64,000 nucleotides of DNA from an uncultured Algimonas sp. Lineage in GTDB: Bacteria; Pseudomonadota; Alphaproteobacteria; Caulobacterales; Maricaulaceae. A program made the translations under genes and the position numbers. Positions within the stretch are counted from its first letter, which is position 1; the number at the start of each line of letters is the position of its first letter. The notes under the pieces are model-generated. The model had not been told where the DNA came from. It saw only the letters and a list, made by a program, of their open reading frames with translations, and did not search any database. Positions 1 through 64,000 of this stretch are shown here, one piece after another. The stretch covers positions 62,001 through 126,000 of the forward strand of contig NZ_CANMJB010000002.1 in NCBI RefSeq assembly GCF_947498175.1, given 5' to 3'.

Positions 1-2
1 TG

Positions 3-113
3 GGCGGCATGCCATGGGTCGAGGACGGGAACGGCTTCTGGTACGTGACCGGCATCATCGTCGTCATCGGCATCGTCCAGTTGGCCGTGTTCCGGCTGGT
101 GAAATGGATCTAG
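3..113 (+). CDS. C-terminal fragment of a CorA/ZntB-like divalent cation transporter (truncated by window start)
   Basis: Open frame from window start reading GGMPWVEDGNGFWYVTGIIVVIGIVQLAVFRLVKWI*, resembling the terminal TM hairpin of CorA/ZntB proteins. Confidence 0.5.
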   Translation, partial: GGMPWVEDGNGFWYVTGIIVVIGIVQLAVFRLVKWI

Positions 114-173
114 GCATGGCAGGGCGGGCGGAGCCGTCCGCCTCAGGCGGCGCGTAAGGGAGGTTGAAGCGCC

Positions 174-1220
174 GTGGACCTGCTTCTCGATTTCGCCAAC
201 AGTTTCGTCACGCAGCTGCGCTCGCCGACCCTCGCCTTCCTGATCGGCGGGGCGTTGCTCGCCGCGCTGGGCTCCAAGCTGACCGTGCCGGACGCGATCT
301 ACCAGTTCATCATTTTCGTCCTCCTCATGAGCATCGGCCTGCATGGCGGGATGGAGATCCGCGATGCGGATCTGGCCGCGCTGGCCCTGCCGGCGCTGAT
401 GGCGACCCTGACGGGGGTCGTCTGCGTGCTGCTCGGCTGGCTGACCCTGGCCCGGCTTCCCGGCATCCGGTTCGACGACGCTATCGCCACGTCCGGCCTG
501 TTCGGCGCGGTCAGCGCCTCGACGCTCGCCGCCGCCATCGTGGTGATGCAGCAGGAAAACGTCGCCTACGAAGCGTGGGCGCCGGCGCTCTACCCGTTCA
601 TGGACATCCCCGCGCTCGTGCTCGCCATCGTGATGGCCAGCCTGCACAAACAGAAGGCGAAGGCCCGCGAGGCCGCGGCGGCGGGCGGCGAAGTCGTCGC
701 GGTGAAGCGCGAACGCGTCAAGGTCGGCAAGATCGTCAAGGACAGCTTGCGCGGCTCCGCCCTGTCGGCCCTGATCCTGGGACTGGCCATCGGCCTGCTG
801 GCCGAACCGGGCCGCGTCTACGAGGAATTCTACGAGCCGCTGTTCCGCGGCTTCCTCTCGATCCTGCTGCTGATCATGGGCATGGAAGCCTATTCGCGAC
901 TGTCGGAGCTGCGCGGCGTGGCGCACTGGTTCGCGGTCTATGCGCTGATCGCGCCGATCGCGCACGGGCTGATCGGGTTCGGCCTAGGCTATGTCGCCCA
1001 TGTGCTGGTCGGGTTTTCGCCCGGCGGGGTCGTCATCCTGGCGATCATCGCGGCGTCCAACTCCGACATTTCCGGACCGCCGACCTTGCGCGCGGGCATC
1101 CCGTCGGCCAATCCCGCGTCCTTCATCGGGTCGTCCACCAGCATCGGCACGCCGATCGCCATCGCCGTCTGCATCCCGCTCTTCCTCGCGCTGGGCGAGA
1201 TGGTATTCGGCGCGACATAG
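174..1220 (+). CDS. Sodium-dependent bicarbonate transport family permease (SbtA-like)
   Basis: 348 aa, multi-TM; MDLLLDFANSFVTQLRSPTLAFLIGGALLAALGSKLTVPDAIYQFIIFVLLMSIGLHGGMEI; GTG start; followed by PII-like gene. Confidence 0.88.
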   Translation: MDLLLDFANSFVTQLRSPTLAFLIGGALLAALGSKLTVPDAIYQFIIFVLLMSIGLHGGMEIRDADLAALALPALMATLTGVVCVLLGWLTLARLPGIRFDDAIATSGLFGAVSASTLAAAIVVMQQENVAYEAWAPALYPFMDIPALVLAIVMASLHKQKAKAREAAAAGGEVVAVKRERVKVGKIVKDSLRGSALSALILGLAIGLLAEPGRVYEEFYEPLFRGFLSILLLIMGMEAYSRLSELRGVAHWFAVYALIAPIAHGLIGFGLGYVAHVLVGFSPGGVVILAIIAASNSDISGPPTLRAGIPSANPASFIGSSTSIGTPIAIAVCIPLFLALGEMVFGAT

Positions 1221-1232
1221 GAAAGGCCCGCC

Positions 1233-1547
1233 ATGTTCTCGAACGCCACCAAGCTGACCGTCATCGCCGAACGCCTGCTGCAGGACCGCCTGATCGACAT
1301 GCTCTATGCGGGCGGGGCCAAGGGCCACACTCTGTTCGACGGCAGCGGCAAGGGCGAACACGGGGACCGCGTCGGCGACCGCGCCTCGGTCATCCACGAC
1401 TTCACCATCGTGCAGATCGACGCCGTCTTCGGAAAGGACCACCAGGCCCGCAAGGTGGCCGAGGAGATCGCCGAAGACGTCTTCATCGACTATGCCGGGA
1501 TCGTCTATCTCTCGCCTGTCGAGGTGATCCGCGCCAAGCGGTTCTGA
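1233..1547 (+). CDS. PII-like (SbtB-type) signalling protein
   Basis: 104 aa, 12 nt downstream of the SbtA-like gene; KLTVIAERLLQDRLIDMLYAGGAKGHTLF... Confidence 0.7.
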   Translation: MFSNATKLTVIAERLLQDRLIDMLYAGGAKGHTLFDGSGKGEHGDRVGDRASVIHDFTIVQIDAVFGKDHQARKVAEEIAEDVFIDYAGIVYLSPVEVIRAKRF

Positions 1548-1628
1548 GGACGCGGGCGGAGCTTCCCGTTTCCCTCGATCCGGGATCCATTTCCCAGCCG
1601 TTCCGGTCATCCCGGCCGGCCTGTGACG

Positions 1629-1652
1629 ACCCCCGGTCGAGTCCGGGGTGAG
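1629..1652. repeat. REP-like palindromic element
   Basis: acccccggtcgagtccggggtgag; its reverse complement closely matches 52291-52320. Confidence 0.45.
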
Positions 1653-2346
1653 GAGCGTGTCGTCATTCCGGACACGGGGTGCCGGGGGTGGAATTCCGGG
1701 GCTGTTCGTCGAGGTGGACGCGATACTGTCATTCGCGCACGCCTTCGCGTGCGACCGGACCGCCCCGTCCGGCAAGGAGTGCTGCGTGTCTTGCGCCGCC
1801 GGCGATGGGCGGCACGAGGCGCAGGCCCTGCCTCCCGCGACGGGAAGGAAGGGAAGATACCGTTTCTCACGAGGGCAGGGCCCGCGCGGGGAAGTCCGGC
1901 CTTTTCGCCGTCACCCGTGGCCGCCCCTTCGTCCCCCGGCTTGCGCCCCGTTGGGGGCGACCGCGGTCTCGGCCGGGGAGTCCGCGTAAAACGGCACGGT
2001 CCCGGCGTCCAAGGCGCGCGCGGCCCGGTCGGACCAGCGGCGGCACACCGATGAAGCGTCGGGGGAGAGATGCGGCGTGTACGACGCGCGGACCTCTCAC
2101 CGGTCTGTCCCGGTCCCCCTACCGTCCGCCCGGCCGGTGGTCTGCTACACCACGGTCCGAAGCGACAGCGAAGGATCGGCGCGGACGAAGGGACGGGGTC
2201 GCCCGCCTTTTCGTGTTTTCCCGCTCGGACCGACCAGCCCTGGCTTCCGGTCCCCGCCGTCCGAAGGGTCGTACACCCCCCTCGTGCCTGGCGAAGAACG
2301 GGCCCAACATACCGCACATTCGGGTAGTTAGGATATAATTCCCAAA

Positions 2347-3030
2347 TTAATTTCGCAAACCCAATGATTTCAACGCCGAGCGCGGGCCGATTAAGGGGCA
2401 TAAACGCGGATGGATTGCATTCGGCCCCGTTTCAGGGCCCTGCTCCGTTTCAGGGCCGTATTCCGTTTCAGGGGCGTCGAACGCTTCGACGCGCCATCGC
2501 GCCGTGCGCCGCGTGAACACCGCCGGGCCGGGCCGCATCGCTCGCGTCAACAGGTCGTGCACCCGGGCCGGCCGGCTCGACGTGTCGGCGAAATCGACAT
2601 GGTGGTGCGCCAGCACCAGCCGCCCACCCGGTGCCAGCCGCAACCGCCGGCCGAGCCGGGCGATCTCCCGCGGCGTCAGGTAATAGAGGACTTCCGCGAT
2701 CACGATCAGGTCGAACGGCGTATCCGGCGCGCCGTCCGGCAACAGCGCCCGTTCGATGCTGACGCGCGGACTGCCGGCGCGCGCCCGGGTCAGGGCCACC
2801 GCGCTGGGCGCGCCGTCCAGCGCGTGCAGGCGCAGCGCCCGCGCCGCGAGCAGGCGCGTGTTCGACCCGTTCCCGCAGCCCAGTTCCAGCCCGCGCCCGC
2901 GCGTGCGGCCGCAGGCGTGGGCGACGGCGCGACGCTTCACCGCTTCGTCGCGGCGCTCATACGTTCCCCACGGGTCGGGATCGGCCCGGAACACGGCCTC
3001 GAACCCGTCGATGCGGATCGGGGCGCTCAC
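2347..3030 (-). CDS. NodS-like/class I SAM-dependent methyltransferase
   Basis: LELGCGNGSNTRLLAARALRLHALDGAPSAV motif I region; DLIVIAEVLYYLT; overlaps upstream gene by ATGA. Confidence 0.82.
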   Translation of the reverse strand: MSAPIRIDGFEAVFRADPDPWGTYERRDEAVKRRAVAHACGRTRGRGLELGCGNGSNTRLLAARALRLHALDGAPSAVALTRARAGSPRVSIERALLPDGAPDTPFDLIVIAEVLYYLTPREIARLGRRLRLAPGGRLVLAHHHVDFADTSSRPARVHDLLTRAMRPGPAVFTRRTARWRVEAFDAPETEYGPETEQGPETGPNAIHPRLCPLIGPRSALKSLGLRN

Positions 3031-3659
3031 AGGTGGAACCGTTCCACCGGCGCGGTGAAGCGCTGGAACAGAGGCTGGTCGATGGCGAAATTCCAGTCCG
3101 CATCCGTGATCGCGCCCAGCTGCGTGGCGTAGTGCAACAGCGCTTCGGCCTTGCGCACGCGGTAGGGCGCGATGTCGATCGCCAGCTCGGCATCCGGCGG
3201 CGGGCGGCGGCCGTCTTCATGCGGCCAGACCAGATAGTTCAGTACCCGCGCCCGCGTCCGGCCCCGGCATATATGGTGCGCCGCGCGGTGGTCGGCATGG
3301 TTGTCGAAAGGCGACGGCAGGGCGACCGCGTCGAAGGGCCGGGACAGCAGCGCGTCGAGCCGGTCCGGCCGGTCCCACCGGTCCGATCCGCCGTCCGGCA
3401 GGTCCATGAAATGCACCCGGTCCCCGGCCACGCCCAGATGGGCCAGCGCGGCCCGGCTTTCGCGGCGGCGCGCGGCGCGCAGGCGGTGCGGCGGATAGGC
3501 CGCCGATCCCGGATGGGACGCCGCGCCGTCGCTGACGATGGCGACCGTGACCCGCCCGCCTTGCGCGCGAACGTGCTGGATCAACCCGCCGCAGCCGATC
3601 ACCTCGTCGTCCGGATGCGGCGCGACGACCAGCAGGTCGCTGATGGTCGCAGGGTTCAT
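3027..3659 (-). CDS. PIG-L/LmbE-family deacetylase
   Basis: LLVVAPHPDDEVIGCGGLIQHVRAQGGRVTVAIVSDGAASHPGS and HADHRAAH motifs. Confidence 0.92.
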   Translation of the reverse strand: MNPATISDLLVVAPHPDDEVIGCGGLIQHVRAQGGRVTVAIVSDGAASHPGSAAYPPHRLRAARRRESRAALAHLGVAGDRVHFMDLPDGGSDRWDRPDRLDALLSRPFDAVALPSPFDNHADHRAAHHICRGRTRARVLNYLVWPHEDGRRPPPDAELAIDIAPYRVRKAEALLHYATQLGAITDADWNFAIDQPLFQRFTAPVERFHL

Positions 3660-4741
3660 GCCGTGTTGAAGTCCAGACCGCCCGTCGGTCCGTTCGCCAG
3701 CACGGCTTCGGCGACCGCGTCCAGACTGCCGTCCGGGTTGGGCTGGCGGATATAGACGGCCAGGTCAGACAGGTGCGTGGCCAGCGGATGCGGGTGCATC
3801 AGGCCCGACAGGCCGACGGCGCGCTGCACGCGCATGATCTGGCGTTCCGCGCACTCCAGCACGCGGTGCCGCGCCGCGTCCACGCGCGGCAGCAGGTCCG
3901 GATCGGACGGCTCGTAGGCATGGGCGGCCATCATCACCGCGTCGATGGCGGTCTGGGCCTCCGAGAAACTTTCGGCGATGCGGCGCCGTTGCACCGGGTG
4001 CCCGGCGCGTTCGCGTTCCGTCAGCGCCGCCACCAGCCGGTCGTGCAATCCCGCCACCGCGCCCGCCTGCACGGCGGCGAAACGAAGCCCGCCGCCGGAA
4101 AAGTGCGGCTGGCGCTGATACAGCCCCGGTCCGCCCACGGGACCGGCGCGCGCCGGGCGCGCTCCGTCCCAGCTTACGATATGGGTTTCCGAACGCTGCA
4201 TCCCGACCGGCTGCCACCAGCTGCGGTCCGTGCGCGATGTCGCCTCGTCCAGTTCCACCAGCCACATCCGCACATGGTCCGGACTGTCGGCGCGGGTCGT
4301 GACCAGCGCGTGGGTCAGCAGCCCCGCGCCCGAGGCGAAGCTCTTGGCCCCGCGCAGGCGGCCCTCGTCCTCGCGCAGCGGATTGCCGCGATGGTCGTTG
4401 TTCCAGACCCCCGCGCGGTGGCCCCGGCGCTGGGCGGTTTCGGCCCAGCCGCGCTGGTCTTCGCTGCCATAGAGGCGGACCAGTTGCAGCGCGTTGACAT
4501 GGCCTTCGAACAGGCGGCCAAGTGCGGCGTCTTTTCGCCCCGCCGCGATCATGCGGCGGATGGTGCGCGCGACGCTGGCGGGATCGTCATAGGTCAGGAT
4601 GTCGTCCGTGCCGAGCGCGGCGAAGCGGGATTGCAGTCCCTCCGGCGTGAACGGCAGGCGCGGGTCGTCGGGCCTGTCGTCGGCCAGTTTTCCGGCTGGG
4701 GCGGAGTCCGCGTCCGACGACCTGTTGCGAAGATCGGGCAT
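3656..4741 (-). CDS. Acyl-CoA dehydrogenase-like flavoprotein
   Basis: LREDEGRLRGAKSFASGAGLLTHALVTTRA, ERQIMRVQRAVGLSGLMHPHPLATHLSDLAVYIRQPNPDGSLDAV; overlaps PIG-L gene by ATGA. Confidence 0.75.
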   Translation of the reverse strand: MPDLRNRSSDADSAPAGKLADDRPDDPRLPFTPEGLQSRFAALGTDDILTYDDPASVARTIRRMIAAGRKDAALGRLFEGHVNALQLVRLYGSEDQRGWAETAQRRGHRAGVWNNDHRGNPLREDEGRLRGAKSFASGAGLLTHALVTTRADSPDHVRMWLVELDEATSRTDRSWWQPVGMQRSETHIVSWDGARPARAGPVGGPGLYQRQPHFSGGGLRFAAVQAGAVAGLHDRLVAALTERERAGHPVQRRRIAESFSEAQTAIDAVMMAAHAYEPSDPDLLPRVDAARHRVLECAERQIMRVQRAVGLSGLMHPHPLATHLSDLAVYIRQPNPDGSLDAVAEAVLANGPTGGLDFNTA

Positions 4742-5847
4742 CAGACCGCCGCCATCTGCCGGGCGGGCGCGTCCATTTCGCGCGCAAGGATCGCGCGCGC
4801 CTGATCCAGCGCCATGTCGGGGGTTAATTGCGGATCGGGCAGGGCCTGCGTGACAAAGGCGTCGGCGGAACGGGCCCGGTTCCAGGCCCGCTGCACGGCC
4901 ATCCGGTCCAGCCCGAGCCGGTCGGCCGCCCGCGCGACCCGGCCGGCATCGTCATGGGCGAAGCCCCGGCGCAATTCCGCCGACAGCTGGTAGAGGTGCA
5001 GATAGCGGCGCGGATCGACGACCTTGAAAGGCTCGCCGCGCGCGGCCTGTGCGTCCTCGCGCACCAGCGCTTCGGCCAGCCCGCCGCACGCCCGGCCGGT
5101 GCGGCGCGAACTGGTCAGCACGCGCACGGACCGGTCCTGGCGCACGCGGTAGCCCCAGCGGCGGGCCTCGGCGACCATGCGCGTATCCTCGTCGCTGGGA
5201 ACGGACGGGCAGCCGCCGATGGCGTAGTAGACGTCGCGGCGCAGGGCGATCGACGCGCCGTAGCCCTGGGGGTGGGGATCGGGACTGTCATGGGCGACCG
5301 GGTCGATGCGGCGGCGCGCCCGGTGCAGGTCGTGGTAATGATGCTCGTGCGGGGCGCGGATGACGTTGCCCTGATTGTCGTCGCGCCAGATGTCGCCGCA
5401 GACCATGTCGGCCTCGCCCATCAGGGCGCGCGTTGCGCTCAGCCAATGGCGGTCCACCAGCGTGTCGGCGTCGGTCGTGAACAGGATCGCCTCCTCGACG
5501 GGAAAGGCGCGCGTGCCTTCCTGCAGCGCGGCCCGGCGCACCCGGCCGGCATGCGGCTGCGGATGGGCGGGCAGGTCCAGGATGCGGATCTCCACCGGGA
5601 AATGGCGTTTTCGTTCTTCGAGGATGTCGCGGCTGTCGTCGCCGTTTCCGTCCAGTGCGACGACGAGGCAGCCGCGCGGGTCGCGCAGGTCCCGGAACGC
5701 CGTCGCCAGCGCCGACAGAAAGCCGGGCAGTCGGCGCGCCTCGGCCTTGGCGGGCACGCAGACGATGCAGGGCGCGCGGTCATAGGCGCGCGGCCCGTAG
5801 CGGCCCGTGCGGGGCGGGACGAAGTCATATAGGTCGGCGTCGTTCAT
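4741..5847 (-). CDS. Glycosyltransferase family 2
   Basis: CIVCVPAKAEARRLPGFLSAL..., TTDADTLVDRHWL, GYGASIALRRDVYYAIGGCPSVPSDEDTRMV; TGATG overlap with next gene. Confidence 0.85.
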   Translation of the reverse strand: MNDADLYDFVPPRTGRYGPRAYDRAPCIVCVPAKAEARRLPGFLSALATAFRDLRDPRGCLVVALDGNGDDSRDILEERKRHFPVEIRILDLPAHPQPHAGRVRRAALQEGTRAFPVEEAILFTTDADTLVDRHWLSATRALMGEADMVCGDIWRDDNQGNVIRAPHEHHYHDLHRARRRIDPVAHDSPDPHPQGYGASIALRRDVYYAIGGCPSVPSDEDTRMVAEARRWGYRVRQDRSVRVLTSSRRTGRACGGLAEALVREDAQAARGEPFKVVDPRRYLHLYQLSAELRRGFAHDDAGRVARAADRLGLDRMAVQRAWNRARSADAFVTQALPDPQLTPDMALDQARAILAREMDAPARQMAAV

Positions 5848-6077
5848 GATCCGGCTCTCCCATGTTCCTGTCCGCAGGCGGTTTCCCGGACAGTTTCTCA
5901 GTCAGACAGTTTTCGGGCGGTCCGCCCCGACCGGGAGCCGGACGGATGTCGCCACCTTGTATTACGAACGAGGCGGCGATCCGTTCGCGGCCAAATCCGA
6001 ACCGAATGCCTGCGGTTAAGCGGTCGCGTTCGAAAACAGCCGCGGACTTATCAACGCCTTCGAAGGATTTTGCGATT

Positions 6078-7504
<1,427 letters not shown>

Positions 7505-7508
<4 letters not shown>

Positions 7509-10081
7509 GCGCCGTCCAGGATGGCGGCGACGGCATTCGACAGCGACGTGTCGTCGATCGGCTTGGTCAGCACGCGGGTGCCGTCGAGCTCCGCCGGAAT
7601 ATCCAGCCCGGAGCCGTAGCCCGTGACGAACAGGAACGGCACGCCGTCCGTCTTCAGGCGGCGGGCGATGTCGAAGGACACGACCCCGCGCAGGTTCATG
7701 TCCAGCACGGCGAAGTCGAACGTCTCCCGGTCGAGCATTCGCATCGCTTCCTTGACCGTGCTGCAGGTCTCGACCACCTCCGCGCCCAGCTCGGTCAGGC
7801 TCTCCACCATGTCCATGGCCAGCACCAGATTGTCCTCGACCAGCAGCACGCGGCGGTCGCTGGCCGCCATCTCGACCTTGCCGATCATGCCGACGACGCC
7901 GCCGTCCGGCGCGGTCTCGTCCTCGCTGATTTCCGTCAACGTATCGGGCGGCAGGGTGAAGTCGAAGGTCACGCCGCCTTCCGGGTAGGCCAGATCGGCG
8001 GTGCCGTCGAATTCGTAGGGTATGGCGCGTTCGATCAGCGACCGGCCGAAGCCCTGGCGCTCCGGTTCCGTCACGCGCGGCCCGCCCAGTTCCTGCCAGT
8101 TGAAGGCCAGCCCGGCGTCCGAAAGCGACCAGCGCGCCCGCACCAGCCCGTCCGGCGTGCTGAGCGCTCCGTATTTGGCGGCGTTGGTGACGACTTCGTG
8201 GAAGACGAGCGCGACGATCGGCGCGACATCCGGGCGCAGGCCGATGCGCGGCCCAGCGAGCAGGTATTGCGCGCCGTCCGGGCTGGCATAGGGTTTGAGC
8301 TCGGTTTCCAGGATGCGGCGCAGCGAAACGCCCTTCATCGTGTTCGACACGGCCAGGTCGTGCGCGGCGGCCAGGGCCGCGATGCGCTGCTCCAGCGCCT
8401 GCGCGTAGCTTTCCAGCGAGGCGGACGAGGACTTGGCCTGCCGCGACAGCGAACGGATCAGGGCGAGGATGTTCTTCACCCGGTGATTGAGTTCGGCGAT
8501 CATCAGGTCCTGCTGGCGCTGGTGGTTGACCAGGTCCTTGTGGCGCAGCATCTGCGCGCGCTCGCCCTTGGCCGTGATCTGGGTCAGCAGGATCTGCAGT
8601 TCGCGCCCGGCCTCCTTGTCGAAGGCGGACCAGTCCATGCTCCAGCCGTCCTGTTCTTCCAGATAGGCGGCGAAGCTCTGGCGCGGGTGCAGGCGGGCGC
8701 CAAAATGGCCGGTGACGATGGTCTTTTCCGGCTTGCCGGCCCAGTTGACCTTGCGGGTCTTGCCGTCCCGGAAGAACATGAGCTGCAGCGGGTAGGCCGC
8801 CGTGCAGCGGATCAGCATGCAGCCGGCCGAATGGCCGGCATCCGCGTCGCCCACCCATTTCCCGTGCACCAGCGACGACGTGCTCTCGATCAGGTCTTCT
8901 TCGTCGGGCTTGCGCGCCGCGATCACGCGAATGAGGTCGGAAGACGGTGTGGAGCCCAGGACCTGCACCCGGTCGTCGCGGATGACCGCGACGCCGTCGC
9001 TTTCGACGACACCTTGCAGGATCGGGCCGAGGTCCGCGAAGGCGTGCAGCAGATCGGTCGCCGCGTCGGTTTCGGCCAGGATCCGGCTGCGGCTCTGGCC
9101 CGCCATGGCCCGGGCCGAGGACCGTTCGACCTCGATCTTCTGCTGGATGACGAGGGAGATGAGCTGCCCGAACAGTTCGACCGCGATGCGCAGGTCCGAT
9201 CCGATCGTCTTGTCGCTCATATGGTGGCAGGCGAACATCCCCCACAGGCGTCCCGCGACCACCAGCCCGATGGTCAGCGTCGCGCCGACGTTCATGTTCT
9301 TCAGATATTCGATATGGATGGGCGAAACGCCGCGCAGATGCGCCAGGCCGAGGTCGAGCGGCGGCAGGTCATCGGTCACGGCCAGCACGGGCACGGGGTC
9401 GGCCGCGACGTCCGTCAGGATGCGGACGGGGTTCTTGATCTGCAGCGCCCGCGCCTGGACCGGCACGTCCCAGGCCGGGTAACGCAAGCCGAGAAAGCTG
9501 TCGGCCTTGGCGGCACGCGATTCGGCCACGACTTCGCCGTCGCCATTGTCGGCATAACGGTAGGCCTTGACGCGGTCATAGCCCGTCAGATCCCGCAGGC
9601 CGTGCGTGCAGACCTTCAGCAGGCCCTGGATCGTGCGCTGGTGGCTGGCCTTGTCGAGCAGGACGCGCATGCGTTCGACCGGCGAGCGGCGGTCCTCGCG
9701 CGGCGGCTCGGCCGGCTCGAATTCGATCACGGCGAGCTTGTCCGGGTTGCGGTGCGCGAACAGCTCCACCCGGACGCCGTCGCGCATCATCGACCCGACA
9801 CGTTCGCGCTGGCGCGCCGCCGTGGACATGCTCAGCATGTTGCGGATGTCGTGGACGAGCTGGCGCCCCAGCAATTCGACGAAATCCGTGCCCAGCAGGG
9901 TGCGCGCCGGAAGGCCGAGCACGTCGGCCGTGTTCGCGCTCGCATAGTCGATGCGGACCATGTCGAGATCCCCGGCCAGCAGGCAGCCGAACGGCTGGAT
10001 CTGTCCGGGCGTATGGATCGGTTCGGCGTCGCAATTGTCGAGCGCGAGCTGTTCGTCCTGACTCAGAAAGGCTTTGGCCAT
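7505..10081 (-). CDS. bphP: Bacteriophytochrome: PAS-GAF-PHY photosensor, HWE-type histidine kinase, C-terminal receiver
   Basis: DNCDAEPIHTPGQIQPFG with N-terminal Cys17; YPAWDVPVQARAL (DIP-like motif); ELNHRVKNILALIRSLSRQA; receiver VLLVEDNLVLAMDMV...FAVLDMNLRG...TKPID. Confidence 0.93.
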
Positions 10082-10247
10082 CCGTTCCTCGATCTATTGG
10101 GCCGCGCCGTCCATCGCAGACTTGAGCGCGCCTGTTAACAAAGCGGTCCGGCGGGCGATAGGGCGCCATCGCAGCCCTTTCCTACGGGCTCTGAAGCGGA
10201 GCGTTATCCTCTGGCCACACGCCCGCCAAGCGCTATAGGCCACGGTC

Positions 10248-10835
10248 GTGAGCGAATTGAGACAAAGATTGCGCCGGGACACGGCGGACAGCCACAATCG
10301 CATCGATGCGCGCATGGGTTCGCTCGACCTGACGACCGTGGGCGGCCTGTCGAAGCTCCTGTCGGCGCATTACCTGGTGCAAAGCCTGTTCGGCGCCCTG
10401 GCGGACGAGAGGTTGGAGTTCCTGCCGGAGCTGAGGCGCGATCTCGATGCGCTCGGCACGGCCCGTCCGGTCTGGACGGACCCGCCGGGCGCGCAGGGCG
10501 TCCATCCGCTGGGCTACCGCTACGTCGTGTCGGGCAGCCATATGGGGGCGCGGCTGCTTCACAGAGACTGGATGCAAGCACGCGACCCGCAGGTCCGTGC
10601 CGCCGGACGCTACCTGCAGGCCAATCTGGACAGTCGCGCCTGGCCGGACCTGCTGGCGGAAATGAAGGCGGCGGACCCGGCCGCCATCGACGCCGACCAT
10701 GTCGTGGCGTCGGCGAACCGGGTGTTCGAAGCCTATGACCGGGCCGCGACGGAGCTGGGGATCGGTCGGGGCGGGGGTGGCCGTCCGGCCGCTCCGCCTC
10801 AGTCCGCCGGGGTCGGGCCGAAGACGAGCGACTGA
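10248..10835 (+). CDS. bphO: Bacterial heme oxygenase (biliverdin-producing, BphO-like)
   Basis: 195 aa, RLRRDTADSHNRIDARM, YRYVVSGSHMGARLL; GTG start; divergent from bacteriophytochrome gene. Confidence 0.8.
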   Translation: MSELRQRLRRDTADSHNRIDARMGSLDLTTVGGLSKLLSAHYLVQSLFGALADERLEFLPELRRDLDALGTARPVWTDPPGAQGVHPLGYRYVVSGSHMGARLLHRDWMQARDPQVRAAGRYLQANLDSRAWPDLLAEMKAADPAAIDADHVVASANRVFEAYDRAATELGIGRGGGGRPAAPPQSAGVGPKTSD

Positions 10836-11223
10836 TGAGCGGATCCCCCTGCCGCGCTGCCGGTGCCCCTAGCCATCGGCACGTTGACGGGCGGCGTGGC
10901 AAGGGGCTGAGCGATATCGAGAGGATCGACATGGAGCCGCACCTGCGAAACTGATACGCGGCCTTCCTCGCCCGGCCGAGCATGCCCCGTCACAGCTATC
11001 CGACCATGATGAAGGGCCTCGCCAAGGAACTTCCCCGCACATCGCAAGTCGACTGGGCGGCTTGAGATAGCTTCCGGACGCGCCCGCCGATCTCGCGGAG
11101 TTGGCTTTTCGGATCGGTTTGCGGCGTCGCCGGTCAAGCGACCGGAAGCGCCGGGCTGTCTCACACGAATGACTGCCGGACCGCCAATCCATTACGGCGT
11201 GAGCCCATGCGGGAATTAAACTT

Positions 11224-11237
11224 ACGACAGGCGTCGT
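11224..11237. promoter_or_regulatory. Candidate BlaI/MecI-family operator 1
   Basis: ACGACA-GG-CGTCGT dyad (5/6 arm match) upstream of blaI-like gene. Confidence 0.6.
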
Positions 11238-11252
11238 TATGGGGTTTACATC

Positions 11253-11266
11253 ACGACACCTGTCGT
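11253..11266. promoter_or_regulatory. Candidate BlaI/MecI-family operator 2
   Basis: ACGACA-CC-TGTCGT, perfect 6-bp arms; 29 bp centre-to-centre from operator 1. Confidence 0.65.
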
Positions 11267-11279
11267 CTAACAGGCGGGC

Positions 11280-11660
11280 ATGACATCGATCGCCAAACCG
11301 TCTCCGGCCGAAACCGCCATCCTCCAAGTGCTGTGGGAGCATGAGCCCTGCAGCGTGAAGGCCATTCACGAACGTCTCAGCCAGACCAAATCCGTCGGAT
11401 ACACGACGACGCTCAAGCAGATCCAGCGCATGCACGACAAGGGCCTCGTCACCCGCGTGCCGGGCGAGGGAAAATCCTACGATTACAGCGCGGCCGTGGA
11501 CGAGGCGTCCACCAAGTCGCGGCTGTTCGACCGCTTCGTCAAGACGGCGTTCGAGGATTCCGTGCCCGATCTGGTGATGCACGCGCTCGGCACCGACAAG
11601 GCCAGCCCGGACGATATCGAGAAGATCCGGGAGTTCCTCGAAAAGCTCGACAAGACATAA
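11280..11660 (+). CDS. BlaI/MecI/CopY family transcriptional repressor
   Basis: 126 aa; SPAETAILQVLWEHEPCSVKAIHERLSQTKSVGYTTTLKQIQRMHDKGLVTR. Confidence 0.93.
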   Translation: MTSIAKPSPAETAILQVLWEHEPCSVKAIHERLSQTKSVGYTTTLKQIQRMHDKGLVTRVPGEGKSYDYSAAVDEASTKSRLFDRFVKTAFEDSVPDLVMHALGTDKASPDDIEKIREFLEKLDKT

Positions 11661-11721
11661 GCGCATCGCGCTCTAGAACCGCCCGAAGGACCGGGCGGAC
11701 AGGACATAAGGGGAAGACGCC

Positions 11722-14127
11722 ATGTCGCTCAACATTACCGCACTTTGGGACGCGCTCGGCTGGGCAATCCTGCACAGTCTCTGGCAAGGCGCGCTGATCG
11801 GGCTTGTCGTCTGGCTGCTGCGGACGCTGGCGACGCCGCGTCGCGCCTGGCTCGGCTATCTGATCGGCATGGGCGGTCTGGTCGCGACGCTGGCCGCCTT
11901 CCTGGCGACCTTCGTCGTTCTGACCTACCGCCACGCCGCAAGCTGGACGCCCATCACGTTTGCAAGCCCGGCCGGGGCGGGCCCAGCCGACATGGGCCCA
12001 GCCGATATGGGCCACGCCGGTGCAGGCCTCGGCGACGCCGCATCGGTCGGCATGACCGGCATGAGCTTCAACGTGTTGCCCGTTGCTGGACCGCAGGGCG
12101 ACCTGGCCGCGGCCATCGTGCCGTGGCTCGGCATGATCTGGGCGGTCGGTTTCGTCTTTCTCGGCCTGCAGGCCTACCGTGCCTGGGCGCTGACGCGCGA
12201 ACTGGCGACGCAGGGTCTGCGCACGCCCGGCGACCGCTGGACCGCGCGGTTCGACGCTCTGATCGCCCGCAGCCGGGCGACCGCGCGTGTGCGTCTCTTC
12301 GTGTCGGACCGGGTCGCGGGGCCGATGACGGTCGGCGCCTGGCGTCCGGTCGTGCTGGTGCCGCTCGGGTTCCTGACGTCGCTTCCGCCCGCGCAGGTCG
12401 AAGCCATATTGCTGCACGAACTGGCGCATATCCGCCGACACGACTTCCTGATGGGACTGATCCAGACGGCGATCCGCACCGTGCTCTATTTCAACCCGGC
12501 CGTGATCCTCATGTCGCGTCAGATCGACGAGGACCGCGAACAGGCCTGTGACGACGTGGCGGTGTCCGTCACCGGCGCACCGGACGCGCTGGTGCGCGGG
12601 CTCGCCGCCTTGCGTCTGGGCGCAGAACGGCCGATGGCGCGCGACATGGCGCCGAACGCCGCGCTGGCCATGGCGGCCGATGGCGGCGCCGGGGCTGGCG
12701 GACCGGGGGCAGGTGGATCGGGGGATGGTGGCCCGTTGCTGGCGCGCCTGAACCGCCTGATGGGACAGCCAGCGCCGCGCCGCGCCTCCAACCGCCTGTC
12801 GGCCGCGGCCGTCTCGGCCCTGATGCTGGGCACGGCCGCCTGCGGCACCGTGTCGATGGCGCAACCGCAAGCCGACGCCGCGGCGACCGGTCAGTCCGCG
12901 CAAGGTCTTTCCTCCGAGGGCCACTCCGCCGAAGGTCTGCCCGACACGGTCGTGCTGGCCGACGCCGCGAACGCGGTCGTCTCGACCAGGACCGACGCGC
13001 CGAAGGTCTGGACCACCCCTCCGAGCGTCGTTCCGCCGGTCGTCTCGGTCGGAAGTGACTCCCAGAACGTGTGGATCGCCCCTCCGGGCGTCATTCCGCC
13101 GATGCCGGTCATGCCGCCTATGCCCGATATGCCCCCCATGCCGCAAATGCCCGACGTTCCGAACGAGCCGGCCCCGCCCGCGCCCGATTTCGCCGACTAT
13201 GGCAGCGAAGTGGCGTTCGAAACCGCGATGGAGGCTTGGAGCGAGAAGATGGAAGACTGGTCCGAGCGGTTCGAGGACAGCTTCGACGCCGACTGGGAAT
13301 GGCGCATGGAGGCGTGGGAGGACGAGGTCGAGGCCCGCTTCGAAGGCGACTGGGAAGCGAAGATGGAAGCCTGGGGCGAGAAGATGGAGGACTGGGCCGA
13401 AATCGTCGAGACCGTCTCCGAAGATCATGCCGAGGCGATGGTTCGGAAATGGGTGAATGTGGACACTGACGCCATCCGCGAGCAGGCCCTGCGATCGGTC
13501 GAGCAGTCGCTTGACCATCTCAAAGGCGAAGCCGACCGGGCCAAAGCCCAGGTGGACCGCGAAGCCGACCGGGCCAAAGCCCAGGTGGACCGCGAAGCCT
13601 CCCTTGCCGAAAGGGCCAGGGACAGGGCGCAGCACGAAAAGGCGCGCGCCGAACGTGCCAAGGGCGAAGCAAAGCGCGAGAAAGCGCGGGCCCAGCGTGC
13701 CAAGGACAGGGCGCAACGCGAGAAAGCGCGGGCCCAGAGCAGGGCGCGGAAGACCCAGGCGAAACATATCGAGGCCTCGAACGGCACGCTCATGATGAAC
13801 GGCCGCCAGATGGACATGGAATCGTTCCATGCCGACTTGGTCGAGGCCCTGGTGTCCGACGGCTTGATCCCGAACAGGAACAGCGCAGCCAAAGTGTCTC
13901 TGAGCGACGGGGTCTTCGAAGTCCAGGGTCGCGAGGTTGGTCAGGCCGTGTCCGCTCGCTATGCGGAGATATTCCGGCGGGCCGGCTTCCGTCTCGAAGA
14001 CTGCATCGACATCCGGTTGCGACCGGGTACGATGAGCACGACCTTTTCCGGCAATGCCATCGAGAAAACCCACGAAGACGGGGTAACCATCACGGTCTCC
14101 ACCGCCGGTTACAAACACACCCAGTAA
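11722..14127 (+). CDS. M56-family (BlaR1-like) membrane metallopeptidase with long charged C-terminal extension
   Basis: 801 aa; N-terminal TMs; LLHELAHIRRHDFLMGL zinc motif; C-terminal Pro/Met-rich then W/E- and A/R/K-rich helical repeats. Confidence 0.88.
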   Translation: MSLNITALWDALGWAILHSLWQGALIGLVVWLLRTLATPRRAWLGYLIGMGGLVATLAAFLATFVVLTYRHAASWTPITFASPAGAGPADMGPADMGHAGAGLGDAASVGMTGMSFNVLPVAGPQGDLAAAIVPWLGMIWAVGFVFLGLQAYRAWALTRELATQGLRTPGDRWTARFDALIARSRATARVRLFVSDRVAGPMTVGAWRPVVLVPLGFLTSLPPAQVEAILLHELAHIRRHDFLMGLIQTAIRTVLYFNPAVILMSRQIDEDREQACDDVAVSVTGAPDALVRGLAALRLGAERPMARDMAPNAALAMAADGGAGAGGPGAGGSGDGGPLLARLNRLMGQPAPRRASNRLSAAAVSALMLGTAACGTVSMAQPQADAAATGQSAQGLSSEGHSAEGLPDTVVLADAANAVVSTRTDAPKVWTTPPSVVPPVVSVGSDSQNVWIAPPGVIPPMPVMPPMPDMPPMPQMPDVPNEPAPPAPDFADYGSEVAFETAMEAWSEKMEDWSERFEDSFDADWEWRMEAWEDEVEARFEGDWEAKMEAWGEKMEDWAEIVETVSEDHAEAMVRKWVNVDTDAIREQALRSVEQSLDHLKGEADRAKAQVDREADRAKAQVDREASLAERARDRAQHEKARAERAKGEAKREKARAQRAKDRAQREKARAQSRARKTQAKHIEASNGTLMMNGRQMDMESFHADLVEALVSDGLIPNRNSAAKVSLSDGVFEVQGREVGQAVSARYAEIFRRAGFRLEDCIDIRLRPGTMSTTFSGNAIEKTHEDGVTITVSTAGYKHTQ
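13528..13593 (+). repeat. Perfect 33-bp tandem duplication in M56 gene
   Basis: gaagccgaccgggccaaagcccaggtggaccgc x2 (EADRAKAQVDR x2). Confidence 0.95.
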
Positions 14128-14137
14128 GGCCCTTTCC

Positions 14138-16306
14138 ATGTCCATCTTCAACAGGCCGCTTCTGGCGGCAACGGGATCCCCTTGCCTGATTTCCGGGCTT
14201 TTCGCGGGCCTGATCGTTTCCCAAGCCGTTTCAGTCACCGCCGCCGCGCAGACCGTCGATACCCTTCAGGCCGATGCGCGGACGACGGAGGGAGGCACGG
14301 GTCAAACCGTGCCTCCCGCTCCGGCGGACAATGCCTACCCGGCGGATTATTTCGCGCTCTACGTCCCGCGGACTGCGCTGGACATGGTGCGGCGCATTCC
14401 GGGCTTCCAGATCACGCGCGGCGATACGGGTCGGCGCGGCCTCGGCCAGGGCGGAGCGAACATCCTGATCAATGGCGAGCGGCTGACCGGCAAGACCGAT
14501 CCGTTCGACCAGCTGTCCCAGATCCAGGCCGAGAGCGTGGTGGAGATCCGCATCCGCGACGGCGCGACCTTGTCCATCCCGGGACTCTCCGGCCAGGTGG
14601 CCGACGTGACCGTGGAGCGCACGCGCGCCCTGAAAGGCACTTGGGAGTGGAACCCGCAATTCCGCCGCAGGCTGGAACCCAATCTGACCAATGGTGAGCT
14701 GACCTTGTCCGGCGAGCTCGGCGAGGCGGGCGGCCTGACCTATGCGCTGACCTTGCGCGACTATGGCTTCCGGTCCGGCGCGCGGGCGACGGAAACGCTG
14801 CGAAACGCGGACGGCGTTCTCTTCGAGACGCGCGACGAAGACTTTCAGAACGGCGCGCCGCAGCCCGGCGCCGCGCTTAATCTTGGCTGGACGCCGAGAC
14901 CCGACCACAAGGCCAATCTGAACGCCGAATACTGGCAGTTCAATTTCAGCCGGTCCGCGCGCGCGGTCCGCACGCCGGTCACGTCGGCTGGCGACGACAC
15001 GCTGACCTTCTCCGGCCGGGGCGAGGACGAGTGGAACCTGGAGATGGATGCGGATTACGAATTTCCGGTCCTGTCGGGCACCCTCAAATTCATCGGCGTG
15101 CTGGACCGGGAAAGTTCGCCCACTTTCAACAGCTTTTCGCGCACGAGCCCTCGAACCGGCTTCCTCGGCGCCAGCCGGTTCGACCAAGAGGCCGAGGAAA
15201 CGGAGGTGATCGGCCGGGCCGAATATGGCTGGAGCCCGTCGGAAGGGCGCGATTGGCAGATCGCCGCGGAAGGCGCCTTTAACGAGCTCGATGTCGAGCA
15301 GCAGCTCTTCCTGCGCAGACCAGGCGGCGTTCTGGAGGGCCAGGGCCTGTCGGCGTTCAACGTCAGCGAGGACCGGGCGGAAGCGTCTTTGACCCACAGC
15401 CGCCCGCTGGGGCCGCGCCTCGACCTGCAGGCGTCGGCCGGAGTGGAATATTCCAGCCTGTCGCAGTCGCGCCTCACGGGTCCCCAGACGGAAGCGCGCG
15501 AATTCGTCCGGCCCAAGGGCTTCGTGTCGTCCACCTATAAGGTGGACGACAGTTTCGACATCCGCGCGCGGCTGGAGCGCGAAGTCGGACAGCTCAACTT
15601 CTTCGACTTCGTCGCGGCCGTGGATCTGGAAGACAATCTGAACCGGACGTCGAATTTCGACCTGGTCCCGTCGCAGAGCTGGCTGGGCAGCGTGGAATTC
15701 GACAAGGACTTCGGCGACGGCAACACGTTCCGGATCGAGTTCTACGGCGCCGTGATTTCCGACACGGTCGACCGCATTCCGGTCGGGACGGACGGCGATG
15801 CGGTCGGCAATATCGGCAAGGCCCATCGTTATGGCTTCGATATCGTCTCCACGATCAAGGGCGACCGGTGGGGCTTGCCGGGCACGGAGTTGAACATCGA
15901 GTTCGACTGGCGCGACTCCTCCGTCGACGATCCGCTGCTGGGCTTTCCGCGACGCCTCAACGGCGACAAGGAAATCGCCTATGACGTGGAATACCGCCAT
16001 GACGTCACCGGGACGGACTGGGCCTATGGCGGGTCCGTGTCGCGTTTCATCTCGGCGGAGCGGTTCCGGCTGTTCTCGATCGACCGCAACGGCGTGGACG
16101 GGCCGAATTCCAGTCTGTTCGTCGAACACAAGGACGTCGCCGGGCTGACCTTGCGCGCGACACTATTCAATGTGCTGGGCAATGAGGAGTTCTTCGAGCG
16201 CACGCGGTTCGACGGTCGCCGCGACGCCGGGATCGTGCGGCAGACCGAAGAGATCAAATACAATTTCGGACCGATCTTGAGCCTGTCCGTCGAGGGCAGC
16301 TTCTAG
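14138..16306 (+). CDS. TonB-dependent receptor-like outer-membrane protein (plug + barrel)
   Basis: 722 aa; DMVRRIPGFQITRGDTGRRGLGQGGANILINGERLTGK plug-like segment; barrel-type repeats to C-terminal ...LSLSVEGSF. Confidence 0.85.
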   Translation: MSIFNRPLLAATGSPCLISGLFAGLIVSQAVSVTAAAQTVDTLQADARTTEGGTGQTVPPAPADNAYPADYFALYVPRTALDMVRRIPGFQITRGDTGRRGLGQGGANILINGERLTGKTDPFDQLSQIQAESVVEIRIRDGATLSIPGLSGQVADVTVERTRALKGTWEWNPQFRRRLEPNLTNGELTLSGELGEAGGLTYALTLRDYGFRSGARATETLRNADGVLFETRDEDFQNGAPQPGAALNLGWTPRPDHKANLNAEYWQFNFSRSARAVRTPVTSAGDDTLTFSGRGEDEWNLEMDADYEFPVLSGTLKFIGVLDRESSPTFNSFSRTSPRTGFLGASRFDQEAEETEVIGRAEYGWSPSEGRDWQIAAEGAFNELDVEQQLFLRRPGGVLEGQGLSAFNVSEDRAEASLTHSRPLGPRLDLQASAGVEYSSLSQSRLTGPQTEAREFVRPKGFVSSTYKVDDSFDIRARLEREVGQLNFFDFVAAVDLEDNLNRTSNFDLVPSQSWLGSVEFDKDFGDGNTFRIEFYGAVISDTVDRIPVGTDGDAVGNIGKAHRYGFDIVSTIKGDRWGLPGTELNIEFDWRDSSVDDPLLGFPRRLNGDKEIAYDVEYRHDVTGTDWAYGGSVSRFISAERFRLFSIDRNGVDGPNSSLFVEHKDVAGLTLRATLFNVLGNEEFFERTRFDGRRDAGIVRQTEEIKYNFGPILSLSVEGSF

Positions 16307-16311
16307 CGCGG

Positions 16312-16365
16312 ACCGCCCAGACCGCCCAGACCGCCCAGACCGCCCAGACCGCCCAGACCGCCCAG
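16312..16365. repeat. 9-bp tandem repeat (accgcccag), six consecutive copies plus partial
   Basis: Direct reading: accgcccag x6 followed by accgt, starting just after the receptor stop. Confidence 0.95.
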
Positions 16366-16483
16366 ACCGTCTGCGTCATGCAATCCCTACGCCTGAATCC
16401 GGAACTGTCCCATGGCGTCCGCGCCGGGCCTGCTTTATGAACGCGCGAACGCGCCAGTCTGGCAGGTAGGGCAAGAGGTCGGG

Positions 16484-17092
16484 ATGAAGACGTTGCTGAT
16501 CGCGGGCGGCAGCGCCTCCGGCAAGACGTGGCTGGCGGAACGCGTGCGCGAAGCCCTGCCGGCTGCCACACTGGTGCCGCAGGACGCCTTCTACCACGAC
16601 CGGCCCTCTGGCAGCGCCGCCGACCGACACGCTTTCGATTTCGACCAGCCTTACGCCATCGACTGGGCGGAAATGGCCCGCGTCGTGACCACGCTGCAGG
16701 CGGGCCGCACGGCCGACATTCCGGTCTACGACTTCTCCGTCTCCGCGCGCCGGGGTTACGAACCGCTCGAGCCACAGGGCGACACGCTGATCGTGGACGG
16801 GACGCTCGTGCTGACGCAGCCCTCCATCGTCGCGCTGGGTCATGCCAGCCTCTATGTGCGCTGCCCCGAAGTGCTGCGCCAGGCCCGGCGCGAACGCCGC
16901 GACGTGGAAGAGCGCGGGCGCGATATCGCTTTCGTGCGTCAGCAGCTGACCGGGCAGGTCTTTCCCGCGCACGAGGCGCATGTGCGCCCGTCCGCCCGTC
17001 ATGCCGATCTGGTGATGGCGGCGCAGGATATTCTGGCCGATCCGGACGGTGCGGTGGAACGGGTTCTGGAACTGGTCGCCGGGAGCGGCTAG
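16484..17092 (+). CDS. Uridine kinase-like P-loop kinase
   Basis: MKTLLIAGGSASGKTWLAERV Walker A; QDAFYHDRP; DGTLVLT; upstream of nucleoside permease. Confidence 0.75.
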   Translation: MKTLLIAGGSASGKTWLAERVREALPAATLVPQDAFYHDRPSGSAADRHAFDFDQPYAIDWAEMARVVTTLQAGRTADIPVYDFSVSARRGYEPLEPQGDTLIVDGTLVLTQPSIVALGHASLYVRCPEVLRQARRERRDVEERGRDIAFVRQQLTGQVFPAHEAHVRPSARHADLVMAAQDILADPDGAVERVLELVAGSG

Positions 17093-17146
17093 GGCACGCC
17101 ATCGATGCGTGTCCTGTCCGGCCGGACGGTCGCGGCGCAAGGGGAT

Positions 17147-18394
17147 ATGTTCATGGATCATCCTGCCTTCGGGCTGTTCGGCGTCGTCGTGCTGTTCGCC
17201 ATCGCGGTGCTGTTTTCCAGCGACCGCCGCTCCATTTCTCTGCGCATCGTCGGAGCCTGTTTCGCGCTCCAGGTCGCGATCGCGGTGCTGGTCCTCTACA
17301 TCCCGTTCGGGCAGGCCGCACTGGCGACGGCCGCGAACGGAATGAGCACGCTGCTGTCCTATTCGGACGCCGGGATCATGATGATCTTCGGGCCGCTCGG
17401 CGATCCGGACCAGTTGGGCTTCATCTTCTTCACCCGCGTCCTGCCCGTCATCATCTTCTTCGCCGCACTGATGGAGGTGCTGTACCATCTGCGCGTCATG
17501 CCCTTCATCGTGAAATGGGGCGGTCGCTTCATCCGGTTCGTGACCGGCACCCGGCCGATCGCCAGCCTGAACGTGGTGGCCAACATCTTCGTTGGGCAGG
17601 TCGAGGCGCCGCTGTCGCTCAAGCCCTATCTGGGCAAGATCTCACGCTTCGAGCTGTTCACCATCATGGTGTCGGGCCTGGCCTCCATCGCCGGGTCCGT
17701 CATGGCGGGTTACATCGCGCTGGGCATCAGCGCCGACTACCTTATCGCCGCCGCTTTCATGAGCGCGCCCGCCGGATTGATGATGGCCAACATCTTCATG
17801 CCGGAACCCCGCGCATTGGCGGCCGGACCGGTCGAGGACCCGGAACCCGAAATGGACAAAGGGCACGAGCGCGAATATTCCAATGTCTTCCTGGCAGCCG
17901 CGAACGGTGCGCAGAACGGCGTCCAGATCGCCATTGCCGTCGCGGCCATGCTGATCGCCTTCGTGTCGCTGATCGCGATGGTCAATGGCATGCTCGGCTG
18001 GGCGGGCGGTCTGTTCGGCGCGGACGATCTGAGCCTGCAATCCATTCTCGGCGTCCTGTTCGCACCCTTGATGTGGTCGATCGGCGTGCCGTGGGACGAA
18101 GCGCGCATCGCCGGATCGATTTTCGGCGAAAAGATCGTGCTGAACGAATTCATCGCCTATCTCAGCCTGGCCGACGTCCAGGACGGTTTGTCGGAACGCA
18201 CGCAGACGATCATGACCTTTGCGGTATGCGGCTTCGCCAATTTCGCATCGATCGGCATCCTGCTGGGCGGTCTGGGCACCATCATTCCGGAGCGCAAACC
18301 CGAGATCGCGCGCATGGGCCTGAAGGCGGTCTTCGCCGCGAGCCTCGCCAATCTGATGAGCGCCGCGCTCGCCGGGATCCTGGTCGGGCTTTAA
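17147..18394 (+). CDS. NupC-family concentrative nucleoside transporter
   Basis: MEVLYHLRVMPFIVKWGGRFI..., NVVANIFVGQVEAPLSLKPYL, GFANFASIGILLGGLGTIIPER; start codon may be 17105. Confidence 0.9.
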   Translation: MFMDHPAFGLFGVVVLFAIAVLFSSDRRSISLRIVGACFALQVAIAVLVLYIPFGQAALATAANGMSTLLSYSDAGIMMIFGPLGDPDQLGFIFFTRVLPVIIFFAALMEVLYHLRVMPFIVKWGGRFIRFVTGTRPIASLNVVANIFVGQVEAPLSLKPYLGKISRFELFTIMVSGLASIAGSVMAGYIALGISADYLIAAAFMSAPAGLMMANIFMPEPRALAAGPVEDPEPEMDKGHEREYSNVFLAAANGAQNGVQIAIAVAAMLIAFVSLIAMVNGMLGWAGGLFGADDLSLQSILGVLFAPLMWSIGVPWDEARIAGSIFGEKIVLNEFIAYLSLADVQDGLSERTQTIMTFAVCGFANFASIGILLGGLGTIIPERKPEIARMGLKAVFAASLANLMSAALAGILVGL

Positions 18395-18400
18395 GCCGGT

Positions 18401-19336
18401 TTACGCTTTCGCCAGCCCGATCTCGCGCAGCCGCTCGTCCAGATAGCCGCGCGCCGTGATGGGGTCTTTGGCCTTGCCGCCCATCTCCAGGCACGAGGGC
18501 AGCGCCTCCAGCGGAAAGTCGTTGGCCGGATGCAGGAAGAACGGCATGGAATAGCGCGAATGGGGCGAACGGTCCGTGGTCGGGTTGACGACCCGGTGCG
18601 TGGTCGAGGGGATGACGCCGCCCGTGAGCCGGTCGAGCATGTCGCCGGCATTGACAACCAGCGATCCGGCCGGCGCATTGATCGGCAGCCACACGCCGCT
18701 CCGGTGCTTGACCTCCAGCCCGGCCTCCTCGGCGCCCAGCAACAGCGTCAGCAGGTTGATGTCCTCATGCTCGGCCGCGCGGACGGATGATCCCGTAGCG
18801 GATCCGGGGCGCTCCGGCATGGGCGGATAGTGAAGCAGCCGCAGGATCGAATTGCCGTTCTCCAGCGCCGCGCGCAGCGCTTCGGGCGTCATGTCCAGCG
18901 TCTTGCCGATGGCGACCATCAGCGTGCGGGCGAAATCGTCCATGGCGTCGAACAGGGTCCGGCCGGCCGAATCGAACTCCGGCACTTCGCCGACGGACGG
19001 CGTGCCGGGCAGGCCGGGAATGGTGGACCGGCCGACATGCCAGAACTCCTTCAGGTCCGGCGCGTCGCGCCCCTTGGCGGACTCCTGGCCGAACGGGGAA
19101 TAGCCGCGCTGGAAATGATGCTCCGGCAAGGCGTAGCGGGTCTTGGCGGCCTCAGGCAGGGCGAAGAAAGTCTCGCTGGCCGCTTGCGCGGCTTCGATCG
19201 CGGGCTGGGGAAGCGCATGGTTGCGGATGACGATGAAACCCGTCTCCCGCATGCCGTCCACCAGCCTGCGCCCGAACGCCGCAGGGTCGCCGGCATGGTC
19301 CCGGAAATCCAGTTCCGCGATCCGGGGTTGGGTCAT
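18401..19336 (-). CDS. Isopenicillin N synthase-like 2-oxoglutarate/Fe(II) oxygenase
   Basis: GFIVIRNHALP, EHEDINLLTLLLGAEEAGLEVKHRSGVWLPI, VNAGDMLDRLTGGVIPSTTHRVV (HxD...H...R). Confidence 0.9.
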   Translation of the reverse strand: MTQPRIAELDFRDHAGDPAAFGRRLVDGMRETGFIVIRNHALPQPAIEAAQAASETFFALPEAAKTRYALPEHHFQRGYSPFGQESAKGRDAPDLKEFWHVGRSTIPGLPGTPSVGEVPEFDSAGRTLFDAMDDFARTLMVAIGKTLDMTPEALRAALENGNSILRLLHYPPMPERPGSATGSSVRAAEHEDINLLTLLLGAEEAGLEVKHRSGVWLPINAPAGSLVVNAGDMLDRLTGGVIPSTTHRVVNPTTDRSPHSRYSMPFFLHPANDFPLEALPSCLEMGGKAKDPITARGYLDERLREIGLAKA

Positions 19337-19584
19337 GGGAGGCGTCCTTTCGGTCTTGAATCCGCGCGTTTCGTCCTCCCATAGCGCCCCGCACGCGAAA
19401 GGCCAGCCGCGACTGTGGCCTTATTGCAACATCGAAACGTTTCTCCCGATACATTGCAGCCCTGTCATATAAGTGTTGGAAAGCGCTGCTACGGGCCGCC
19501 GCAATGCGAGGCGGGATCCTCCCGTTTCGCCGCAACGAACAACACGCTTCCACTTACAAAAACAGACCTTCGGAGTGTCTTCCA

Positions 19585-22500
19585 ATGTCCACACGCCTCT
19601 CCCTCGGCGCAGCCTTCCTGCTCGGCACCAGCACCCTCGCCGCCACCGCCCTCATCCCGACGATCGCGCAAGCGCAGGTGACGGCTTCTTCCGTGAATGG
19701 CGTCGTTCGTACGAACACGGGTCTACCCGTAGCAGACGCGAACGTCACGATTACCTACCTGCCAACAGGCCGTGTCGATCGCGCTACGACATCGGCCAAT
19801 GGAACCTTCTTCGAGACTGGCCTGTTGGTCGGTGGACCCTATACGATCAGCATTACGTCTGCGGAAGGCAATTTGCTCCGGGAGAACGTGCGTCTCCTAC
19901 CATCGACGAATTCGTTCCAACTCGTGGTATCGGGTCTGCAAGATGAAGTCGTCGTCACGGGCACACGTGTAGACACGACCGACATCGGAGATGGGTTGGG
20001 CTCTGCGTTTTCCAATGAAGAAATTATTGGCCAGCCTTCCGCTACGCGAGATCTGATCGCGACATTGGTGCGCGACCCGCTCGCTAACTCGACAGGTGTG
20101 GGAATCCTTTCGATCGCGGGCGCCAATCCACGCTTTAACGCCCTTTCTATCGACGGCTCGCTTCAACAGGCCGATTTCGGTCTTGGTCAATCAACCTATG
20201 CCACACGGCGCTCTCCCATCTCTTTGGATGTGATAGAAAGCGCAACCGTCGTGGCGACCGACTATTCTGTCACCCAATCCGGCTTTACGGGGGGACTCGT
20301 CAACGTCGTGACGAAGTCCGGCACCAATGAGTTCGATGGTGTCCTCTATTTCTATAAACAGAATGAGGATTTTTTCGGTGATGAGACGGAAAACGACGAA
20401 GGCGAGCGCGTAACCGTTCCCGTCATCCCATTCGATGAAGAGGAATATGGCTTCGTTCTTCGCGGCCCCATCGTTAAGGACAAGCTATTCTTCCTAGCTT
20501 CTTACGACGAGTTCAAATCCGCATCAGGTGCAGAATTTTCTCAAAATGATAGAAATACGGGTCTTGACCCGGCCATCTTCCCTGCGTTGGCAAATATCGT
20601 TCAGACAGGCCTTGGCTACGACATTGGGGAAAGGCCATTGAGTCTATCGAACCCGGTCAAGTCGGAACGCATGCTTGGAAAGATAGACTGGAATATTAAT
20701 GATTTCCATAGGGCTGCCTTCACATATCAAAATACGCAGGAAGATCAGGTCAATAATGTCGGAAGCCGGACTTTCAGCACAGCCTATTACGATTCTCCGA
20801 GCGAATTGACGGCTTATTCCGGGCAGCTCTTCTCTGACTGGACCGAGGATTTCTCGACGGAGTTGCGTGTTAATTACAAGGAATTCGACCAAGAGCAGAA
20901 TTGTCGGGCGGGATCCGGCGTGGGTGCTGTAACGATCGAGCTGTCTACCGCCGATCTGGTTGGAACGTCTCTAGAAGGTTTCATCGAGGACACCGCAGGC
21001 GAAGTGGAATTTGAAGGCGGATGCGATGAATTCAGGCAGGGCAACACATTTTCTGACGAACGCCTGCAAATTCAGGGCGTAGGCCGCCTGACAGCTGACG
21101 ATCACTTGCTCACATTCGGTGCGGAATTCCAGAACTACCAACTGGCAAACCTTTTCGCGCAAAACTCTGTTGGCACGTTTTTCTTCGACAGTATTGACGG
21201 ACTGCAGAACGGCATCGCTCAGACGGCTTCCGTTCGTCTGCCCCAATCCGGAAACCGCGCCGATACCTTGGCCGAATGGGGCTACGATCAGATTGCCCTG
21301 TTCCTTCAGGACAGCTGGCAGGTCACCCCGAATCTCCGCGTTGACGGCGGTGTGCGGTACGAACGCATCATGCAGGACGACATTCCGGCAGAACGTACGT
21401 TCGTTCAGCAACTCTACGGCATTCCCAACACGTTGAACCTGGATGGCAACGACCTAGTCATGCCACGCTTTTCGTTCGAGTGGAATGCGCTCGATCGCAC
21501 GACGCTGACCGGTGGTTTCGGCGTTTATGGCGGCGGCGATCCGAAAGTCTGGACCTCGAACGCATTCACTCCGCCGGTTTTCTTCTCGCGCTTGAACAAT
21601 TTCGCCGTCGGAAGCCCCGCCGATGGAACGCCCCAAGCTCTGATCGATCTCGCAACGGCCAACGATGCCAATGACCCTGGCCCCATCGACATCATTGCGC
21701 CAAACTTCAAGACCCCGTCCGATTTAAAGGCTAGTCTGCGTCTGGATCAGGGCTTTAATCTTAACTTCGGCGATTTCAATCTCGGTGACGACTACACATT
21801 CAGCGCACAAGTGCTGTATACGGACAGCCAGAACGGTTTTGGCTGGCAGAACATCGCACAAATTCGGAATCCCGAAGCACTACCGACAGGAACTGCGCCT
21901 GACGGACGTCCGATCTATGCGGATCTCGACGCACTTCGTCTGAACAACGTCATCGCCTTGACCAATGTCGATCAAGGCGAAAGCTGGGTTTATACGGCAT
22001 CACTGGCAAAGGATTGGGACTTTGGACTTAGCGGTTATATATCCTACGCTTACCAGGATATTGAATCCGCAACGCCTGGTAGTTCCTCACGGGGCATATC
22101 GAACTTCAGGGGCACACAGGACATTAACCGCAATTTCCCAGTTCCGGGACGTGCAGTCTATGAGACCGAGCATGCCTTCAAAGTGGGTTTGACATTTCAA
22201 CGCGATCTAATCGCGGGCCTGGAGTCCCGTTTCTCGCTGTTCGGCAATATTACGTCGGGTGAGCCTTTCAGCTATACATTCGATGTCGATCGCAGCAATG
22301 CGTTGTTTGGGCGCTCTGGCGACCGTGAAAGCCCGCGTGACAACGACTTGCTGTATATTCCGGCGATCTCTGGCGGTGCCATTAACGACCCGAACGTCGT
22401 CGTGGCATCAGGCTTCAACCAGGCAGACTTTATCGACTTCGTAAATCGGGAAGGGCTTTCGGCTGGATTGCAAGACAAGAACGAAGGCAATTCGACATGG

Positions 22501-22887
22501 AACCAGCAATGGGATTTCCAGTGGCAGCAGGAAATTCCGTTCTTCAATAAGCAAGCCGAAAAGTTCCTCGGCGAGAATAAATTGAAGTTCGTTCTCGACA
22601 TCAACAATATTGCCAACTTGCTGAACAGTGATTGGGGAACGCAGTACAATGGCCCCCGCTTCGATGCGAACGGCGTCGTTCGCGCGGATCTAGTGAGTGC
22701 GACAGACGTCGCGGCCAATGGTGTTGATGGTGCAACCGCGCTTGAAGGCGATGCGCCACGCACGACCTGTATCAACGCCGGAGATTGCGTCTATCGTTAC
22801 AACAGCTTCCGTGACCGGGATGCCAACTTCCAGCAGTTGTTCAGATCCGTTTATGAGATTCGTGCTGGTATCCGCTACGAATTCTAG
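19585..22887 (+). CDS. Oar-like TonB-dependent receptor with N-terminal carboxypeptidase-regulatory-like domain
   Basis: Signal peptide; SVNGVVRTNTGLPVADANVTITYLPTGRVDRATTSANGTF; RSPISLDVIESATVVATDYSVTQSGFTGGLVNVVTKSGTNEFDG; C-term ...RAGIRYEF. Confidence 0.92.
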   Translation: MSTRLSLGAAFLLGTSTLAATALIPTIAQAQVTASSVNGVVRTNTGLPVADANVTITYLPTGRVDRATTSANGTFFETGLLVGGPYTISITSAEGNLLRENVRLLPSTNSFQLVVSGLQDEVVVTGTRVDTTDIGDGLGSAFSNEEIIGQPSATRDLIATLVRDPLANSTGVGILSIAGANPRFNALSIDGSLQQADFGLGQSTYATRRSPISLDVIESATVVATDYSVTQSGFTGGLVNVVTKSGTNEFDGVLYFYKQNEDFFGDETENDEGERVTVPVIPFDEEEYGFVLRGPIVKDKLFFLASYDEFKSASGAEFSQNDRNTGLDPAIFPALANIVQTGLGYDIGERPLSLSNPVKSERMLGKIDWNINDFHRAAFTYQNTQEDQVNNVGSRTFSTAYYDSPSELTAYSGQLFSDWTEDFSTELRVNYKEFDQEQNCRAGSGVGAVTIELSTADLVGTSLEGFIEDTAGEVEFEGGCDEFRQGNTFSDERLQIQGVGRLTADDHLLTFGAEFQNYQLANLFAQNSVGTFFFDSIDGLQNGIAQTASVRLPQSGNRADTLAEWGYDQIALFLQDSWQVTPNLRVDGGVRYERIMQDDIPAERTFVQQLYGIPNTLNLDGNDLVMPRFSFEWNALDRTTLTGGFGVYGGGDPKVWTSNAFTPPVFFSRLNNFAVGSPADGTPQALIDLATANDANDPGPIDIIAPNFKTPSDLKASLRLDQGFNLNFGDFNLGDDYTFSAQVLYTDSQNGFGWQNIAQIRNPEALPTGTAPDGRPIYADLDALRLNNVIALTNVDQGESWVYTASLAKDWDFGLSGYISYAYQDIESATPGSSSRGISNFRGTQDINRNFPVPGRAVYETEHAFKVGLTFQRDLIAGLESRFSLFGNITSGEPFSYTFDVDRSNALFGRSGDRESPRDNDLLYIPAISGGAINDPNVVVASGFNQADFIDFVNREGLSAGLQDKNEGNSTWNQQWDFQWQQEIPFFNKQAEKFLGENKLKFVLDINNIANLLNSDWGTQYNGPRFDANGVVRADLVSATDVAANGVDGATALEGDAPRTTCINAGDCVYRYNSFRDRDANFQQLFRSVYEIRAGIRYEF

Positions 22888-22910
22888 CGACCCTCCGCAC
22901 ATCTTTACCA

Positions 22911-22942
22911 AGGCCCGCCTTTCCGGAGGCGGGCCTTTTTGT
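22911..22942 (+). terminator. Rho-independent terminator after TonB receptor
   Basis: aggcccgcctttccggaggcgggcctttttgt stem-loop + T run. Confidence 0.92.
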
Positions 22943-22975
22943 TAGCGGGTGAGCGACTTGCCCGAAGGACCGTCC

Positions 22976-24541
22976 ATGACATTCGATCGTCGCACACTTC
23001 TCGCTTCGCTGGCCGGGACGGCCGGTTTGGCGGCTTGCCAGACGACGGGTTTGGCGGCTCCGGCGAAGCTGTCTCACGGGCGCGGCTCCCTGGGCGAGGA
23101 CACGCTGTTCCCGCTCGGCGTGGCGAGCGGGGATCCGCTGTCGGACGGGTTCGTGATCTGGACGCGGCTCGTGCCGGACCCGCTGGCGCTGGACGATCCG
23201 TTACCGGGCTCGATCGACGTCGATTGGGAAGTGGCGGAGGACGAAGGGTTCTCGCGCATCGTGCGCCGCGGCCGGCGCCGCGCTGTCGCCGACTGGACGC
23301 ATAGTGTGCATGTCGAAGTGGCGGGCCTGCGACCCGGGCGGCCCTATTTCTACCGCTTCATCGCGGATGGCCAGAAAAGCCCGACCGGACTGTCCCGGAC
23401 CGCGCCGACCTATCTGGCGCCGGTCGACCGCGCGCGTTTCGGCGTCGTCACCTGCCAGCATTTCGAGCAGGGCTTCTTCAACGCCTATGACGATCTGCTG
23501 GAGATGGATCCCGACTTCGTCCTGCACATGGGCGACTATATCTACGAGGCCAGCTGGGGTCCGCAGGTGCGCCGCCAGGTCGAGGTCGAAGCGCTGAGCC
23601 TCGGCGACTATCGCCGCCTGCATGCGCAGTACAAGCTCGACCCGTCGCTGCAGGAGGCGCATCGCCGCGCACCCTGGCTGATGATCTGGGATGATCATGA
23701 GGTCGTGAACGACTATGCCGGGTTCAACGACGAAAACTACATGGCGCCCGAGGCGATGCGCGCGCGCCGCGCCGCCGCCTACCAGGCCTATTACGAACAC
23801 ATGCCCGTGCGCGCCCGGTCTCGTCCCCGCGGGGCCTTCATGCATTTCCACGACCAGTTCCAGTGGGGCGACCTGCTGTCGATCACGTTGACGGATGCGC
23901 GCCAGTACCGCGACGATCAGGCGTGCCAGATGCCCGACGACGGCGGCGCGCAACTGGTCAGCTGCGACGCGCTTCTCGATCCGGCCCGTTCAATGTTCGG
24001 CGAGGCGCAAGAACGCGACATTCTGCGCGCCATCGGCCGGTCGGGAGCGCGCTGGGAAGTGCTGGCCCAGCCGACCCTGTTCGGGCGGCTGAACCAGTTC
24101 GACCGCGACGGCAACCCCGGATCGTGGAGCGATGGCTGGGACGGCTATGCGCCGACGCGCGAGCGCTTGCTCGACATGGTGGAGCGCCGCAAGCCCGACA
24201 ATTTCATCAGCATCGGGGGCGACATGCACAGCTGGTGGGTCGGCGATCTGAAACCGCGCTTCAACGATCCGGCCTCGCCGGTCGTGGGTTCGGAATTCGT
24301 GACGACATCGATCACGTCGCACAGCTATGCCTATGGCCGGTTCAGCCGGATGCTGCCGGACAATCCGCACATCAAGTTCTTCGACGACCGCGAACGCGGC
24401 CATACTGTCATGGACGTCACCAAGGACCGCTGGACCGCGACCCTACGTGCCATGGACACGGTCTACGACCCGAAATCCCCGGCCACGACACGCGGAACAT
24501 GGGTCGTAGAAAACGGCAAGCCCGGCGTGATCGAAGCCTGA
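22976..24541 (+). CDS. phoD: PhoD-family alkaline phosphatase/phosphodiesterase
   Basis: RRTLLASLAGTAGLAAC signal; FPLGVASGDPLSDGFVIWTRL; DFVLHMGDYIYE; WDDHEVVNDYAG; GGDMHSWW. Confidence 0.92.
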   Translation: MTFDRRTLLASLAGTAGLAACQTTGLAAPAKLSHGRGSLGEDTLFPLGVASGDPLSDGFVIWTRLVPDPLALDDPLPGSIDVDWEVAEDEGFSRIVRRGRRRAVADWTHSVHVEVAGLRPGRPYFYRFIADGQKSPTGLSRTAPTYLAPVDRARFGVVTCQHFEQGFFNAYDDLLEMDPDFVLHMGDYIYEASWGPQVRRQVEVEALSLGDYRRLHAQYKLDPSLQEAHRRAPWLMIWDDHEVVNDYAGFNDENYMAPEAMRARRAAAYQAYYEHMPVRARSRPRGAFMHFHDQFQWGDLLSITLTDARQYRDDQACQMPDDGGAQLVSCDALLDPARSMFGEAQERDILRAIGRSGARWEVLAQPTLFGRLNQFDRDGNPGSWSDGWDGYAPTRERLLDMVERRKPDNFISIGGDMHSWWVGDLKPRFNDPASPVVGSEFVTTSITSHSYAYGRFSRMLPDNPHIKFFDDRERGHTVMDVTKDRWTATLRAMDTVYDPKSPATTRGTWVVENGKPGVIEA

Positions 24542-24566
24542 ACCCGCCAGAGACGGAAACATTTCA

Positions 24567-26039
24567 ATGCGCAAGACAATGATTTCGGCAGGCGCCGCCG
24601 CGCTTCTCCTGGGCGGTTGCGCCACGACGCAAACCGCATCCCCCTATGAAAGGGCGCAGGGCGTTCTGGCCGAACGCATCGACTATCGGCCAGTGAAAAG
24701 CCCGGCCAAGAACGTCATCCTGTTCATAGGCGACGGCATGGGCATTTCCACGGTGACGGCGGCGCGCATTTTCGAAGGCCAGCAGCGGGGCATGACCGGC
24801 GAAGAGAACCAGCTATCCTGGGAGGCCTTTCCACACACAGCCCTGTCCAAGACCTACAACACCAACCAGCAAGTGCCGGATTCCGCCGGGACCGCGACGG
24901 CCATGTATACCGGCGTGAAGACGAGCGCGGGCGTGCTCGGCGTCGGTCCCGAGGTCGCGCGCGGCGACTGCGCGGCGGTTAAGGCTGGGGAACTGGAGAC
25001 GTTCTGGGACGCGGCGCGGGCGCACGGCCTGAAGCTCGGCCTCGTCACTTCCACCCGCATCACGCACGCGACACCGGCCGCGGCCTACGCGCATTCCTCC
25101 GAACGCAATTGGGAATATGACGGCGAGCTGTCGGTGGATGCGAATGCGGGCGGATGCCGCGACATCGCCGCCCAGTTCGTGGAGACCAACATCATTGACG
25201 TCGCCATGGGCGGCGGCCGGCGCGGCTTCCTGCGCGATGCCGACGAAATGCCCGACTATCCGGGCGAGATGGGCCGCCGGATGGACGGGGTCAGCCTGAT
25301 CGATGTCTGGAAGGACAAAAATCCGGACGGCACGGTCGTGTTCGACCAGGCCGGGTTCGATGCGCTGCGTCCGGGACAGGCCTCGCGCGTGCTCGGCCTG
25401 TTCGAGCCCAGCCACCTGAAATTCGATTCCATGAATACAGGACCCGGCAAGGATCCGTCGCTGGCGGAGATGACCCGCAAGGCGATCGAGCTTCTGTCTC
25501 GAAGCGGCGAGGGCTTCGTGCTGATGGTGGAAGGGGGCCGCATCGATCATGCCCATCACGGCGGCAACGCTTTCAACGCCCTGTCCGACACGGTCGCCTT
25601 CGCCGAAGCCGTTGCGGTCGCCGACCGGATGACTTCCGATGCGGACACAACCCTCCTCGTGACCGCAGACCACAGCCACGTCTTCACCATGGCGGGCTAT
25701 CCGACGCGCGGCAATCCGATCCTCGGTCTGGTGAAGGGCAACGACAAGACGGGGCGTCCGACCGGCGAACCCTATCTGGCTCGGGACGGAAAACCGTACA
25801 CCACGCTGGGCTACGCAAACGGTCCAGGCGCGATGGAGGGTCCGCGTCCGTTCCTGTCCGACGACGATGTCGCCGAACACGACCACCGCCAACAATCGCT
25901 CATCCCGCTGGGCAGCGAGACCCATGCGGGCGAGGATGTGGCGATCTACGCCAAGGGGCCGCGCAGCTTCGTCGTTTCGGGCGTCGTGGAGCAGACCTTC
26001 GTCCACGACGTGGTCCGCTATGCGCTCGATCTGGACTAG
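24567..26039 (+). CDS. Alkaline phosphatase (PhoA-type superfamily), predicted lipoprotein
   Basis: LLLGGCATTQ lipobox; KNVILFIGDGMGISTVTAARI; PDSAGTATAMYTGVKTSAGVLGV; VEGGRIDHAHHGGNA; TADHSHVF. Confidence 0.93.
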   Translation: MRKTMISAGAAALLLGGCATTQTASPYERAQGVLAERIDYRPVKSPAKNVILFIGDGMGISTVTAARIFEGQQRGMTGEENQLSWEAFPHTALSKTYNTNQQVPDSAGTATAMYTGVKTSAGVLGVGPEVARGDCAAVKAGELETFWDAARAHGLKLGLVTSTRITHATPAAAYAHSSERNWEYDGELSVDANAGGCRDIAAQFVETNIIDVAMGGGRRGFLRDADEMPDYPGEMGRRMDGVSLIDVWKDKNPDGTVVFDQAGFDALRPGQASRVLGLFEPSHLKFDSMNTGPGKDPSLAEMTRKAIELLSRSGEGFVLMVEGGRIDHAHHGGNAFNALSDTVAFAEAVAVADRMTSDADTTLLVTADHSHVFTMAGYPTRGNPILGLVKGNDKTGRPTGEPYLARDGKPYTTLGYANGPGAMEGPRPFLSDDDVAEHDHRQQSLIPLGSETHAGEDVAIYAKGPRSFVVSGVVEQTFVHDVVRYALDLD

Positions 26040-26049
26040 GGCGCGCCCA

Positions 26050-27657
26050 TCAGGCCGCAATGCCCAGAGGCGAGAACAGCAGGTAGATGCCGATCACCAT
26101 GGCGACCAGCAACATCGCCACGGGCCGCGCGTAGCGCCAGGGGGCGAGGTCCACCTGGTGCGCGTCGCGCGGTTTCCCCGGATTTCCGCGTGGGGCCAGC
26201 CAAGTTGCGATGGCCAGAATGCCGATTTCGATCAGGAACAGCACCGCATAGAGATGAAGGAAGTGCAGCGTGACGATGTCCGCGAAGACGAACCGGGTCA
26301 GACCGTAGGCGACGACGTGGAAGAGGATGACCGCTTTGGCCCCGACGGCCGGAACACGCGTTGTGAACAGCCCGGCCAGCACGATGGTGACGATCGGGAT
26401 GTTGTAGAAACCGGTGAAGATGCGGATGATCTGCCACAGCCCTTCGGGCGCGCGGGAGAGCATCGGTGCGACCGCGAAAGAGAAGACGGCGATGACCGCG
26501 CCGACGATCATGGCGACACGCACGATCCGGGTCTGCGACGGCGGCGTTTTACGGGTCGGCATCCACACATCCAGCACGAACAGGGTCGCCGCGCTGTTGA
26601 GCAGCGAGTTGAACGAGGAAAACACCGCGCCGAGCAGCACGGCTAGGAAGGCGCCCATCAACCATATCGGCAGGAGATCCTGGACCAGGGTCGGGAAGGC
26701 GAGGTCGATCGTCGCCAGGCCGGGGCCGTAGAGGTGATAGGCGATCACGCCCGGGATCATCATGAAAAGCGGCACGAGGATCTTGAAGAAACCGGACAGC
26801 AGCACGCCTTTCTGCCCTTCGGCCAGGCTGCGGGCGGCCAGCGTGCGCTGAATGACATATTGATTGGTGCACCAGTAGAATAGGTTGGCGATGATCATGC
26901 CGGTGAAAAGCGTGCCGAACGGGGTCGGCGCCTGAGCGTCGCCGATGGCGTTGAGCTTTTCCGGATGGTCCGTCAGCAGGCGCCGGATGCCGCCGCCCAT
27001 GTCGCCAGCGCCGAGTGCGTGCAGCCCCAGGCCGAGCACCAACCCACCGATCAGCAGCAGTCCCAGCCCGTTGATCGTATCGGATACCGCGACTGCTTTC
27101 ATCCCGCCCAGCACCGCATAGAGCGCGCCGACGCCGCCAATGACCCATATGGTCGCGACAAGACCGCCGAACTCGCTCAAGCCCAGCAGCGCCGGCACGT
27201 CGAAGATCTTGATGACGGCCAGGGAACCCGAATAGAGCACGGACGGAATGGTCACGAGGCCGTAGCCGAGCATGAACAGGATGACGGACCAACGGCGCAC
27301 ATCCGCATCGAACCGCTCGGCGAGGAACTCCGGCAGTGTGGTGAACGCGCCCTTCAGGTAGCGCGGCAGGAAAATCATCGCCATGGCGATGGTGGAGATC
27401 GCGGCCGTGACCTCCCAGGCCATGGACGACATGTCGTGGCCATAGGCCGAGCCGTTCAGTCCGATCAGCTGTTCCGCCGACAGATTGGTCAGCAGGAGAG
27501 ACCCGGCGATGAACAGCCCGCCAAGGTTCCGGCCTGCGAGAAAGTATCCGTCTGCCGTGTCGACCTCGCCCCGCGCCGACCGGTAGGACAGCCACGCCAC
27601 CGTCGCCATCACGGCGAGACAGCTCAGCAAGACGAAGGCGAGGTCGGCGCCGCTCAC
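26050..27657 (-). CDS. Sodium:solute symporter (SSS/SLC5 family)
   Basis: 535 aa multi-TM; DGYFLAGRNLGGLFIAGSLLLTNLSAEQLIGLNGSAYGHDMSSMAWEV. Confidence 0.92.
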   Translation of the reverse strand: MSGADLAFVLLSCLAVMATVAWLSYRSARGEVDTADGYFLAGRNLGGLFIAGSLLLTNLSAEQLIGLNGSAYGHDMSSMAWEVTAAISTIAMAMIFLPRYLKGAFTTLPEFLAERFDADVRRWSVILFMLGYGLVTIPSVLYSGSLAVIKIFDVPALLGLSEFGGLVATIWVIGGVGALYAVLGGMKAVAVSDTINGLGLLLIGGLVLGLGLHALGAGDMGGGIRRLLTDHPEKLNAIGDAQAPTPFGTLFTGMIIANLFYWCTNQYVIQRTLAARSLAEGQKGVLLSGFFKILVPLFMMIPGVIAYHLYGPGLATIDLAFPTLVQDLLPIWLMGAFLAVLLGAVFSSFNSLLNSAATLFVLDVWMPTRKTPPSQTRIVRVAMIVGAVIAVFSFAVAPMLSRAPEGLWQIIRIFTGFYNIPIVTIVLAGLFTTRVPAVGAKAVILFHVVAYGLTRFVFADIVTLHFLHLYAVLFLIEIGILAIATWLAPRGNPGKPRDAHQVDLAPWRYARPVAMLLVAMVIGIYLLFSPLGIAA

Positions 27658-27663
27658 GGCGGT

Positions 27664-29019
27664 TTACTCCGGCGCGCCGTATACAATCTCGACCAGATCG
27701 GCGAAATAATCGCGCACATTCCCGCCCAGCACTTGCGTCATCAGAACGCCCGTCGTGTCGGTTTCCGGATCGATCCAGTAATAGGTCGAGGCCGCCCCCG
27801 ACCAGTATAGCCCGCATTGCGGGAAGGTGGCCCTGTCACGGGTCGGGTCGGTGCGCAGGGCGAAGCCCAGACCGAAGGTCCGCTCGTCAAGCCATGTCGC
27901 GCTGCGGTCCACGGTCTCCGGCAGCTGGTCCGTGCGAACCTGCGCCCACATGTCGTCCGAGATCAGCCGGCCGTCGAGCAGAGCATTGGCGAACGCCAGA
28001 TAGTCGTCGGCGTCGGACACAAGTCCCGCGCCCCCGAACTCGATGGGTTGGGGCAGAAGGTAGAGCGACCGGTTCCACGGATCGACGCGCTGCGGCGTGA
28101 TCGCCTCGAACGTCTCGACCGGGTTGGATTCGTCGATCTTCAGATCCAGCTGCCCCTGACCTTCCGCCGTGTAGAGGCTGGTGAAGTCCGACGTGCGGGC
28201 CGGGTCGAGCTGGAACGCCGTATCCGTCATGCCGGCGGGCGCGAAGATGTTCTCCGCCATATAGTCCCCCAGCGATTGTCCGGTGACTTCCGCAACAATG
28301 ATTCCCAGCACGTCGGTGGAGTTGGAGTAGGTGAAGGCCGTGCCCGGATCATGGACGAGCGGGGCCTGCACGATGCGGTCGATGAAAGCCTGATTGCCGA
28401 CGACCGGTTCCATACCGTTGGCCGGAGCCTCCGTTAATCCCGGTCCGCCATGCACGCCCAGTTGCAGATAGAGATCGGCAACGGGGCCGGAACCGACCCC
28501 CGTACGATAGGTCAGACCCGATATATGGGTCACCAGGTCGCGTATGGTCGGTGCGCGCGCCGGGGCGCGGGTCTCCGTCGCCTCGGCGTTGGCGCGGACC
28601 TGCACGGTTTCGAACGCCGGCAGGTAGGTGCTAACCGGCGCGTCGAGATCGATCCGGCCGTCCTCGACGAGTTGCAGCGCGGCGACCGTCGTGATCGCCT
28701 TTGTCATGGAATAGATGCGGAAGAGCGAGTCTTCCTTCATCGGCTTTTCCTCTTCCAGATCGGCATGGCCGTAAGCGCGGCTGAACACCGTCTGCCCGCC
28801 CTGGTCGATCCGGACGACCGCACCGGGCGCGATGTTGCGCTCTACCATGTGCGCCATGAGGGCATCGATGTCGGCTTCGAAGTCACTGTCGAATTTCGTC
28901 GTCCGGAACGGCTCCGTGACTTGGCACACTTCCGACGACAAGGGTGCCTCTGGGGATGTCTGGCAGGCGCCTAGGACCGCGACGGCAAGGCCCGTCGTCA
29001 ATACATGCTTGGTCTTCAT
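27664..29019 (-). CDS. Serine hydrolase (class C beta-lactamase-like/esterase), predicted lipoprotein
   Basis: AVLGACQTS lipobox; LFRIYSMTKAITTVAALQLVEDGRIDLDAPVSTYLPAF (SxxK); FTYSNSTDVLG (YxN). Confidence 0.9.
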   Translation of the reverse strand: MKTKHVLTTGLAVAVLGACQTSPEAPLSSEVCQVTEPFRTTKFDSDFEADIDALMAHMVERNIAPGAVVRIDQGGQTVFSRAYGHADLEEEKPMKEDSLFRIYSMTKAITTVAALQLVEDGRIDLDAPVSTYLPAFETVQVRANAEATETRAPARAPTIRDLVTHISGLTYRTGVGSGPVADLYLQLGVHGGPGLTEAPANGMEPVVGNQAFIDRIVQAPLVHDPGTAFTYSNSTDVLGIIVAEVTGQSLGDYMAENIFAPAGMTDTAFQLDPARTSDFTSLYTAEGQGQLDLKIDESNPVETFEAITPQRVDPWNRSLYLLPQPIEFGGAGLVSDADDYLAFANALLDGRLISDDMWAQVRTDQLPETVDRSATWLDERTFGLGFALRTDPTRDRATFPQCGLYWSGAASTYYWIDPETDTTGVLMTQVLGGNVRDYFADLVEIVYGAPE

Positions 29020-29223
29020 CCCTGTGTCCCCTGCAGTTGTTCCGGTTCGGCCTATCCGCCGCGCCCGCTGGAGTCCAACGACGCGGACCGCGCCCCGAAC
29101 GGGAAATTAAACCCCGTTCTTGGGTCCTGACGAAACAGGTGCGGCCCACGAGGCCCATTGTAAGCTTGTAACTGTGTTATCGTTTTGCGATAAGGTGCCC
29201 GCATTCATACTCAGGAGACGCCC

Positions 29224-31425
29224 GTGACACGACCCGCAAACCGACCCCTTCTGCTCGCCAGTTCCATGATCGCGCTGGCCGCCGCGCCGGCCGCCCATGC
29301 CGTGGAAGGCATGTTCACGCCGGACCAATTGCCGGAGATCGCCGCCGATCTCCGCGCCAAGGGCCTGCAACTTGCGCCGGAGCAGATTTCGGATTTGACC
29401 GGCTTTCCCATGGGTGCGGTCGTGTCGCTGGGCGGTTGCACGGCCTCCTTCGTTTCGCCGCAGGGGCTGGTCGTGACCAACCATCACTGCGCCTACGGTT
29501 CGATCCAGTACAATTCGACCGAGGAGAACAACTATCTGGACGAAGGTTTCCTGGCCGCCAGTTTCGATGCCGAACTGCCCGCAGCGCCCGGTTCGCGCGT
29601 CTATGTCACCGTCGATCTGGACGATGTGACGGACGACGTCACGGGCGGTCTGTCCGACAGCCTGACCGGCGAAGCGCGCTTTGCGGCCATCGATTCGGCG
29701 CGCAAGGCGCTCGTGGCCGAGTGCGAAGAAGACGAAGGCCATCGTTGCCGCGTCGCGTCCTTCCATGGCGGATTGCAATACAAGCTGATCAAGCAGCTGG
29801 AGATCAAGGATGTCCGCCTTGTCTATGCGCCCGCCGGTCCGGTCGGCAAATATGGCGGCGACATCGATAACTGGATGTGGCCGCGCCATACCGGCGATTT
29901 CTCCTTCTACCGCGCCTATGTCGGTTCGGACGGCAAGTCGGCGGAGTATAGCGAGGACAATGTCCCGTTCGTGCCGCCGCATACGCTGAAGGTCTCCGGC
30001 GCGGGTCTGGACGATGGCGACTTCGTCATGGTCGCGGGCTATCCCGGCAGCACGTCGCGCTACACGCGGCTGGCCGAAGTGCGCAACACGTTCGACTGGG
30101 GCTACCCGACCTATCAGAAACTGATGGAAGACTGGATCGGGGCGATCGAAGGCGCGTCCGAACCCGGCAGCGACGCCCGGATCAAATACGAGTCGCGTCT
30201 GGCAGGCCTCAACAACTATATGAAGAATCTGGGGGGACAGATCGACGGGGCGCGCCGGGTCGGCCTGGTCCAGCGCCGCGCGCAGCGCGAAGCGGCGCTC
30301 AATAGCTGGATCGCGGCCGAGGCGCCCGATGCGGGTTATGCCGAAGCCATTCGCGCGCTCGACGCGCTCAGTGCGGAAAGCGCCCGGGCGCAACGGGCGA
30401 ACTATTGGTACAACAACGCCACGCGTCCGCAGCTGCTCGGCGTGGCCCAGCGCCTCTACCGCCTGTCGCAGGAACGGCTGAAACCCGATGCCGAGCGCGA
30501 GTCCGGCTATCAGGAGCGCGACATGGACCGCATGCGCGAATCGCTGACGGCGCTGGACCGCCGTTACGATCCGACCGTGGACAAGGCGGAATGGATGACG
30601 TTCCTGCGCGGCTATCTCGCCCAGCCTTCCGCGCAACGCGTCGCCGCGCTCGACAATGCGTTGGGTCTGCGCGACGGGATGAGCGATGCCGCCCTGTCAG
30701 CGGCGCTCGACCGCTATTACGCGTCGAGCCGTCTCGGCGATCTGGACACGCGTCTGGGTCTGATGGACGCAACACCCGATGCGCTGGAAGCCAGTGCCGA
30801 TCCGTTCATGCGCTTGGCCGTCGCACTCTACGATCACGAACTCGCGATGGAAGCGGCGTCCAAGGACCGGGCCGGCCGCCGTGCGGTCTTGCAGCCCAAA
30901 TATATGGAGGCGATCATCGCCTGGCAGAAGGACCAGGGCTTCACCGCCTATCCGGACGCCAACTCCACCCTGCGCGTGACCTACGGCAACGTCATGGGTG
31001 GCTCGCCCAAGGACGGGATGCGCTACGATCCCTTCACCAAGTTGGAAGGCATATTGGAGAAGGATACGGGCGAGGATCCGTTCAATTCCCCGGCCGAGCA
31101 GCTCGCGCTGATCCGGGCAAAGGATCATGGACCCTACAAGCTCGACTCCATCGATTCCGTCCCCGTCAACTTCCTGACGGATCTGGATTCGACCGGCGGC
31201 AATTCCGGTTCGGCCACGCTCAATGCGCGCGGCGAACTGGTCGGCCTGCTGTTCGACGGCACGATCGAGAGCGTGAACTCCGACTGGGACTTCGATCCGC
31301 GCACGACGCGGTCCATTCATGTCGATAGCCGCTACATGTTGTGGGTGATGGACAAGCTGAACGATGCCGATCACCTGCTCGATGAAATGGACATCGTCGG
31401 CGCGCGTGGACAGTCGATGCGTTAG
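29224..31425 (+). CDS. S46-family dipeptidyl peptidase (DPP7/DPP11-like)
   Basis: 733 aa; signal peptide; CTASFVSPQGLVVTNHHCAYGSIQ; STGGNSGSATLNARGELVGLLFDGTIESVNSDW. Confidence 0.95.
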   Translation: MTRPANRPLLLASSMIALAAAPAAHAVEGMFTPDQLPEIAADLRAKGLQLAPEQISDLTGFPMGAVVSLGGCTASFVSPQGLVVTNHHCAYGSIQYNSTEENNYLDEGFLAASFDAELPAAPGSRVYVTVDLDDVTDDVTGGLSDSLTGEARFAAIDSARKALVAECEEDEGHRCRVASFHGGLQYKLIKQLEIKDVRLVYAPAGPVGKYGGDIDNWMWPRHTGDFSFYRAYVGSDGKSAEYSEDNVPFVPPHTLKVSGAGLDDGDFVMVAGYPGSTSRYTRLAEVRNTFDWGYPTYQKLMEDWIGAIEGASEPGSDARIKYESRLAGLNNYMKNLGGQIDGARRVGLVQRRAQREAALNSWIAAEAPDAGYAEAIRALDALSAESARAQRANYWYNNATRPQLLGVAQRLYRLSQERLKPDAERESGYQERDMDRMRESLTALDRRYDPTVDKAEWMTFLRGYLAQPSAQRVAALDNALGLRDGMSDAALSAALDRYYASSRLGDLDTRLGLMDATPDALEASADPFMRLAVALYDHELAMEAASKDRAGRRAVLQPKYMEAIIAWQKDQGFTAYPDANSTLRVTYGNVMGGSPKDGMRYDPFTKLEGILEKDTGEDPFNSPAEQLALIRAKDHGPYKLDSIDSVPVNFLTDLDSTGGNSGSATLNARGELVGLLFDGTIESVNSDWDFDPRTTRSIHVDSRYMLWVMDKLNDADHLLDEMDIVGARGQSMR

Positions 31426-31446
31426 GGCCCGGTCATCAACGAAGCA

Positions 31447-31477
31447 AGAAAGCCGCCCCTCCGGGCGGCTTTTTCTT
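31447..31477. terminator. Bidirectional rho-independent terminator between convergent S46 peptidase and AMP nucleosidase genes
   Basis: agaaagccgcccctccgggcggctttttctt. Confidence 0.9.
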
Positions 31478-32915
31478 AGCGGAACAGCGGTTCGTCGAAG
31501 GACCGCAACTTGCGCGAATGGAGCGTGCCGGCGTCCGATTCCTCGCGCAATATGTCGATCGCCCGCAAGCCGATCTGCAAATGCTGCTCGACGCGTTCCT
31601 GATAGAAGGCGTCCGCCATGCCGGGCAGCTTGATCTCGCCGTGCAGCGGCCGGTCCGACGCACACAGCAGCGTTCCGTAGGGCACGCGGTAGCGATAGCC
31701 GTTCGCGGCGATGGTCGCAGACTCCATGTCGATGGCGATGGCGCGCGACTTGTTCAGATCGACGGCGTAATCCTCGAAGGCCAGCTCCCAGTTGCGGTCG
31801 TCGGTCGTCACGACCGTGCCGGTCCGCAGCAGCGCCTTCAGCCGGCTTTCATCCACACCCGAGACGTCGCTGACGGCTTCGGACAGCGATAGCTGCACCT
31901 CGGCCAGGGTCGGCAACGGGATGTGCGGCGGCAGGACGTGGTCCAGCACCTTGTCCTTGCGCAAGTAAGCGTGGGCCAGCACGTAGTCGCCCAGCCGTTG
32001 CGTCCGGCGCAGCGCGCCGCAGTGGCCGATCATCAGCCAGACATGCGGTCGCAGCACGGCGAGATGGTCCGTGATCGTCTTGGCGTTGGACGGACCCACG
32101 CCGATATTGACCAGCGTGACGCCGCGATGGCCGTCGCGGACCAGATGGTAGGCGGGCATCTGCGGCACCTTGGCGATGGGATCTTGGCTCGGCACGCCGT
32201 CGGCCGCCGTTTCGCGCCCGCCCGGTTCGACCAGCTTGCTCGCCCGTCCCGCCTTCACCTCGTCCACCGCCCAATCGACGAACTCGTCGACATAGCGCTG
32301 ATAATTGGTGAACAGGATGAAGTTCTGGAAGTCTTCGGGGCGGGTCGCCGTGTAGTGGCGGATCCGGTGCAGCGAATAGTCGGTTCGTTCCGCCGTGAAC
32401 AGCGCCAGCGGCATGGCGGTGCTGCGGTCCAGAATGTCGCGCCCGTCCACGATGTTGTCGTTCGTCGCGACCAGGTTGGGCGTGTAGAAATAGGTCGGCA
32501 GGGCTTGGCGGGCTTCCAGGTCCAGCCCGGCCGTCGCGGATTCCAGCGCGAAATTGAGCGGGATCGGGCTGTCGGACAGGCCGACCTGCACCTTGGCGGA
32601 GAACTGTTTCAGCACCTTGGCGATCTGCAGTTCCAGATAGGGGCGGAACAGATGCGGCTGGGTGATGGTGGTGGAGAATTCGTGGCGGCTGGCGACGCGG
32701 CCCAGCGCCAGATTGCTGGTCATGACCGCTTCTTCGGCCGGGATCGAAACGGTGATTTCGGGATAGACGGCATGGACGGTGTCGAGGCTGTCGATGCGTC
32801 CTTCGGCATAAGCGTCGAAACGGGCCCGCAAAAGCGAGACCTGCTGGTCGTACAGCTCGACGAGCCGGTCCACGGCATCGCTGGGTTGGGTGTCGGTATG
32901 GGTATCGTCTGACAT
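31476..32915 (-). CDS. amn: AMP nucleosidase
   Basis: 479 aa; GVTLVNIGVGPSNAKTITDHLAVLRPHVWLMIGHCGALRRTQRLGDYVLAHAYLRKDKVLD; AIDMESATIAANGYR. Confidence 0.92.
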   Translation of the reverse strand: MSDDTHTDTQPSDAVDRLVELYDQQVSLLRARFDAYAEGRIDSLDTVHAVYPEITVSIPAEEAVMTSNLALGRVASRHEFSTTITQPHLFRPYLELQIAKVLKQFSAKVQVGLSDSPIPLNFALESATAGLDLEARQALPTYFYTPNLVATNDNIVDGRDILDRSTAMPLALFTAERTDYSLHRIRHYTATRPEDFQNFILFTNYQRYVDEFVDWAVDEVKAGRASKLVEPGGRETAADGVPSQDPIAKVPQMPAYHLVRDGHRGVTLVNIGVGPSNAKTITDHLAVLRPHVWLMIGHCGALRRTQRLGDYVLAHAYLRKDKVLDHVLPPHIPLPTLAEVQLSLSEAVSDVSGVDESRLKALLRTGTVVTTDDRNWELAFEDYAVDLNKSRAIAIDMESATIAANGYRYRVPYGTLLCASDRPLHGEIKLPGMADAFYQERVEQHLQIGLRAIDILREESDAGTLHSRKLRSFDEPLFR

Positions 32916-33017
32916 ATTGGTCGCCTTTTTCTTGTTCTTATGGCTTGGGATACGAATAAAATTCGCCGTCCTTAACGGGACGGACCGGCTTTGCCAAGCA
33001 AGCGTGACGGCGGCGTG

Positions 33018-33848
33018 TCAGTCTGATGAGGCGTCTGCGAAGCGCGGCACGGAGACCTGACGCGCGCCCGCGTCGCGGATGGCCCCCTTGCCGCGTTCGG
33101 TCATGTCGCTGACGAATTTGAATTGGTCGCGCATGTCGAACGGGTAGGCCTTGAGGCTGTATTTGGTCGCGAACTCCGTTTCCTTCAGCACGACCAGCAC
33201 CGGTTTGCGGTAGTCCAGATAGGCGCTGGTCAGGGCGACATCGACCAGTTCGCGGCGCACATCGGCCGCGTCGTGGTCCGGTTCCAGATAGAAATCGGCG
33301 ACGCACATCAGCGTCTGCGACCCCGTATTGGCATTGGAGATGTTGTGCGACCAGATCATATCGTGCGGGACGGTGATCACGTCGTCCGCCGCCGTGCGCA
33401 GCCGGATGGCGCGCATGCCCAGGCTGATGACCTCGCCGTAATCGCCTTCGATTTCGACCCAGTCCCCGGGCCCGTAGGGCCGTTCGAAAATGGCGACGAT
33501 GCCCGCGATCAGGCTGCTGACATAGTCCTTGAAGGCAAAACCGATGGCCACGGAGGCCGCGCCCGCAATGACCAGGAAGTTCTGCAATGTGATGTTGAAG
33601 ATCAGCGGCGTGATCCACAGGATCGCCGTGACGATGATCGCCATGCGCAAGATTGGCACGGCCCGCAGCAGATAGAGGCGCAAGCGGCTGGGCGCCCGGT
33701 CGGCCAGGAAGGGGATGATGCGGCGCACAAGCCAGACCGCAGCGAAGCTGAACAGCAGGATCAGCGCGATCTGGACGAAGCTGATCTCCTGCAGGTCGTT
33801 CAACAGGTTGGCGGCCCGCTCCCGTGCCATATCGGCCTGTTCTTCCAT
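33018..33848 (-). CDS. MscS-family mechanosensitive ion channel
   Basis: NFLVIAGAASVAIGFAFKDYVSSLIAGIVAIFERPYGPGDWVEIEGDYGEVISLGMRAIRLRTAADDVITVPH. Confidence 0.93.
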   Translation of the reverse strand: MEEQADMARERAANLLNDLQEISFVQIALILLFSFAAVWLVRRIIPFLADRAPSRLRLYLLRAVPILRMAIIVTAILWITPLIFNITLQNFLVIAGAASVAIGFAFKDYVSSLIAGIVAIFERPYGPGDWVEIEGDYGEVISLGMRAIRLRTAADDVITVPHDMIWSHNISNANTGSQTLMCVADFYLEPDHDAADVRRELVDVALTSAYLDYRKPVLVVLKETEFATKYSLKAYPFDMRDQFKFVSDMTERGKGAIRDAGARQVSVPRFADASSD

Positions 33849-34982
33849 CTAGAGCACGTCCACCGGATAACCGTTGTTCTTCAGCCCGTCGCGCACGGCC
33901 GGGTAGGCGGCGGGGTGGCAACGGTAGAGCCCGTCCGTTTCATCGATCAGTCCGCCCCGCAGAAGCGATGACAAAACGTTCGTGTAGGTGACCAGTGGGA
34001 CGGTCTGCACGATCTGGTCGTCCGTCAGCCCGCCATGGATCAACAGCGCATGCAGGATCAGCAGCGCGTTCTGGTCGCTGCGGCTGGGCACGGACGGGCT
34101 TTGCAATTCGGCGACCCAGAGTGTGTTCGGCTTGCAGTCCCGCATCGCGTCTTCGTCGTCATGGATCGGTATTTCTGTCCGCAGGCTGTCGCGCCAGAGA
34201 TGCCATGCGACCCAGGGAATGCCGAGGCTGCGCTTGGCCAGATCGGTCATGAAGCTCGACACTTCCGCCTCGCCGTCGCCGTTGCCGAACACGTCGCGGC
34301 CTGTCGCGGCGGCGCGGAAGCACAGGGCGGTCTCGTCAGCCGGCGCGTGGGCCAGCGTGCCGAGCCAGGCGCGCAGCCGTTCGCGGTCATAGGCCCGGAA
34401 AGTCACGGGATCGCTGAACACCAGGTCGATCTCGCAGCTTTTGCGCAGAAACTGCCACGCCCAGCTGTTGCAGCCGACGATGAGGCTGCGTTCCATCCGC
34501 GCCATGCGGTCGATTAAGATGCGCATGCGCACCAGTCCGTCGCGCGTGCGCAAGAAATGACGTTCCAGCTTCGGCACGACGAGCGGTTCGGCGGAAGCTG
34601 TGTCCAGCGCGTCGAGTTCGCCGACGCCGCGGTCGAGCCCGAAGACAGGCAATCCGCGGTCTCCGGCCCAGCGTCCGAGCAGGTCTTCGCGGTCGCAGGG
34701 CGGCAGGACGATGGTCTGGTGGCGGGGTCCGTTCTCCGGAGCGTCCAGCCATCCGCTCAGCGTTGCGTCCAATTCCGAAACGACGGGCTGATGCGCCGGC
34801 GGTTCGGACAGGTCGTCCAGAAGCGCCTGTGAGGGCCGTTCCAACCGGCCTGTATCGATCCCGGAGGCATCGCCGCGATTCAGCAGGGGTCGAACGGCCT
34901 CGCGCAGCCGGTCCAGCCCCCTGTTCACGGGCGTGCTGGGCCAGTCATATTTGCCGAGCGATCGAAACGGGATGGTGTTCAT
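33849..34982 (-). CDS. Uncharacterised protein coupled to MscS gene
   Basis: 377 aa from ATG at 34982; stop TAG directly abuts MscS ATG (TAGATG); LVVPKLERHFLRTRDGLVRMRILIDRMARMERSLIVGCNSWAWQFLRKS; no Walker A seen. Confidence 0.82.
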   Translation of the reverse strand: MNTIPFRSLGKYDWPSTPVNRGLDRLREAVRPLLNRGDASGIDTGRLERPSQALLDDLSEPPAHQPVVSELDATLSGWLDAPENGPRHQTIVLPPCDREDLLGRWAGDRGLPVFGLDRGVGELDALDTASAEPLVVPKLERHFLRTRDGLVRMRILIDRMARMERSLIVGCNSWAWQFLRKSCEIDLVFSDPVTFRAYDRERLRAWLGTLAHAPADETALCFRAAATGRDVFGNGDGEAEVSSFMTDLAKRSLGIPWVAWHLWRDSLRTEIPIHDDEDAMRDCKPNTLWVAELQSPSVPSRSDQNALLILHALLIHGGLTDDQIVQTVPLVTYTNVLSSLLRGGLIDETDGLYRCHPAAYPAVRDGLKNNGYPVDVL

Positions 34983-35097
34983 CGAGCCAAACCCACCCCC
35001 ATGTCGTGAAAGCCTTGCATGTTCGAAAGTCTTACTGCCGGTTCGAGCGTCTGTCGCCTGCAATCCCGGACCCGCGGGAAAAAATTTTCCCGTGAGC

Positions 35098-37326
35098 CTA
35101 GAAGGTCTGGCCGAAACGGAAGAAGAATTTTAGGTCTTCATTGCTGCCATAGGCCGTGCCGAGGAAAACCGGGCCGAGCGGTGTCTCCGCACCCAGGTAG
35201 AGCGACCCGGAATACACATCCCTGTTGGCAAGCCCGAAGTCATCCGCCTCGACCCTGCCATATTCGGCCAGAGCCCCGACATAGACCGGTATGTCAAACA
35301 GGAAGCCCGTCTCTGAAATGCGGTGATACGCCTCGACGGAACCGAATGTCAGCGTCTCCATCTGCAGCGAATCTTCCAGGAATGCGGTGAGTTGGCGAAA
35401 GCCGCCCAGTTCGAAAGCCGAATCCGTTCCGAGGACGACATCGTCTGCAATCAGATCCCCATAGCGCGCGTTCAGCAACATACCGATTTCGCCGATCTCG
35501 AAGGCATAGAGCAGATCCGTTTCGAGGCGGATGGAGTCGATGTTGAAATCGCCGGCTTCAGCGGTATCGAATTCTTCCATGAACTGCTGGCCGCGCCCGC
35601 GAAGACGCAGTCCCCGCGTCGGCCAGTCCAGGCGATCCAGCGTGTCGACCGCGACATAGGCACCGACCGATGCGCTGCTGTAGGACAGGGTTTTGAAATC
35701 GGTGAGGGAGGTGACGATGTCGCTCACGGAATTGTGGCGGTATTCGGCTTCGAGCGCAACCAAACCCCATTGGGAAAGTTCGCGGCCCAAGCGGGACCGC
35801 GCGCCGTAACTTTCGATCTTGAAATCGCCTATCCTCTTTTCGCCTTCGTTGATCGTCTTGAGTTGCGAGACCGCGAAGATTTCCGGCTGGAAGAAATAGC
35901 GCGTATGGCGGCCGAAGGGCTGGTAGAATTCCAGACTGACCCCATTGTCCGTTCCGATTTCGGTCGAGAGCGTCAGATCCGCCCCCAATCGGTTCAGGGG
36001 TTGGCGCGTGACCTGCGCCAGAAGCGAATAGGTCGACCCGCCTTGGAAGTCGTTCGTCGCGTTGACGCCGATCCGCGCCCGGTTGCGCCCAAGCGGGTGC
36101 CGTCCGACACGCAAGGTGGGCCGTCCTTCATTGTAACCCAGATCGACTTCGCCGACGCCGCCGAACGAAGCGAGCTCGCGCAAGCGACGTCGGACGATTT
36201 CCGGATCCGGGTCCTCGGCATCCAAGGCCGAAAGGCGCGAAATGAGGACGGTGTCGTCCAGCTCGCTTTCGTTGCGGATGTCCGCTGCGATCCGGGCGAC
36301 CCGTTTTTTCGGCGCCGCGCGATCGCGTGCCGGAGCGGCCCTCGCCTTGATGGCCAGCAATGCGTCGGCATGGTCCTGCCCGACCGCACGGCCGGCTTCC
36401 AGGCCTTCCTCCGCCCGGTCGTAGCCGGCCGTGGCGATGCCGAGCGTATTGGCGAAGATGTAGAGGTCATCCTCGCTCAGCTTGGCTTTGTCGGCTTGGG
36501 CGTTGTTGTAGATCAGCAGGGTCGTGATCTGGCGCAGCGTATCCACGACCGTCCCCAGATTTTCGGCGGATTGGGGCAGGCCGGTCGTATCTATGGCTAT
36601 AACGATGTCCGCGCCCATGTCCTGGACCGTCTGGACCGGCAGGTTGGATGCCACGCCGCCATCGACATAGGTGACGCCGTCGATCCGGCGCGGTGCGAAG
36701 ACCCCGGGAACCGCCATGCTGGCCAAGATCGCCTCGACCAGGTCGCCGTCCTTGAATGCGACCGCTTCGCCGGTATCGAGCCGGGTGGCGACGACTCGCA
36801 AGGGAATGCCGAGCGCATCGAAATCCGTGTTCAGGGGAACGCCGCGAAGAAGGCGCCTGTAGAGGCTCTTCAGGCCCTGCATGGACCGCATTCCGCCGGG
36901 AACCACGATCTTACCTTCGTTCAGTCCCAATATGTCGCCGGAAAAATATTCTTCTTCCCGTTCCTTTTCGATAAAGGACTTGTCGCGCCTCGCCAGGTCG
37001 CTGCGGAAAATCGTGCCCCAGTCTTCCCGCTCCAATATGTCGGCGATTTCATCGGCGCTGTAGCCGGCGGCGTAAAACGCTCCCACGACGGCGCCCATGC
37101 TCGTGCCGGCGATGCAGTGCACCGGGATGTCGAGGTCTTCCATGATCTGCAGCACGCCGACCTGCGTGCTCGCCTTGGCGCCGCCGCCGCTCAGGACCAG
37201 TCCGACATCCAAACCGTCCCGGTCGTCATCGTCGCAGGCCAAAGCCGGGAAGGCGGAGGCCAGCCAGGCGCATGCCGTCAAGGCGATCGCACGGTGCCCT
37301 GTTCGTCTCAGGAAAGAAGAGGTCAT
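35098..37326 (-). CDS. Patatin-like phospholipase fused to C-terminal outer-membrane barrel (PlpD/type Vd-like)
   Basis: GLVLSGGGAKASTQVGVL, AGTSMGAVVGAFYAAG (GxSxG), YVDGGVASNLPV (DGG); C-terminal beta-rich region ending GSNEDLKFFFRFGQTF. Confidence 0.9.
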   Translation of the reverse strand: MTSSFLRRTGHRAIALTACAWLASAFPALACDDDDRDGLDVGLVLSGGGAKASTQVGVLQIMEDLDIPVHCIAGTSMGAVVGAFYAAGYSADEIADILEREDWGTIFRSDLARRDKSFIEKEREEEYFSGDILGLNEGKIVVPGGMRSMQGLKSLYRRLLRGVPLNTDFDALGIPLRVVATRLDTGEAVAFKDGDLVEAILASMAVPGVFAPRRIDGVTYVDGGVASNLPVQTVQDMGADIVIAIDTTGLPQSAENLGTVVDTLRQITTLLIYNNAQADKAKLSEDDLYIFANTLGIATAGYDRAEEGLEAGRAVGQDHADALLAIKARAAPARDRAAPKKRVARIAADIRNESELDDTVLISRLSALDAEDPDPEIVRRRLRELASFGGVGEVDLGYNEGRPTLRVGRHPLGRNRARIGVNATNDFQGGSTYSLLAQVTRQPLNRLGADLTLSTEIGTDNGVSLEFYQPFGRHTRYFFQPEIFAVSQLKTINEGEKRIGDFKIESYGARSRLGRELSQWGLVALEAEYRHNSVSDIVTSLTDFKTLSYSSASVGAYVAVDTLDRLDWPTRGLRLRGRGQQFMEEFDTAEAGDFNIDSIRLETDLLYAFEIGEIGMLLNARYGDLIADDVVLGTDSAFELGGFRQLTAFLEDSLQMETLTFGSVEAYHRISETGFLFDIPVYVGALAEYGRVEADDFGLANRDVYSGSLYLGAETPLGPVFLGTAYGSNEDLKFFFRFGQTF

Positions 37327-38354
37327 ATCGGTATGGCGTTGTGCGGAACGGAACGGGGTCGCGTCAACACCTGCAATGTCGCCGCATCGAGCGGACGTTT
37401 GAATTTCAGCCCTGCATAATGGGCGTTGGTCCAGCGGACCTGCGCCTTGTGCCAGTTGCCGCCCAATTCGATACCGATCTCGGCCCCGTCGGTGATCGTT
37501 CCTCCGTGCCCGAGTTTGGCGCCGTTCATCGACACATCGATCAGGCGCATGGCCTGGGACGAGCCGTTCATGAAGACCATGACCGGCCGATCCAGCATCC
37601 GGCGCGCCTCCCGTACGGTGCGACGGCGTAGCCTGCGTTGCGCCAGAAAGAGGAAAGCGGCCAGGAGCACGCCCAGCACGGCCATGACGAAGACCATCAT
37701 GTCGGCACGAACGATGGCGCCCCGGCCGAAATAGGCGCCTGTCCCGCTCGGTTCGGACGCTGTGGGCCGGTTGCGTCCCGGTGTGCCCGACGCGGCCGGA
37801 TTGGCGGCTTGTCCAAGCGAGGAAGACGGCCCGCCATTCTGTCCGCCCTGCATACCCTCTGACGCCCTTGCGCCGAGACTGGAGCCGAGATCGGAATTTG
37901 GATCCATAGCCTCTGGCGCGTCCGTGCGGCAGCTCCAGCGGGCTTCCAGCGACGACAGGCTGGCGAACAGCTGCGGGGTCACGCGACCGTCCAACGCCAG
38001 ACGCGCATGGGCGTCATGGCCGTTCTGGATATTGGCGGCGGCTTCCCGCAGCCCCGAAACGTAGCCGGTCAGGGCGCGTCTCTGGTCGGTGGGCAAGGCG
38101 TCAGGCCCGCCGGGGATAAGGTCGGGAAGGGAGAGCCCGGCAACGACCCTGTCAAGGCGCGGCGCCAGGTCCGGCGTCGGTGCGCCGATCTCCAGCGCCT
38201 GTGTCAGCGACAGGCTCTCGACCAGACCGTCCAGCTGCCCGCAGACGTCCTGCGCGAAGGCATGGGGCGAAACGCCCGCGACGGCGGCGAGCCCGAGCAT
38301 GGCGGCTTGGATGGTGCGGTGCGGAGACATGATGCGCCGTGTGTCGCCGGACAC
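37323..38354 (-). CDS. Membrane-anchored PilZ domain protein
   Basis: Signal peptide, periplasmic segment, TM (MMVFVMAVLGVLLAAFLFLAQRRLRRR), PilZ-like RMLDRPVMVFMNGSSQAMRLIDVSMNGAKLGH; ATGA overlap with patatin gene. Confidence 0.82.
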   Translation of the reverse strand: MSGDTRRIMSPHRTIQAAMLGLAAVAGVSPHAFAQDVCGQLDGLVESLSLTQALEIGAPTPDLAPRLDRVVAGLSLPDLIPGGPDALPTDQRRALTGYVSGLREAAANIQNGHDAHARLALDGRVTPQLFASLSSLEARWSCRTDAPEAMDPNSDLGSSLGARASEGMQGGQNGGPSSSLGQAANPAASGTPGRNRPTASEPSGTGAYFGRGAIVRADMMVFVMAVLGVLLAAFLFLAQRRLRRRTVREARRMLDRPVMVFMNGSSQAMRLIDVSMNGAKLGHGGTITDGAEIGIELGGNWHKAQVRWTNAHYAGLKFKRPLDAATLQVLTRPRSVPHNAIPI

Positions 38355-38373
38355 GGTTAAATTAGGCTTTATA

Positions 38374-38399
38374 CCGGACCCGGTTCACAGCGGGTCCGG
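38374..38399 (-). terminator. Hairpin between M17 peptidase stop and PilZ gene (possible terminator/attenuator)
   Basis: ccggacccggttcacagcgggtccgg inverted repeat; no strong T run. Confidence 0.4.
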
Positions 38400-38414
38400 C
38401 ATGGACGCGTCGGG

Positions 38415-39974
38415 CTATTTGGCCTCGTAGGTCCGGATCAGCTCGTCCATGAACCGCACGCCCCAGCCGGCATGGCCCTTGGGCGCGGTCGGCGTGGCGC
38501 TCTCGCGCCAGTCCACGCCGGCGATGTCCAAGTGGACCCAGGGCTGGTCTTGGGCGACGAAGGTGCCGACGACGGCGGCGCCGATGGACGCGCCCGGCGA
38601 CCCGGCCGTGGATTTGATGTCGGCGATGTCGGAGTCGATCTGGTCGAAGTGGCTGTCATGCAGGGGCAGAGGCCAGACTTCTTCGCCGGCGCGCTTGCCG
38701 ACCTCCATCATCTCCATGGCCAGGTCCCAGTCGCGCGTCAGCATGGCGCCGTAGTCGTCGCCCATGGCGCGGGCCGCGGATCCCGTCAGGGTCGCGATGT
38801 TGACCAACAGTTCTGGGTCGTATTTGGCTTGAGCATAGGCGACGGAGTCGGCCAGCAACAGGCGCCCTTCCGCATCGGTGCTCATCACTTCGATCGTGGT
38901 GCCGTTATAGGTGGTCAGCACGTCGCCCGGACGGATCGCGCTTGGACCCGGCATGTTCTCGGCCAGCGGCATTAGCCCGACGACATTGACGTCCGCGCCG
39001 CGCTTGGCCGTCGCCAGCAGCGTCCCGGCCACGGCGGCCGCGCCGGACAGATCGGACTTCATCAGCCATTGCCCCGCATTGGGCTTCAGGCTGATGCCGC
39101 CTGTATCGAAGGTGATGCCCTTGCCGACGAGGGCGATCGGCGCGTCGGACGCCGGCGCGCCGCGATATTCCAGGATCAACAGGCTCGGATCGTGAACGGA
39201 CCCCTGACCGACGCCGAGAATGCCCCCCATGCCTTCGCGTTCCAGTTCACGCAGACCCAGCACGGTCAGGCGCAGGTTCGGCACGCCGCGCGCCGCCGCC
39301 TGAACGCGCTTGACGAATTCCTCGGGATAGACGCTCATGCCGGGTTCGTTGCCCAGATCGCGCGTCAGGGTGACGCCGTCGATCAGGGCAGTGTATTCGC
39401 GGTCCATGCGCGACTGGTCCGCCGCCGGATTGGACACGATGAACTTGACGTCGCGGTCGTCGTCCGGCCGGTCGATCACGCCCTTCTGCCCGGTCATGCC
39501 GGTTTTGTAGGTCGTGAACGTGTAGTCGCCCAGACCGTAGCCGACGGCGATCTCGGATGCCGGGGTCGGCACCGACGTGTTCAATCCGGCCGTGACGACG
39601 GCCAGGTTGCCGTCGCCGGGTGCGGCTGCGGTGTGGCCGCCCAGATCGTGCAGCTGGCGGCGGGTCAACGGCCCGTCGCCCGTGCCGATCACCGTCACCG
39701 CGTCGAAGTCGCCCAGCCCGTAGAAGGTCTTGTGCGTGCCGAAGCCGCCGTCGAAGCCGGAGGCGCGGATCGCGCGGTTCAGCGCATTCAGATCGGACGT
39801 GCCCATCATGTCGCCGATAGCGGGCAAGGACAGGCCGTCATTGAGGTAGAGGACGACATTGTCGGCCTCCGTGCCCTTGAGCGACCCGAAGGTGACGGTG
39901 TCGGCGGCCATTGCAAGCGGGGCGGCGGAGAGGGCGAGCGCCAGCGATCCGGCGATGATTGATGTGCGTTTCAT
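38415..39974 (-). CDS. M17 leucyl aminopeptidase
   Basis: APIALVGKGITFDTGGISLKPNAGQWLMKSDLSGAAAVAGTLLA; NTDAEGRL-type motif (EVMSTDAEGRLLLADSVAYA). Confidence 0.95.
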   Translation of the reverse strand: MKRTSIIAGSLALALSAAPLAMAADTVTFGSLKGTEADNVVLYLNDGLSLPAIGDMMGTSDLNALNRAIRASGFDGGFGTHKTFYGLGDFDAVTVIGTGDGPLTRRQLHDLGGHTAAAPGDGNLAVVTAGLNTSVPTPASEIAVGYGLGDYTFTTYKTGMTGQKGVIDRPDDDRDVKFIVSNPAADQSRMDREYTALIDGVTLTRDLGNEPGMSVYPEEFVKRVQAAARGVPNLRLTVLGLRELEREGMGGILGVGQGSVHDPSLLILEYRGAPASDAPIALVGKGITFDTGGISLKPNAGQWLMKSDLSGAAAVAGTLLATAKRGADVNVVGLMPLAENMPGPSAIRPGDVLTTYNGTTIEVMSTDAEGRLLLADSVAYAQAKYDPELLVNIATLTGSAARAMGDDYGAMLTRDWDLAMEMMEVGKRAGEEVWPLPLHDSHFDQIDSDIADIKSTAGSPGASIGAAVVGTFVAQDQPWVHLDIAGVDWRESATPTAPKGHAGWGVRFMDELIRTYEAK

Positions 39975-40044
39975 GGAAGAGCGTCCTTTCTTTGGTCTTT
40001 CCGGCAGAATGACGCGTCAATGGCGGTCTGCCAACCTATACGGT

Positions 40045-40980
40045 CTATAGGCTGTCCCTTTCGGCGGTCGGGCCCGGCTCCAGCACGTCGGCGGCGGCCT
40101 GTGTCAGCAACTCGCCGATCGTCTGGAATTTCTCGGACAGAGGCGAGGTCGGCCGCCAGATCAGGGCGATATCGCGTTCGGCTTCGGGCGCGTCGATGCG
40201 GCGCACGGCCAACCCGGGATCGTCATAGGCTTCGGAGCGCATGTAGAGGCTGGGCATGATCGCGACCGACCCGCCCATCGCGGCCATCTGGCGCACCGCA
40301 TCCAGGCTGGTACCCTCATACTCCGTGCTGATCTTCGCCCCCGCCATATCGGCCAATCGGCGCACGATGATCGATAGCTTGTGGCCGTAGCCCAGCGTCA
40401 GCAGATCGCGCCCGGCCAGATCGGCGGCCGGGACGGGTCCGGATATGCGCGCCAGCGGATCGTCCGGCGCCACGCCGAGATAGAGGTCTTCGTGGAACAG
40501 GGTCATGATGCGCATGCCGACATGGTCCTCCGGTGTGGAAATGATCACGTCGAGGCGGCCGTCCTCCAGATGGGCGTGCAGATCGACCGTCCGTTCCTCG
40601 CGCACGACGATGCGCAGGTCCGGATAGAGCCGGTGCAGGCGCCGGACCGCCAACGGCAACAGGTAGGGCCCGATGGAGGGCAGGGTGCCGAGCCGGATGC
40701 GCCCCGCCAGGGTCTGCCCGGCTTCGCGCGCCGTGGTGCGGAAGGCGTCCATGTCGCGCAGGATGATGCGCGCCCGGGCCGCCAGCTCTTCGCCGATCGG
40801 GGTCAGCGGAGCGCCGCCGCGGCCGCGTTCGACCAGGACCGTGCCCAGTACGTCCTCCATGTCGCGAAGCTGCGTGGACAGGCTGGGCTGCGAAACATGG
40901 GCGAGCTTGGCTGCACCGGAGAAGGTTCCGGCTTCGTCGATGGCGACCAGATATTGCAGCTGGCGCAAAGTCGGTTTCAT
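40045..40980 (-). CDS. LysR-family regulator, OxyR-like
   Basis: MKPTLRQLQYLVAIDEAGTFSGAAKLAHVSQPSLSTQLRDMEDVLGTVLVER; OxyR-like DLLTLGYGHKLS region; translation contains no Cys. Confidence 0.88.
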   Translation of the reverse strand: MKPTLRQLQYLVAIDEAGTFSGAAKLAHVSQPSLSTQLRDMEDVLGTVLVERGRGGAPLTPIGEELAARARIILRDMDAFRTTAREAGQTLAGRIRLGTLPSIGPYLLPLAVRRLHRLYPDLRIVVREERTVDLHAHLEDGRLDVIISTPEDHVGMRIMTLFHEDLYLGVAPDDPLARISGPVPAADLAGRDLLTLGYGHKLSIIVRRLADMAGAKISTEYEGTSLDAVRQMAAMGGSVAIMPSLYMRSEAYDDPGLAVRRIDAPEAERDIALIWRPTSPLSEKFQTIGELLTQAAADVLEPGPTAERDSL

Positions 40981-41025
40981 GAAAGTGCACGCCCCTCGAA
41001 TACGGGCGAGACGCCCGGATTGCGT

Positions 41026-41040
41026 ATAGGCTTGGCCTAT
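41026..41040. promoter_or_regulatory. OxyR-type half operator
   Basis: ATAG-N7-CTAT (atag gcttggc ctat) in the divergent intergenic region; OxyR consensus half is ATAG-N7-CTAT. Confidence 0.55.
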
Positions 41041-41121
41041 AAGCTATATTCGATACTTATGCTAACCCTAAAACCGATCCATGCGTATCTTTGTCGAGCG
41101 AACACGAAAGGAGATCAGACC

Positions 41122-41298
41122 ATGTTTCGCCTGACATCTGCAACCACCCCCGTTCCGGGCCATGCCGGGTCCGCCCCGTCCTGGCGATCACACCCGGCCG
41201 ACCGGGTGGGTTTGCCCGATCGCTTCGAAAACGTTCCCTTGCGTCTGTCGAGCCGGCGCCGCAAATCCCGCGTCGCCGTTCAGGTCAACGGCCTCTGA
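41122..41298 (+). CDS. Small basic protein (58 aa), unknown
   Basis: aaaggagatcagaccATG strong SD; MFRLTSATTPVPGHAGSAPSWRSHPADRVGLPDRFENVPLRLSSRRRKSRVAVQVNGL*; divergent from OxyR-like gene. Confidence 0.45.
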   Translation: MFRLTSATTPVPGHAGSAPSWRSHPADRVGLPDRFENVPLRLSSRRRKSRVAVQVNGL

Positions 41299-41605
41299 TA
41301 TCCGCTTGTGTCGAGCAACGGAAAAGGGCCGGGGCCGGCTTCGTCGCACCATGGGCGCGACGGCATGATGGCCCCATCCTTTCCGGGCGCGAAGATGCCA
41401 CCCTCATGCTTCGCGCCACTTTCCAAGACCGTGTCCGGCATCCCTACCGGACGCGGTCGTTCGCTTGTTTGTGGACCTGTCGCTTAACTCCGGATAAGTC
41501 ATTCACAAGCTCCATTTGAAATCATAGCAAAAGTTAAGTTCAGCGGTTCTCTCCTGTCGCCCGATCGACTAGGCCTATGCCGTAACGTTTACAGAAAGCC
41601 CCGTC

Positions 41606-42883
41606 ATGAGCGACAATCCGGCCCTAAGATCGCCGTCCCGCACGATCCGTACACGCGTCATGGATTTCATCCATCTGGAAGCGTCGGGCGGCATCGTGCT
41701 GATGTTCACCGCCTTGCTGGCGCTGATCGCCAACAATTCGCTTCTGGCATCGGGCTACTCCGGCATCCTCAACACGCCGGTCGTCGTGCAGTTCGGCGCC
41801 TTCGAGATCGCCAAGCCGTTCCTGCTCTGGATCAATGACGGATTGATGGCGATCTTCTTCTTCCTCGTCGGGCTGGAGATCAAACGCGAGGTGCTGGACG
41901 GCGAACTGTCGTCCCTCGACAAGGCGTCCCTGCCGCTTTTCGCCGCCGTCGGTGGCATCGCCGCTCCGGCGCTGGTCTATCTTTTCTTCAACTACAACGA
42001 TCCGGTGACCGTGTCGGGTTGGGCCATTCCGGCCGCGACCGACATCGCGTTCGCGCTGGGCATTCTGGCGCTGCTGGGGCCGCGGGTCCCCGCGTCGCTG
42101 AAGATCTTCCTGCTGGCCGTGGCCATCATCGACGATCTGGCGGCCATCATCATCATCGCGCTCTTCTACACCGAAAACCTGAGCCTGGTCGCCCTGTCCT
42201 GGGCGGCGGCCGGCACGGTCGGCCTGTTCGCCCTGAACCGGTTCAAGGTCATGCGCATCCTGCCTTACGCGCTGATCGGCATCTTCGTCTGGGCGGCCGT
42301 GTTGAAGTCCGGGGTCCACGCGACCTTGGCGGGCGTCATCACCGCGCTGGCCATTCCGCTGGCCCGGCCGAACCCGGACGAGCCGTCACCCTTGCGCCGG
42401 GCCGAACACGGTCTGCACATCTGGGTCGCCTTCTTGATCCTGCCGCTCTTCGCCTTCGCCAATGCGGGCGTTTCGCTGGCCGGATTGTCGTTGGCCGACG
42501 TGCTCGCCCCCGTGCCGCTCGGCATCGCGCTGGGCCTGTTCTTCGGCAAGCAGATCGGCGTGTTCCTGCTGTCTTTCGTGGCCGTTAAAATGGGGCTGGC
42601 CAAGCTGCCGCAGGGCGCGAACTGGATGCAGGTCTACGGCGTCGCCTGCCTGACCGGTGTCGGCTTCACTATGTCGCTCTTCATCGGCACGCTCGCCTTC
42701 GACGATGCCTATCTGCTCAACGGCGTGCGCCTGGGCGTGCTGATGGGGTCCATCGCGTCCGGCCTGCTGGGTTACTTCCTGTTACGGATGTCGTGCAAGG
42801 ACTGCCCGACCGACGATTCCGTCGTGGACGCGATCGAGGAACTGGGCGAAGAGGTGCGCGAAGCGACAGGCAGTTCGGCTTAG
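41606..42883 (+). CDS. nhaA: NhaA-type Na+/H+ antiporter
   Basis: ASGGIVLMFTALLALIANNS, LLWINDGLMAIFFFLVGLEIKREVLDGELS, GWAIPAATDIAFALGILALLG, LLAVAIIDDLAAIIIIALFYT. Confidence 0.97.
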   Translation: MSDNPALRSPSRTIRTRVMDFIHLEASGGIVLMFTALLALIANNSLLASGYSGILNTPVVVQFGAFEIAKPFLLWINDGLMAIFFFLVGLEIKREVLDGELSSLDKASLPLFAAVGGIAAPALVYLFFNYNDPVTVSGWAIPAATDIAFALGILALLGPRVPASLKIFLLAVAIIDDLAAIIIIALFYTENLSLVALSWAAAGTVGLFALNRFKVMRILPYALIGIFVWAAVLKSGVHATLAGVITALAIPLARPNPDEPSPLRRAEHGLHIWVAFLILPLFAFANAGVSLAGLSLADVLAPVPLGIALGLFFGKQIGVFLLSFVAVKMGLAKLPQGANWMQVYGVACLTGVGFTMSLFIGTLAFDDAYLLNGVRLGVLMGSIASGLLGYFLLRMSCKDCPTDDSVVDAIEELGEEVREATGSSA

Positions 42884-42914
42884 GCCGGATTCGCGTCGGA
42901 TACGCACTGGAGAC

Positions 42915-45092
42915 ATGATGGCAAGTTCTGCGGAAACCCCGTCCATTGACGTGGTCGACACCGGGGCCGGCGAAGGGACGGCGGGCGGCAAGAAACTCGC
43001 CCGCAATCTCGGCCTGTTCGACGTCTATTCGATCTCGACCGGCGCGATGTTCAGCTCGGGACTGTTCCTGCTGCCGGGCATCGCGGCCGCCGCGACCGGC
43101 AATTCGGTCTTCCTGGCCTATTTCTTCGCCGGGTTCCTGATCCTGCCCGCCATGTACTGCATGGCGGAACTGGCGACCGCCATGCCCAAGTCTGGTGGAA
43201 CCTACTATTTCCTCGACCGGGCCATGGGTCCGCTGGTCGGAACGATCGGCGGGTTCGGCTCCTGGATCGCGGTCGTGTTCAAGGCCGCCTTCGCCCTGGT
43301 CGGCATGGGCGCCTATATCGGCATCTATCTCGACCTGCCATTTTCCATCACCGCCATGGTCCTCGCGATCGCCTTCGGCTTGATCAATGTTTTCGGCGCG
43401 AAGGAGACAACCAGGCTGCAACGCTGGCTCGTCACCACGCTGGTCGTCATCCTGCTGGGCTTCACGCTGCTGGGTCTCGTGGCCGCCTCGCGCGGGCCGG
43501 AGCCGTTCCTGCAGCTCAATGCCGATTACGGCGACTTCTTCCTGTCCGGCACGGTCGGCTTCGTCTCGACCATCGGGCTGGTCTTCGTGTCCTATGCGGG
43601 CCTGACCAAGCTCACCAGCGTGGCCGAGGAAATCAAGGATCCGGACCGCAACATCCCGCTCGGCATGACCCTGTCGCTCCTGACGGCGACGGTGCTCTAC
43701 ACGCTCGGCACCTTCGTGCTGATCAAGGTGCTGGAACCCGAAGCCCTGTTCGGCAGCCTGACGCCGATCGCCGATGCGGGCCGGGTCTTCATGGGCAACT
43801 GGCCGCTCGACCTGGGCGTGATCCTGATCGTCGTCGCCGCCATCGCCGCTTTCGCGTCGACCGGCAATGCCGGGATCATGAGCGCGTCGCGCTACCCCTA
43901 CGCCATGGCCAAGGACAAACTGCTGCCGGACCGATTCGGCACGCTGGGCAAGTTCAAGACGCCGACCGTATCGATCATCTTCACCGTCCTCGTCATGATC
44001 GCCGTCATCGCCATCTTCGACGTGGCCGAGGTCGCCAAGCTCGCCTCCGCCTTCCAGCTGCTGCTGTTCATCTTCGTCTGCATCGCCGTCATCGTGATGC
44101 GCGAAAGCCGCATCCCGACCTACAAGCCGGGTTTCCGCACTCCGCTCTATCCGTGGGTGCCGATCGCGGGCGTGCTGATCGGGTTCTGGCTGATCATCGA
44201 GATGGGCGTGCTGGCCATCGGATTCACGGGCATGCTCGCGATCCTGGGCGTGCTCTGGTACAATTTCTACGCCTCCAAGCGGGTCGAGCGCCGCGGCGCC
44301 ATCTTCCACGTGGCCGACCGCATGGGCCGCAACGTCTATGAGGGGCTGGAACATGAATTGATGACCATCATCAACGACCGGACCCAGGGCGAGAACCTGT
44401 CCTACGAGGCCGTCATCGCGCGGTCCCTCGTCACGGACTTCCGCTACGGCCGCTACGATTTCGACCAGCTGGTCGATCTGATGGCCGAGGAAGGCGAAGA
44501 TCGCTACGGCATGGCGCCGGATCTGACGCGGGCCATCATCGCGACCTTCCCGCCCGCCTTTCGCCCGATCAGCGACGGGGTGCGCCTGACCCGTTATGTC
44601 GATCCGCGCGTGACCGAACCGGAACTGTACATCTTCCGCTTCGGCCCCAAGGCCCGGATCGAGATCGACCTGCCCGACACGGACGATATCCACACATTGA
44701 TGGTGCTGATCGCGCCGGCCAAGCCGGCCGGGCTCGACATGCGCATCGCCGGTCACCTGGCCGAGATCGTCCAGGGCGAAGGGTTCGAGCGCCGCTGGCT
44801 GTCCGCCCAGTCCGAAGCCGAGCTCACCGATGTCCTCGTCCGTGACGACCACTTCCTCCACGTACCGGTCGAAAAGCTGCCACGCGTCAAGGCACAGATC
44901 GGCAAGACCGTCCGTGAACTGACCGGCATGGGCGATGTCGTCGTGGCGTTGATCGAACGGGGGTCCAAGACCATGATCGCGACGCCGGACAATGTGCTGA
45001 TGGCGGGCGACATCGTTGCGCTGGTCGGCGAACCGGACGATCTGATCCGACTGCGCCGCGCCCCGGCCAAACAGACCCCCGAAGAGGAATAG
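42915..45092 (+). CDS. APC-superfamily permease with C-terminal RCK_C/TrkA_C-like domain
   Basis: 725 aa; 12-TM amino acid permease-like N-terminus (GLFDVYSISTGAMFSSGLFLLPG); C-terminal LPRVKAQIGKTVRELTGMGDVVVALIERGSKTMIATPDNVLMAGDIVALVGEPDDL. Confidence 0.88.
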   Translation: MMASSAETPSIDVVDTGAGEGTAGGKKLARNLGLFDVYSISTGAMFSSGLFLLPGIAAAATGNSVFLAYFFAGFLILPAMYCMAELATAMPKSGGTYYFLDRAMGPLVGTIGGFGSWIAVVFKAAFALVGMGAYIGIYLDLPFSITAMVLAIAFGLINVFGAKETTRLQRWLVTTLVVILLGFTLLGLVAASRGPEPFLQLNADYGDFFLSGTVGFVSTIGLVFVSYAGLTKLTSVAEEIKDPDRNIPLGMTLSLLTATVLYTLGTFVLIKVLEPEALFGSLTPIADAGRVFMGNWPLDLGVILIVVAAIAAFASTGNAGIMSASRYPYAMAKDKLLPDRFGTLGKFKTPTVSIIFTVLVMIAVIAIFDVAEVAKLASAFQLLLFIFVCIAVIVMRESRIPTYKPGFRTPLYPWVPIAGVLIGFWLIIEMGVLAIGFTGMLAILGVLWYNFYASKRVERRGAIFHVADRMGRNVYEGLEHELMTIINDRTQGENLSYEAVIARSLVTDFRYGRYDFDQLVDLMAEEGEDRYGMAPDLTRAIIATFPPAFRPISDGVRLTRYVDPRVTEPELYIFRFGPKARIEIDLPDTDDIHTLMVLIAPAKPAGLDMRIAGHLAEIVQGEGFERRWLSAQSEAELTDVLVRDDHFLHVPVEKLPRVKAQIGKTVRELTGMGDVVVALIERGSKTMIATPDNVLMAGDIVALVGEPDDLIRLRRAPAKQTPEEE

Positions 45093-45127
45093 ACCGCGCC
45101 TATGGGCGCGGATGAGAGGGGAGGCTC

Positions 45128-46108
45128 ATGACCGCACTCGACACGCTTCTCTCGCCGGTCGTGATGTTCTTCGCGCTCGGTCTGGTCGCCGCGCTGCTGC
45201 GCTCGCCGATGGACGTGCCGCAGGCCTTCGCCAAGGGTCTGGCCGTCTATCTGATGATGGCGATCGGGCTGAAGGGCGGCGTGGAGATGTCCAAGACCGC
45301 GATGGACGCGCAGGTCTTCGCCGTGTTCGGCGCGGGCATCGGTCTGTCGTTCGGGCTGCCGCTGATCGCTTATGCCGCTCTGCGCCTGACTAGCGGCCTG
45401 TCCAAGACCGATGCTGCCGCCACGGCCGGCCATTACGGCTCCATCTCCATCGTGACGTTCGTGGCCGCCATCGACGCGCTGCGCATCGCGGACATCCCTT
45501 CTTCCGGCTATCTCGTGGCCGTCGCCGCGCTCATGGAAACGCCCGCCATCATCACGGCACTCTGGCTCGCCCTGCGTGGGTCGAAAAAGGACGCGGCGGA
45601 GGATGCGGTGCGCGACCGGGGCGAGTTGGCCCGCGAAGTGCTGCTCAACGCGTCCATCGTCGTGCTGATCGGCGCGCTGTTGATCGGACTCACGGCCGGA
45701 GAGGACGGCTACGAACGGCTCGCGCCTTTCTTCACCGCGCCGTTCCAGGGCATTCTCTGCCTGTTCATGCTCGATATGGGTCTGAACGCCGGACGGGGCC
45801 TGCGCCGCGGCTGGCGCAAGCTGGGCGTCGCGCCGATCGCCTTCGGCCTCTATATGCCGCTGATCGGCGCCTCCATCGGTGCGGGCCTGGCCGTGTTGAT
45901 CGGACTGCCGCCGGGCGACATGGTGCTGTTGATGGTGCTCTCGGCGTCGGCGTCCTACATCGCCGTGCCCGCGGCCATGCGGCTGGCCTTGCCGGAGTCC
46001 GATCCGTCCGTCTATCTGACACTCTCTTTGGGCGTGACGTTCCCGTTCAACATCGCGTTGGGCATCCCGCTCTATATCGGCGCCGCGACCCTATTGGCGG
46101 GAGGATGA
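45128..46108 (+). CDS. Sodium-dependent bicarbonate transport family permease (second SbtA-like)
   Basis: 326 aa; LRSPMDVPQAFAKGLAVYLMMAIGLKGGVEMSKTAMDAQVFAVFGAGIGLSFGLPLIAY; GHYGSISIVTFVAA. Confidence 0.93.
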   Translation: MTALDTLLSPVVMFFALGLVAALLRSPMDVPQAFAKGLAVYLMMAIGLKGGVEMSKTAMDAQVFAVFGAGIGLSFGLPLIAYAALRLTSGLSKTDAAATAGHYGSISIVTFVAAIDALRIADIPSSGYLVAVAALMETPAIITALWLALRGSKKDAAEDAVRDRGELAREVLLNASIVVLIGALLIGLTAGEDGYERLAPFFTAPFQGILCLFMLDMGLNAGRGLRRGWRKLGVAPIAFGLYMPLIGASIGAGLAVLIGLPPGDMVLLMVLSASASYIAVPAAMRLALPESDPSVYLTLSLGVTFPFNIALGIPLYIGAATLLAGG

Positions 46109-46112
46109 TGCC

Positions 46113-46436
46113 ATGCCCCTGACAGCGAGCGGCAACGACAAGCTCCGCCTCGAACTGATCATCGAACGCCCGGCCTTGCGGCGGGCCGAAGACCTGCTGC
46201 GCGAAGCGGGCGTGACCGGCTGGACGGTCGTTCCCGCCATGAGCGGCTTCGGCGGCCAGACGCGCTGGTCGCGCGGCACGGACCTCAGCGGCTCGACCGA
46301 CATGGTCGTGCTGATCTGCATCGCGGACGAGGATGCGCTCGAACCCGCACTCAAGCGCATCTTGGAGCTGCTCGACAAACGCATCGGCGTGGTCAATGTT
46401 TCCGACGTGCGCGTGCTGCGGCCGGGGCTGTTCTGA
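46113..46436 (+). CDS. PII-like (SbtB-type) signalling protein, second copy
   Basis: 107 aa immediately 3' of SbtA-like; LELIIERPALRRAEDLLREAGVTGWTVVPAMSGFGGQTRWSRG. Confidence 0.82.
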   Translation: MPLTASGNDKLRLELIIERPALRRAEDLLREAGVTGWTVVPAMSGFGGQTRWSRGTDLSGSTDMVVLICIADEDALEPALKRILELLDKRIGVVNVSDVRVLRPGLF

Positions 46437-46437
46437 C

Positions 46438-47619
46438 CTATTTGCGGTGCTTCTTCAGAAAAGCGGCGAGGTCGTCATAGAGCCCGTCGCGATTGGCGTG
46501 GGTGGCATAGGCGTTGGCTTGGCTGAACCATTCGCCGGTCGACGGCCGCACTTCCGCCAGCCCTTCCTTGAAATGTTCCGCGTTCAGCGGGACCAGATCG
46601 CCCGCCGCGTCGCTCTCCTCGATGGCATAGTCCAGTGCCGTATCGACCACGTCGATCAGGTCGGCACCCGAAAAGCCCGACGTGCGCGCCACGACGTCCG
46701 ACAGGTCCAGCCCGTCCGCGACAGGCCGCCCGACCAGCGCGCGGTTCAGGATGAAGCGCCGCGCCACCTTGTCGGGCGGCGGCACGAACAGGGTGCGGCC
46801 GAACCGGCCCGGACGGCGGAACGCCCCGTCCAGCGACCAGGGCACATTGGTCGCTCCGAGCAGCAGCACGGCCTCGTTCTGGCCGTCGAACCCGTCCATT
46901 TCCGTCAGCAGGGCCGAGACGCCCGTATTGACGCGCGCATGGCTGTCATGCTGGCGCTTCTGGGCGATGGCCTCGACCTCGTCGAAGAACAGCACGGTCG
47001 GCGCGCGGCGGCGGGCCTCGTCGAAGATCTCGACGATGCGGTTTTCCGTGCCGCCGATGTAACGGTCGAGCAGGTCGGCGGCTTTGACATTGAGGAAATG
47101 GGCGTTGCACTCATGCGCCAGCGCGCGCGCCATCATGGTCTTGCCGCACCCGGGGGGCCCGTACATCAGCACCCCGCCGCCGGACTTGCGCTTGAAGCGC
47201 GCGAACAATTCCTGTTTCAGGAAGGGGTTGATGATGCGGCGGCGGACCTGTGTCTTGACGTCTTCCAGCCCGCCAATATCGTCGAAGCCGATGACCGGTC
47301 CCTTCGCCTTGGCGCGTCCGCCGGAGACCGGCGGCAAGGGCCGCGGCGCGCCGCCCGAAGACAGATGGGCCATGACCGGATCCCACGCGCCCGCCATCTC
47401 CAGCGCGCCCGCATCGCGCAACAGCCCGGCGACCTTGGTGCGCAGCTCGTCATCGGAATAGGCGTCCGGGTCGATCCCGGCCAGCCCGTCCACGATCAGC
47501 GCGCTGTCCGGCGCGGTCTCCAGCAACGCGACATAGCCGGCCAGCAGGCCGTCCGTTCCGGGGCTCGCATCGAGCGCGGCGCGCAGTTGGGCCACGCTGG
47601 CATTGAAACTCTCCGACAT
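46438..47619 (-). CDS. CDC48/VPS4-like AAA+ ATPase
   Basis: VLMYGPPGCGKTMMARALAHECNAHFLNVKAADLLDRYIGGTENRIVEIFDEARRRAPTVLFFDEVEAI; RRPGRFGRTLFVPPPD. Confidence 0.92.
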   Translation of the reverse strand: MSESFNASVAQLRAALDASPGTDGLLAGYVALLETAPDSALIVDGLAGIDPDAYSDDELRTKVAGLLRDAGALEMAGAWDPVMAHLSSGGAPRPLPPVSGGRAKAKGPVIGFDDIGGLEDVKTQVRRRIINPFLKQELFARFKRKSGGGVLMYGPPGCGKTMMARALAHECNAHFLNVKAADLLDRYIGGTENRIVEIFDEARRRAPTVLFFDEVEAIAQKRQHDSHARVNTGVSALLTEMDGFDGQNEAVLLLGATNVPWSLDGAFRRPGRFGRTLFVPPPDKVARRFILNRALVGRPVADGLDLSDVVARTSGFSGADLIDVVDTALDYAIEESDAAGDLVPLNAEHFKEGLAEVRPSTGEWFSQANAYATHANRDGLYDDLAAFLKKHRK

Positions 47620-47630
47620 GATGCTTGGCC

Positions 47631-48614
47631 TCAATAATCCTTGGACAGTCCGACGGGGCGCTTGCGCGCCCGCCAGCGTCCGAAACTGCCGAACCCCCAG
47701 ATGACGTAGAGCGCCCAGGCGACATTGGCCAGAACCAACACGCCGCCGATCCTGTTCGCCGTCACTTCCGACACGCCCGGGATCGCCCTGATCGGTGCCA
47801 GGATCGCGCCCAGAACGGCAATGGACAGAACGGCCAACAGATAGTTCGTGGCGATGCGGATGAACCACGGAAAGCGCGAGGTCAGCGATCCGGTCAGCGT
47901 GATGAAGAGCTGCGCGCCCCAGAAGGCCGGGATCAGGCCGAGAGTCGCCGCGAACCGTGTTTCCGCATAGACCGGACGGCGCGCCGGATCGACATCGATG
48001 GCTTGGCCCGCCAGCCGCCGCGCGGAGATGAGCCGCCCTTGCAGATAACGCACGACGGCCTGGTCGTGCAGCGTGTCGCCATCGACGCGGCCCGCTTCCA
48101 GATCCTGCTGCTGCAACTTGCCGAGCCGGTGGATATGGCCGGAGCCCGCGCGCGCCGTCTGCTCCAGCCGGTGCAGGTCGAACACGCCCCGATAGCCGTT
48201 CTTGCGGACTTGCCGGATGCGCTTGATGACGGCGCGGTTGCGGCTCGTCGTGGCGTCGAACATGAAGTTCGCGTCGTGGACCATCATCGGGTCGTCGGGG
48301 AAGTGGGCGATGGTCTGCGCCCGCGCCTGTTTCGCCAGCCCCGCCCGCCCAAGCCCGCCCAGCGCCCTGATCAGTTGCAGATGCGCCCAGCGGCAGTCCG
48401 GCACGCGGTTCAGACGCTCTTCGGTGATCCGCACGGCTTCGACCAGACGGTTCTTGTCGTGCAGGAGGTCGTTCTGCAGCTCATAGGCGTCGACATGGTC
48501 GGGCGCTATGTCGAGCGCGGCCTTGCAATGCCGGACCGCCGCATCGAGATTGCCGGCCCGGCGCATGGCGGCGCCGGCCGCGATCTCGCGGTGGAAATGG
48601 TCCATTGTCGCCAT
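47631..48614 (-). CDS. TPR-repeat protein with C-terminal TM region
   Basis: RRAGNLDAAVRHCKAALDIAPDHVDAYELQNDLL...; two hydrophobic C-terminal segments; 11 nt upstream of AAA+ ATPase. Confidence 0.75.
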   Translation of the reverse strand: MATMDHFHREIAAGAAMRRAGNLDAAVRHCKAALDIAPDHVDAYELQNDLLHDKNRLVEAVRITEERLNRVPDCRWAHLQLIRALGGLGRAGLAKQARAQTIAHFPDDPMMVHDANFMFDATTSRNRAVIKRIRQVRKNGYRGVFDLHRLEQTARAGSGHIHRLGKLQQQDLEAGRVDGDTLHDQAVVRYLQGRLISARRLAGQAIDVDPARRPVYAETRFAATLGLIPAFWGAQLFITLTGSLTSRFPWFIRIATNYLLAVLSIAVLGAILAPIRAIPGVSEVTANRIGGVLVLANVAWALYVIWGFGSFGRWRARKRPVGLSKDY

Positions 48615-48690
48615 GCGCGTTGTCCCTTCGGAGCGAAACGGTAACGCGCCGCCGCGTTCCGCTCAATCCTGCATGCCAGAGAGGGCCAAC

Positions 48691-48720
48691 AAAAAAACCC
48701 GCCACAAGGGCGGGTTTCTC
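48691..48720 (-). terminator. Rho-independent terminator for DUF2383-type gene
   Basis: aaaaaaacccgccacaagggcgggtttctc (minus strand stem followed by T7). Confidence 0.88.
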
Positions 48721-48741
48721 ATCTCGTAGCGGCGTGGGGAC

Positions 48742-49215
48742 CTAGTGGTCGTCGCGGCGCTCGAACTCGGTCGCGGCGGCACAGGCTTCGGCGTGGGCTT
48801 CACGCAGCAACGTGGTGCCGGCGGCGTCGAGCTGGCCGTCTTCGATGCAATCCTCGATGCGGCTGGCCAGGAAGCGCTCGCCATTGGCGACGCTGCTCAT
48901 CGCGCCGTGCTCGTCGTCGCGGAACACATTGGCGAAATTGACCCAGCCGCGATGGACTGCGCCGCGGGCCGTGCCGTGGGTGGACGGCTCGCCGCCCAGT
49001 TCGCGCACATGGTTCTGGACTTGTGCGATCAGTTTGGAGCGGTGCTCGGCGCGGTTGGCGAACTCGCTCTTCAGGGCGAAGCTGTCATCGGCTTCGTCGG
49101 CCGCTTCCTTGTAGCCCTTGTAGCTGTCGATCATCAGGCGCGTGACGTCGTTCAGCTCTTCGATCGTGTCTTCCTTGGTCAGAACGCCAGGGGTCGGTGT
49201 GTTGGTGATATCCAT
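48742..49215 (-). CDS. PA2169/DUF2383-family four-helix-bundle protein
   Basis: 157 aa; DTIEELNDVTRLMIDSYKGYKEAADEADDSFALKSEFANRAEHRSKLIAQVQNHVRELGGEPSTHGTARGAVHRGWVNF. Confidence 0.85.
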   Translation of the reverse strand: MDITNTPTPGVLTKEDTIEELNDVTRLMIDSYKGYKEAADEADDSFALKSEFANRAEHRSKLIAQVQNHVRELGGEPSTHGTARGAVHRGWVNFANVFRDDEHGAMSSVANGERFLASRIEDCIEDGQLDAAGTTLLREAHAEACAAATEFERRDDH

Positions 49216-49290
49216 TTGGGGAAATCCTTTCTCTTTTCAGTGTGCGCCATTGCAACGGAAAGACCGGCGGGAATGTTCCGAAAACGGTTT

Positions 49291-50796
49291 TCAGCCCTGC
49301 AGGCGCAACCATCCGGAAAACGCCTCGCGCTCCGCCCGGTCCATGTGCAGGCCCTGTTTCGTGCGGCGGAACAGGATGTCGTCCGCGGTGCGCGCCCACT
49401 CATGTCTCAAGAGATAACGCGCTTCGGCCTCGCTCAGCTGTGCGCCGAATCGCCGCCCCAGTTTCGGGCTCGGACCGTCGCCCAGAACCAGCGTGATGCG
49501 CGTGCCGTAGGCCCGGCACAGATGGCGCAGCACGTCATCCGGCACGTCCGGATAGCGGGCGGCCTGGTCCCGTACGAAGCCGTCGAAATCGTCCGCCGGA
49601 ATGTCGCCGCCCGGCAATTGCGCCTGCGCCGTCCAGTCGCCGCCCGCTTCGCCGTAATAGTCCGAGAGCTTTTCCATCGCATGTTCGGCCAGTTTGCGCG
49701 ATGTTGTGATCTTGCCGCCATAGATGGACAGCACCGGCCGCTGTGCGGACAATTCGTCGATGTCGAGCACATAGTCGCGCGTGACGGCCGACGCGTTCTC
49801 GCTCTGGTCGTCATAGAGAGGGCGGACCCCGGCATAGGACCAGACCACGTCGCTCGCCGCGATGTCGCGTGCGAAATATTCGCTCGCCGCCGCGCACAGA
49901 TAGTCCGTTTCCGCCGGGCTGACGTCCATCGGACCGGGCGCCGTATCCCACGGCACGTCGGTCGTGCCGATCAGGGTGAAGTCGCGCTCATACGGGATGG
50001 CGAAGACGATGCGGTTGTCGGCGTTCTGGAAGATGTAGGCATGATCGCCGGGAAAGAGCCGTTGCGTCACGATGTGGCTGCCCTTGATCAGGCGCAGCCC
50101 CGCCTCGTTGCGGTCCCGCTTGATCTTGAACAGCACCGCGTCCACCCAGGGCCCGGCGGCGTTGACGACGCCGCGCGCGATTACCTCGGTCCCGTCGGAC
50201 AGCACGGCCCGGTAGCCTTCCGGATGGGCGGACAGCGCCGTCACTTCGACGCCGACGCGTATGTCCGCGCCGCGATTATGCGCATCGACCGCGTTCAGCA
50301 CGACCAGCCGCGCATCCTCGACCCAGCAATCGCTATATTCGAACCCGGTCTTCAGCCGCGGGTCCAGCACGCCGGCATGGGGCGGCTCGTGCAGATCCAC
50401 GGATTTCGTGCCGGGCAGCAACTCACGCCCGCCGAGATTGTCGTACAGTAGCAGGCCCAGCCGCAGCATCCAGGCCGGCCGCATCCCTTTTCCGTTCCGG
50501 CCCTTGTCATAGGGAAGGACGAAGCGCATCGGCCAGATGATGTGCGGCGCGGCGCGCAGCAGCACTTCACGCTCGATCAGGGCTTCGCGCACCAGGCGGA
50601 ACTCGCCATATTCCAGATAGCGCAAGCCGCCATGGATCAGCTTGGTCGATGCGCTCGACGTGTGCCGGGCCAGATCGTCCTTCTCGCACAGCACGACGCT
50701 CAGCCCGCGACCGGCCGCGTCGCGCGCGATCGCCGTTCCGTTGATGCCGCCGCCGATGACCAGCAGGTCGCACGGTGAATGACCCGAAGAGCTCAT
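49291..50796 (-). CDS. glpD: Aerobic glycerol-3-phosphate dehydrogenase
   Basis: CDLLVIGGGINGTAIARDAAGRGLSVVLCEKDDLARHTSSASTKLIHGGLRYLEYGEFRLVREALIER. Confidence 0.95.
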   Translation of the reverse strand: MSSSGHSPCDLLVIGGGINGTAIARDAAGRGLSVVLCEKDDLARHTSSASTKLIHGGLRYLEYGEFRLVREALIEREVLLRAAPHIIWPMRFVLPYDKGRNGKGMRPAWMLRLGLLLYDNLGGRELLPGTKSVDLHEPPHAGVLDPRLKTGFEYSDCWVEDARLVVLNAVDAHNRGADIRVGVEVTALSAHPEGYRAVLSDGTEVIARGVVNAAGPWVDAVLFKIKRDRNEAGLRLIKGSHIVTQRLFPGDHAYIFQNADNRIVFAIPYERDFTLIGTTDVPWDTAPGPMDVSPAETDYLCAAASEYFARDIAASDVVWSYAGVRPLYDDQSENASAVTRDYVLDIDELSAQRPVLSIYGGKITTSRKLAEHAMEKLSDYYGEAGGDWTAQAQLPGGDIPADDFDGFVRDQAARYPDVPDDVLRHLCRAYGTRITLVLGDGPSPKLGRRFGAQLSEAEARYLLRHEWARTADDILFRRTKQGLHMDRAEREAFSGWLRLQG

Positions 50797-50875
50797 GGGG
50801 GCGCGCATAGCGCAGGGGCGGGCGGTGGCAAGCGGGCGCGCCCACAAGACGCGCCTGATGGGTGCGCCGGACCGG

Positions 50876-51502
50876 TCAGGCGGCGGACGCTTCCAGATCG
50901 GACAGTTTCGACAGCATGGCGGCCGCGGAATCCTTGATTTCCTTGGCATAGGTCTTGAGGTCGCGGGCCTGGCCGCTGTCGCACACGCTGAGGATCAGAT
51001 CGGCGAGAAGCTGGTTTCGGGCGATGTCGCCGCGCAGGCCGTCCACCGTGGCCTGTGCGTTATCCGCCATGGCGCAATTCTCCTCTTCCAGTTTGCGCCG
51101 GGCCTCGCGTTCGGCGACCTCCGCCGTGATGTCGCGCGACGAGGCGATGATCATGCCGTTCAGCTGTCCGCCCTTCACGGCGCTGACCTTGACGCGCCAA
51201 TGCTTCATCGTGCCCTGGGCCGTCGGGCAAGGGGCTTCGAAGGTTGCACCCATGCCGCGCCGCGCCGCGTCGACCGCATCCTTCAGGGTTTCCTTGAGGT
51301 CCGTGGGCCAGAGGGCCCACCACATCTGGCCCTCGACCTTATCAAAATCCTCGATTTCCATGACCGTCATGCCGTTCTCGCTCATGAAACGCAGCTCGCC
51401 CGTATTGTCGAGCAGCTTGACGCATTCCGGCGATTGGCGAAGCATCGCCTGGGCGACACCGCCGTCGATGCCGTCGTGGATGGTGGATTTCTGAGCGGAC
51501 AT
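50876..51502 (-). CDS. PAS-domain protein without visible output domain
   Basis: AMLRQSPECVKLLDNTGELRFMSENGMTVMEIEDFDKVEGQMWWALWP...GMIIASSRDITAEVAEREARRKLEEEN; no kinase domain. Confidence 0.8.
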   Translation of the reverse strand: MSAQKSTIHDGIDGGVAQAMLRQSPECVKLLDNTGELRFMSENGMTVMEIEDFDKVEGQMWWALWPTDLKETLKDAVDAARRGMGATFEAPCPTAQGTMKHWRVKVSAVKGGQLNGMIIASSRDITAEVAEREARRKLEEENCAMADNAQATVDGLRGDIARNQLLADLILSVCDSGQARDLKTYAKEIKDSAAAMLSKLSDLEASAA

Positions 51503-52290
51503 GCAGACCTCGTTCGCTGGGTTTCAATACGATCTAGTTTAAAACCGTGAATCAAATCCTGATGAGGCTCCGATAAGGCGAAGAGGGCTCGAAAGATTTT
51601 CCCGGTCCGGCGGCCCGCCTGAATTTCCGCCTGAAACGCCGCCCATGCAAAAGAATGGTAAAAAACGTCCGCGTCCATCCGCCCCGCAAACGCCGCCGCC
51701 ATGGCGCTTTTGCGTCGCCCCATCCGCGGGAATGCGGAAATATCGCCGAATCGATCCGCGCCAATGCCGGGCGGCCCTATAACGGAATGGTCCGCAACAG
51801 ACACGAGGGGGAAGCCTGTTCCTTCGGCGTTGCGGGCGGTGGAGTGCGGTTTCCGGATGGGGCGAACGACCCATCCGCCGCCGGACGTGCCGGGGAAGAT
51901 CCGGCCGCCTGGCGCGCGGAAACATCCGGAGGCGGACGAGGCGCGGTCGCAGGCTGATCGCATCCCGTCCCGAGCCGCGCACCGCCGCAAAGCCGTCGGG
52001 GCGACCCGTTGGCGGAGCGTGCGCCTTGGAGCCTCCGACGGATGCGTTGTCCGAAGGAGGGGAGACCGTTCCAGCCAATGAACCGACCCCGCCGACGATG
52101 CGGCGCGTGCGCCAGCACGCTCCATCCGCGCGGGCTCCGGCCTGTTGTAAATTAGTGTGTTCTTGCTTCCATCCATCAACGGATCGGAGCCCGCGCCTCG
52201 TGTCCCTTCTATCGGGACGATGACCCATGCCGGACCGGGCCCAAAGCCCGCAACCCGGTCGCACCGTCCCGCATGAGTAAAGCACGATCA

Positions 52291-52320
52291 CCCTCATCCC
52301 GGACCCGATCCGGGGCCCTC
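52291..52320. repeat. REP-like palindromic element
   Basis: ccctcatcccggacccgatccggggccctc; near-match to reverse complement of the element at 1629-1652. Confidence 0.45.
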
Positions 52321-52420
52321 GCGGGGCGGCCATGACGGCCGAAACGTTCGGGGGATGAGGAACGAAGGAAAACAGATCCGGCGATATGCCGGACCGACAG
52401 AAAGCAGAAGGAAACCCATC

Positions 52421-52915
52421 ATGCGAGTCCCCAATGACGACGATAACCGCCCCGTACCCTACAATGCCGCGCGCTGCCGCGAGACGCGGCGGATGCGCAA
52501 CAAGGTGGACGAGTTGCTGGACCGGATCCGGGCCTTGAAACGGGAGCTGGCGGAGACGCGGGCCGACTTTTCGGACGAACGCGAGGCGATGATCGCGCAG
52601 CTGGAAAGCCCTGAGACGACGCGCGACATCATGATCGTGGCGCAGCACCTGCTGCGCGAGGAAGTGATCGCGGCGATCGGCCTGCTGGCGCCGCGCGGGC
52701 TGTGTCCGCAATGCGGCGGGCTGGGACGCGGCATGACGAACGGGCTGCTGGTGAAACGGATCAACGACTATTGCGCCGCGCACGGTCTGCCCGAAGACAG
52801 CGAACCGGTGGACGACTCGTCCTGGCCGCATGTCGGGGCGGGCTACCCGCGCATCAATGACTGGCTGCGCCAACCGGAGCGGCCGCGGCTGGAATCGTCG
52901 GGTCTGATCTGGTGA
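52421..52915 (+). CDS. Hypothetical protein with coiled-coil and CxxC (CPQCGG) motif
   Basis: 164 aa; ATG at 52421 with upstream agaagga; RRMRNKVDELLDRIRALKRELAETRADF...; LCPQCGGLGRG. Confidence 0.6.
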   Translation: MRVPNDDDNRPVPYNAARCRETRRMRNKVDELLDRIRALKRELAETRADFSDEREAMIAQLESPETTRDIMIVAQHLLREEVIAAIGLLAPRGLCPQCGGLGRGMTNGLLVKRINDYCAAHGLPEDSEPVDDSSWPHVGAGYPRINDWLRQPERPRLESSGLIW

Positions 52916-52929
52916 CCGCGCGGTGCGCG

Positions 52930-54432
52930 TCAGCTCGTCCCGGCAAGCGGCAGGTGTGCGGGTCGCACGGCCGGGGCGGCTTTCGGTCCGGCTAGCTCCG
53001 GGACCAGATCGACGACGGTTTTCGCTTCGGCCTCTTCATCCACCGCGTCCAGCCAGAAATGGGCGACGAAGCGGCTGCCCTGTCCGGGTCGGCTTTCCAC
53101 GGTCAGGTCGCCGCCCATGGCGCGTGTCAGGCCGCGGCTGATGTTCAAGCCCAGACCGATGCCGCCATGTTCGCGCCGGATGCTGCCATCGGCTTGCGTG
53201 AACCGTTCGAAGATCAGGGACAGCTGGTCGCGGTCGATGCCGGGGCCGGTATCGGTCACGGACAGGGCGACGACGTGGCGCCCCTCGTCCTGGCTGGCGG
53301 CGATGCGGATCTCGACGCGGCCGGTGTCCGTGAACTGCACGGCATTGTCCAGCAACTCGCAGACGAGGCGGACGACGCGTTTGCTGTCGCCGATCGCGCG
53401 GCCGGGCAGCTGCGTCGAGAGCCTTTCGTCGAAGACGAGGCCCTTGGCGCGCGCGGCCAGTGCATGCGGGGCGATCGCCTCGCGCAAAGCCTCGATCAGC
53501 TCGAACGGGCTGTGATCGAGCTTCAGCCGGCTGGCATCCAGCAAAGCGTAGGTCAGCACGTTGGAAATGGTGCGTTGCAGCATTTCGCCCGAATGGCCGA
53601 TCGTCTCCACGAAGGACCGCTGTTCGTGGCCCAGCGGCGTGCGCCGCAACGCATCCGACAGGCCGACCACGGCGTTGAGCGGGGTCAGCAATTCATGGCT
53701 GATGGTGGAGAGGAATTCGGTCTTGGCCCGGTCGCTGTCGCGCGCGCGCCGCAGCGCGGCTTCGAGCTTGGCGAAGGCGCGGTCCATGTAGCAGGCGAAC
53801 AGGGCGCTGGCGCCGGTGACGCAGACGATGGCCAGCGTGGTCTGCATGGCGCGTTGGAACAGGCGGATGTCCGCCCGGTCGACGAAGATGGTCGGGGAAT
53901 GGGCATGGTTGCTGTGCCAGTAGAGCGCCCAGGTCAGGGCCAGGGCGATCGCGCCGAAGCCGAGCGCGGCGCGCCAGCCCGCGACGAAGCCGTTCAGCAC
54001 GATGGCCAGGATCAGCATGGGCAGCAACGACGTGTTGATGCCCAGCCCGGTCGGCCAGGCCGACGCGATGATCCCGCCGACGACCATGACGGAATAGATG
54101 CTGGCGACCAGCCACATGCGCTTGCTCCAGCGCAGCGACACGATGGTCGCGCCGACGACGAGGATGGCCTTGACCGAGATGAGGTGGTCGGCCGTGAGCG
54201 TCCGGTAGGCCCAGCTCATGTTCACGAGGTTGATCAGCTGCGTGACGATGAACATCAGCCCGATCAGGTAGCAGGCGCGCGCCCGCATGAGTTCGCTCTG
54301 CGTGTGCGGCGCATCGTGCAGGCGCAGGAAGTTCTCGAAACGTCTGAAGGGAGCGGCAAACATGCTGGCAGAAATCTTCCGGTTGCGCACGCCCGGATCC
54401 GACATCCCGGCCTGCTCGTTAGAATTTCCCAC
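52930..54432 (-). CDS. Membrane sensor histidine kinase (paralogue-like to the 6-7.5 kb kinase)
   Basis: Six or so N-terminal TMs; STISHELLTPLNAVVGLSDAL; LVCELLDNAVQFTDTG; GGIGLGLNISRGLTRAMGG. Confidence 0.9.
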   Translation of the reverse strand: MGNSNEQAGMSDPGVRNRKISASMFAAPFRRFENFLRLHDAPHTQSELMRARACYLIGLMFIVTQLINLVNMSWAYRTLTADHLISVKAILVVGATIVSLRWSKRMWLVASIYSVMVVGGIIASAWPTGLGINTSLLPMLILAIVLNGFVAGWRAALGFGAIALALTWALYWHSNHAHSPTIFVDRADIRLFQRAMQTTLAIVCVTGASALFACYMDRAFAKLEAALRRARDSDRAKTEFLSTISHELLTPLNAVVGLSDALRRTPLGHEQRSFVETIGHSGEMLQRTISNVLTYALLDASRLKLDHSPFELIEALREAIAPHALAARAKGLVFDERLSTQLPGRAIGDSKRVVRLVCELLDNAVQFTDTGRVEIRIAASQDEGRHVVALSVTDTGPGIDRDQLSLIFERFTQADGSIRREHGGIGLGLNISRGLTRAMGGDLTVESRPGQGSRFVAHFWLDAVDEEAEAKTVVDLVPELAGPKAAPAVRPAHLPLAGTS

Positions 54433-54527
54433 CTGTCTTCCATGATGACAAAGCGTTTAGATTTCCTGAAAGGGACAGGCCCGGATGGACCGTTGTGCCG
54501 CCCCGCATCGATGATAGGGTCCGCGCC

Positions 54528-55838
54528 ATGAGCAGCCTGTTCGAAGCCGCCGGCCTGTCCGACGCCGCGCCGCAACCGCTGGCCGAACGGCTGCGCCCGT
54601 CCGATCTGTCCGACGTGATCGGGCAGGATCACCTGCTCGGTGCGGACGGTCCGATCGGGCGGATGCTGGAGCGCGACCGGCTGTCGTCCTGCATCCTGTG
54701 GGGGCCGCCGGGCGTGGGCAAGACGACGATCGCGCGCCTTCTGGCCGGCCGGGCCGGGTTGGATTTCGTGGCCCTGTCGGCGGTGTTCTCCGGCGTGGCG
54801 GACCTGCGCAAGGTGTTCGACGCGGCCGAGGCGCGGCGGCAGGCGGGGCAGGGGACGCTGCTCTTCGTCGACGAGATCCACCGTTTCAACAAGGCGCAGC
54901 AGGACGGCTTCCTGCCTTACGTCGAGGCCGGGACGGTCACGCTAGTCGGAGCGACGACGGAAAATCCGTCCTTCGAGCTGAACGCCGCCTTGCTGTCGCG
55001 CTGCCAGGTCTTCGTGCTCGATCGGCTGGATTCGGACGCGCTGGGCGGACTGTTGGCGCGGGCGGAGCGCTTGCTGGACCGCAAGCTGCCGGTCACGGGT
55101 GCGGCGCGGGCGCAGCTGATCGATTTCGCCGACGGTGACGGGCGCTATCTGTTAACGCTGGCCGACGAGGTGTTCGCGCAAGACGCCGAGCTGGACGAGA
55201 CGGCTCTGTCGAAACTGTTGCAGAAGCGCGCGCCGGTCTACGACAAGTCGGGCGAGGCGCATTACAACCTGATCTCGGCGCTGCACAAATCGATGCGCGG
55301 ATCGGACGTGGACGCCGCGCTCTATTGGCTGGCGCGCATGATCGCGGGCGGCGAGGATCCGCGCTACATCGTGCGCCGCGTGATACGCTTCGCGAGCGAG
55401 GACATCGGCGCCGCCGATCCGGTCGCGCTGATGATCAGCATGGAAGCCGCGCGCAGCTATGAGCGGCTCGGCTCGCCGGAAGGGGAACTGGCGATCGCGC
55501 AAGCCGTGGCGCATTGCGCGACCGCGCCCAAGAGCAATGCGGTCTATATGGCATGGAAGGCGGCGCTTGCGCTGGCGAAGACGACGGGTTCGGTCGCGCC
55601 GCCCAAGACCATTCTCAACGCGCCGACCCAGATGATGAAGTCGCTCGGCTACGGCGCCGGCTATGAATATGACCACGACAGTGCGGACGGCTTCTCCGGC
55701 GCGGATTACTGGCCGGACGAGATGGACCGCGTCGCGCTGTACGCACCGAAGGGGGCGGGCCGGGAAAAAGCGATCGCGGAACGCCTGGAACGCTGGACGG
55801 AATTGCGGGCCGCCAAGCGTGGGGGTGCGGGATCGTGA
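54528..55838 (+). CDS. rarA: Replication-associated recombination protein A (RarA/MgsA AAA+ ATPase)
   Basis: PLAERLRPSDLSDVIGQDHLLG; LWGPPGVGKTTIARLLA; FVDEIHRFNKAQQDGFLPYVEAGTVTLVGATTENPSFELN. Confidence 0.96.
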   Translation: MSSLFEAAGLSDAAPQPLAERLRPSDLSDVIGQDHLLGADGPIGRMLERDRLSSCILWGPPGVGKTTIARLLAGRAGLDFVALSAVFSGVADLRKVFDAAEARRQAGQGTLLFVDEIHRFNKAQQDGFLPYVEAGTVTLVGATTENPSFELNAALLSRCQVFVLDRLDSDALGGLLARAERLLDRKLPVTGAARAQLIDFADGDGRYLLTLADEVFAQDAELDETALSKLLQKRAPVYDKSGEAHYNLISALHKSMRGSDVDAALYWLARMIAGGEDPRYIVRRVIRFASEDIGAADPVALMISMEAARSYERLGSPEGELAIAQAVAHCATAPKSNAVYMAWKAALALAKTTGSVAPPKTILNAPTQMMKSLGYGAGYEYDHDSADGFSGADYWPDEMDRVALYAPKGAGREKAIAERLERWTELRAAKRGGAGS

Positions 55839-56003
55839 CGCTCCTGTATCGCGCATCTCTGGAATCGATGCCGATCAAGCCGGCGACAGCGGACAGGGTG
55901 TTGGACTGGGAAAAAGCCCTCAGCGCAGATTGGATGACGTTGCGGCCTTCGTGGACGCCGTAGAGCAGGACGGCTAGGCGGTCATGCAACCGAAGAAGGA
56001 AAC

Positions 56004-56855
56004 ATGATGAGCGAAACTGACGACATCGTCCTGTCCGGACGCGACGCCGACGTCGGCTCCGTCGCCATCGTCACGCTGAATCGGCCGGGCGCGCTGAACA
56101 GTTTCAACGCCGCTGTCTTCGAGCGCATGCTGGCGATCTTCGACGACTTGGAGCGCGACGATAGCGTACGCGTCATCGTGTTGACAGGGGCGGGGCGGGC
56201 TTTCTGCGCGGGGGCGGACATTTCGGACGGGTTCGGGTCGGCTGGCCTGGATGTCGACGCGGAACGGGTGGACGGTGTGCCGCGTGACACGGGCGGCGTG
56301 CTGAACCTCGCAATCTCAAAGCTGGACACGCCGGTGATCGCGGCGATCAACGGGGCCGCCGTCGGGGTCGGCCTGACGATGACCCTGCCGTGCGACATCC
56401 GCATCGCGGCGCGCGGGGCCAAATATGCATTCCCCTTCGTGCGGCGCGGCATCGTCTTCGACGGAGTGGCGTCGTTCTTCCTGCCGAAACTGGTGGGCTT
56501 TTCGAAAGCCGCGCAATGGTCGCTGACGGGACGCTATATCGATCCGGAAGACGCCTTGCGGTCCGGTCTGTTTGCGGAACTGCACGACGCGGCCGACATT
56601 CTGCCGCGCGCGCTGGAGCTGGCGCGCGACATCGCGGTCAATTGCTCGCCTGAAGCCGTGGCGCAGAACAAGCGCCTTCTGCGGCGCACGATGCTGGGAC
56701 ACGGCGCGCTGGACGGTGAACCCTTCGCCGCGCATATGGAAGAGAGTGCGTTGTTGGAGACCGCCTTCGCCGCGCCGGATTGCGAAGAAGGGGTGCGGGC
56801 CTTCCTGGAAAAACGCGAGCCGCGCTTTGCGGACCGAAGGACCCAAAAGCCGTGA
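56004..56855 (+). CDS. Enoyl-CoA hydratase/isomerase (crotonase family)
   Basis: VIVLTGAGRAFCAGADISDGFG; VIAAINGAAVGVGLTMTLPCDIRIAARGAKYAFPFVRRGIVFDG. Confidence 0.93.
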   Translation: MMSETDDIVLSGRDADVGSVAIVTLNRPGALNSFNAAVFERMLAIFDDLERDDSVRVIVLTGAGRAFCAGADISDGFGSAGLDVDAERVDGVPRDTGGVLNLAISKLDTPVIAAINGAAVGVGLTMTLPCDIRIAARGAKYAFPFVRRGIVFDGVASFFLPKLVGFSKAAQWSLTGRYIDPEDALRSGLFAELHDAADILPRALELARDIAVNCSPEAVAQNKRLLRRTMLGHGALDGEPFAAHMEESALLETAFAAPDCEEGVRAFLEKREPRFADRRTQKP

Positions 56856-56875
56856 CCGATAGGAAACCGACCCTG

Positions 56876-57592
56876 ATGACATCGACCCGCCGCACCGTTC
56901 TGCTGTCCCTGTCCGCCCTGCCGCTCGCCGCCTGCGAGACGCTGGATCCGGCGCTGATCGAAGGCGTTCTCGGCGCGGGCACATTGAGCGAAGGCGATGC
57001 GGCGCTGGGCATCCGGGCCGCGCTGGACAACGGGGTCGGCAACGCCCTGTCCAAGCTGGGGCGGCGCGACGGTTTCTTCGGCAATCCGGTCGTGCGCATT
57101 CCGCTGCCGGCCGTGCTGCAGGATCTGCAAAGCTATCTGGCGCCCGTCGGGGCGGACGGGTTGCTGGTGGAATTGCAGCAGCAGCTCAACCGCGGTGCGG
57201 AAAAGGCGGCGCCGGTCGCGCGCGACATCTTCATCGGCGCGGTGCGCGACCTGACCATCCGGGACGCGATCGGGATCGTGCGCGGATCGGACACGGCCGC
57301 CACGGACTATCTGCGGACCCGCACGTCCGCCGACCTCACGACATTGTTCGCGCCGATCCTGCAGGACGCCCTGGCCGATACGGGCGCTCTGCGCCTGATC
57401 GACGAGGTGGAAAGCCAGATCCCCGTCGCGCTTGTCACGGGCGCCGATGTCGATCTGAAACGCGACCTCGTCCGACACGGCGTGGACCATGCCCTGCGCG
57501 GCGTGTTCCATTACATCGCCGAAGAGGAAGTGGCGATCCGGCGCGACCCGGCCGCCCGGACTTCAGCGATTCTTAAGCGTGTTTTCGGATAG
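56876..57592 (+). CDS. DUF4197-family predicted lipoprotein
   Basis: RRTVLLSLSALPLAACETL; GDAALGIRAALDNGVGNALSKLGRRDGFFGNPVVRIPLPAVLQ. Confidence 0.85.
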   Translation: MTSTRRTVLLSLSALPLAACETLDPALIEGVLGAGTLSEGDAALGIRAALDNGVGNALSKLGRRDGFFGNPVVRIPLPAVLQDLQSYLAPVGADGLLVELQQQLNRGAEKAAPVARDIFIGAVRDLTIRDAIGIVRGSDTAATDYLRTRTSADLTTLFAPILQDALADTGALRLIDEVESQIPVALVTGADVDLKRDLVRHGVDHALRGVFHYIAEEEVAIRRDPAARTSAILKRVFG

Positions 57593-57612
57593 GTTTTCCG
57601 CGATTTACATTT

Positions 57613-57631
57613 TTTCATGAATTTCATGAAA
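57613..57631. promoter_or_regulatory. 19-bp perfect palindrome (candidate operator)
   Basis: TTTCATGAA-T-TTCATGAAA in intergenic DNA. Confidence 0.5.
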
Positions 57632-57745
57632 GTTTCGCTTTGCCCGCGTTGGTATTTGTGCTGACGAGATAACCGGGATTGCGAGGTCGGGCTTGGGCCG
57701 GTTTCGAAATTCCGATTGTGGGGGCGGACTGTCAGGGGGAGTCCG

Positions 57746-58066
57746 ATGGTGTTTCGAGGCTTTTTCAGAAGAGTGCATCCGGTCGCCGCCGTGGCGACAT
57801 TGGATCATGTCGTGGAAGATGCGGATCGATGTCCGCAATCCATTTCCGGTCAGTTCGTGACCAGCGGCCTGCGCGCCGCGCGCGGGGCGCAGGCCTCGCA
57901 CCGCCGCTCGATCCTGAAGGACCTGGCCGACGTGCTGGGCTGCAGCGCCGACGAACTCGGCTTCCTGTTCCTCGATCCCGTGATTGCCGCCAATGACAGC
58001 CGGCCCGTCGAGATGCCGGATTACAGGACGCGCCTGCACGAAGACATGCGCGCCGTCGCGCTCTAA
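57746..58066 (+). CDS. Small hypothetical protein
   Basis: 106 aa; MVFRGFFRRVHPVAAVATLDHVVEDADRC...HRRSILKDLADVLGCSADELGFLFLDPVIAANDSRP. Confidence 0.5.
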   Translation: MVFRGFFRRVHPVAAVATLDHVVEDADRCPQSISGQFVTSGLRAARGAQASHRRSILKDLADVLGCSADELGFLFLDPVIAANDSRPVEMPDYRTRLHEDMRAVAL

Positions 58067-58193
58067 TCCGCCTTAATTGGCCGACCGGCCTCATTCCGAC
58101 CGGAACATGGCCTCGCCGTCGCTGGACTTGCGGCATCGTCCGGCCACAAGCTCCGGTCATGGCGTCTTTGATGATCACTGATAGAGACGCCTC

Positions 58194-59642
58194 ATGACCG
58201 ACCCCACCCCATCGACCCGACTGCTGCCCGGACCGCGCGGCGGCCTGCCCCGCTCGCTCGGCCTCAAGCTGATCGCCATCCTCGTGCTGACCGTGTTGAT
58301 GGCGGTGCCGGTGATGTTCATCTCCGTCGTCAGCTTCGAACGCTCCTCGCGCGCCGACGAGGTCACGCGCGAGGTCAGCCAAATCTATGGCGGTCAACAG
58401 CGCCTGCTCGGCCCCGTGCTCGTCGTGCCCTACCGGGAAACGCTCGCCAACGGCCGCATCCGGGAAGGCGATTATGTCGTTTCGGCTCTGAGCGGCACGG
58501 CCGTATTCGACGATGTCCGCGTGGAGGAAAAGAGCCGCTCGCTCTACAAGGTGCCGATCTACACGGCGTCGGGCGAACTCTCCGCGACCCTGCCGTCGCT
58601 CCGCGATCTGCCGCGCGAAGGGGGCCTGTCTTTCGATGTGGACCGCGCACGGATCATCGTCGGCTTGGGCGACGTGACCGGCTTGCAATCGGACGTCACG
58701 CTCGACACGCCAAGCGGGACGCTGACATTCGAGCCCTATGCGGCGTCGTCGCGTTTCGCCGGGGCCGCGGTCGACCGCGATATCGATATCGAAGTGGCTT
58801 CCGAGCCGACGCGTCGCGTCAGGTCCGGTCCCGATATCGTCTATGACCGGCTCGACCGCGGCGCGCTGACGCTCCTGTCCGTTCCGGCCGGCGAGTTGAT
58901 CGAAGCGGGCGAACAGGCGGTCACGGCGCGGCTGTCCTTCACGGGCGCAAGCGCTCTATCCGTCATTCCGTTTGCCAAGAGCACGGAGGTGCGGATCGCA
59001 TCCGACTGGCCGCATCCGGGTTTCGCGGGCCGTTTCCCGCCATCGTCGCGCGATATCGGCGATGCGGGTTTTTCCGCCGACTGGTCCGTGCCCTATCTGC
59101 GGCGCGGCATTCCGGACAAAGGCCGGGCCATGCAGATGGGGGAACTGGTGCATGGGGGACCGGGGGCGATGACGGTCAATTTCGTCAGCCCGCTCAATCC
59201 GTACCAGACCGTCAACCGGGCGCTGAAATATGCGGTCCTCTTCATCGGCCTCGTCTTCCTCGCCTATTTCCTGATGGAAACCCTGCTCGGCGTCCGCGTG
59301 CATCCCGCGCAGTATCTGCTGATCGGCATCGCGCAGGCCGTGTTCTACCTGTTGCTGCTGGCTTTTGCCGAACATGTCGGTTTCACGCCCGCCTTCGTCT
59401 TGAGCGCGGTCGCGACCGTTGCCTTGACGGCCGGTTACGCCGGGGCCGTGTTCGGGCGCGGGCTGATCCTGAAATCCGCGCTTGTCTTCGGCGCCGTCTA
59501 TGCGCTGCTCTTCGTGCTGATGCGGATCCAGGACTTCGCCCTGATGGTCGGCGCGCTGATCAGCTTCGTCGCCATCGCCGCCACGCTCTACCTGACGCGG
59601 AACATGGACTGGTACGGCGACAAAATGCCTGACTCGCAATAG
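58194..59642 (+). CDS. creD: CreD-family inner-membrane protein
   Basis: 482 aa; RSLGLKLIAILVLTVLMAVPVMFISVVSFERSSRADEVTREVSQIYGGQQRLLGPVLVVPYRE; multi-TM C-terminus. Confidence 0.9.
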   Translation: MTDPTPSTRLLPGPRGGLPRSLGLKLIAILVLTVLMAVPVMFISVVSFERSSRADEVTREVSQIYGGQQRLLGPVLVVPYRETLANGRIREGDYVVSALSGTAVFDDVRVEEKSRSLYKVPIYTASGELSATLPSLRDLPREGGLSFDVDRARIIVGLGDVTGLQSDVTLDTPSGTLTFEPYAASSRFAGAAVDRDIDIEVASEPTRRVRSGPDIVYDRLDRGALTLLSVPAGELIEAGEQAVTARLSFTGASALSVIPFAKSTEVRIASDWPHPGFAGRFPPSSRDIGDAGFSADWSVPYLRRGIPDKGRAMQMGELVHGGPGAMTVNFVSPLNPYQTVNRALKYAVLFIGLVFLAYFLMETLLGVRVHPAQYLLIGIAQAVFYLLLLAFAEHVGFTPAFVLSAVATVALTAGYAGAVFGRGLILKSALVFGAVYALLFVLMRIQDFALMVGALISFVAIAATLYLTRNMDWYGDKMPDSQ

Positions 59643-59663
59643 CGCAACCGGCTGACTAAGTCC

Positions 59664-59702
59664 TTCGTTTCTGAAACGAACCCCGCTATAGGGCGGGGTT
59701 CG
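59664..59702. promoter_or_regulatory. Two overlapping inverted repeats in sdhB leader
   Basis: TTCGTTTC-T-GAAACGAA (59664-59680) overlapping CGAACCCCGC-TATAGG-GCGGGGTTCG (59677-59702). Confidence 0.65.
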
Positions 59703-59723
59703 TAAGGAAAAGAGGACGTCCAG

Positions 59724-60506
59724 ATGGTTCAGCTGACGCTGCCCAAGAATTCGAAAATCGGCAAGGGCAAGGTCTACAAGGCCGCCCGGTCCGGTGCGAA
59801 CCTCCGCACCTTCAAGATCTATCGCTACGATCCCAGCGACGGCGGCCTGCCGCGTTGGGACAGCTATCAGGTCGATCTGGACGATTGCGGGCCGATGGTT
59901 CTGGACGCGCTGTTCAAGATCAAGAACGAGATCGACCCGACGCTGGCCTTCCGCCGGTCCTGCCGCGAAGGCGTCTGCGGCTCCTGCGCCATGAATATTG
60001 GCGGCCGCAACACGCTGGCCTGCACCCGCGCCATCGAGGACGTGCCGGGCAGCGGGGACGTGACGATCAGCCCGCTGCCGCACATGCCGGTCGTGCGAGA
60101 CCTCGTCCCCGACCTGTCGCAATTCTACCAGCAATACGCTTCCATCGAGCCCTGGCTGCACACGACCGAAGCCGAACCCAAGGAAGAGTTCCGCCAGAGC
60201 CCGGACGACCGCGAGAAGCTGGACGGTTATTACGAGTGCATCCTGTGTGCCTCCTGCTCGACCTCGTGCCCGTCCTATTGGTGGAACGGCGACCGCTATC
60301 TCGGGCCGGCGGCCCTGCTGCAGGCCTATCGCTGGTTGGTGGACAGCCGCGACGACGCGACCCATGCGCGCCTCGACGAGCTCGAAGACCCGTTCAAGCT
60401 CTATCGCTGCCACACGATCATGAACTGCGCCAATGTCTGCCCCAAAGGCCTGAACCCGGCCAAGGCCATCGCCGAAATCAAGAAGATGATGGTGGAGCGG
60501 GCCTAG
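59724..60506 (+). CDS. sdhB: Succinate dehydrogenase iron-sulfur subunit
   Basis: [87 protein letters not shown]. Confidence 0.97.
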
Positions 60507-60586
60507 ATCTTTTCGCCAGAGAAGTGCCTGTTCATTGGACAGATGCAAAAGGCGTCGACGTTCTTTTTTTCGCGTCTCGGACGGCC

Positions 60587-61498
60587 CTAGAGACTGAAAG
60601 CCTTCTTTCGCAATAGCGCCGTTGCCGCGTCGGCATTGTCGGGCAGGGTCTCGGGCGCGACGGCCTCGCCGAATGTCAGCCTGAAGAGGCGGTGTTTCTT
60701 GTTCAGCATTTCCCGGAACAGGGTGATGTCGCGCAGCTCGGGACTGATCCGGTGGAAAGTGTAGTAGAGCGGGGAGTTCCTCGCCTCTATCCGCAAGGGA
60801 ATGACCGGTACGCCGTATTTCTTCGCGACCATGGCGGCGGAGCTTTCCCACGGCTGTTCGCGTAGACCGCGCCAGCTTATCCGGGCCAGCCGTCCAGACG
60901 GAAATATGACGATGCATTGTCCGGCCTCGATGGCCTTGCGCATGGCCAGCAAGGTTTCGCGCGTCTTGGCGAGGCTGCGTTTCTCCGGCACCCATTCGAC
61001 CGGAATGATGATGTCGTCACCCTTTGGAACGACGCGCAACGCGTCGGCATTGGCGAGGAAGACGTGATCGCGGCGGCGGTCGCGGATGGCCTGGAAGACA
61101 GCCAGCCCGTCGGCCAGTCCCGTCGGATGGTTCGCGACCACGATGCAGGCCCCCTTGCGCGGGATATGGTGCAGCCCTTCGACGGCAGTGCGCGGCGAGA
61201 TGTGGTTGGCGACCATCCGGAACGCCGCGTGCCCGCTCATGGGCCGGACGGCGTCGGCCAGGAAAACGGCGGCATCGTAGGCAAGCAAACGGTAGAGGAG
61301 GGGGCGCACCGTGCGCCAGAGGCGGGGACGGCCGATGAGCTTGGGCGCTCGCTCTTGGATCAGCTGTTCGACGATATGCACGGCGGATCTCTTGTCTGTC
61401 CGCCCGGGCGTTGGCAAGCGCCGCGCCGTGTCCGGTCCGATTGGAGGCCTGTTCCTCCACACAGGCAATTCCGCCCGCAGCGCTCTTAAGGCGGACAC
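60587..61498 (-). CDS. Lysophospholipid/1-acyl-glycerol-3-phosphate acyltransferase-like protein
   Basis: GACIVVANHPTGLADGLAVFQAI (NHxxxxD-like), VIFPSGRLARISWRG; start codon uncertain. Confidence 0.83.
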   Translation of the reverse strand: MSALRALRAELPVWRNRPPIGPDTARRLPTPGRTDKRSAVHIVEQLIQERAPKLIGRPRLWRTVRPLLYRLLAYDAAVFLADAVRPMSGHAAFRMVANHISPRTAVEGLHHIPRKGACIVVANHPTGLADGLAVFQAIRDRRRDHVFLANADALRVVPKGDDIIIPVEWVPEKRSLAKTRETLLAMRKAIEAGQCIVIFPSGRLARISWRGLREQPWESSAAMVAKKYGVPVIPLRIEARNSPLYYTFHRISPELRDITLFREMLNKKHRLFRLTFGEAVAPETLPDNADAATALLRKKAFSL

Positions 61499-61501
61499 GA
61501 A

Positions 61502-61530
61502 AAAAAGCCGCCTCCGGAGAGGCGGCTTTC
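61502..61530 (-). terminator. Rho-independent terminator for MscS/CmpX-like gene
   Basis: aaaaagccgcctccggagaggcggctttc; T run on minus strand. Confidence 0.88.
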
Positions 61531-61550
61531 ATAATCCGATACGGGTCGGC

Positions 61551-62792
61551 CTAGACCTTTGGCGGGGTCTTGCGGCGGACCGGCACCTTGCGCGCCGCCG
61601 GTTTTGCAGGCGTCTTTTCGACCGGCTTGCTCATGTCCTTGGGTGGGAAAAGCTTCTGCAGAACCTGTCCGGCCCAATCGCGGCCGCCAAGGCCGAAGGC
61701 GAGCGAACCTGCCACGGCCGTGCCGATGACGAGCGCACCGAAAGCGGTCGGGATGATGTCTCCGGCCGGGTCGAGCGAAGACAGACCCAGGAAGACGAAG
61801 ATCAGGATCGCGACATAGCGGAACAGTTCCGCGATGCGCGGGCTGATCATACCGGCCATGATGCGGCTGATGAAGTTCGCCAGGAACACGCCGATCATGA
61901 TGAGCACGGCGGCACGCAGCAACTGTCCGCCGAAGGCGACGATGTCGTCGAAGGTGGCCGACAGGAACTCGATGCCCAGAATGTCGAGCGCCGCCGTCAG
62001 GCCGAGCACCGCGATGATCAGGAAGGCCAGATTGCCGGCGACGACGGACGGGGCGAAACGCAGGCCCTTGCCGTCATCGATCGACATCAGCGTGTTGATC
62101 GAATTGTCGAAACCGAGCGTCGGCAGCAACCCCTTGAGGAAGTTCGACACGAACCGTCCGATGAAGATCGCCAAAGCCAGCACCACGGCGGCGCTGATCA
62201 GTTCGGGGATGAAGTCCAGGAAGTCCTGCAGCAGGTTGCTGAGCGGTATGGAAATCTCGTCGATGTCCAGCACGCCGAGCGCCCCGATCAGGACCGGCAC
62301 GATAACGAGAATGAAGATGAGCGTGCCGGCGGCCGATGCAAGCGAACCCTGCGATCCCGTCGCATCTGTAACGCCGAAGCGCGTCATCAGATTGTCGATC
62401 TGCATGGCTCTGAGCGTCGTCGTCGTGGCGTTCTGCGCGATCTTGGCGATGACGTAGCCGATGCCGAGGATCAGGGCCGCACCGATCAGGTTCGGCAGGA
62501 AGCCCCAGATGTTGCGGAACATGTCGTCGATCGGTCGTCCGTATTCACCGAGTTCGAGGAAGCCGAGGAACGGTGGGACGAAGAACAAGAGCGTCAGCCA
62601 GAAACCGGCCCGTCCCAAGGCGCTGCCCAGATTGCCGCCAGTCGTTCTGGCTTTCGCGCCGAGACGCGTCTTGTTGACGATCGTGGTGATGACGATCTTG
62701 ACGATGAAGGCGATGACGATCGCCACGACGGCAGTGATGACGGCGGCAAGCCAGCCCGGCATCTCCGCCATGAATTGGTTGATCTGGTCCAT
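61551..62792 (-). CDS. CmpX-like mechanosensitive channel family protein (conserved TM-helix repeats)
   Basis: 413 aa; repeated LPNLIGAALILGIGYVIAKIAQN / IPELISAAVVLALAIFIGRFVSNFLKGLL / LGGRDWAGQVLQKL. Confidence 0.85.
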   Translation of the reverse strand: MDQINQFMAEMPGWLAAVITAVVAIVIAFIVKIVITTIVNKTRLGAKARTTGGNLGSALGRAGFWLTLLFFVPPFLGFLELGEYGRPIDDMFRNIWGFLPNLIGAALILGIGYVIAKIAQNATTTTLRAMQIDNLMTRFGVTDATGSQGSLASAAGTLIFILVIVPVLIGALGVLDIDEISIPLSNLLQDFLDFIPELISAAVVLALAIFIGRFVSNFLKGLLPTLGFDNSINTLMSIDDGKGLRFAPSVVAGNLAFLIIAVLGLTAALDILGIEFLSATFDDIVAFGGQLLRAAVLIMIGVFLANFISRIMAGMISPRIAELFRYVAILIFVFLGLSSLDPAGDIIPTAFGALVIGTAVAGSLAFGLGGRDWAGQVLQKLFPPKDMSKPVEKTPAKPAARKVPVRRKTPPKV

Positions 62793-62945
62793 CTTGTGGA
62801 GTCCCCTTTCAAAAGCCTGGTGGTATCAGCCCGTTGCATAAGACGCCGAGATGCGCCCCTTCCACCTTACCAGAAATTTAACGTCGGCCGACCGATGTAG
62901 TTCCCGGCAAAAGACGACCGCCGGCGCTTGACGGTCCGCACCTTT

Positions 62946-63098
62946 ATGAGGGATGGCGCGCGCGTGACGCGACTTCCCGATCCGAAGCCAGATGACGGCC
63001 CCGCCGTGCCGCCGATCCGGCGACCTGTCCTGTTCTACGCGACTGTTGCCGTGGCTTACGGCCTGCTGGCGGCCGCCATCCTCGTCCTGGCCTTATGA
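62946..63098 (+). CDS. Small single-TM protein upstream of zapE
   Basis: 50 aa, ATG (or GTG at 62964) ...LPDPKPDDGPAVPPIRRPVLFYATVAVAYGLLAAAILVLAL*, stop overlaps zapE start (ATGA); below track length cut-off. Confidence 0.5.
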   Translation: MRDGARVTRLPDPKPDDGPAVPPIRRPVLFYATVAVAYGLLAAAILVLAL

Positions 63099-64000
63099 GC
63101 GCGTCGCCCCGCACGATGCGTGGCTGGCTGCGCGACAAGGTCGAAGCCGGGGCCCTGACGGCCGATCCGGTCCAGGAGAGAGCGGCTGCGGCGCTCGATG
63201 ACACGCTCGACCGGTTGTCGGGCTACGACGCCGATCCGGGTTTTCTCGGCCTGTTCGGCCGTGACGAGACTCCCAAGGGATTATATCTGTGGGGCGGGGT
63301 GGGTCGCGGCAAGTCGATGCTGATGGATGTCTTCTTCCGCTTCGCGCCGCTGCAACGCAAACGCCGCGTCCATTTCCACGCCTTCATGATCGACGTGCAT
63401 GCCCGCATCCGCGATTGGCGGCGGCTAGACCGGGCGGGCCGCCGGGCCAGCCCGCACCACAAGCGTGGCGACGGCGACGATCCGATCCCACCCGTCGCCC
63501 GTTCCATCGCGGCAGAGGCGGTACTGCTCTGCTTCGACGAGTTCCAAGTCAACGACATCACCAACGCCAGCATTCTGGCGCGACTGTTCGAAGCATTGTG
63601 GGAGGAGGGAGTCGTGGTCGTGGCGACGTCGAATCGCGCGCCGCGCGATCTCTACAAGAACGGCCTAAACCGGTCGCTTTTCGAACCTTTCATCGCGATG
63701 ATGCCGAACCATCTGGTGATTTTCGATTTCGACGGAGAGACCGACCATCGCTTGCGCCAGCTGACGGCCGCGCCGGTCTATCACTGTCCGTTGGGTCCTG
63801 GAACCGACACGGCAATGGACGAAATCTGGACGCGCATCACTGGCGACGCCAAGATGAGGCCGACGACACTGAGCGTCCAAGGCCGGGAAATCGATCTGGA
63901 CCGGACAGGCAGCGGCGCCGCCCGGGCCGGCTTTGCGGAACTCTGCGACCGCGCTTTGGGAGCTGCAGACTATCTCGGAATCGCTGAGACGTTTCACACG
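63095..64000 (+). CDS. zapE: Cell division protein ZapE / AFG1-like ATPase (truncated by window end)
   Basis: Frame open to window end, hence absent from the ORF track: MSASPRTMRGWLRDKVEAGALTADPVQERAAAALD...KGLYLWGGVGRGKSMLMDVFF...LLCFDEFQVNDITNASILARLFEALWEEGVVVVATSNRAPRDLYKNGLNRSLFEPFI. Confidence 0.95.
   Translation, partial: MSASPRTMRGWLRDKVEAGALTADPVQERAAAALDDTLDRLSGYDADPGFLGLFGRDETPKGLYLWGGVGRGKSMLMDVFFRFAPLQRKRRVHFHAFMIDVHARIRDWRRLDRAGRRASPHHKRGDGDDPIPPVARSIAAEAVLLCFDEFQVNDITNASILARLFEALWEEGVVVVATSNRAPRDLYKNGLNRSLFEPFIAMMPNHLVIFDFDGETDHRLRQLTAAPVYHCPLGPGTDTAMDEIWTRITGDAKMRPTTLSVQGREIDLDRTGSGAARAGFAELCDRALGAADYLGIAETFHT

Follow-up and report, generated by a model that had tools for sequence, protein, structure and literature searches.

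A conserved four-gene cassette in an alphaproteobacterial genome may assemble and tailor an amino-sugar glycoside

Four genes lie in series on the minus strand, from position 5847 to position 2347, of the stretch of 64,000 nucleotides analysed here (the window), which belongs to an alphaproteobacterial genome of 2.85 Mb. They encode a family 2 glycosyltransferase (GT), a flavoenzyme resembling acyl-CoA dehydrogenases (ACADs), a PIG-L deacetylase, and a NodS-like methyltransferase (MT) (Table 1). Successive genes overlap by 1, 4, and 4 bases, and their coding-strand junctions read TGATG, ATGA, and GTGA; an earlier note on this DNA had the first two junctions and the overlap of all four genes right, but gave the third as ATGA. 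The GC3 values of 0.84–0.88 in all four genes support that the open reading frames are real coding sequences, and the overlaps suggest co-translation. Downstream, a spacer of 800 bases is followed by SbtA and then by a PII-like gene, while a histidine kinase gene (likely start ATG at 6079) and then a bacteriophytochrome gene lie divergently on the 5' side.

Table 1. Coordinates of the cassette genes and of the adjoining 5' spacer in the window.
Feature	Position	Strand	Length
Gene 1: soluble GT-A fold glycosyltransferase, family 2 (GT)	4741..5847	-	368 aa
Gene 2: ACAD-fold flavoenzyme, probably group-D-type flavin monooxygenase	3656..4741	-	361 aa
Gene 3: PIG-L/LmbE-type N-deacetylase	3027..3659	-	210 aa
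Gene 4: NodS-like SAM methyltransferase (MT), GTG start	2347..3030	-	227 aa
Spacer 5' of gene 1, facing the divergent histidine kinase	5848..6078		

Scanning a genome collection with the ACAD family returned 428 relatives, and 80 loci were fetched; with plasmid and other genome loci these made up 94 ACAD-anchored loci, about 78 of which hold the complete four-gene set (hand count from the per-locus table). Of 20 additional ACAD loci read from a sample of 399 Pseudomonadota genomes, 17 likewise had the full set. At each junction the commonest gap across loci is −4 (GT/ACAD 42, ACAD/PIG-L 62, PIG-L/MT 65, of roughly 80 loci), so that the overlaps in the window are not a matter of chance. The tight operon described in the earlier note is thus conserved and widespread, and the gene-neighbourhood search that it had proposed places the set in several phyla rather than only here. 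Relatives were found in alpha- and beta/gamma-proteobacteria, Deinococcus, Nostoc, and Rubrobacter; plasmid records contribute those of Deinococcus, Nostoc, Gloeothece, and Rubrobacter, and many copies of the cassette are plasmid-borne. Gene order in beta/gamma-type genomes is mostly ACAD–PIG-L–MT–GT. The ACAD family occurs in 34 of 399 sampled Pseudomonadota genomes (24 of 213 genera) and is patchy within the genus of the window, with the cassette in one of 17 other same-genus genomes; the same-genus MAG G012 is the same contig as locus L033. Pairwise distances of the four proteins over 70 loci are strongly correlated (Mantel r 0.87–0.94, exceeding every permutation), which indicates that they co-evolve. 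PIG-L and MT are fused as one open reading frame in one locus (L165). Two apparent GT–ACAD fusions were rejected: in Methylobacterium aquaticum (L118) the linker resembles a frame-shifted GT tail, and in a Deinococcus protein of 780 aa the first 400 aa gave no match to the GT profile. The N-terminus of the latter shows a weak likeness to glycoside hydrolases (PF07745, E 0.012, under the cut-off).

The Pfam matches of the GT (Glycos_transf_2, E 8.9e-5) and of the flavoenzyme (Acyl-CoA_dh_M, E 5.3e-6) both lie just short of the gathering cut-offs, and homology profiles afterwards confirmed both assignments. In the GT, the DxD-type motif D126-A-D128 and E220-D221 are conserved, and its structure model (pLDDT 91.8) adopts a GT-A fold from which no clear donor specificity can be read; no hydrophobic or membrane segment was detected in the protein (max KD19 0.68). 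The deacetylase matches Pfam PIG-L with an E value of 6e-28 and carries the AHPDDE and HxDH motifs of the superfamily, with P14, H15, D17, D18, E19, H121, D123, and H124 invariant, among them the zinc-site residues H15, D18, and H124 and the catalytic D17. Its closest structures are deacetylases of GlcNAc-type substrates, namely diacetylchitobiose deacetylase (7e-22), BshB, and MshB, with which it shares fold and motifs and probably the type of substrate, but it reaches none of their equivalog cut-offs and stands in another genetic context. A Rubrobacter plasmid encodes, in order, a NodB-superfamily deacetylase (Polysacc_deac_1), the ACAD, the NodS-like MT, an FAD reductase-like protein, and the GT, and no PIG-L gene was found in this set; that a second type of deacetylase stands where PIG-L is missing, if in one case, supports sugar de-N-acetylation. 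The MT matches the Pfam families NodS (PF05401, 9.6e-9) and Methyltransf_12 (2e-10), has an invariant D19-P20-W21...E29..K32 pattern, and ends in a low-complexity extension of about 30 residues that is absent from its relatives. NodS is its closest named structure (2e-27), with aligned DPW...E segments. PDB entry 4ISC, deposited merely as 'Methyltransferase', is a clear member of the MT family (2e-45 by profile; 9e-73 to the cassette MT of the Pseudomonas-like locus L173), and its chain begins past the DPW motif.

The earlier note had called the second gene product an ACAD-like flavoenzyme, of which the fold stands and a dehydrogenase function probably does not. Nineteen members of the family match the ACAD Pfam C-domain, and the AlphaFold model (pLDDT 89.2, pTM 0.90) gives TM-scores of 0.72–0.74 with true ACADs, equal to those with monooxygenases. 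Foldseek places 5z8t, 5gj7, KijD3, DszC, and DnmZ at the head of its ten best hits, and in the PDB profile search the monooxygenases DszC/TdsC scored best, with MsuC, KijD3, and DnmZ also high. The catalytic glutamate of the C-terminal (Y/L)EGT motif of ACADs aligns with Pro334 of a conserved RQPxPD motif, a proline conserved in about 95% of the family; the profile–profile alignment behind this match, made with true ACADs from related genomes, stops at Tyr330 and was extended ungapped. This substitution makes an MCAD-type dehydrogenase unlikely, and a canonical acyl-CoA dehydrogenase was rejected on the (Y/L)EGT position. Judged by sequence and model, the protein is probably not an acyl-CoA dehydrogenase but probably a flavin monooxygenase of the group D type, given its ACAD fold without the dehydrogenase base (AlphaFold model, Foldseek, and alignment). 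DszC/TdsC and SfnB are the best profile matches in PDB and NCBIfam, yet the window enzyme scores 15.7 bits against a family cut-off of 850. No sulfur-metabolism genes were noticed near the cassette. KijD3 and DnmZ, amino-sugar N-oxygenases/nitrososynthases that act on dTDP-sugars in antibiotic pathways, have the same fold and rank among the top structural and strong profile matches, but share only about 20% identity with the cassette enzyme, which no curated family covers. A flavin reductase gene does not consistently adjoin the cassette in the loci compared. Several Methylobacterium loci contain the ACAD alone or with the MT and lack PIG-L, and in some of these a cytochrome b561 gene overlaps the ACAD gene, so the flavoenzyme may act on another substrate or have a second role there.

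The combination of a GT2, a sugar N-deacetylase, and a NodS-type methyltransferase is shared with Nod-factor assembly by NodC/NodB/NodS. This analogy, drawn in the earlier note, has gained from the structural match of the MT to NodS and from the NodB-superfamily gene in the Rubrobacter set, where no PIG-L was found, and the cassette in the window indeed has no acyltransferase. By comparison of the parts, the cassette resembles the logic of Nod-factor assembly without being a Nod system, a classification that was rejected on all of NodC, NodB, NodS, and NodA. Its soluble GT differs from the membrane-bound chitin-oligosaccharide synthase NodC and had no NodC-family match in Pfam and curated-family searches; its deacetylase belongs to PF02585 and not to the NodB family PF01522, which appears only in the Rubrobacter variant; and its MT misses the NodS equivalog cut-off (44 vs 300 bits). 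NodA was found neither in the cassette nor among those recurrent neighbours of related loci that were inspected, a flavoenzyme is added, and the hosts are mostly non-symbiotic. The sugar-type pathway seems undescribed, as had been suggested: no account of the four-gene set and no pathway of the same architecture was found in the literature searched, a body of text outside subscription journals and supplements, and the cassette goes unmentioned in the main text of stress-regulon papers on S. melonis, Sphingopyxis, and Methylobacterium.

The genomic context of the relatives points to stress physiology. Of 126 loci (2.2 Mb), 20 contain large KatE-type catalase genes, in many cases divergently oriented and within 40–150 bases of the GT gene; from a class-wide sample, in which 96 genomes gave only 21 catalase matches, the number expected near the loci is about one, even for genomes rich in catalases. 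Genes for Ku or LigD neighbour the cassette in ten of the 126 loci, and further neighbours are DUF892, BrkB, Dps, Mn-catalase, and universal stress proteins. In locus L173, the ACAD start codon lies one base past the stop of glgX, behind treY, in a trehalose operon. This order agrees with the treY/Z operon PSPTO3125-3130 of P. syringae DC3000, where the deletion studied ends at glgX (PMC8982409), and it is part of the ground for taking L173 as Pseudomonas. The window cassette itself has no stress genes directly beside it, and both the EcfG-type box GGAAC-N16-20-GTT and the FNR-type box TTGAT-N4-ATCAA are absent from its 5' region. GGAAC-N16/17-NGTT precedes the genes in five of 94 loci (0.64 expected) and a relaxed two-strand search found EcfG boxes in three of 75 (1.8 expected); with these counts, and with no box in the window, an EcfG promoter was rejected as a general explanation. 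A perfect TTGAT-N4-ATCAA was detected upstream in 16 of 116 loci, all of them Sphingomonas (0.62 expected over all loci), 18–94 bases 5' of the cassette, and the 3.9 Mb of S. phyllosphaerae FA2 contain only four such boxes. Since a CRP-family regulator, catalases, Ku, and trehalose genes of S. melonis are EcfG-dependent (PMC6599016), an indirect link of the cassette to stress regulation is plausible, albeit unproven.

We tentatively propose, with confidence a little short of even, that the cassette assembles and tailors an amino-sugar glycoside by HexNAc transfer, deacetylation, methylation, and flavin-dependent oxidation of the amine. The cytosolic GT2 would move an N-acetylated sugar, most likely GlcNAc, onto an acceptor, and the PIG-L enzyme would remove the acetyl group and expose the amine. 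The NodS-like enzyme would then methylate the product, and the ACAD-fold flavoenzyme would oxidise the sugar, most likely by monooxygenation of the freed amine to the hydroxylamine, nitrone, or nitroso level; these last two steps may run in either order. We infer all substrates, the reaction order, and N- rather than O-chemistry, while the computed support comprises the operon, its conservation and co-evolution, intact catalytic motifs in GT, PIG-L, and MT, the lost dehydrogenase base, and the stress-gene neighbours of relatives. The physiological role would presumably be to protect cells exposed to oxidative, desiccation, or micro-oxic stress.

Two other readings are each rather unlikely. The ACAD-like enzyme could act as a dehydrogenase and introduce a double bond into a lipid or thioester aglycone, whose head group GT, PIG-L, and MT would furnish with a methylated amino sugar; this reading comes near the glycoconjugate suggested in the earlier note. 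The ACAD fold and Pfam domains of the flavoenzyme fit such a glycolipid route, and so does the pairing of PIG-L and GT2 on lipid-linked sugars elsewhere, as in HpnI/HpnK, together with a weak HpnI match (E 0.084); nevertheless, the catalytic glutamate is missing throughout the flavoenzyme family, the GT has no membrane segment, and acyl-CoA ligase, ACP, thioesterase, and ETF are all absent from the cassette. Equally, the cassette could alter one sugar of a larger, stress-induced surface or storage polysaccharide made by neighbouring glycosyltransferase genes, of which GT4, GT28-like, second GT2, and sucrose-phosphate-synthase-like genes recur in 12–16 loci of several classes. These extra genes are missing from the window and from most loci, however, no gene for a flippase, a polymerase, or export recurred among the neighbours of the loci, and the four enzymes appear cytosolic.

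A low-molecular-weight thiol or redox buffer of the bacillithiol/mycothiol kind is very unlikely: a GT with a PIG-L deacetylase, the BshB1 profile match (2.2e-11), and the neighbouring catalase genes would suit it, but the deacetylase scores far under the curated cut-offs (BshB 43.9 vs 182.5, MshB 19.9 vs 224), the GT is of family 2 and not GT4, and the cassette contains neither an MshC/BshC cysteine ligase nor an acetyltransferase. That selfish or drifting genes with no product in common happen to lie side by side here is hardly credible, despite the patchy distribution of the set within the genus and the many plasmid copies, because the four families, their order, and their overlaps are kept across phyla, with strong co-evolution and intact catalytic residues.

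The proposed amino-sugar glycoside could, in a more specific and distinctly unlikely form, be a novel N-methylated, N-oxygenated compound (hydroxylamine/nitrone) that protects against stress as a small molecule, e.g. by trapping radicals or NO, and that is common to bacteria tolerant of desiccation and radiation, Sphingomonas, Methylobacterium, and Deinococcus among them. If the product carried an oxidised, methylated amine, it would represent a new type of bacterial stress compound, and the flavoenzyme would be an amino-sugar oxygenase, so far overlooked, that does not belong to an antibiotic cluster. A four-gene unit that is intact across several phyla and repeatedly near catalase, Ku/LigD, and trehalose genes would mark a metabolite that stress-tolerant bacteria retain, in a pathway masked by the public annotation labels 'acyl-CoA dehydrogenase' and 'glycosyltransferase'. 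The cassette is also the likely setting of the orphan crystal structure 4ISC and of the genes just past the studied Pseudomonas trehalose operon.

Upstream of the four-gene cassette (GT2 glycosyltransferase, acyl-CoA-dehydrogenase-like flavoenzyme (ACAD), PIG-L deacetylase and NodS-like methyltransferase), a perfect FNR/FixK-like box, TTGAT-N4-ATCAA, lies 18–94 bases away in 16 Sphingomonas loci (L026, L042, L049, L053, L054, L058, L063, L064, L067, L070, L072, L074, L082, L088, L089 and L094; L-numbers denote loci fetched from other genomes or plasmids around cassette or ACAD relatives). These sites account for 16 of the 21 perfect matches in 2.07 Mb of loci. Two contigs (L037, L039) bear Sphingomonas-like cassettes although their titles name Arthrobacter sp. 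TPD3018 in one case and Bacillus sp. 2B10 in the other; these records are probably mislabelled or contaminated. A larger neighbourhood with genes for a sucrose-phosphate-synthase/phosphatase-like protein, GT28-like and GT4 glycosyltransferases and a second GT2 recurred near the cassette in several classes (L038, L043, L051, L056, L062, L075, L087 and others).

In Deinococcus, the ACAD domain is joined C-terminally to a 400-aa domain with weak likeness to glycoside hydrolases (PF07745, E = 0.012), which may link the flavoenzyme to sugars. Three Methylobacterium loci (L101, L102, L104) carry, at about 9.8–11.5 kb, the ACAD gene alone, overlapped by a cytochrome b561 gene, with neither PIG-L nor methyltransferase genes nearby.

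The C-terminal extension of the window methyltransferase was not found in the relatives compared. The two repeat elements 3' of the cassette occur in many copies genome-wide, with 33 matches to the spacer separating cassette and SbtA/PII-like genes, and their hairpin potential exceeds that of shuffles only slightly. The host of the SbtA/SbtB-like pair is presumed to be a heterotroph. By translation, two further ORFs resemble BlaI/BlaR1, the second having a long Ala/Arg/Lys-rich repetitive region.

Coordinates of features in the window and in Deinococcus loci
Feature	Location	Strand
SbtA-type bicarbonate transporter, then PII-like protein	window 174-1547	
Intergenic repeat elements (two, about 80-95 bp)	window 1574-1653 and 1808-1901	
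Methyltransferase C-terminal extension, GPETE-like repeats	window 2347-2470	-
Bacteriophytochrome (PAS-GAF-PHY-HWE kinase-receiver) adjoining divergent heme-oxygenase-like gene	window 7505-10835	
BlaI/BlaR1-like ORFs	window 11280-14127	
Deinococcus fusion protein with ACAD domain	L032:6543-8882	
Deinococcus fusion protein with ACAD domain	L117:5555-7903

Follow-up and report, generated by a model that had tools for sequence, protein, structure and literature searches.

We describe a pair of adjacent genes in which a soluble 377-residue protein, predicted to have the fold of an AAA+ ATPase and to have lost its catalytic residues, is encoded directly upstream of a mechanosensitive channel of the MscS family. 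The genes lie in a 64,000-nucleotide stretch of DNA, which we call the window. A dedicated partnership between this protein and MscS is well supported, and we lean, by a modest balance of probability, towards a two-gene module in which the soluble, dead AAA+ partner sets or modulates the gating of its dedicated MscS without ATP. MscS is a model for tension-driven channel opening and is usually treated as self-sufficient. Neither MscS channels nor AAA+ proteins are new in themselves; we did not find a description of an MscS-AAA+ pair in the open-licence literature searched, and among those papers the pairing as a conserved module appears to be undescribed.

The gene pair and the predicted fold of the partner

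The features of the pair, with the source of each assignment in brackets, are as follows.

33849-34982, minus strand: partner gene, 377 aa, soluble pseudo-AAA+ protein with a C-terminal winged helix, predicted MscS partner (translation, model and linkage)
33018-33848, minus strand: MscS-family channel gene, 276 aa, paired subfamily (Pfam and hydropathy)
33846-33851, minus strand: TAG/ATG junction with a 0-bp gap, TAG at 33849-33851 and ATG at 33846-33848 (sequence)
34659-34721, minus strand: predicted position of the lost P-loop (Walker A), with beta strand 88-93, loop PPCDRED and helix 101-108 (model secondary structure)
34563-34583, minus strand: degenerate Walker B, LVVPKLE, residues 134-140 (homologue alignment)
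34461-34475, minus strand: GCNSW motif at the end of beta-4, the sensor-1 position, strongly conserved (homologue comparison)
33873-34073, minus strand: predicted C-terminal winged-helix domain, residues about 304-370 (model)

The 276-aa product of the downstream gene belongs to the MscS family: it matches the Pfam model MS_channel_2nd (PF00924) above the cut-off (E 5.6e-18), it has hydrophobic transmembrane (TM) segments by hydropathy, and it contains the MscS beta-domain and pore-helix region that it has in common with E. coli MscS and its paralogues. To our knowledge, the E. coli MscS gene has no such partner neighbour. The first-pass annotation of this DNA had placed the TAG of the upstream gene directly against the MscS ATG, and the sequence bears this out with a gap of 0 bp; translational coupling at such a junction would lead to both proteins being made together. 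A longer partner reading frame is possible from a TTG at 35063 (404 aa), but comparison with homologues supports the ATG at 34982 as the start. On the same strand, a patatin/Omp85 gene lies 115 bp upstream of the pair and an AMP nucleosidase gene 102 bp downstream, distances that leave the pair somewhat isolated from its neighbours.

Searches of Pfam, NCBIfam, PADLOC and the PDB sequences gave the partner no significant match; the hits to S-layer Sap, S100B and RseA_N were at chance level and were rejected. The earlier statement that the protein has no recognised domain therefore holds for sequence models (Pfam, NCBIfam, PDB) but not for the fold, which structure prediction gives as that of a degenerate AAA+ protein ending in a winged helix. 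Nor did the match to a characterised enzyme family appear that the same annotation had named as counting against it. AF2 models of the window partner (pLDDT 83.8, pTM 0.85) and of a halomonad homologue (pLDDT 86.3, pTM 0.87) both present an AAA+ core followed by a C-terminal winged helix. The best Foldseek matches of the models are RuvB, ORC/Cdc6 and NLRP3, with E of 2.4e-5 (RuvB) and 8e-5. Aligned to NSF D2 by VIA-align, the two models reach Z 10.6 (4.0 A, 194 aligned) and Z 11.4 (3.7 A, 194 aligned), and the halomonad model aligns to the winged helix of Csa3 with Z 9.9 (1.9 A over 72 residues). The two AF2 models, Foldseek and VIA thus agree in placing the partner within the AAA+ fold, and it resembles ORC/Cdc6, RuvB, the NACHT of NLRP3 and NSF D2 in its predicted fold and in having the winged helix after the AAA+ core. 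We conclude that the partner is predicted to be an AAA+ protein of STAND/ORC-like type with a C-terminal winged helix. The patterned segments singled out in the first-pass annotation are present, and the C-terminal one, described there as winged-helix-like, coincides with the winged helix of the models. Hydropathy finds no TM segments in the window partner.

The absence of a Walker A motif, reported from the window sequence, extends to all 33 homologues, none of which has GxxxxGK[ST]. The P-loop position, which we place from the model and an alignment of the pseudo-family (a joint alignment misplaced the P-loop of the sister proteins described below), reads PPCDRED in the window protein; many halomonads have PPHGGH there. 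The Walker A lysine is absent in 33/33. At the Walker B position the sequence reads hhhP, the aspartate being replaced by a proline that is invariant (33/33), while the sensor-1 region GCNSW is retained in nearly all homologues with N, D, Q or S in third place. Because the Walker A lysine and the Walker B aspartate are lost in every homologue, we predict that the partner is a pseudo-ATPase, catalytically dead, and file it as AAA+-derived rather than as an active ATPase. It differs from AAA+/STAND NTPases in having neither the Walker A lysine nor the Walker B aspartate, and it has no sequence-level match to them.

Linkage and co-inheritance with one MscS subfamily

The first-pass annotation proposed examining how well the neighbourhood is conserved, and named homologues that usually lie away from MscS as counter-evidence. 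Instead, in 33/33 homologous loci, all from distinct genomes, the partner gene immediately precedes MscS on the same strand, and this presence in every locus takes the arrangement beyond chance. With implausibly long starts excluded, the intergenic gaps range from about -4 to +76 bp. The hosts are Maricaulales-type relatives (including Algimonas arctica), a second alphaproteobacterial family, the halomonad family and the Planctomycetes (Neorhodopirellula pilleata); we found no homologues in phage records. Weak profile matches in other genomes were discarded: one locus (L013) is an Rrf2-like regulator, and three more (L014, L023 and L024) match neither partner nor MscS.

The MscS subfamily and the partner occur in exactly the same genomes in each set surveyed, namely 5/60 relatives, 23/151 halomonads and 8/398 genomes across the phylum, counts that come from related genomes and so are not independent trials. 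The subfamily is sharply delimited: in the 398-genome set, paired MscS proteins score at least 403 bits and the next MscS 172 bits. When 17 neighbourhoods are compared, only the two genes are generally common, other common genes being mostly limited to close relatives, and we find no conserved third gene beside the pair. Pairwise distances of partner and channel correlate with r = 0.97, and their trees are nearly congruent, with almost all groupings alike. In both trees the planctomycete groups with the Maricaulales-type bacteria, which suggests, from sequence relationships, that the pair has been transferred together as one unit; joint transfer could account for part of the tight linkage. Adjacency is kept down to partner identities of about 20-28%. 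With all homologues adjoining MscS, the MscS subfamily never found alone and the trees matching, there is strong support for the earlier proposal that the two genes form a dedicated and undescribed unit.

In two halomonad genomes the partner gene is damaged while the MscS gene next to it is intact. In one (G727) the partner gene is split into two frames, and in the other (G1142) the partner is shortened by about 110 residues. These cases suggest that the channel may work, and so may keep some use, without its partner. Given the sporadic distribution (5/60 relatives) and the seven MscS-family genes of the source genome, the module is probably not essential. A simple look at the reading frames beside the other six of those genes shows no obvious AAA+ partner. 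In one further genome (G309) the pair is followed by further tandem MscS genes, with what appears by eye to be an FNT-like transporter gene upstream.

Four MscS-family channels have been described in Halomonas elongata, a halophile of the same broad group as the halomonad homologues (PMC7174268). They are of other types than the paired MscS subfamily, and we found no mention of a partner gene for them in that work.

The wider MscS-AAA+ family

Beside the next-closest MscS subfamilies, a larger AAA+ gene abuts the channel gene upstream in 11/11 fetched loci, with gaps of -8 to +21 bp. An hhalign comparison of the window family with these MscS-linked AAA+ proteins gives a probability of 99.0 (E 4e-18) over 264 columns that cover the AAA+ core and the winged helix; the probability is 0.2 for an unrelated profile and at most 0.7 for 13 generic P-loop ATPase loci compared by hhalign in local mode. 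Aligned individually to the window family, all but one of 13 MscS-linked proteins have E <0.01. A separate draw of 119 gammaproteobacterial genomes yields three strong matches (one already in the set, two new), 3/3 of them directly upstream of MscS. Three plasmid records also carry an AAA+ gene and then MscS, two of the three annotated. On a plasmid of Caulobacter sp. NIBR2454, WP_269717132.1 is annotated 'ATP-binding protein' and is followed by a mechanosensitive channel, and in Novosphingobium pentaromativorans the 'AAA family ATPase' WP_007014233.1 is likewise followed by one. The Caulobacter record has, at 3102-7524, two consecutive mechanosensitive channel genes after the ATP-binding protein gene.

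Within these sisters the catalytic residues vary. Walker A and B are intact in L118, L121 and L125, and L117 combines Walker A with a Walker B aspartate, while the Walker A lysine is lost in L119, L120, L122-L124, L126 and L127. The Pfam AAA_22 cut-off is passed by 5/7 of the sister proteins scanned. Most have N-terminal TM segments; L123 and L124 do not. The 1048-aa ATPase of L117 (2021-5167) has a long N-terminal region with several TM segments before the AAA+ core, MscK-like by eye.

The window protein resembles the MscS-linked AAA+ proteins of Caulobacter and Novosphingobium in lying directly upstream of MscS (their genes overlap MscS or stand 2 bp from it) and in its homologous AAA+ plus winged-helix core. 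It is much shorter, at 377 aa against about 860-1110 aa; it is predicted to be catalytically dead, whereas those of Novosphingobium keep Walker A and B; and it is soluble, whereas most sisters have an N-terminal TM region, a difference that is not strictly defining. The window pair is thus a soluble and, by prediction, catalytically dead branch of a wider MscS-AAA+ two-gene module.

Proposed role and competing explanations

The computations show two genes that are linked and co-inherited, a predicted fold whose catalytic residues have been lost, and a relationship by homology to MscS-linked ATPases; a physical contact, its site and any effect on gating are what we infer. The partner would dock on the cage that the MscS heptamer forms in the cytoplasm and, once docked, would set or modulate gating (its threshold, its inactivation or the permeability of the cage) with no need of ATP; the membrane-anchored, Walker-competent AAA+ proteins of the sister modules may do likewise in a nucleotide-dependent manner. 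Regulation of the channel by the partner is plausible, and FtsZ, which is reported to bind the cytoplasmic (cage) domain of E. coli MscS (PMC4440785), provides a precedent for protein binding at the cage, although FtsZ, unlike the window partner, is not encoded beside MscS. Of 20 MscS positions that the paired subfamily conserves and its sisters do not, 10 fall within the cage region, which makes up 87 of the 276 residues; this share is weakly suggestive of, and compatible with, a partner contact at the cage. A broader claim, which we put forward tentatively and at less than even strength, is that AAA+ proteins, whether active or dead, serve widely as cytoplasmic gating subunits of MscS, a class so far unrecognised, with the regulator of the window lineage fixed in an ATP-independent form. 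If this is true, some 'passive' bacterial tension valves are under the control of nucleotide-dependent machines. A partner coupled to whole MscS subfamilies, with both active and dead AAA+ cores, would offer a natural comparison of ATP-dependent and ATP-independent valve control, and it supplies a candidate function for genes annotated merely 'hypothetical protein' or 'AAA family ATPase'.

The same linkage and co-inheritance would fit equally well if the partner were devoted to channel biogenesis, as a chaperone or adaptor of pseudo-AAA+ type that helps the MscS heptamer to assemble or keeps it stable and leaves gating unaffected. AAA+ folds often remodel proteins, and the partner is encoded, and so translated, ahead of the channel. 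However, other MscS subfamilies assemble without a partner, as in E. coli, and the membrane anchors and N-terminal domains of the sister partners suggest sensing or anchoring, so that we regard biogenesis as unlikely, if a serious contender.

We give a lower probability again to the partner being an output of the channel, released according to channel state and then binding DNA through its winged helix to alter gene expression. The winged helix does resemble that of DNA-binding proteins such as Csa3, and one weak profile match fell on an Rrf2-like regulator, but in ORC- and STAND-type AAA+ proteins a winged helix ordinarily serves as a lid and has no part in gene control, and neither a conserved target nor a third gene is linked to the pair.

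A STAND-type anti-phage role, in which the AAA+ protein would be the sensor and the MscS pore would do the killing, would suit both the patchy distribution and the relation of the fold to STAND/NACHT proteins (NLRP3 and Avs4 are among the Foldseek matches). We consider it very improbable: PADLOC matches neither protein and the flanks tested contain no defence system, the synteny is stable in halomonads, the catalytic residues are lost across the entire branch, and the partner has no repeat sensor domain. Least probable of all is that the genes have no functional link and co-travel by chance or joint transfer, because adjacency persists at partner identities as low as those given above with no other common neighbour and ATPase-type homologues hold the same position beside other MscS subfamilies, even though the patchy distribution and cross-phylum spread suggest transfer.

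The surroundings of the pair add some minor observations. The patatin phospholipase at 35098-37326 of the window is fused to an Omp85-type barrel and also matches generic phospholipase effector models (PADLOC), a large S46-family peptidase is encoded at 29224-31425, and the gene at 37323-38354 encodes a protein with a C-terminal PilZ-like domain that scores slightly under the Pfam cut-off.
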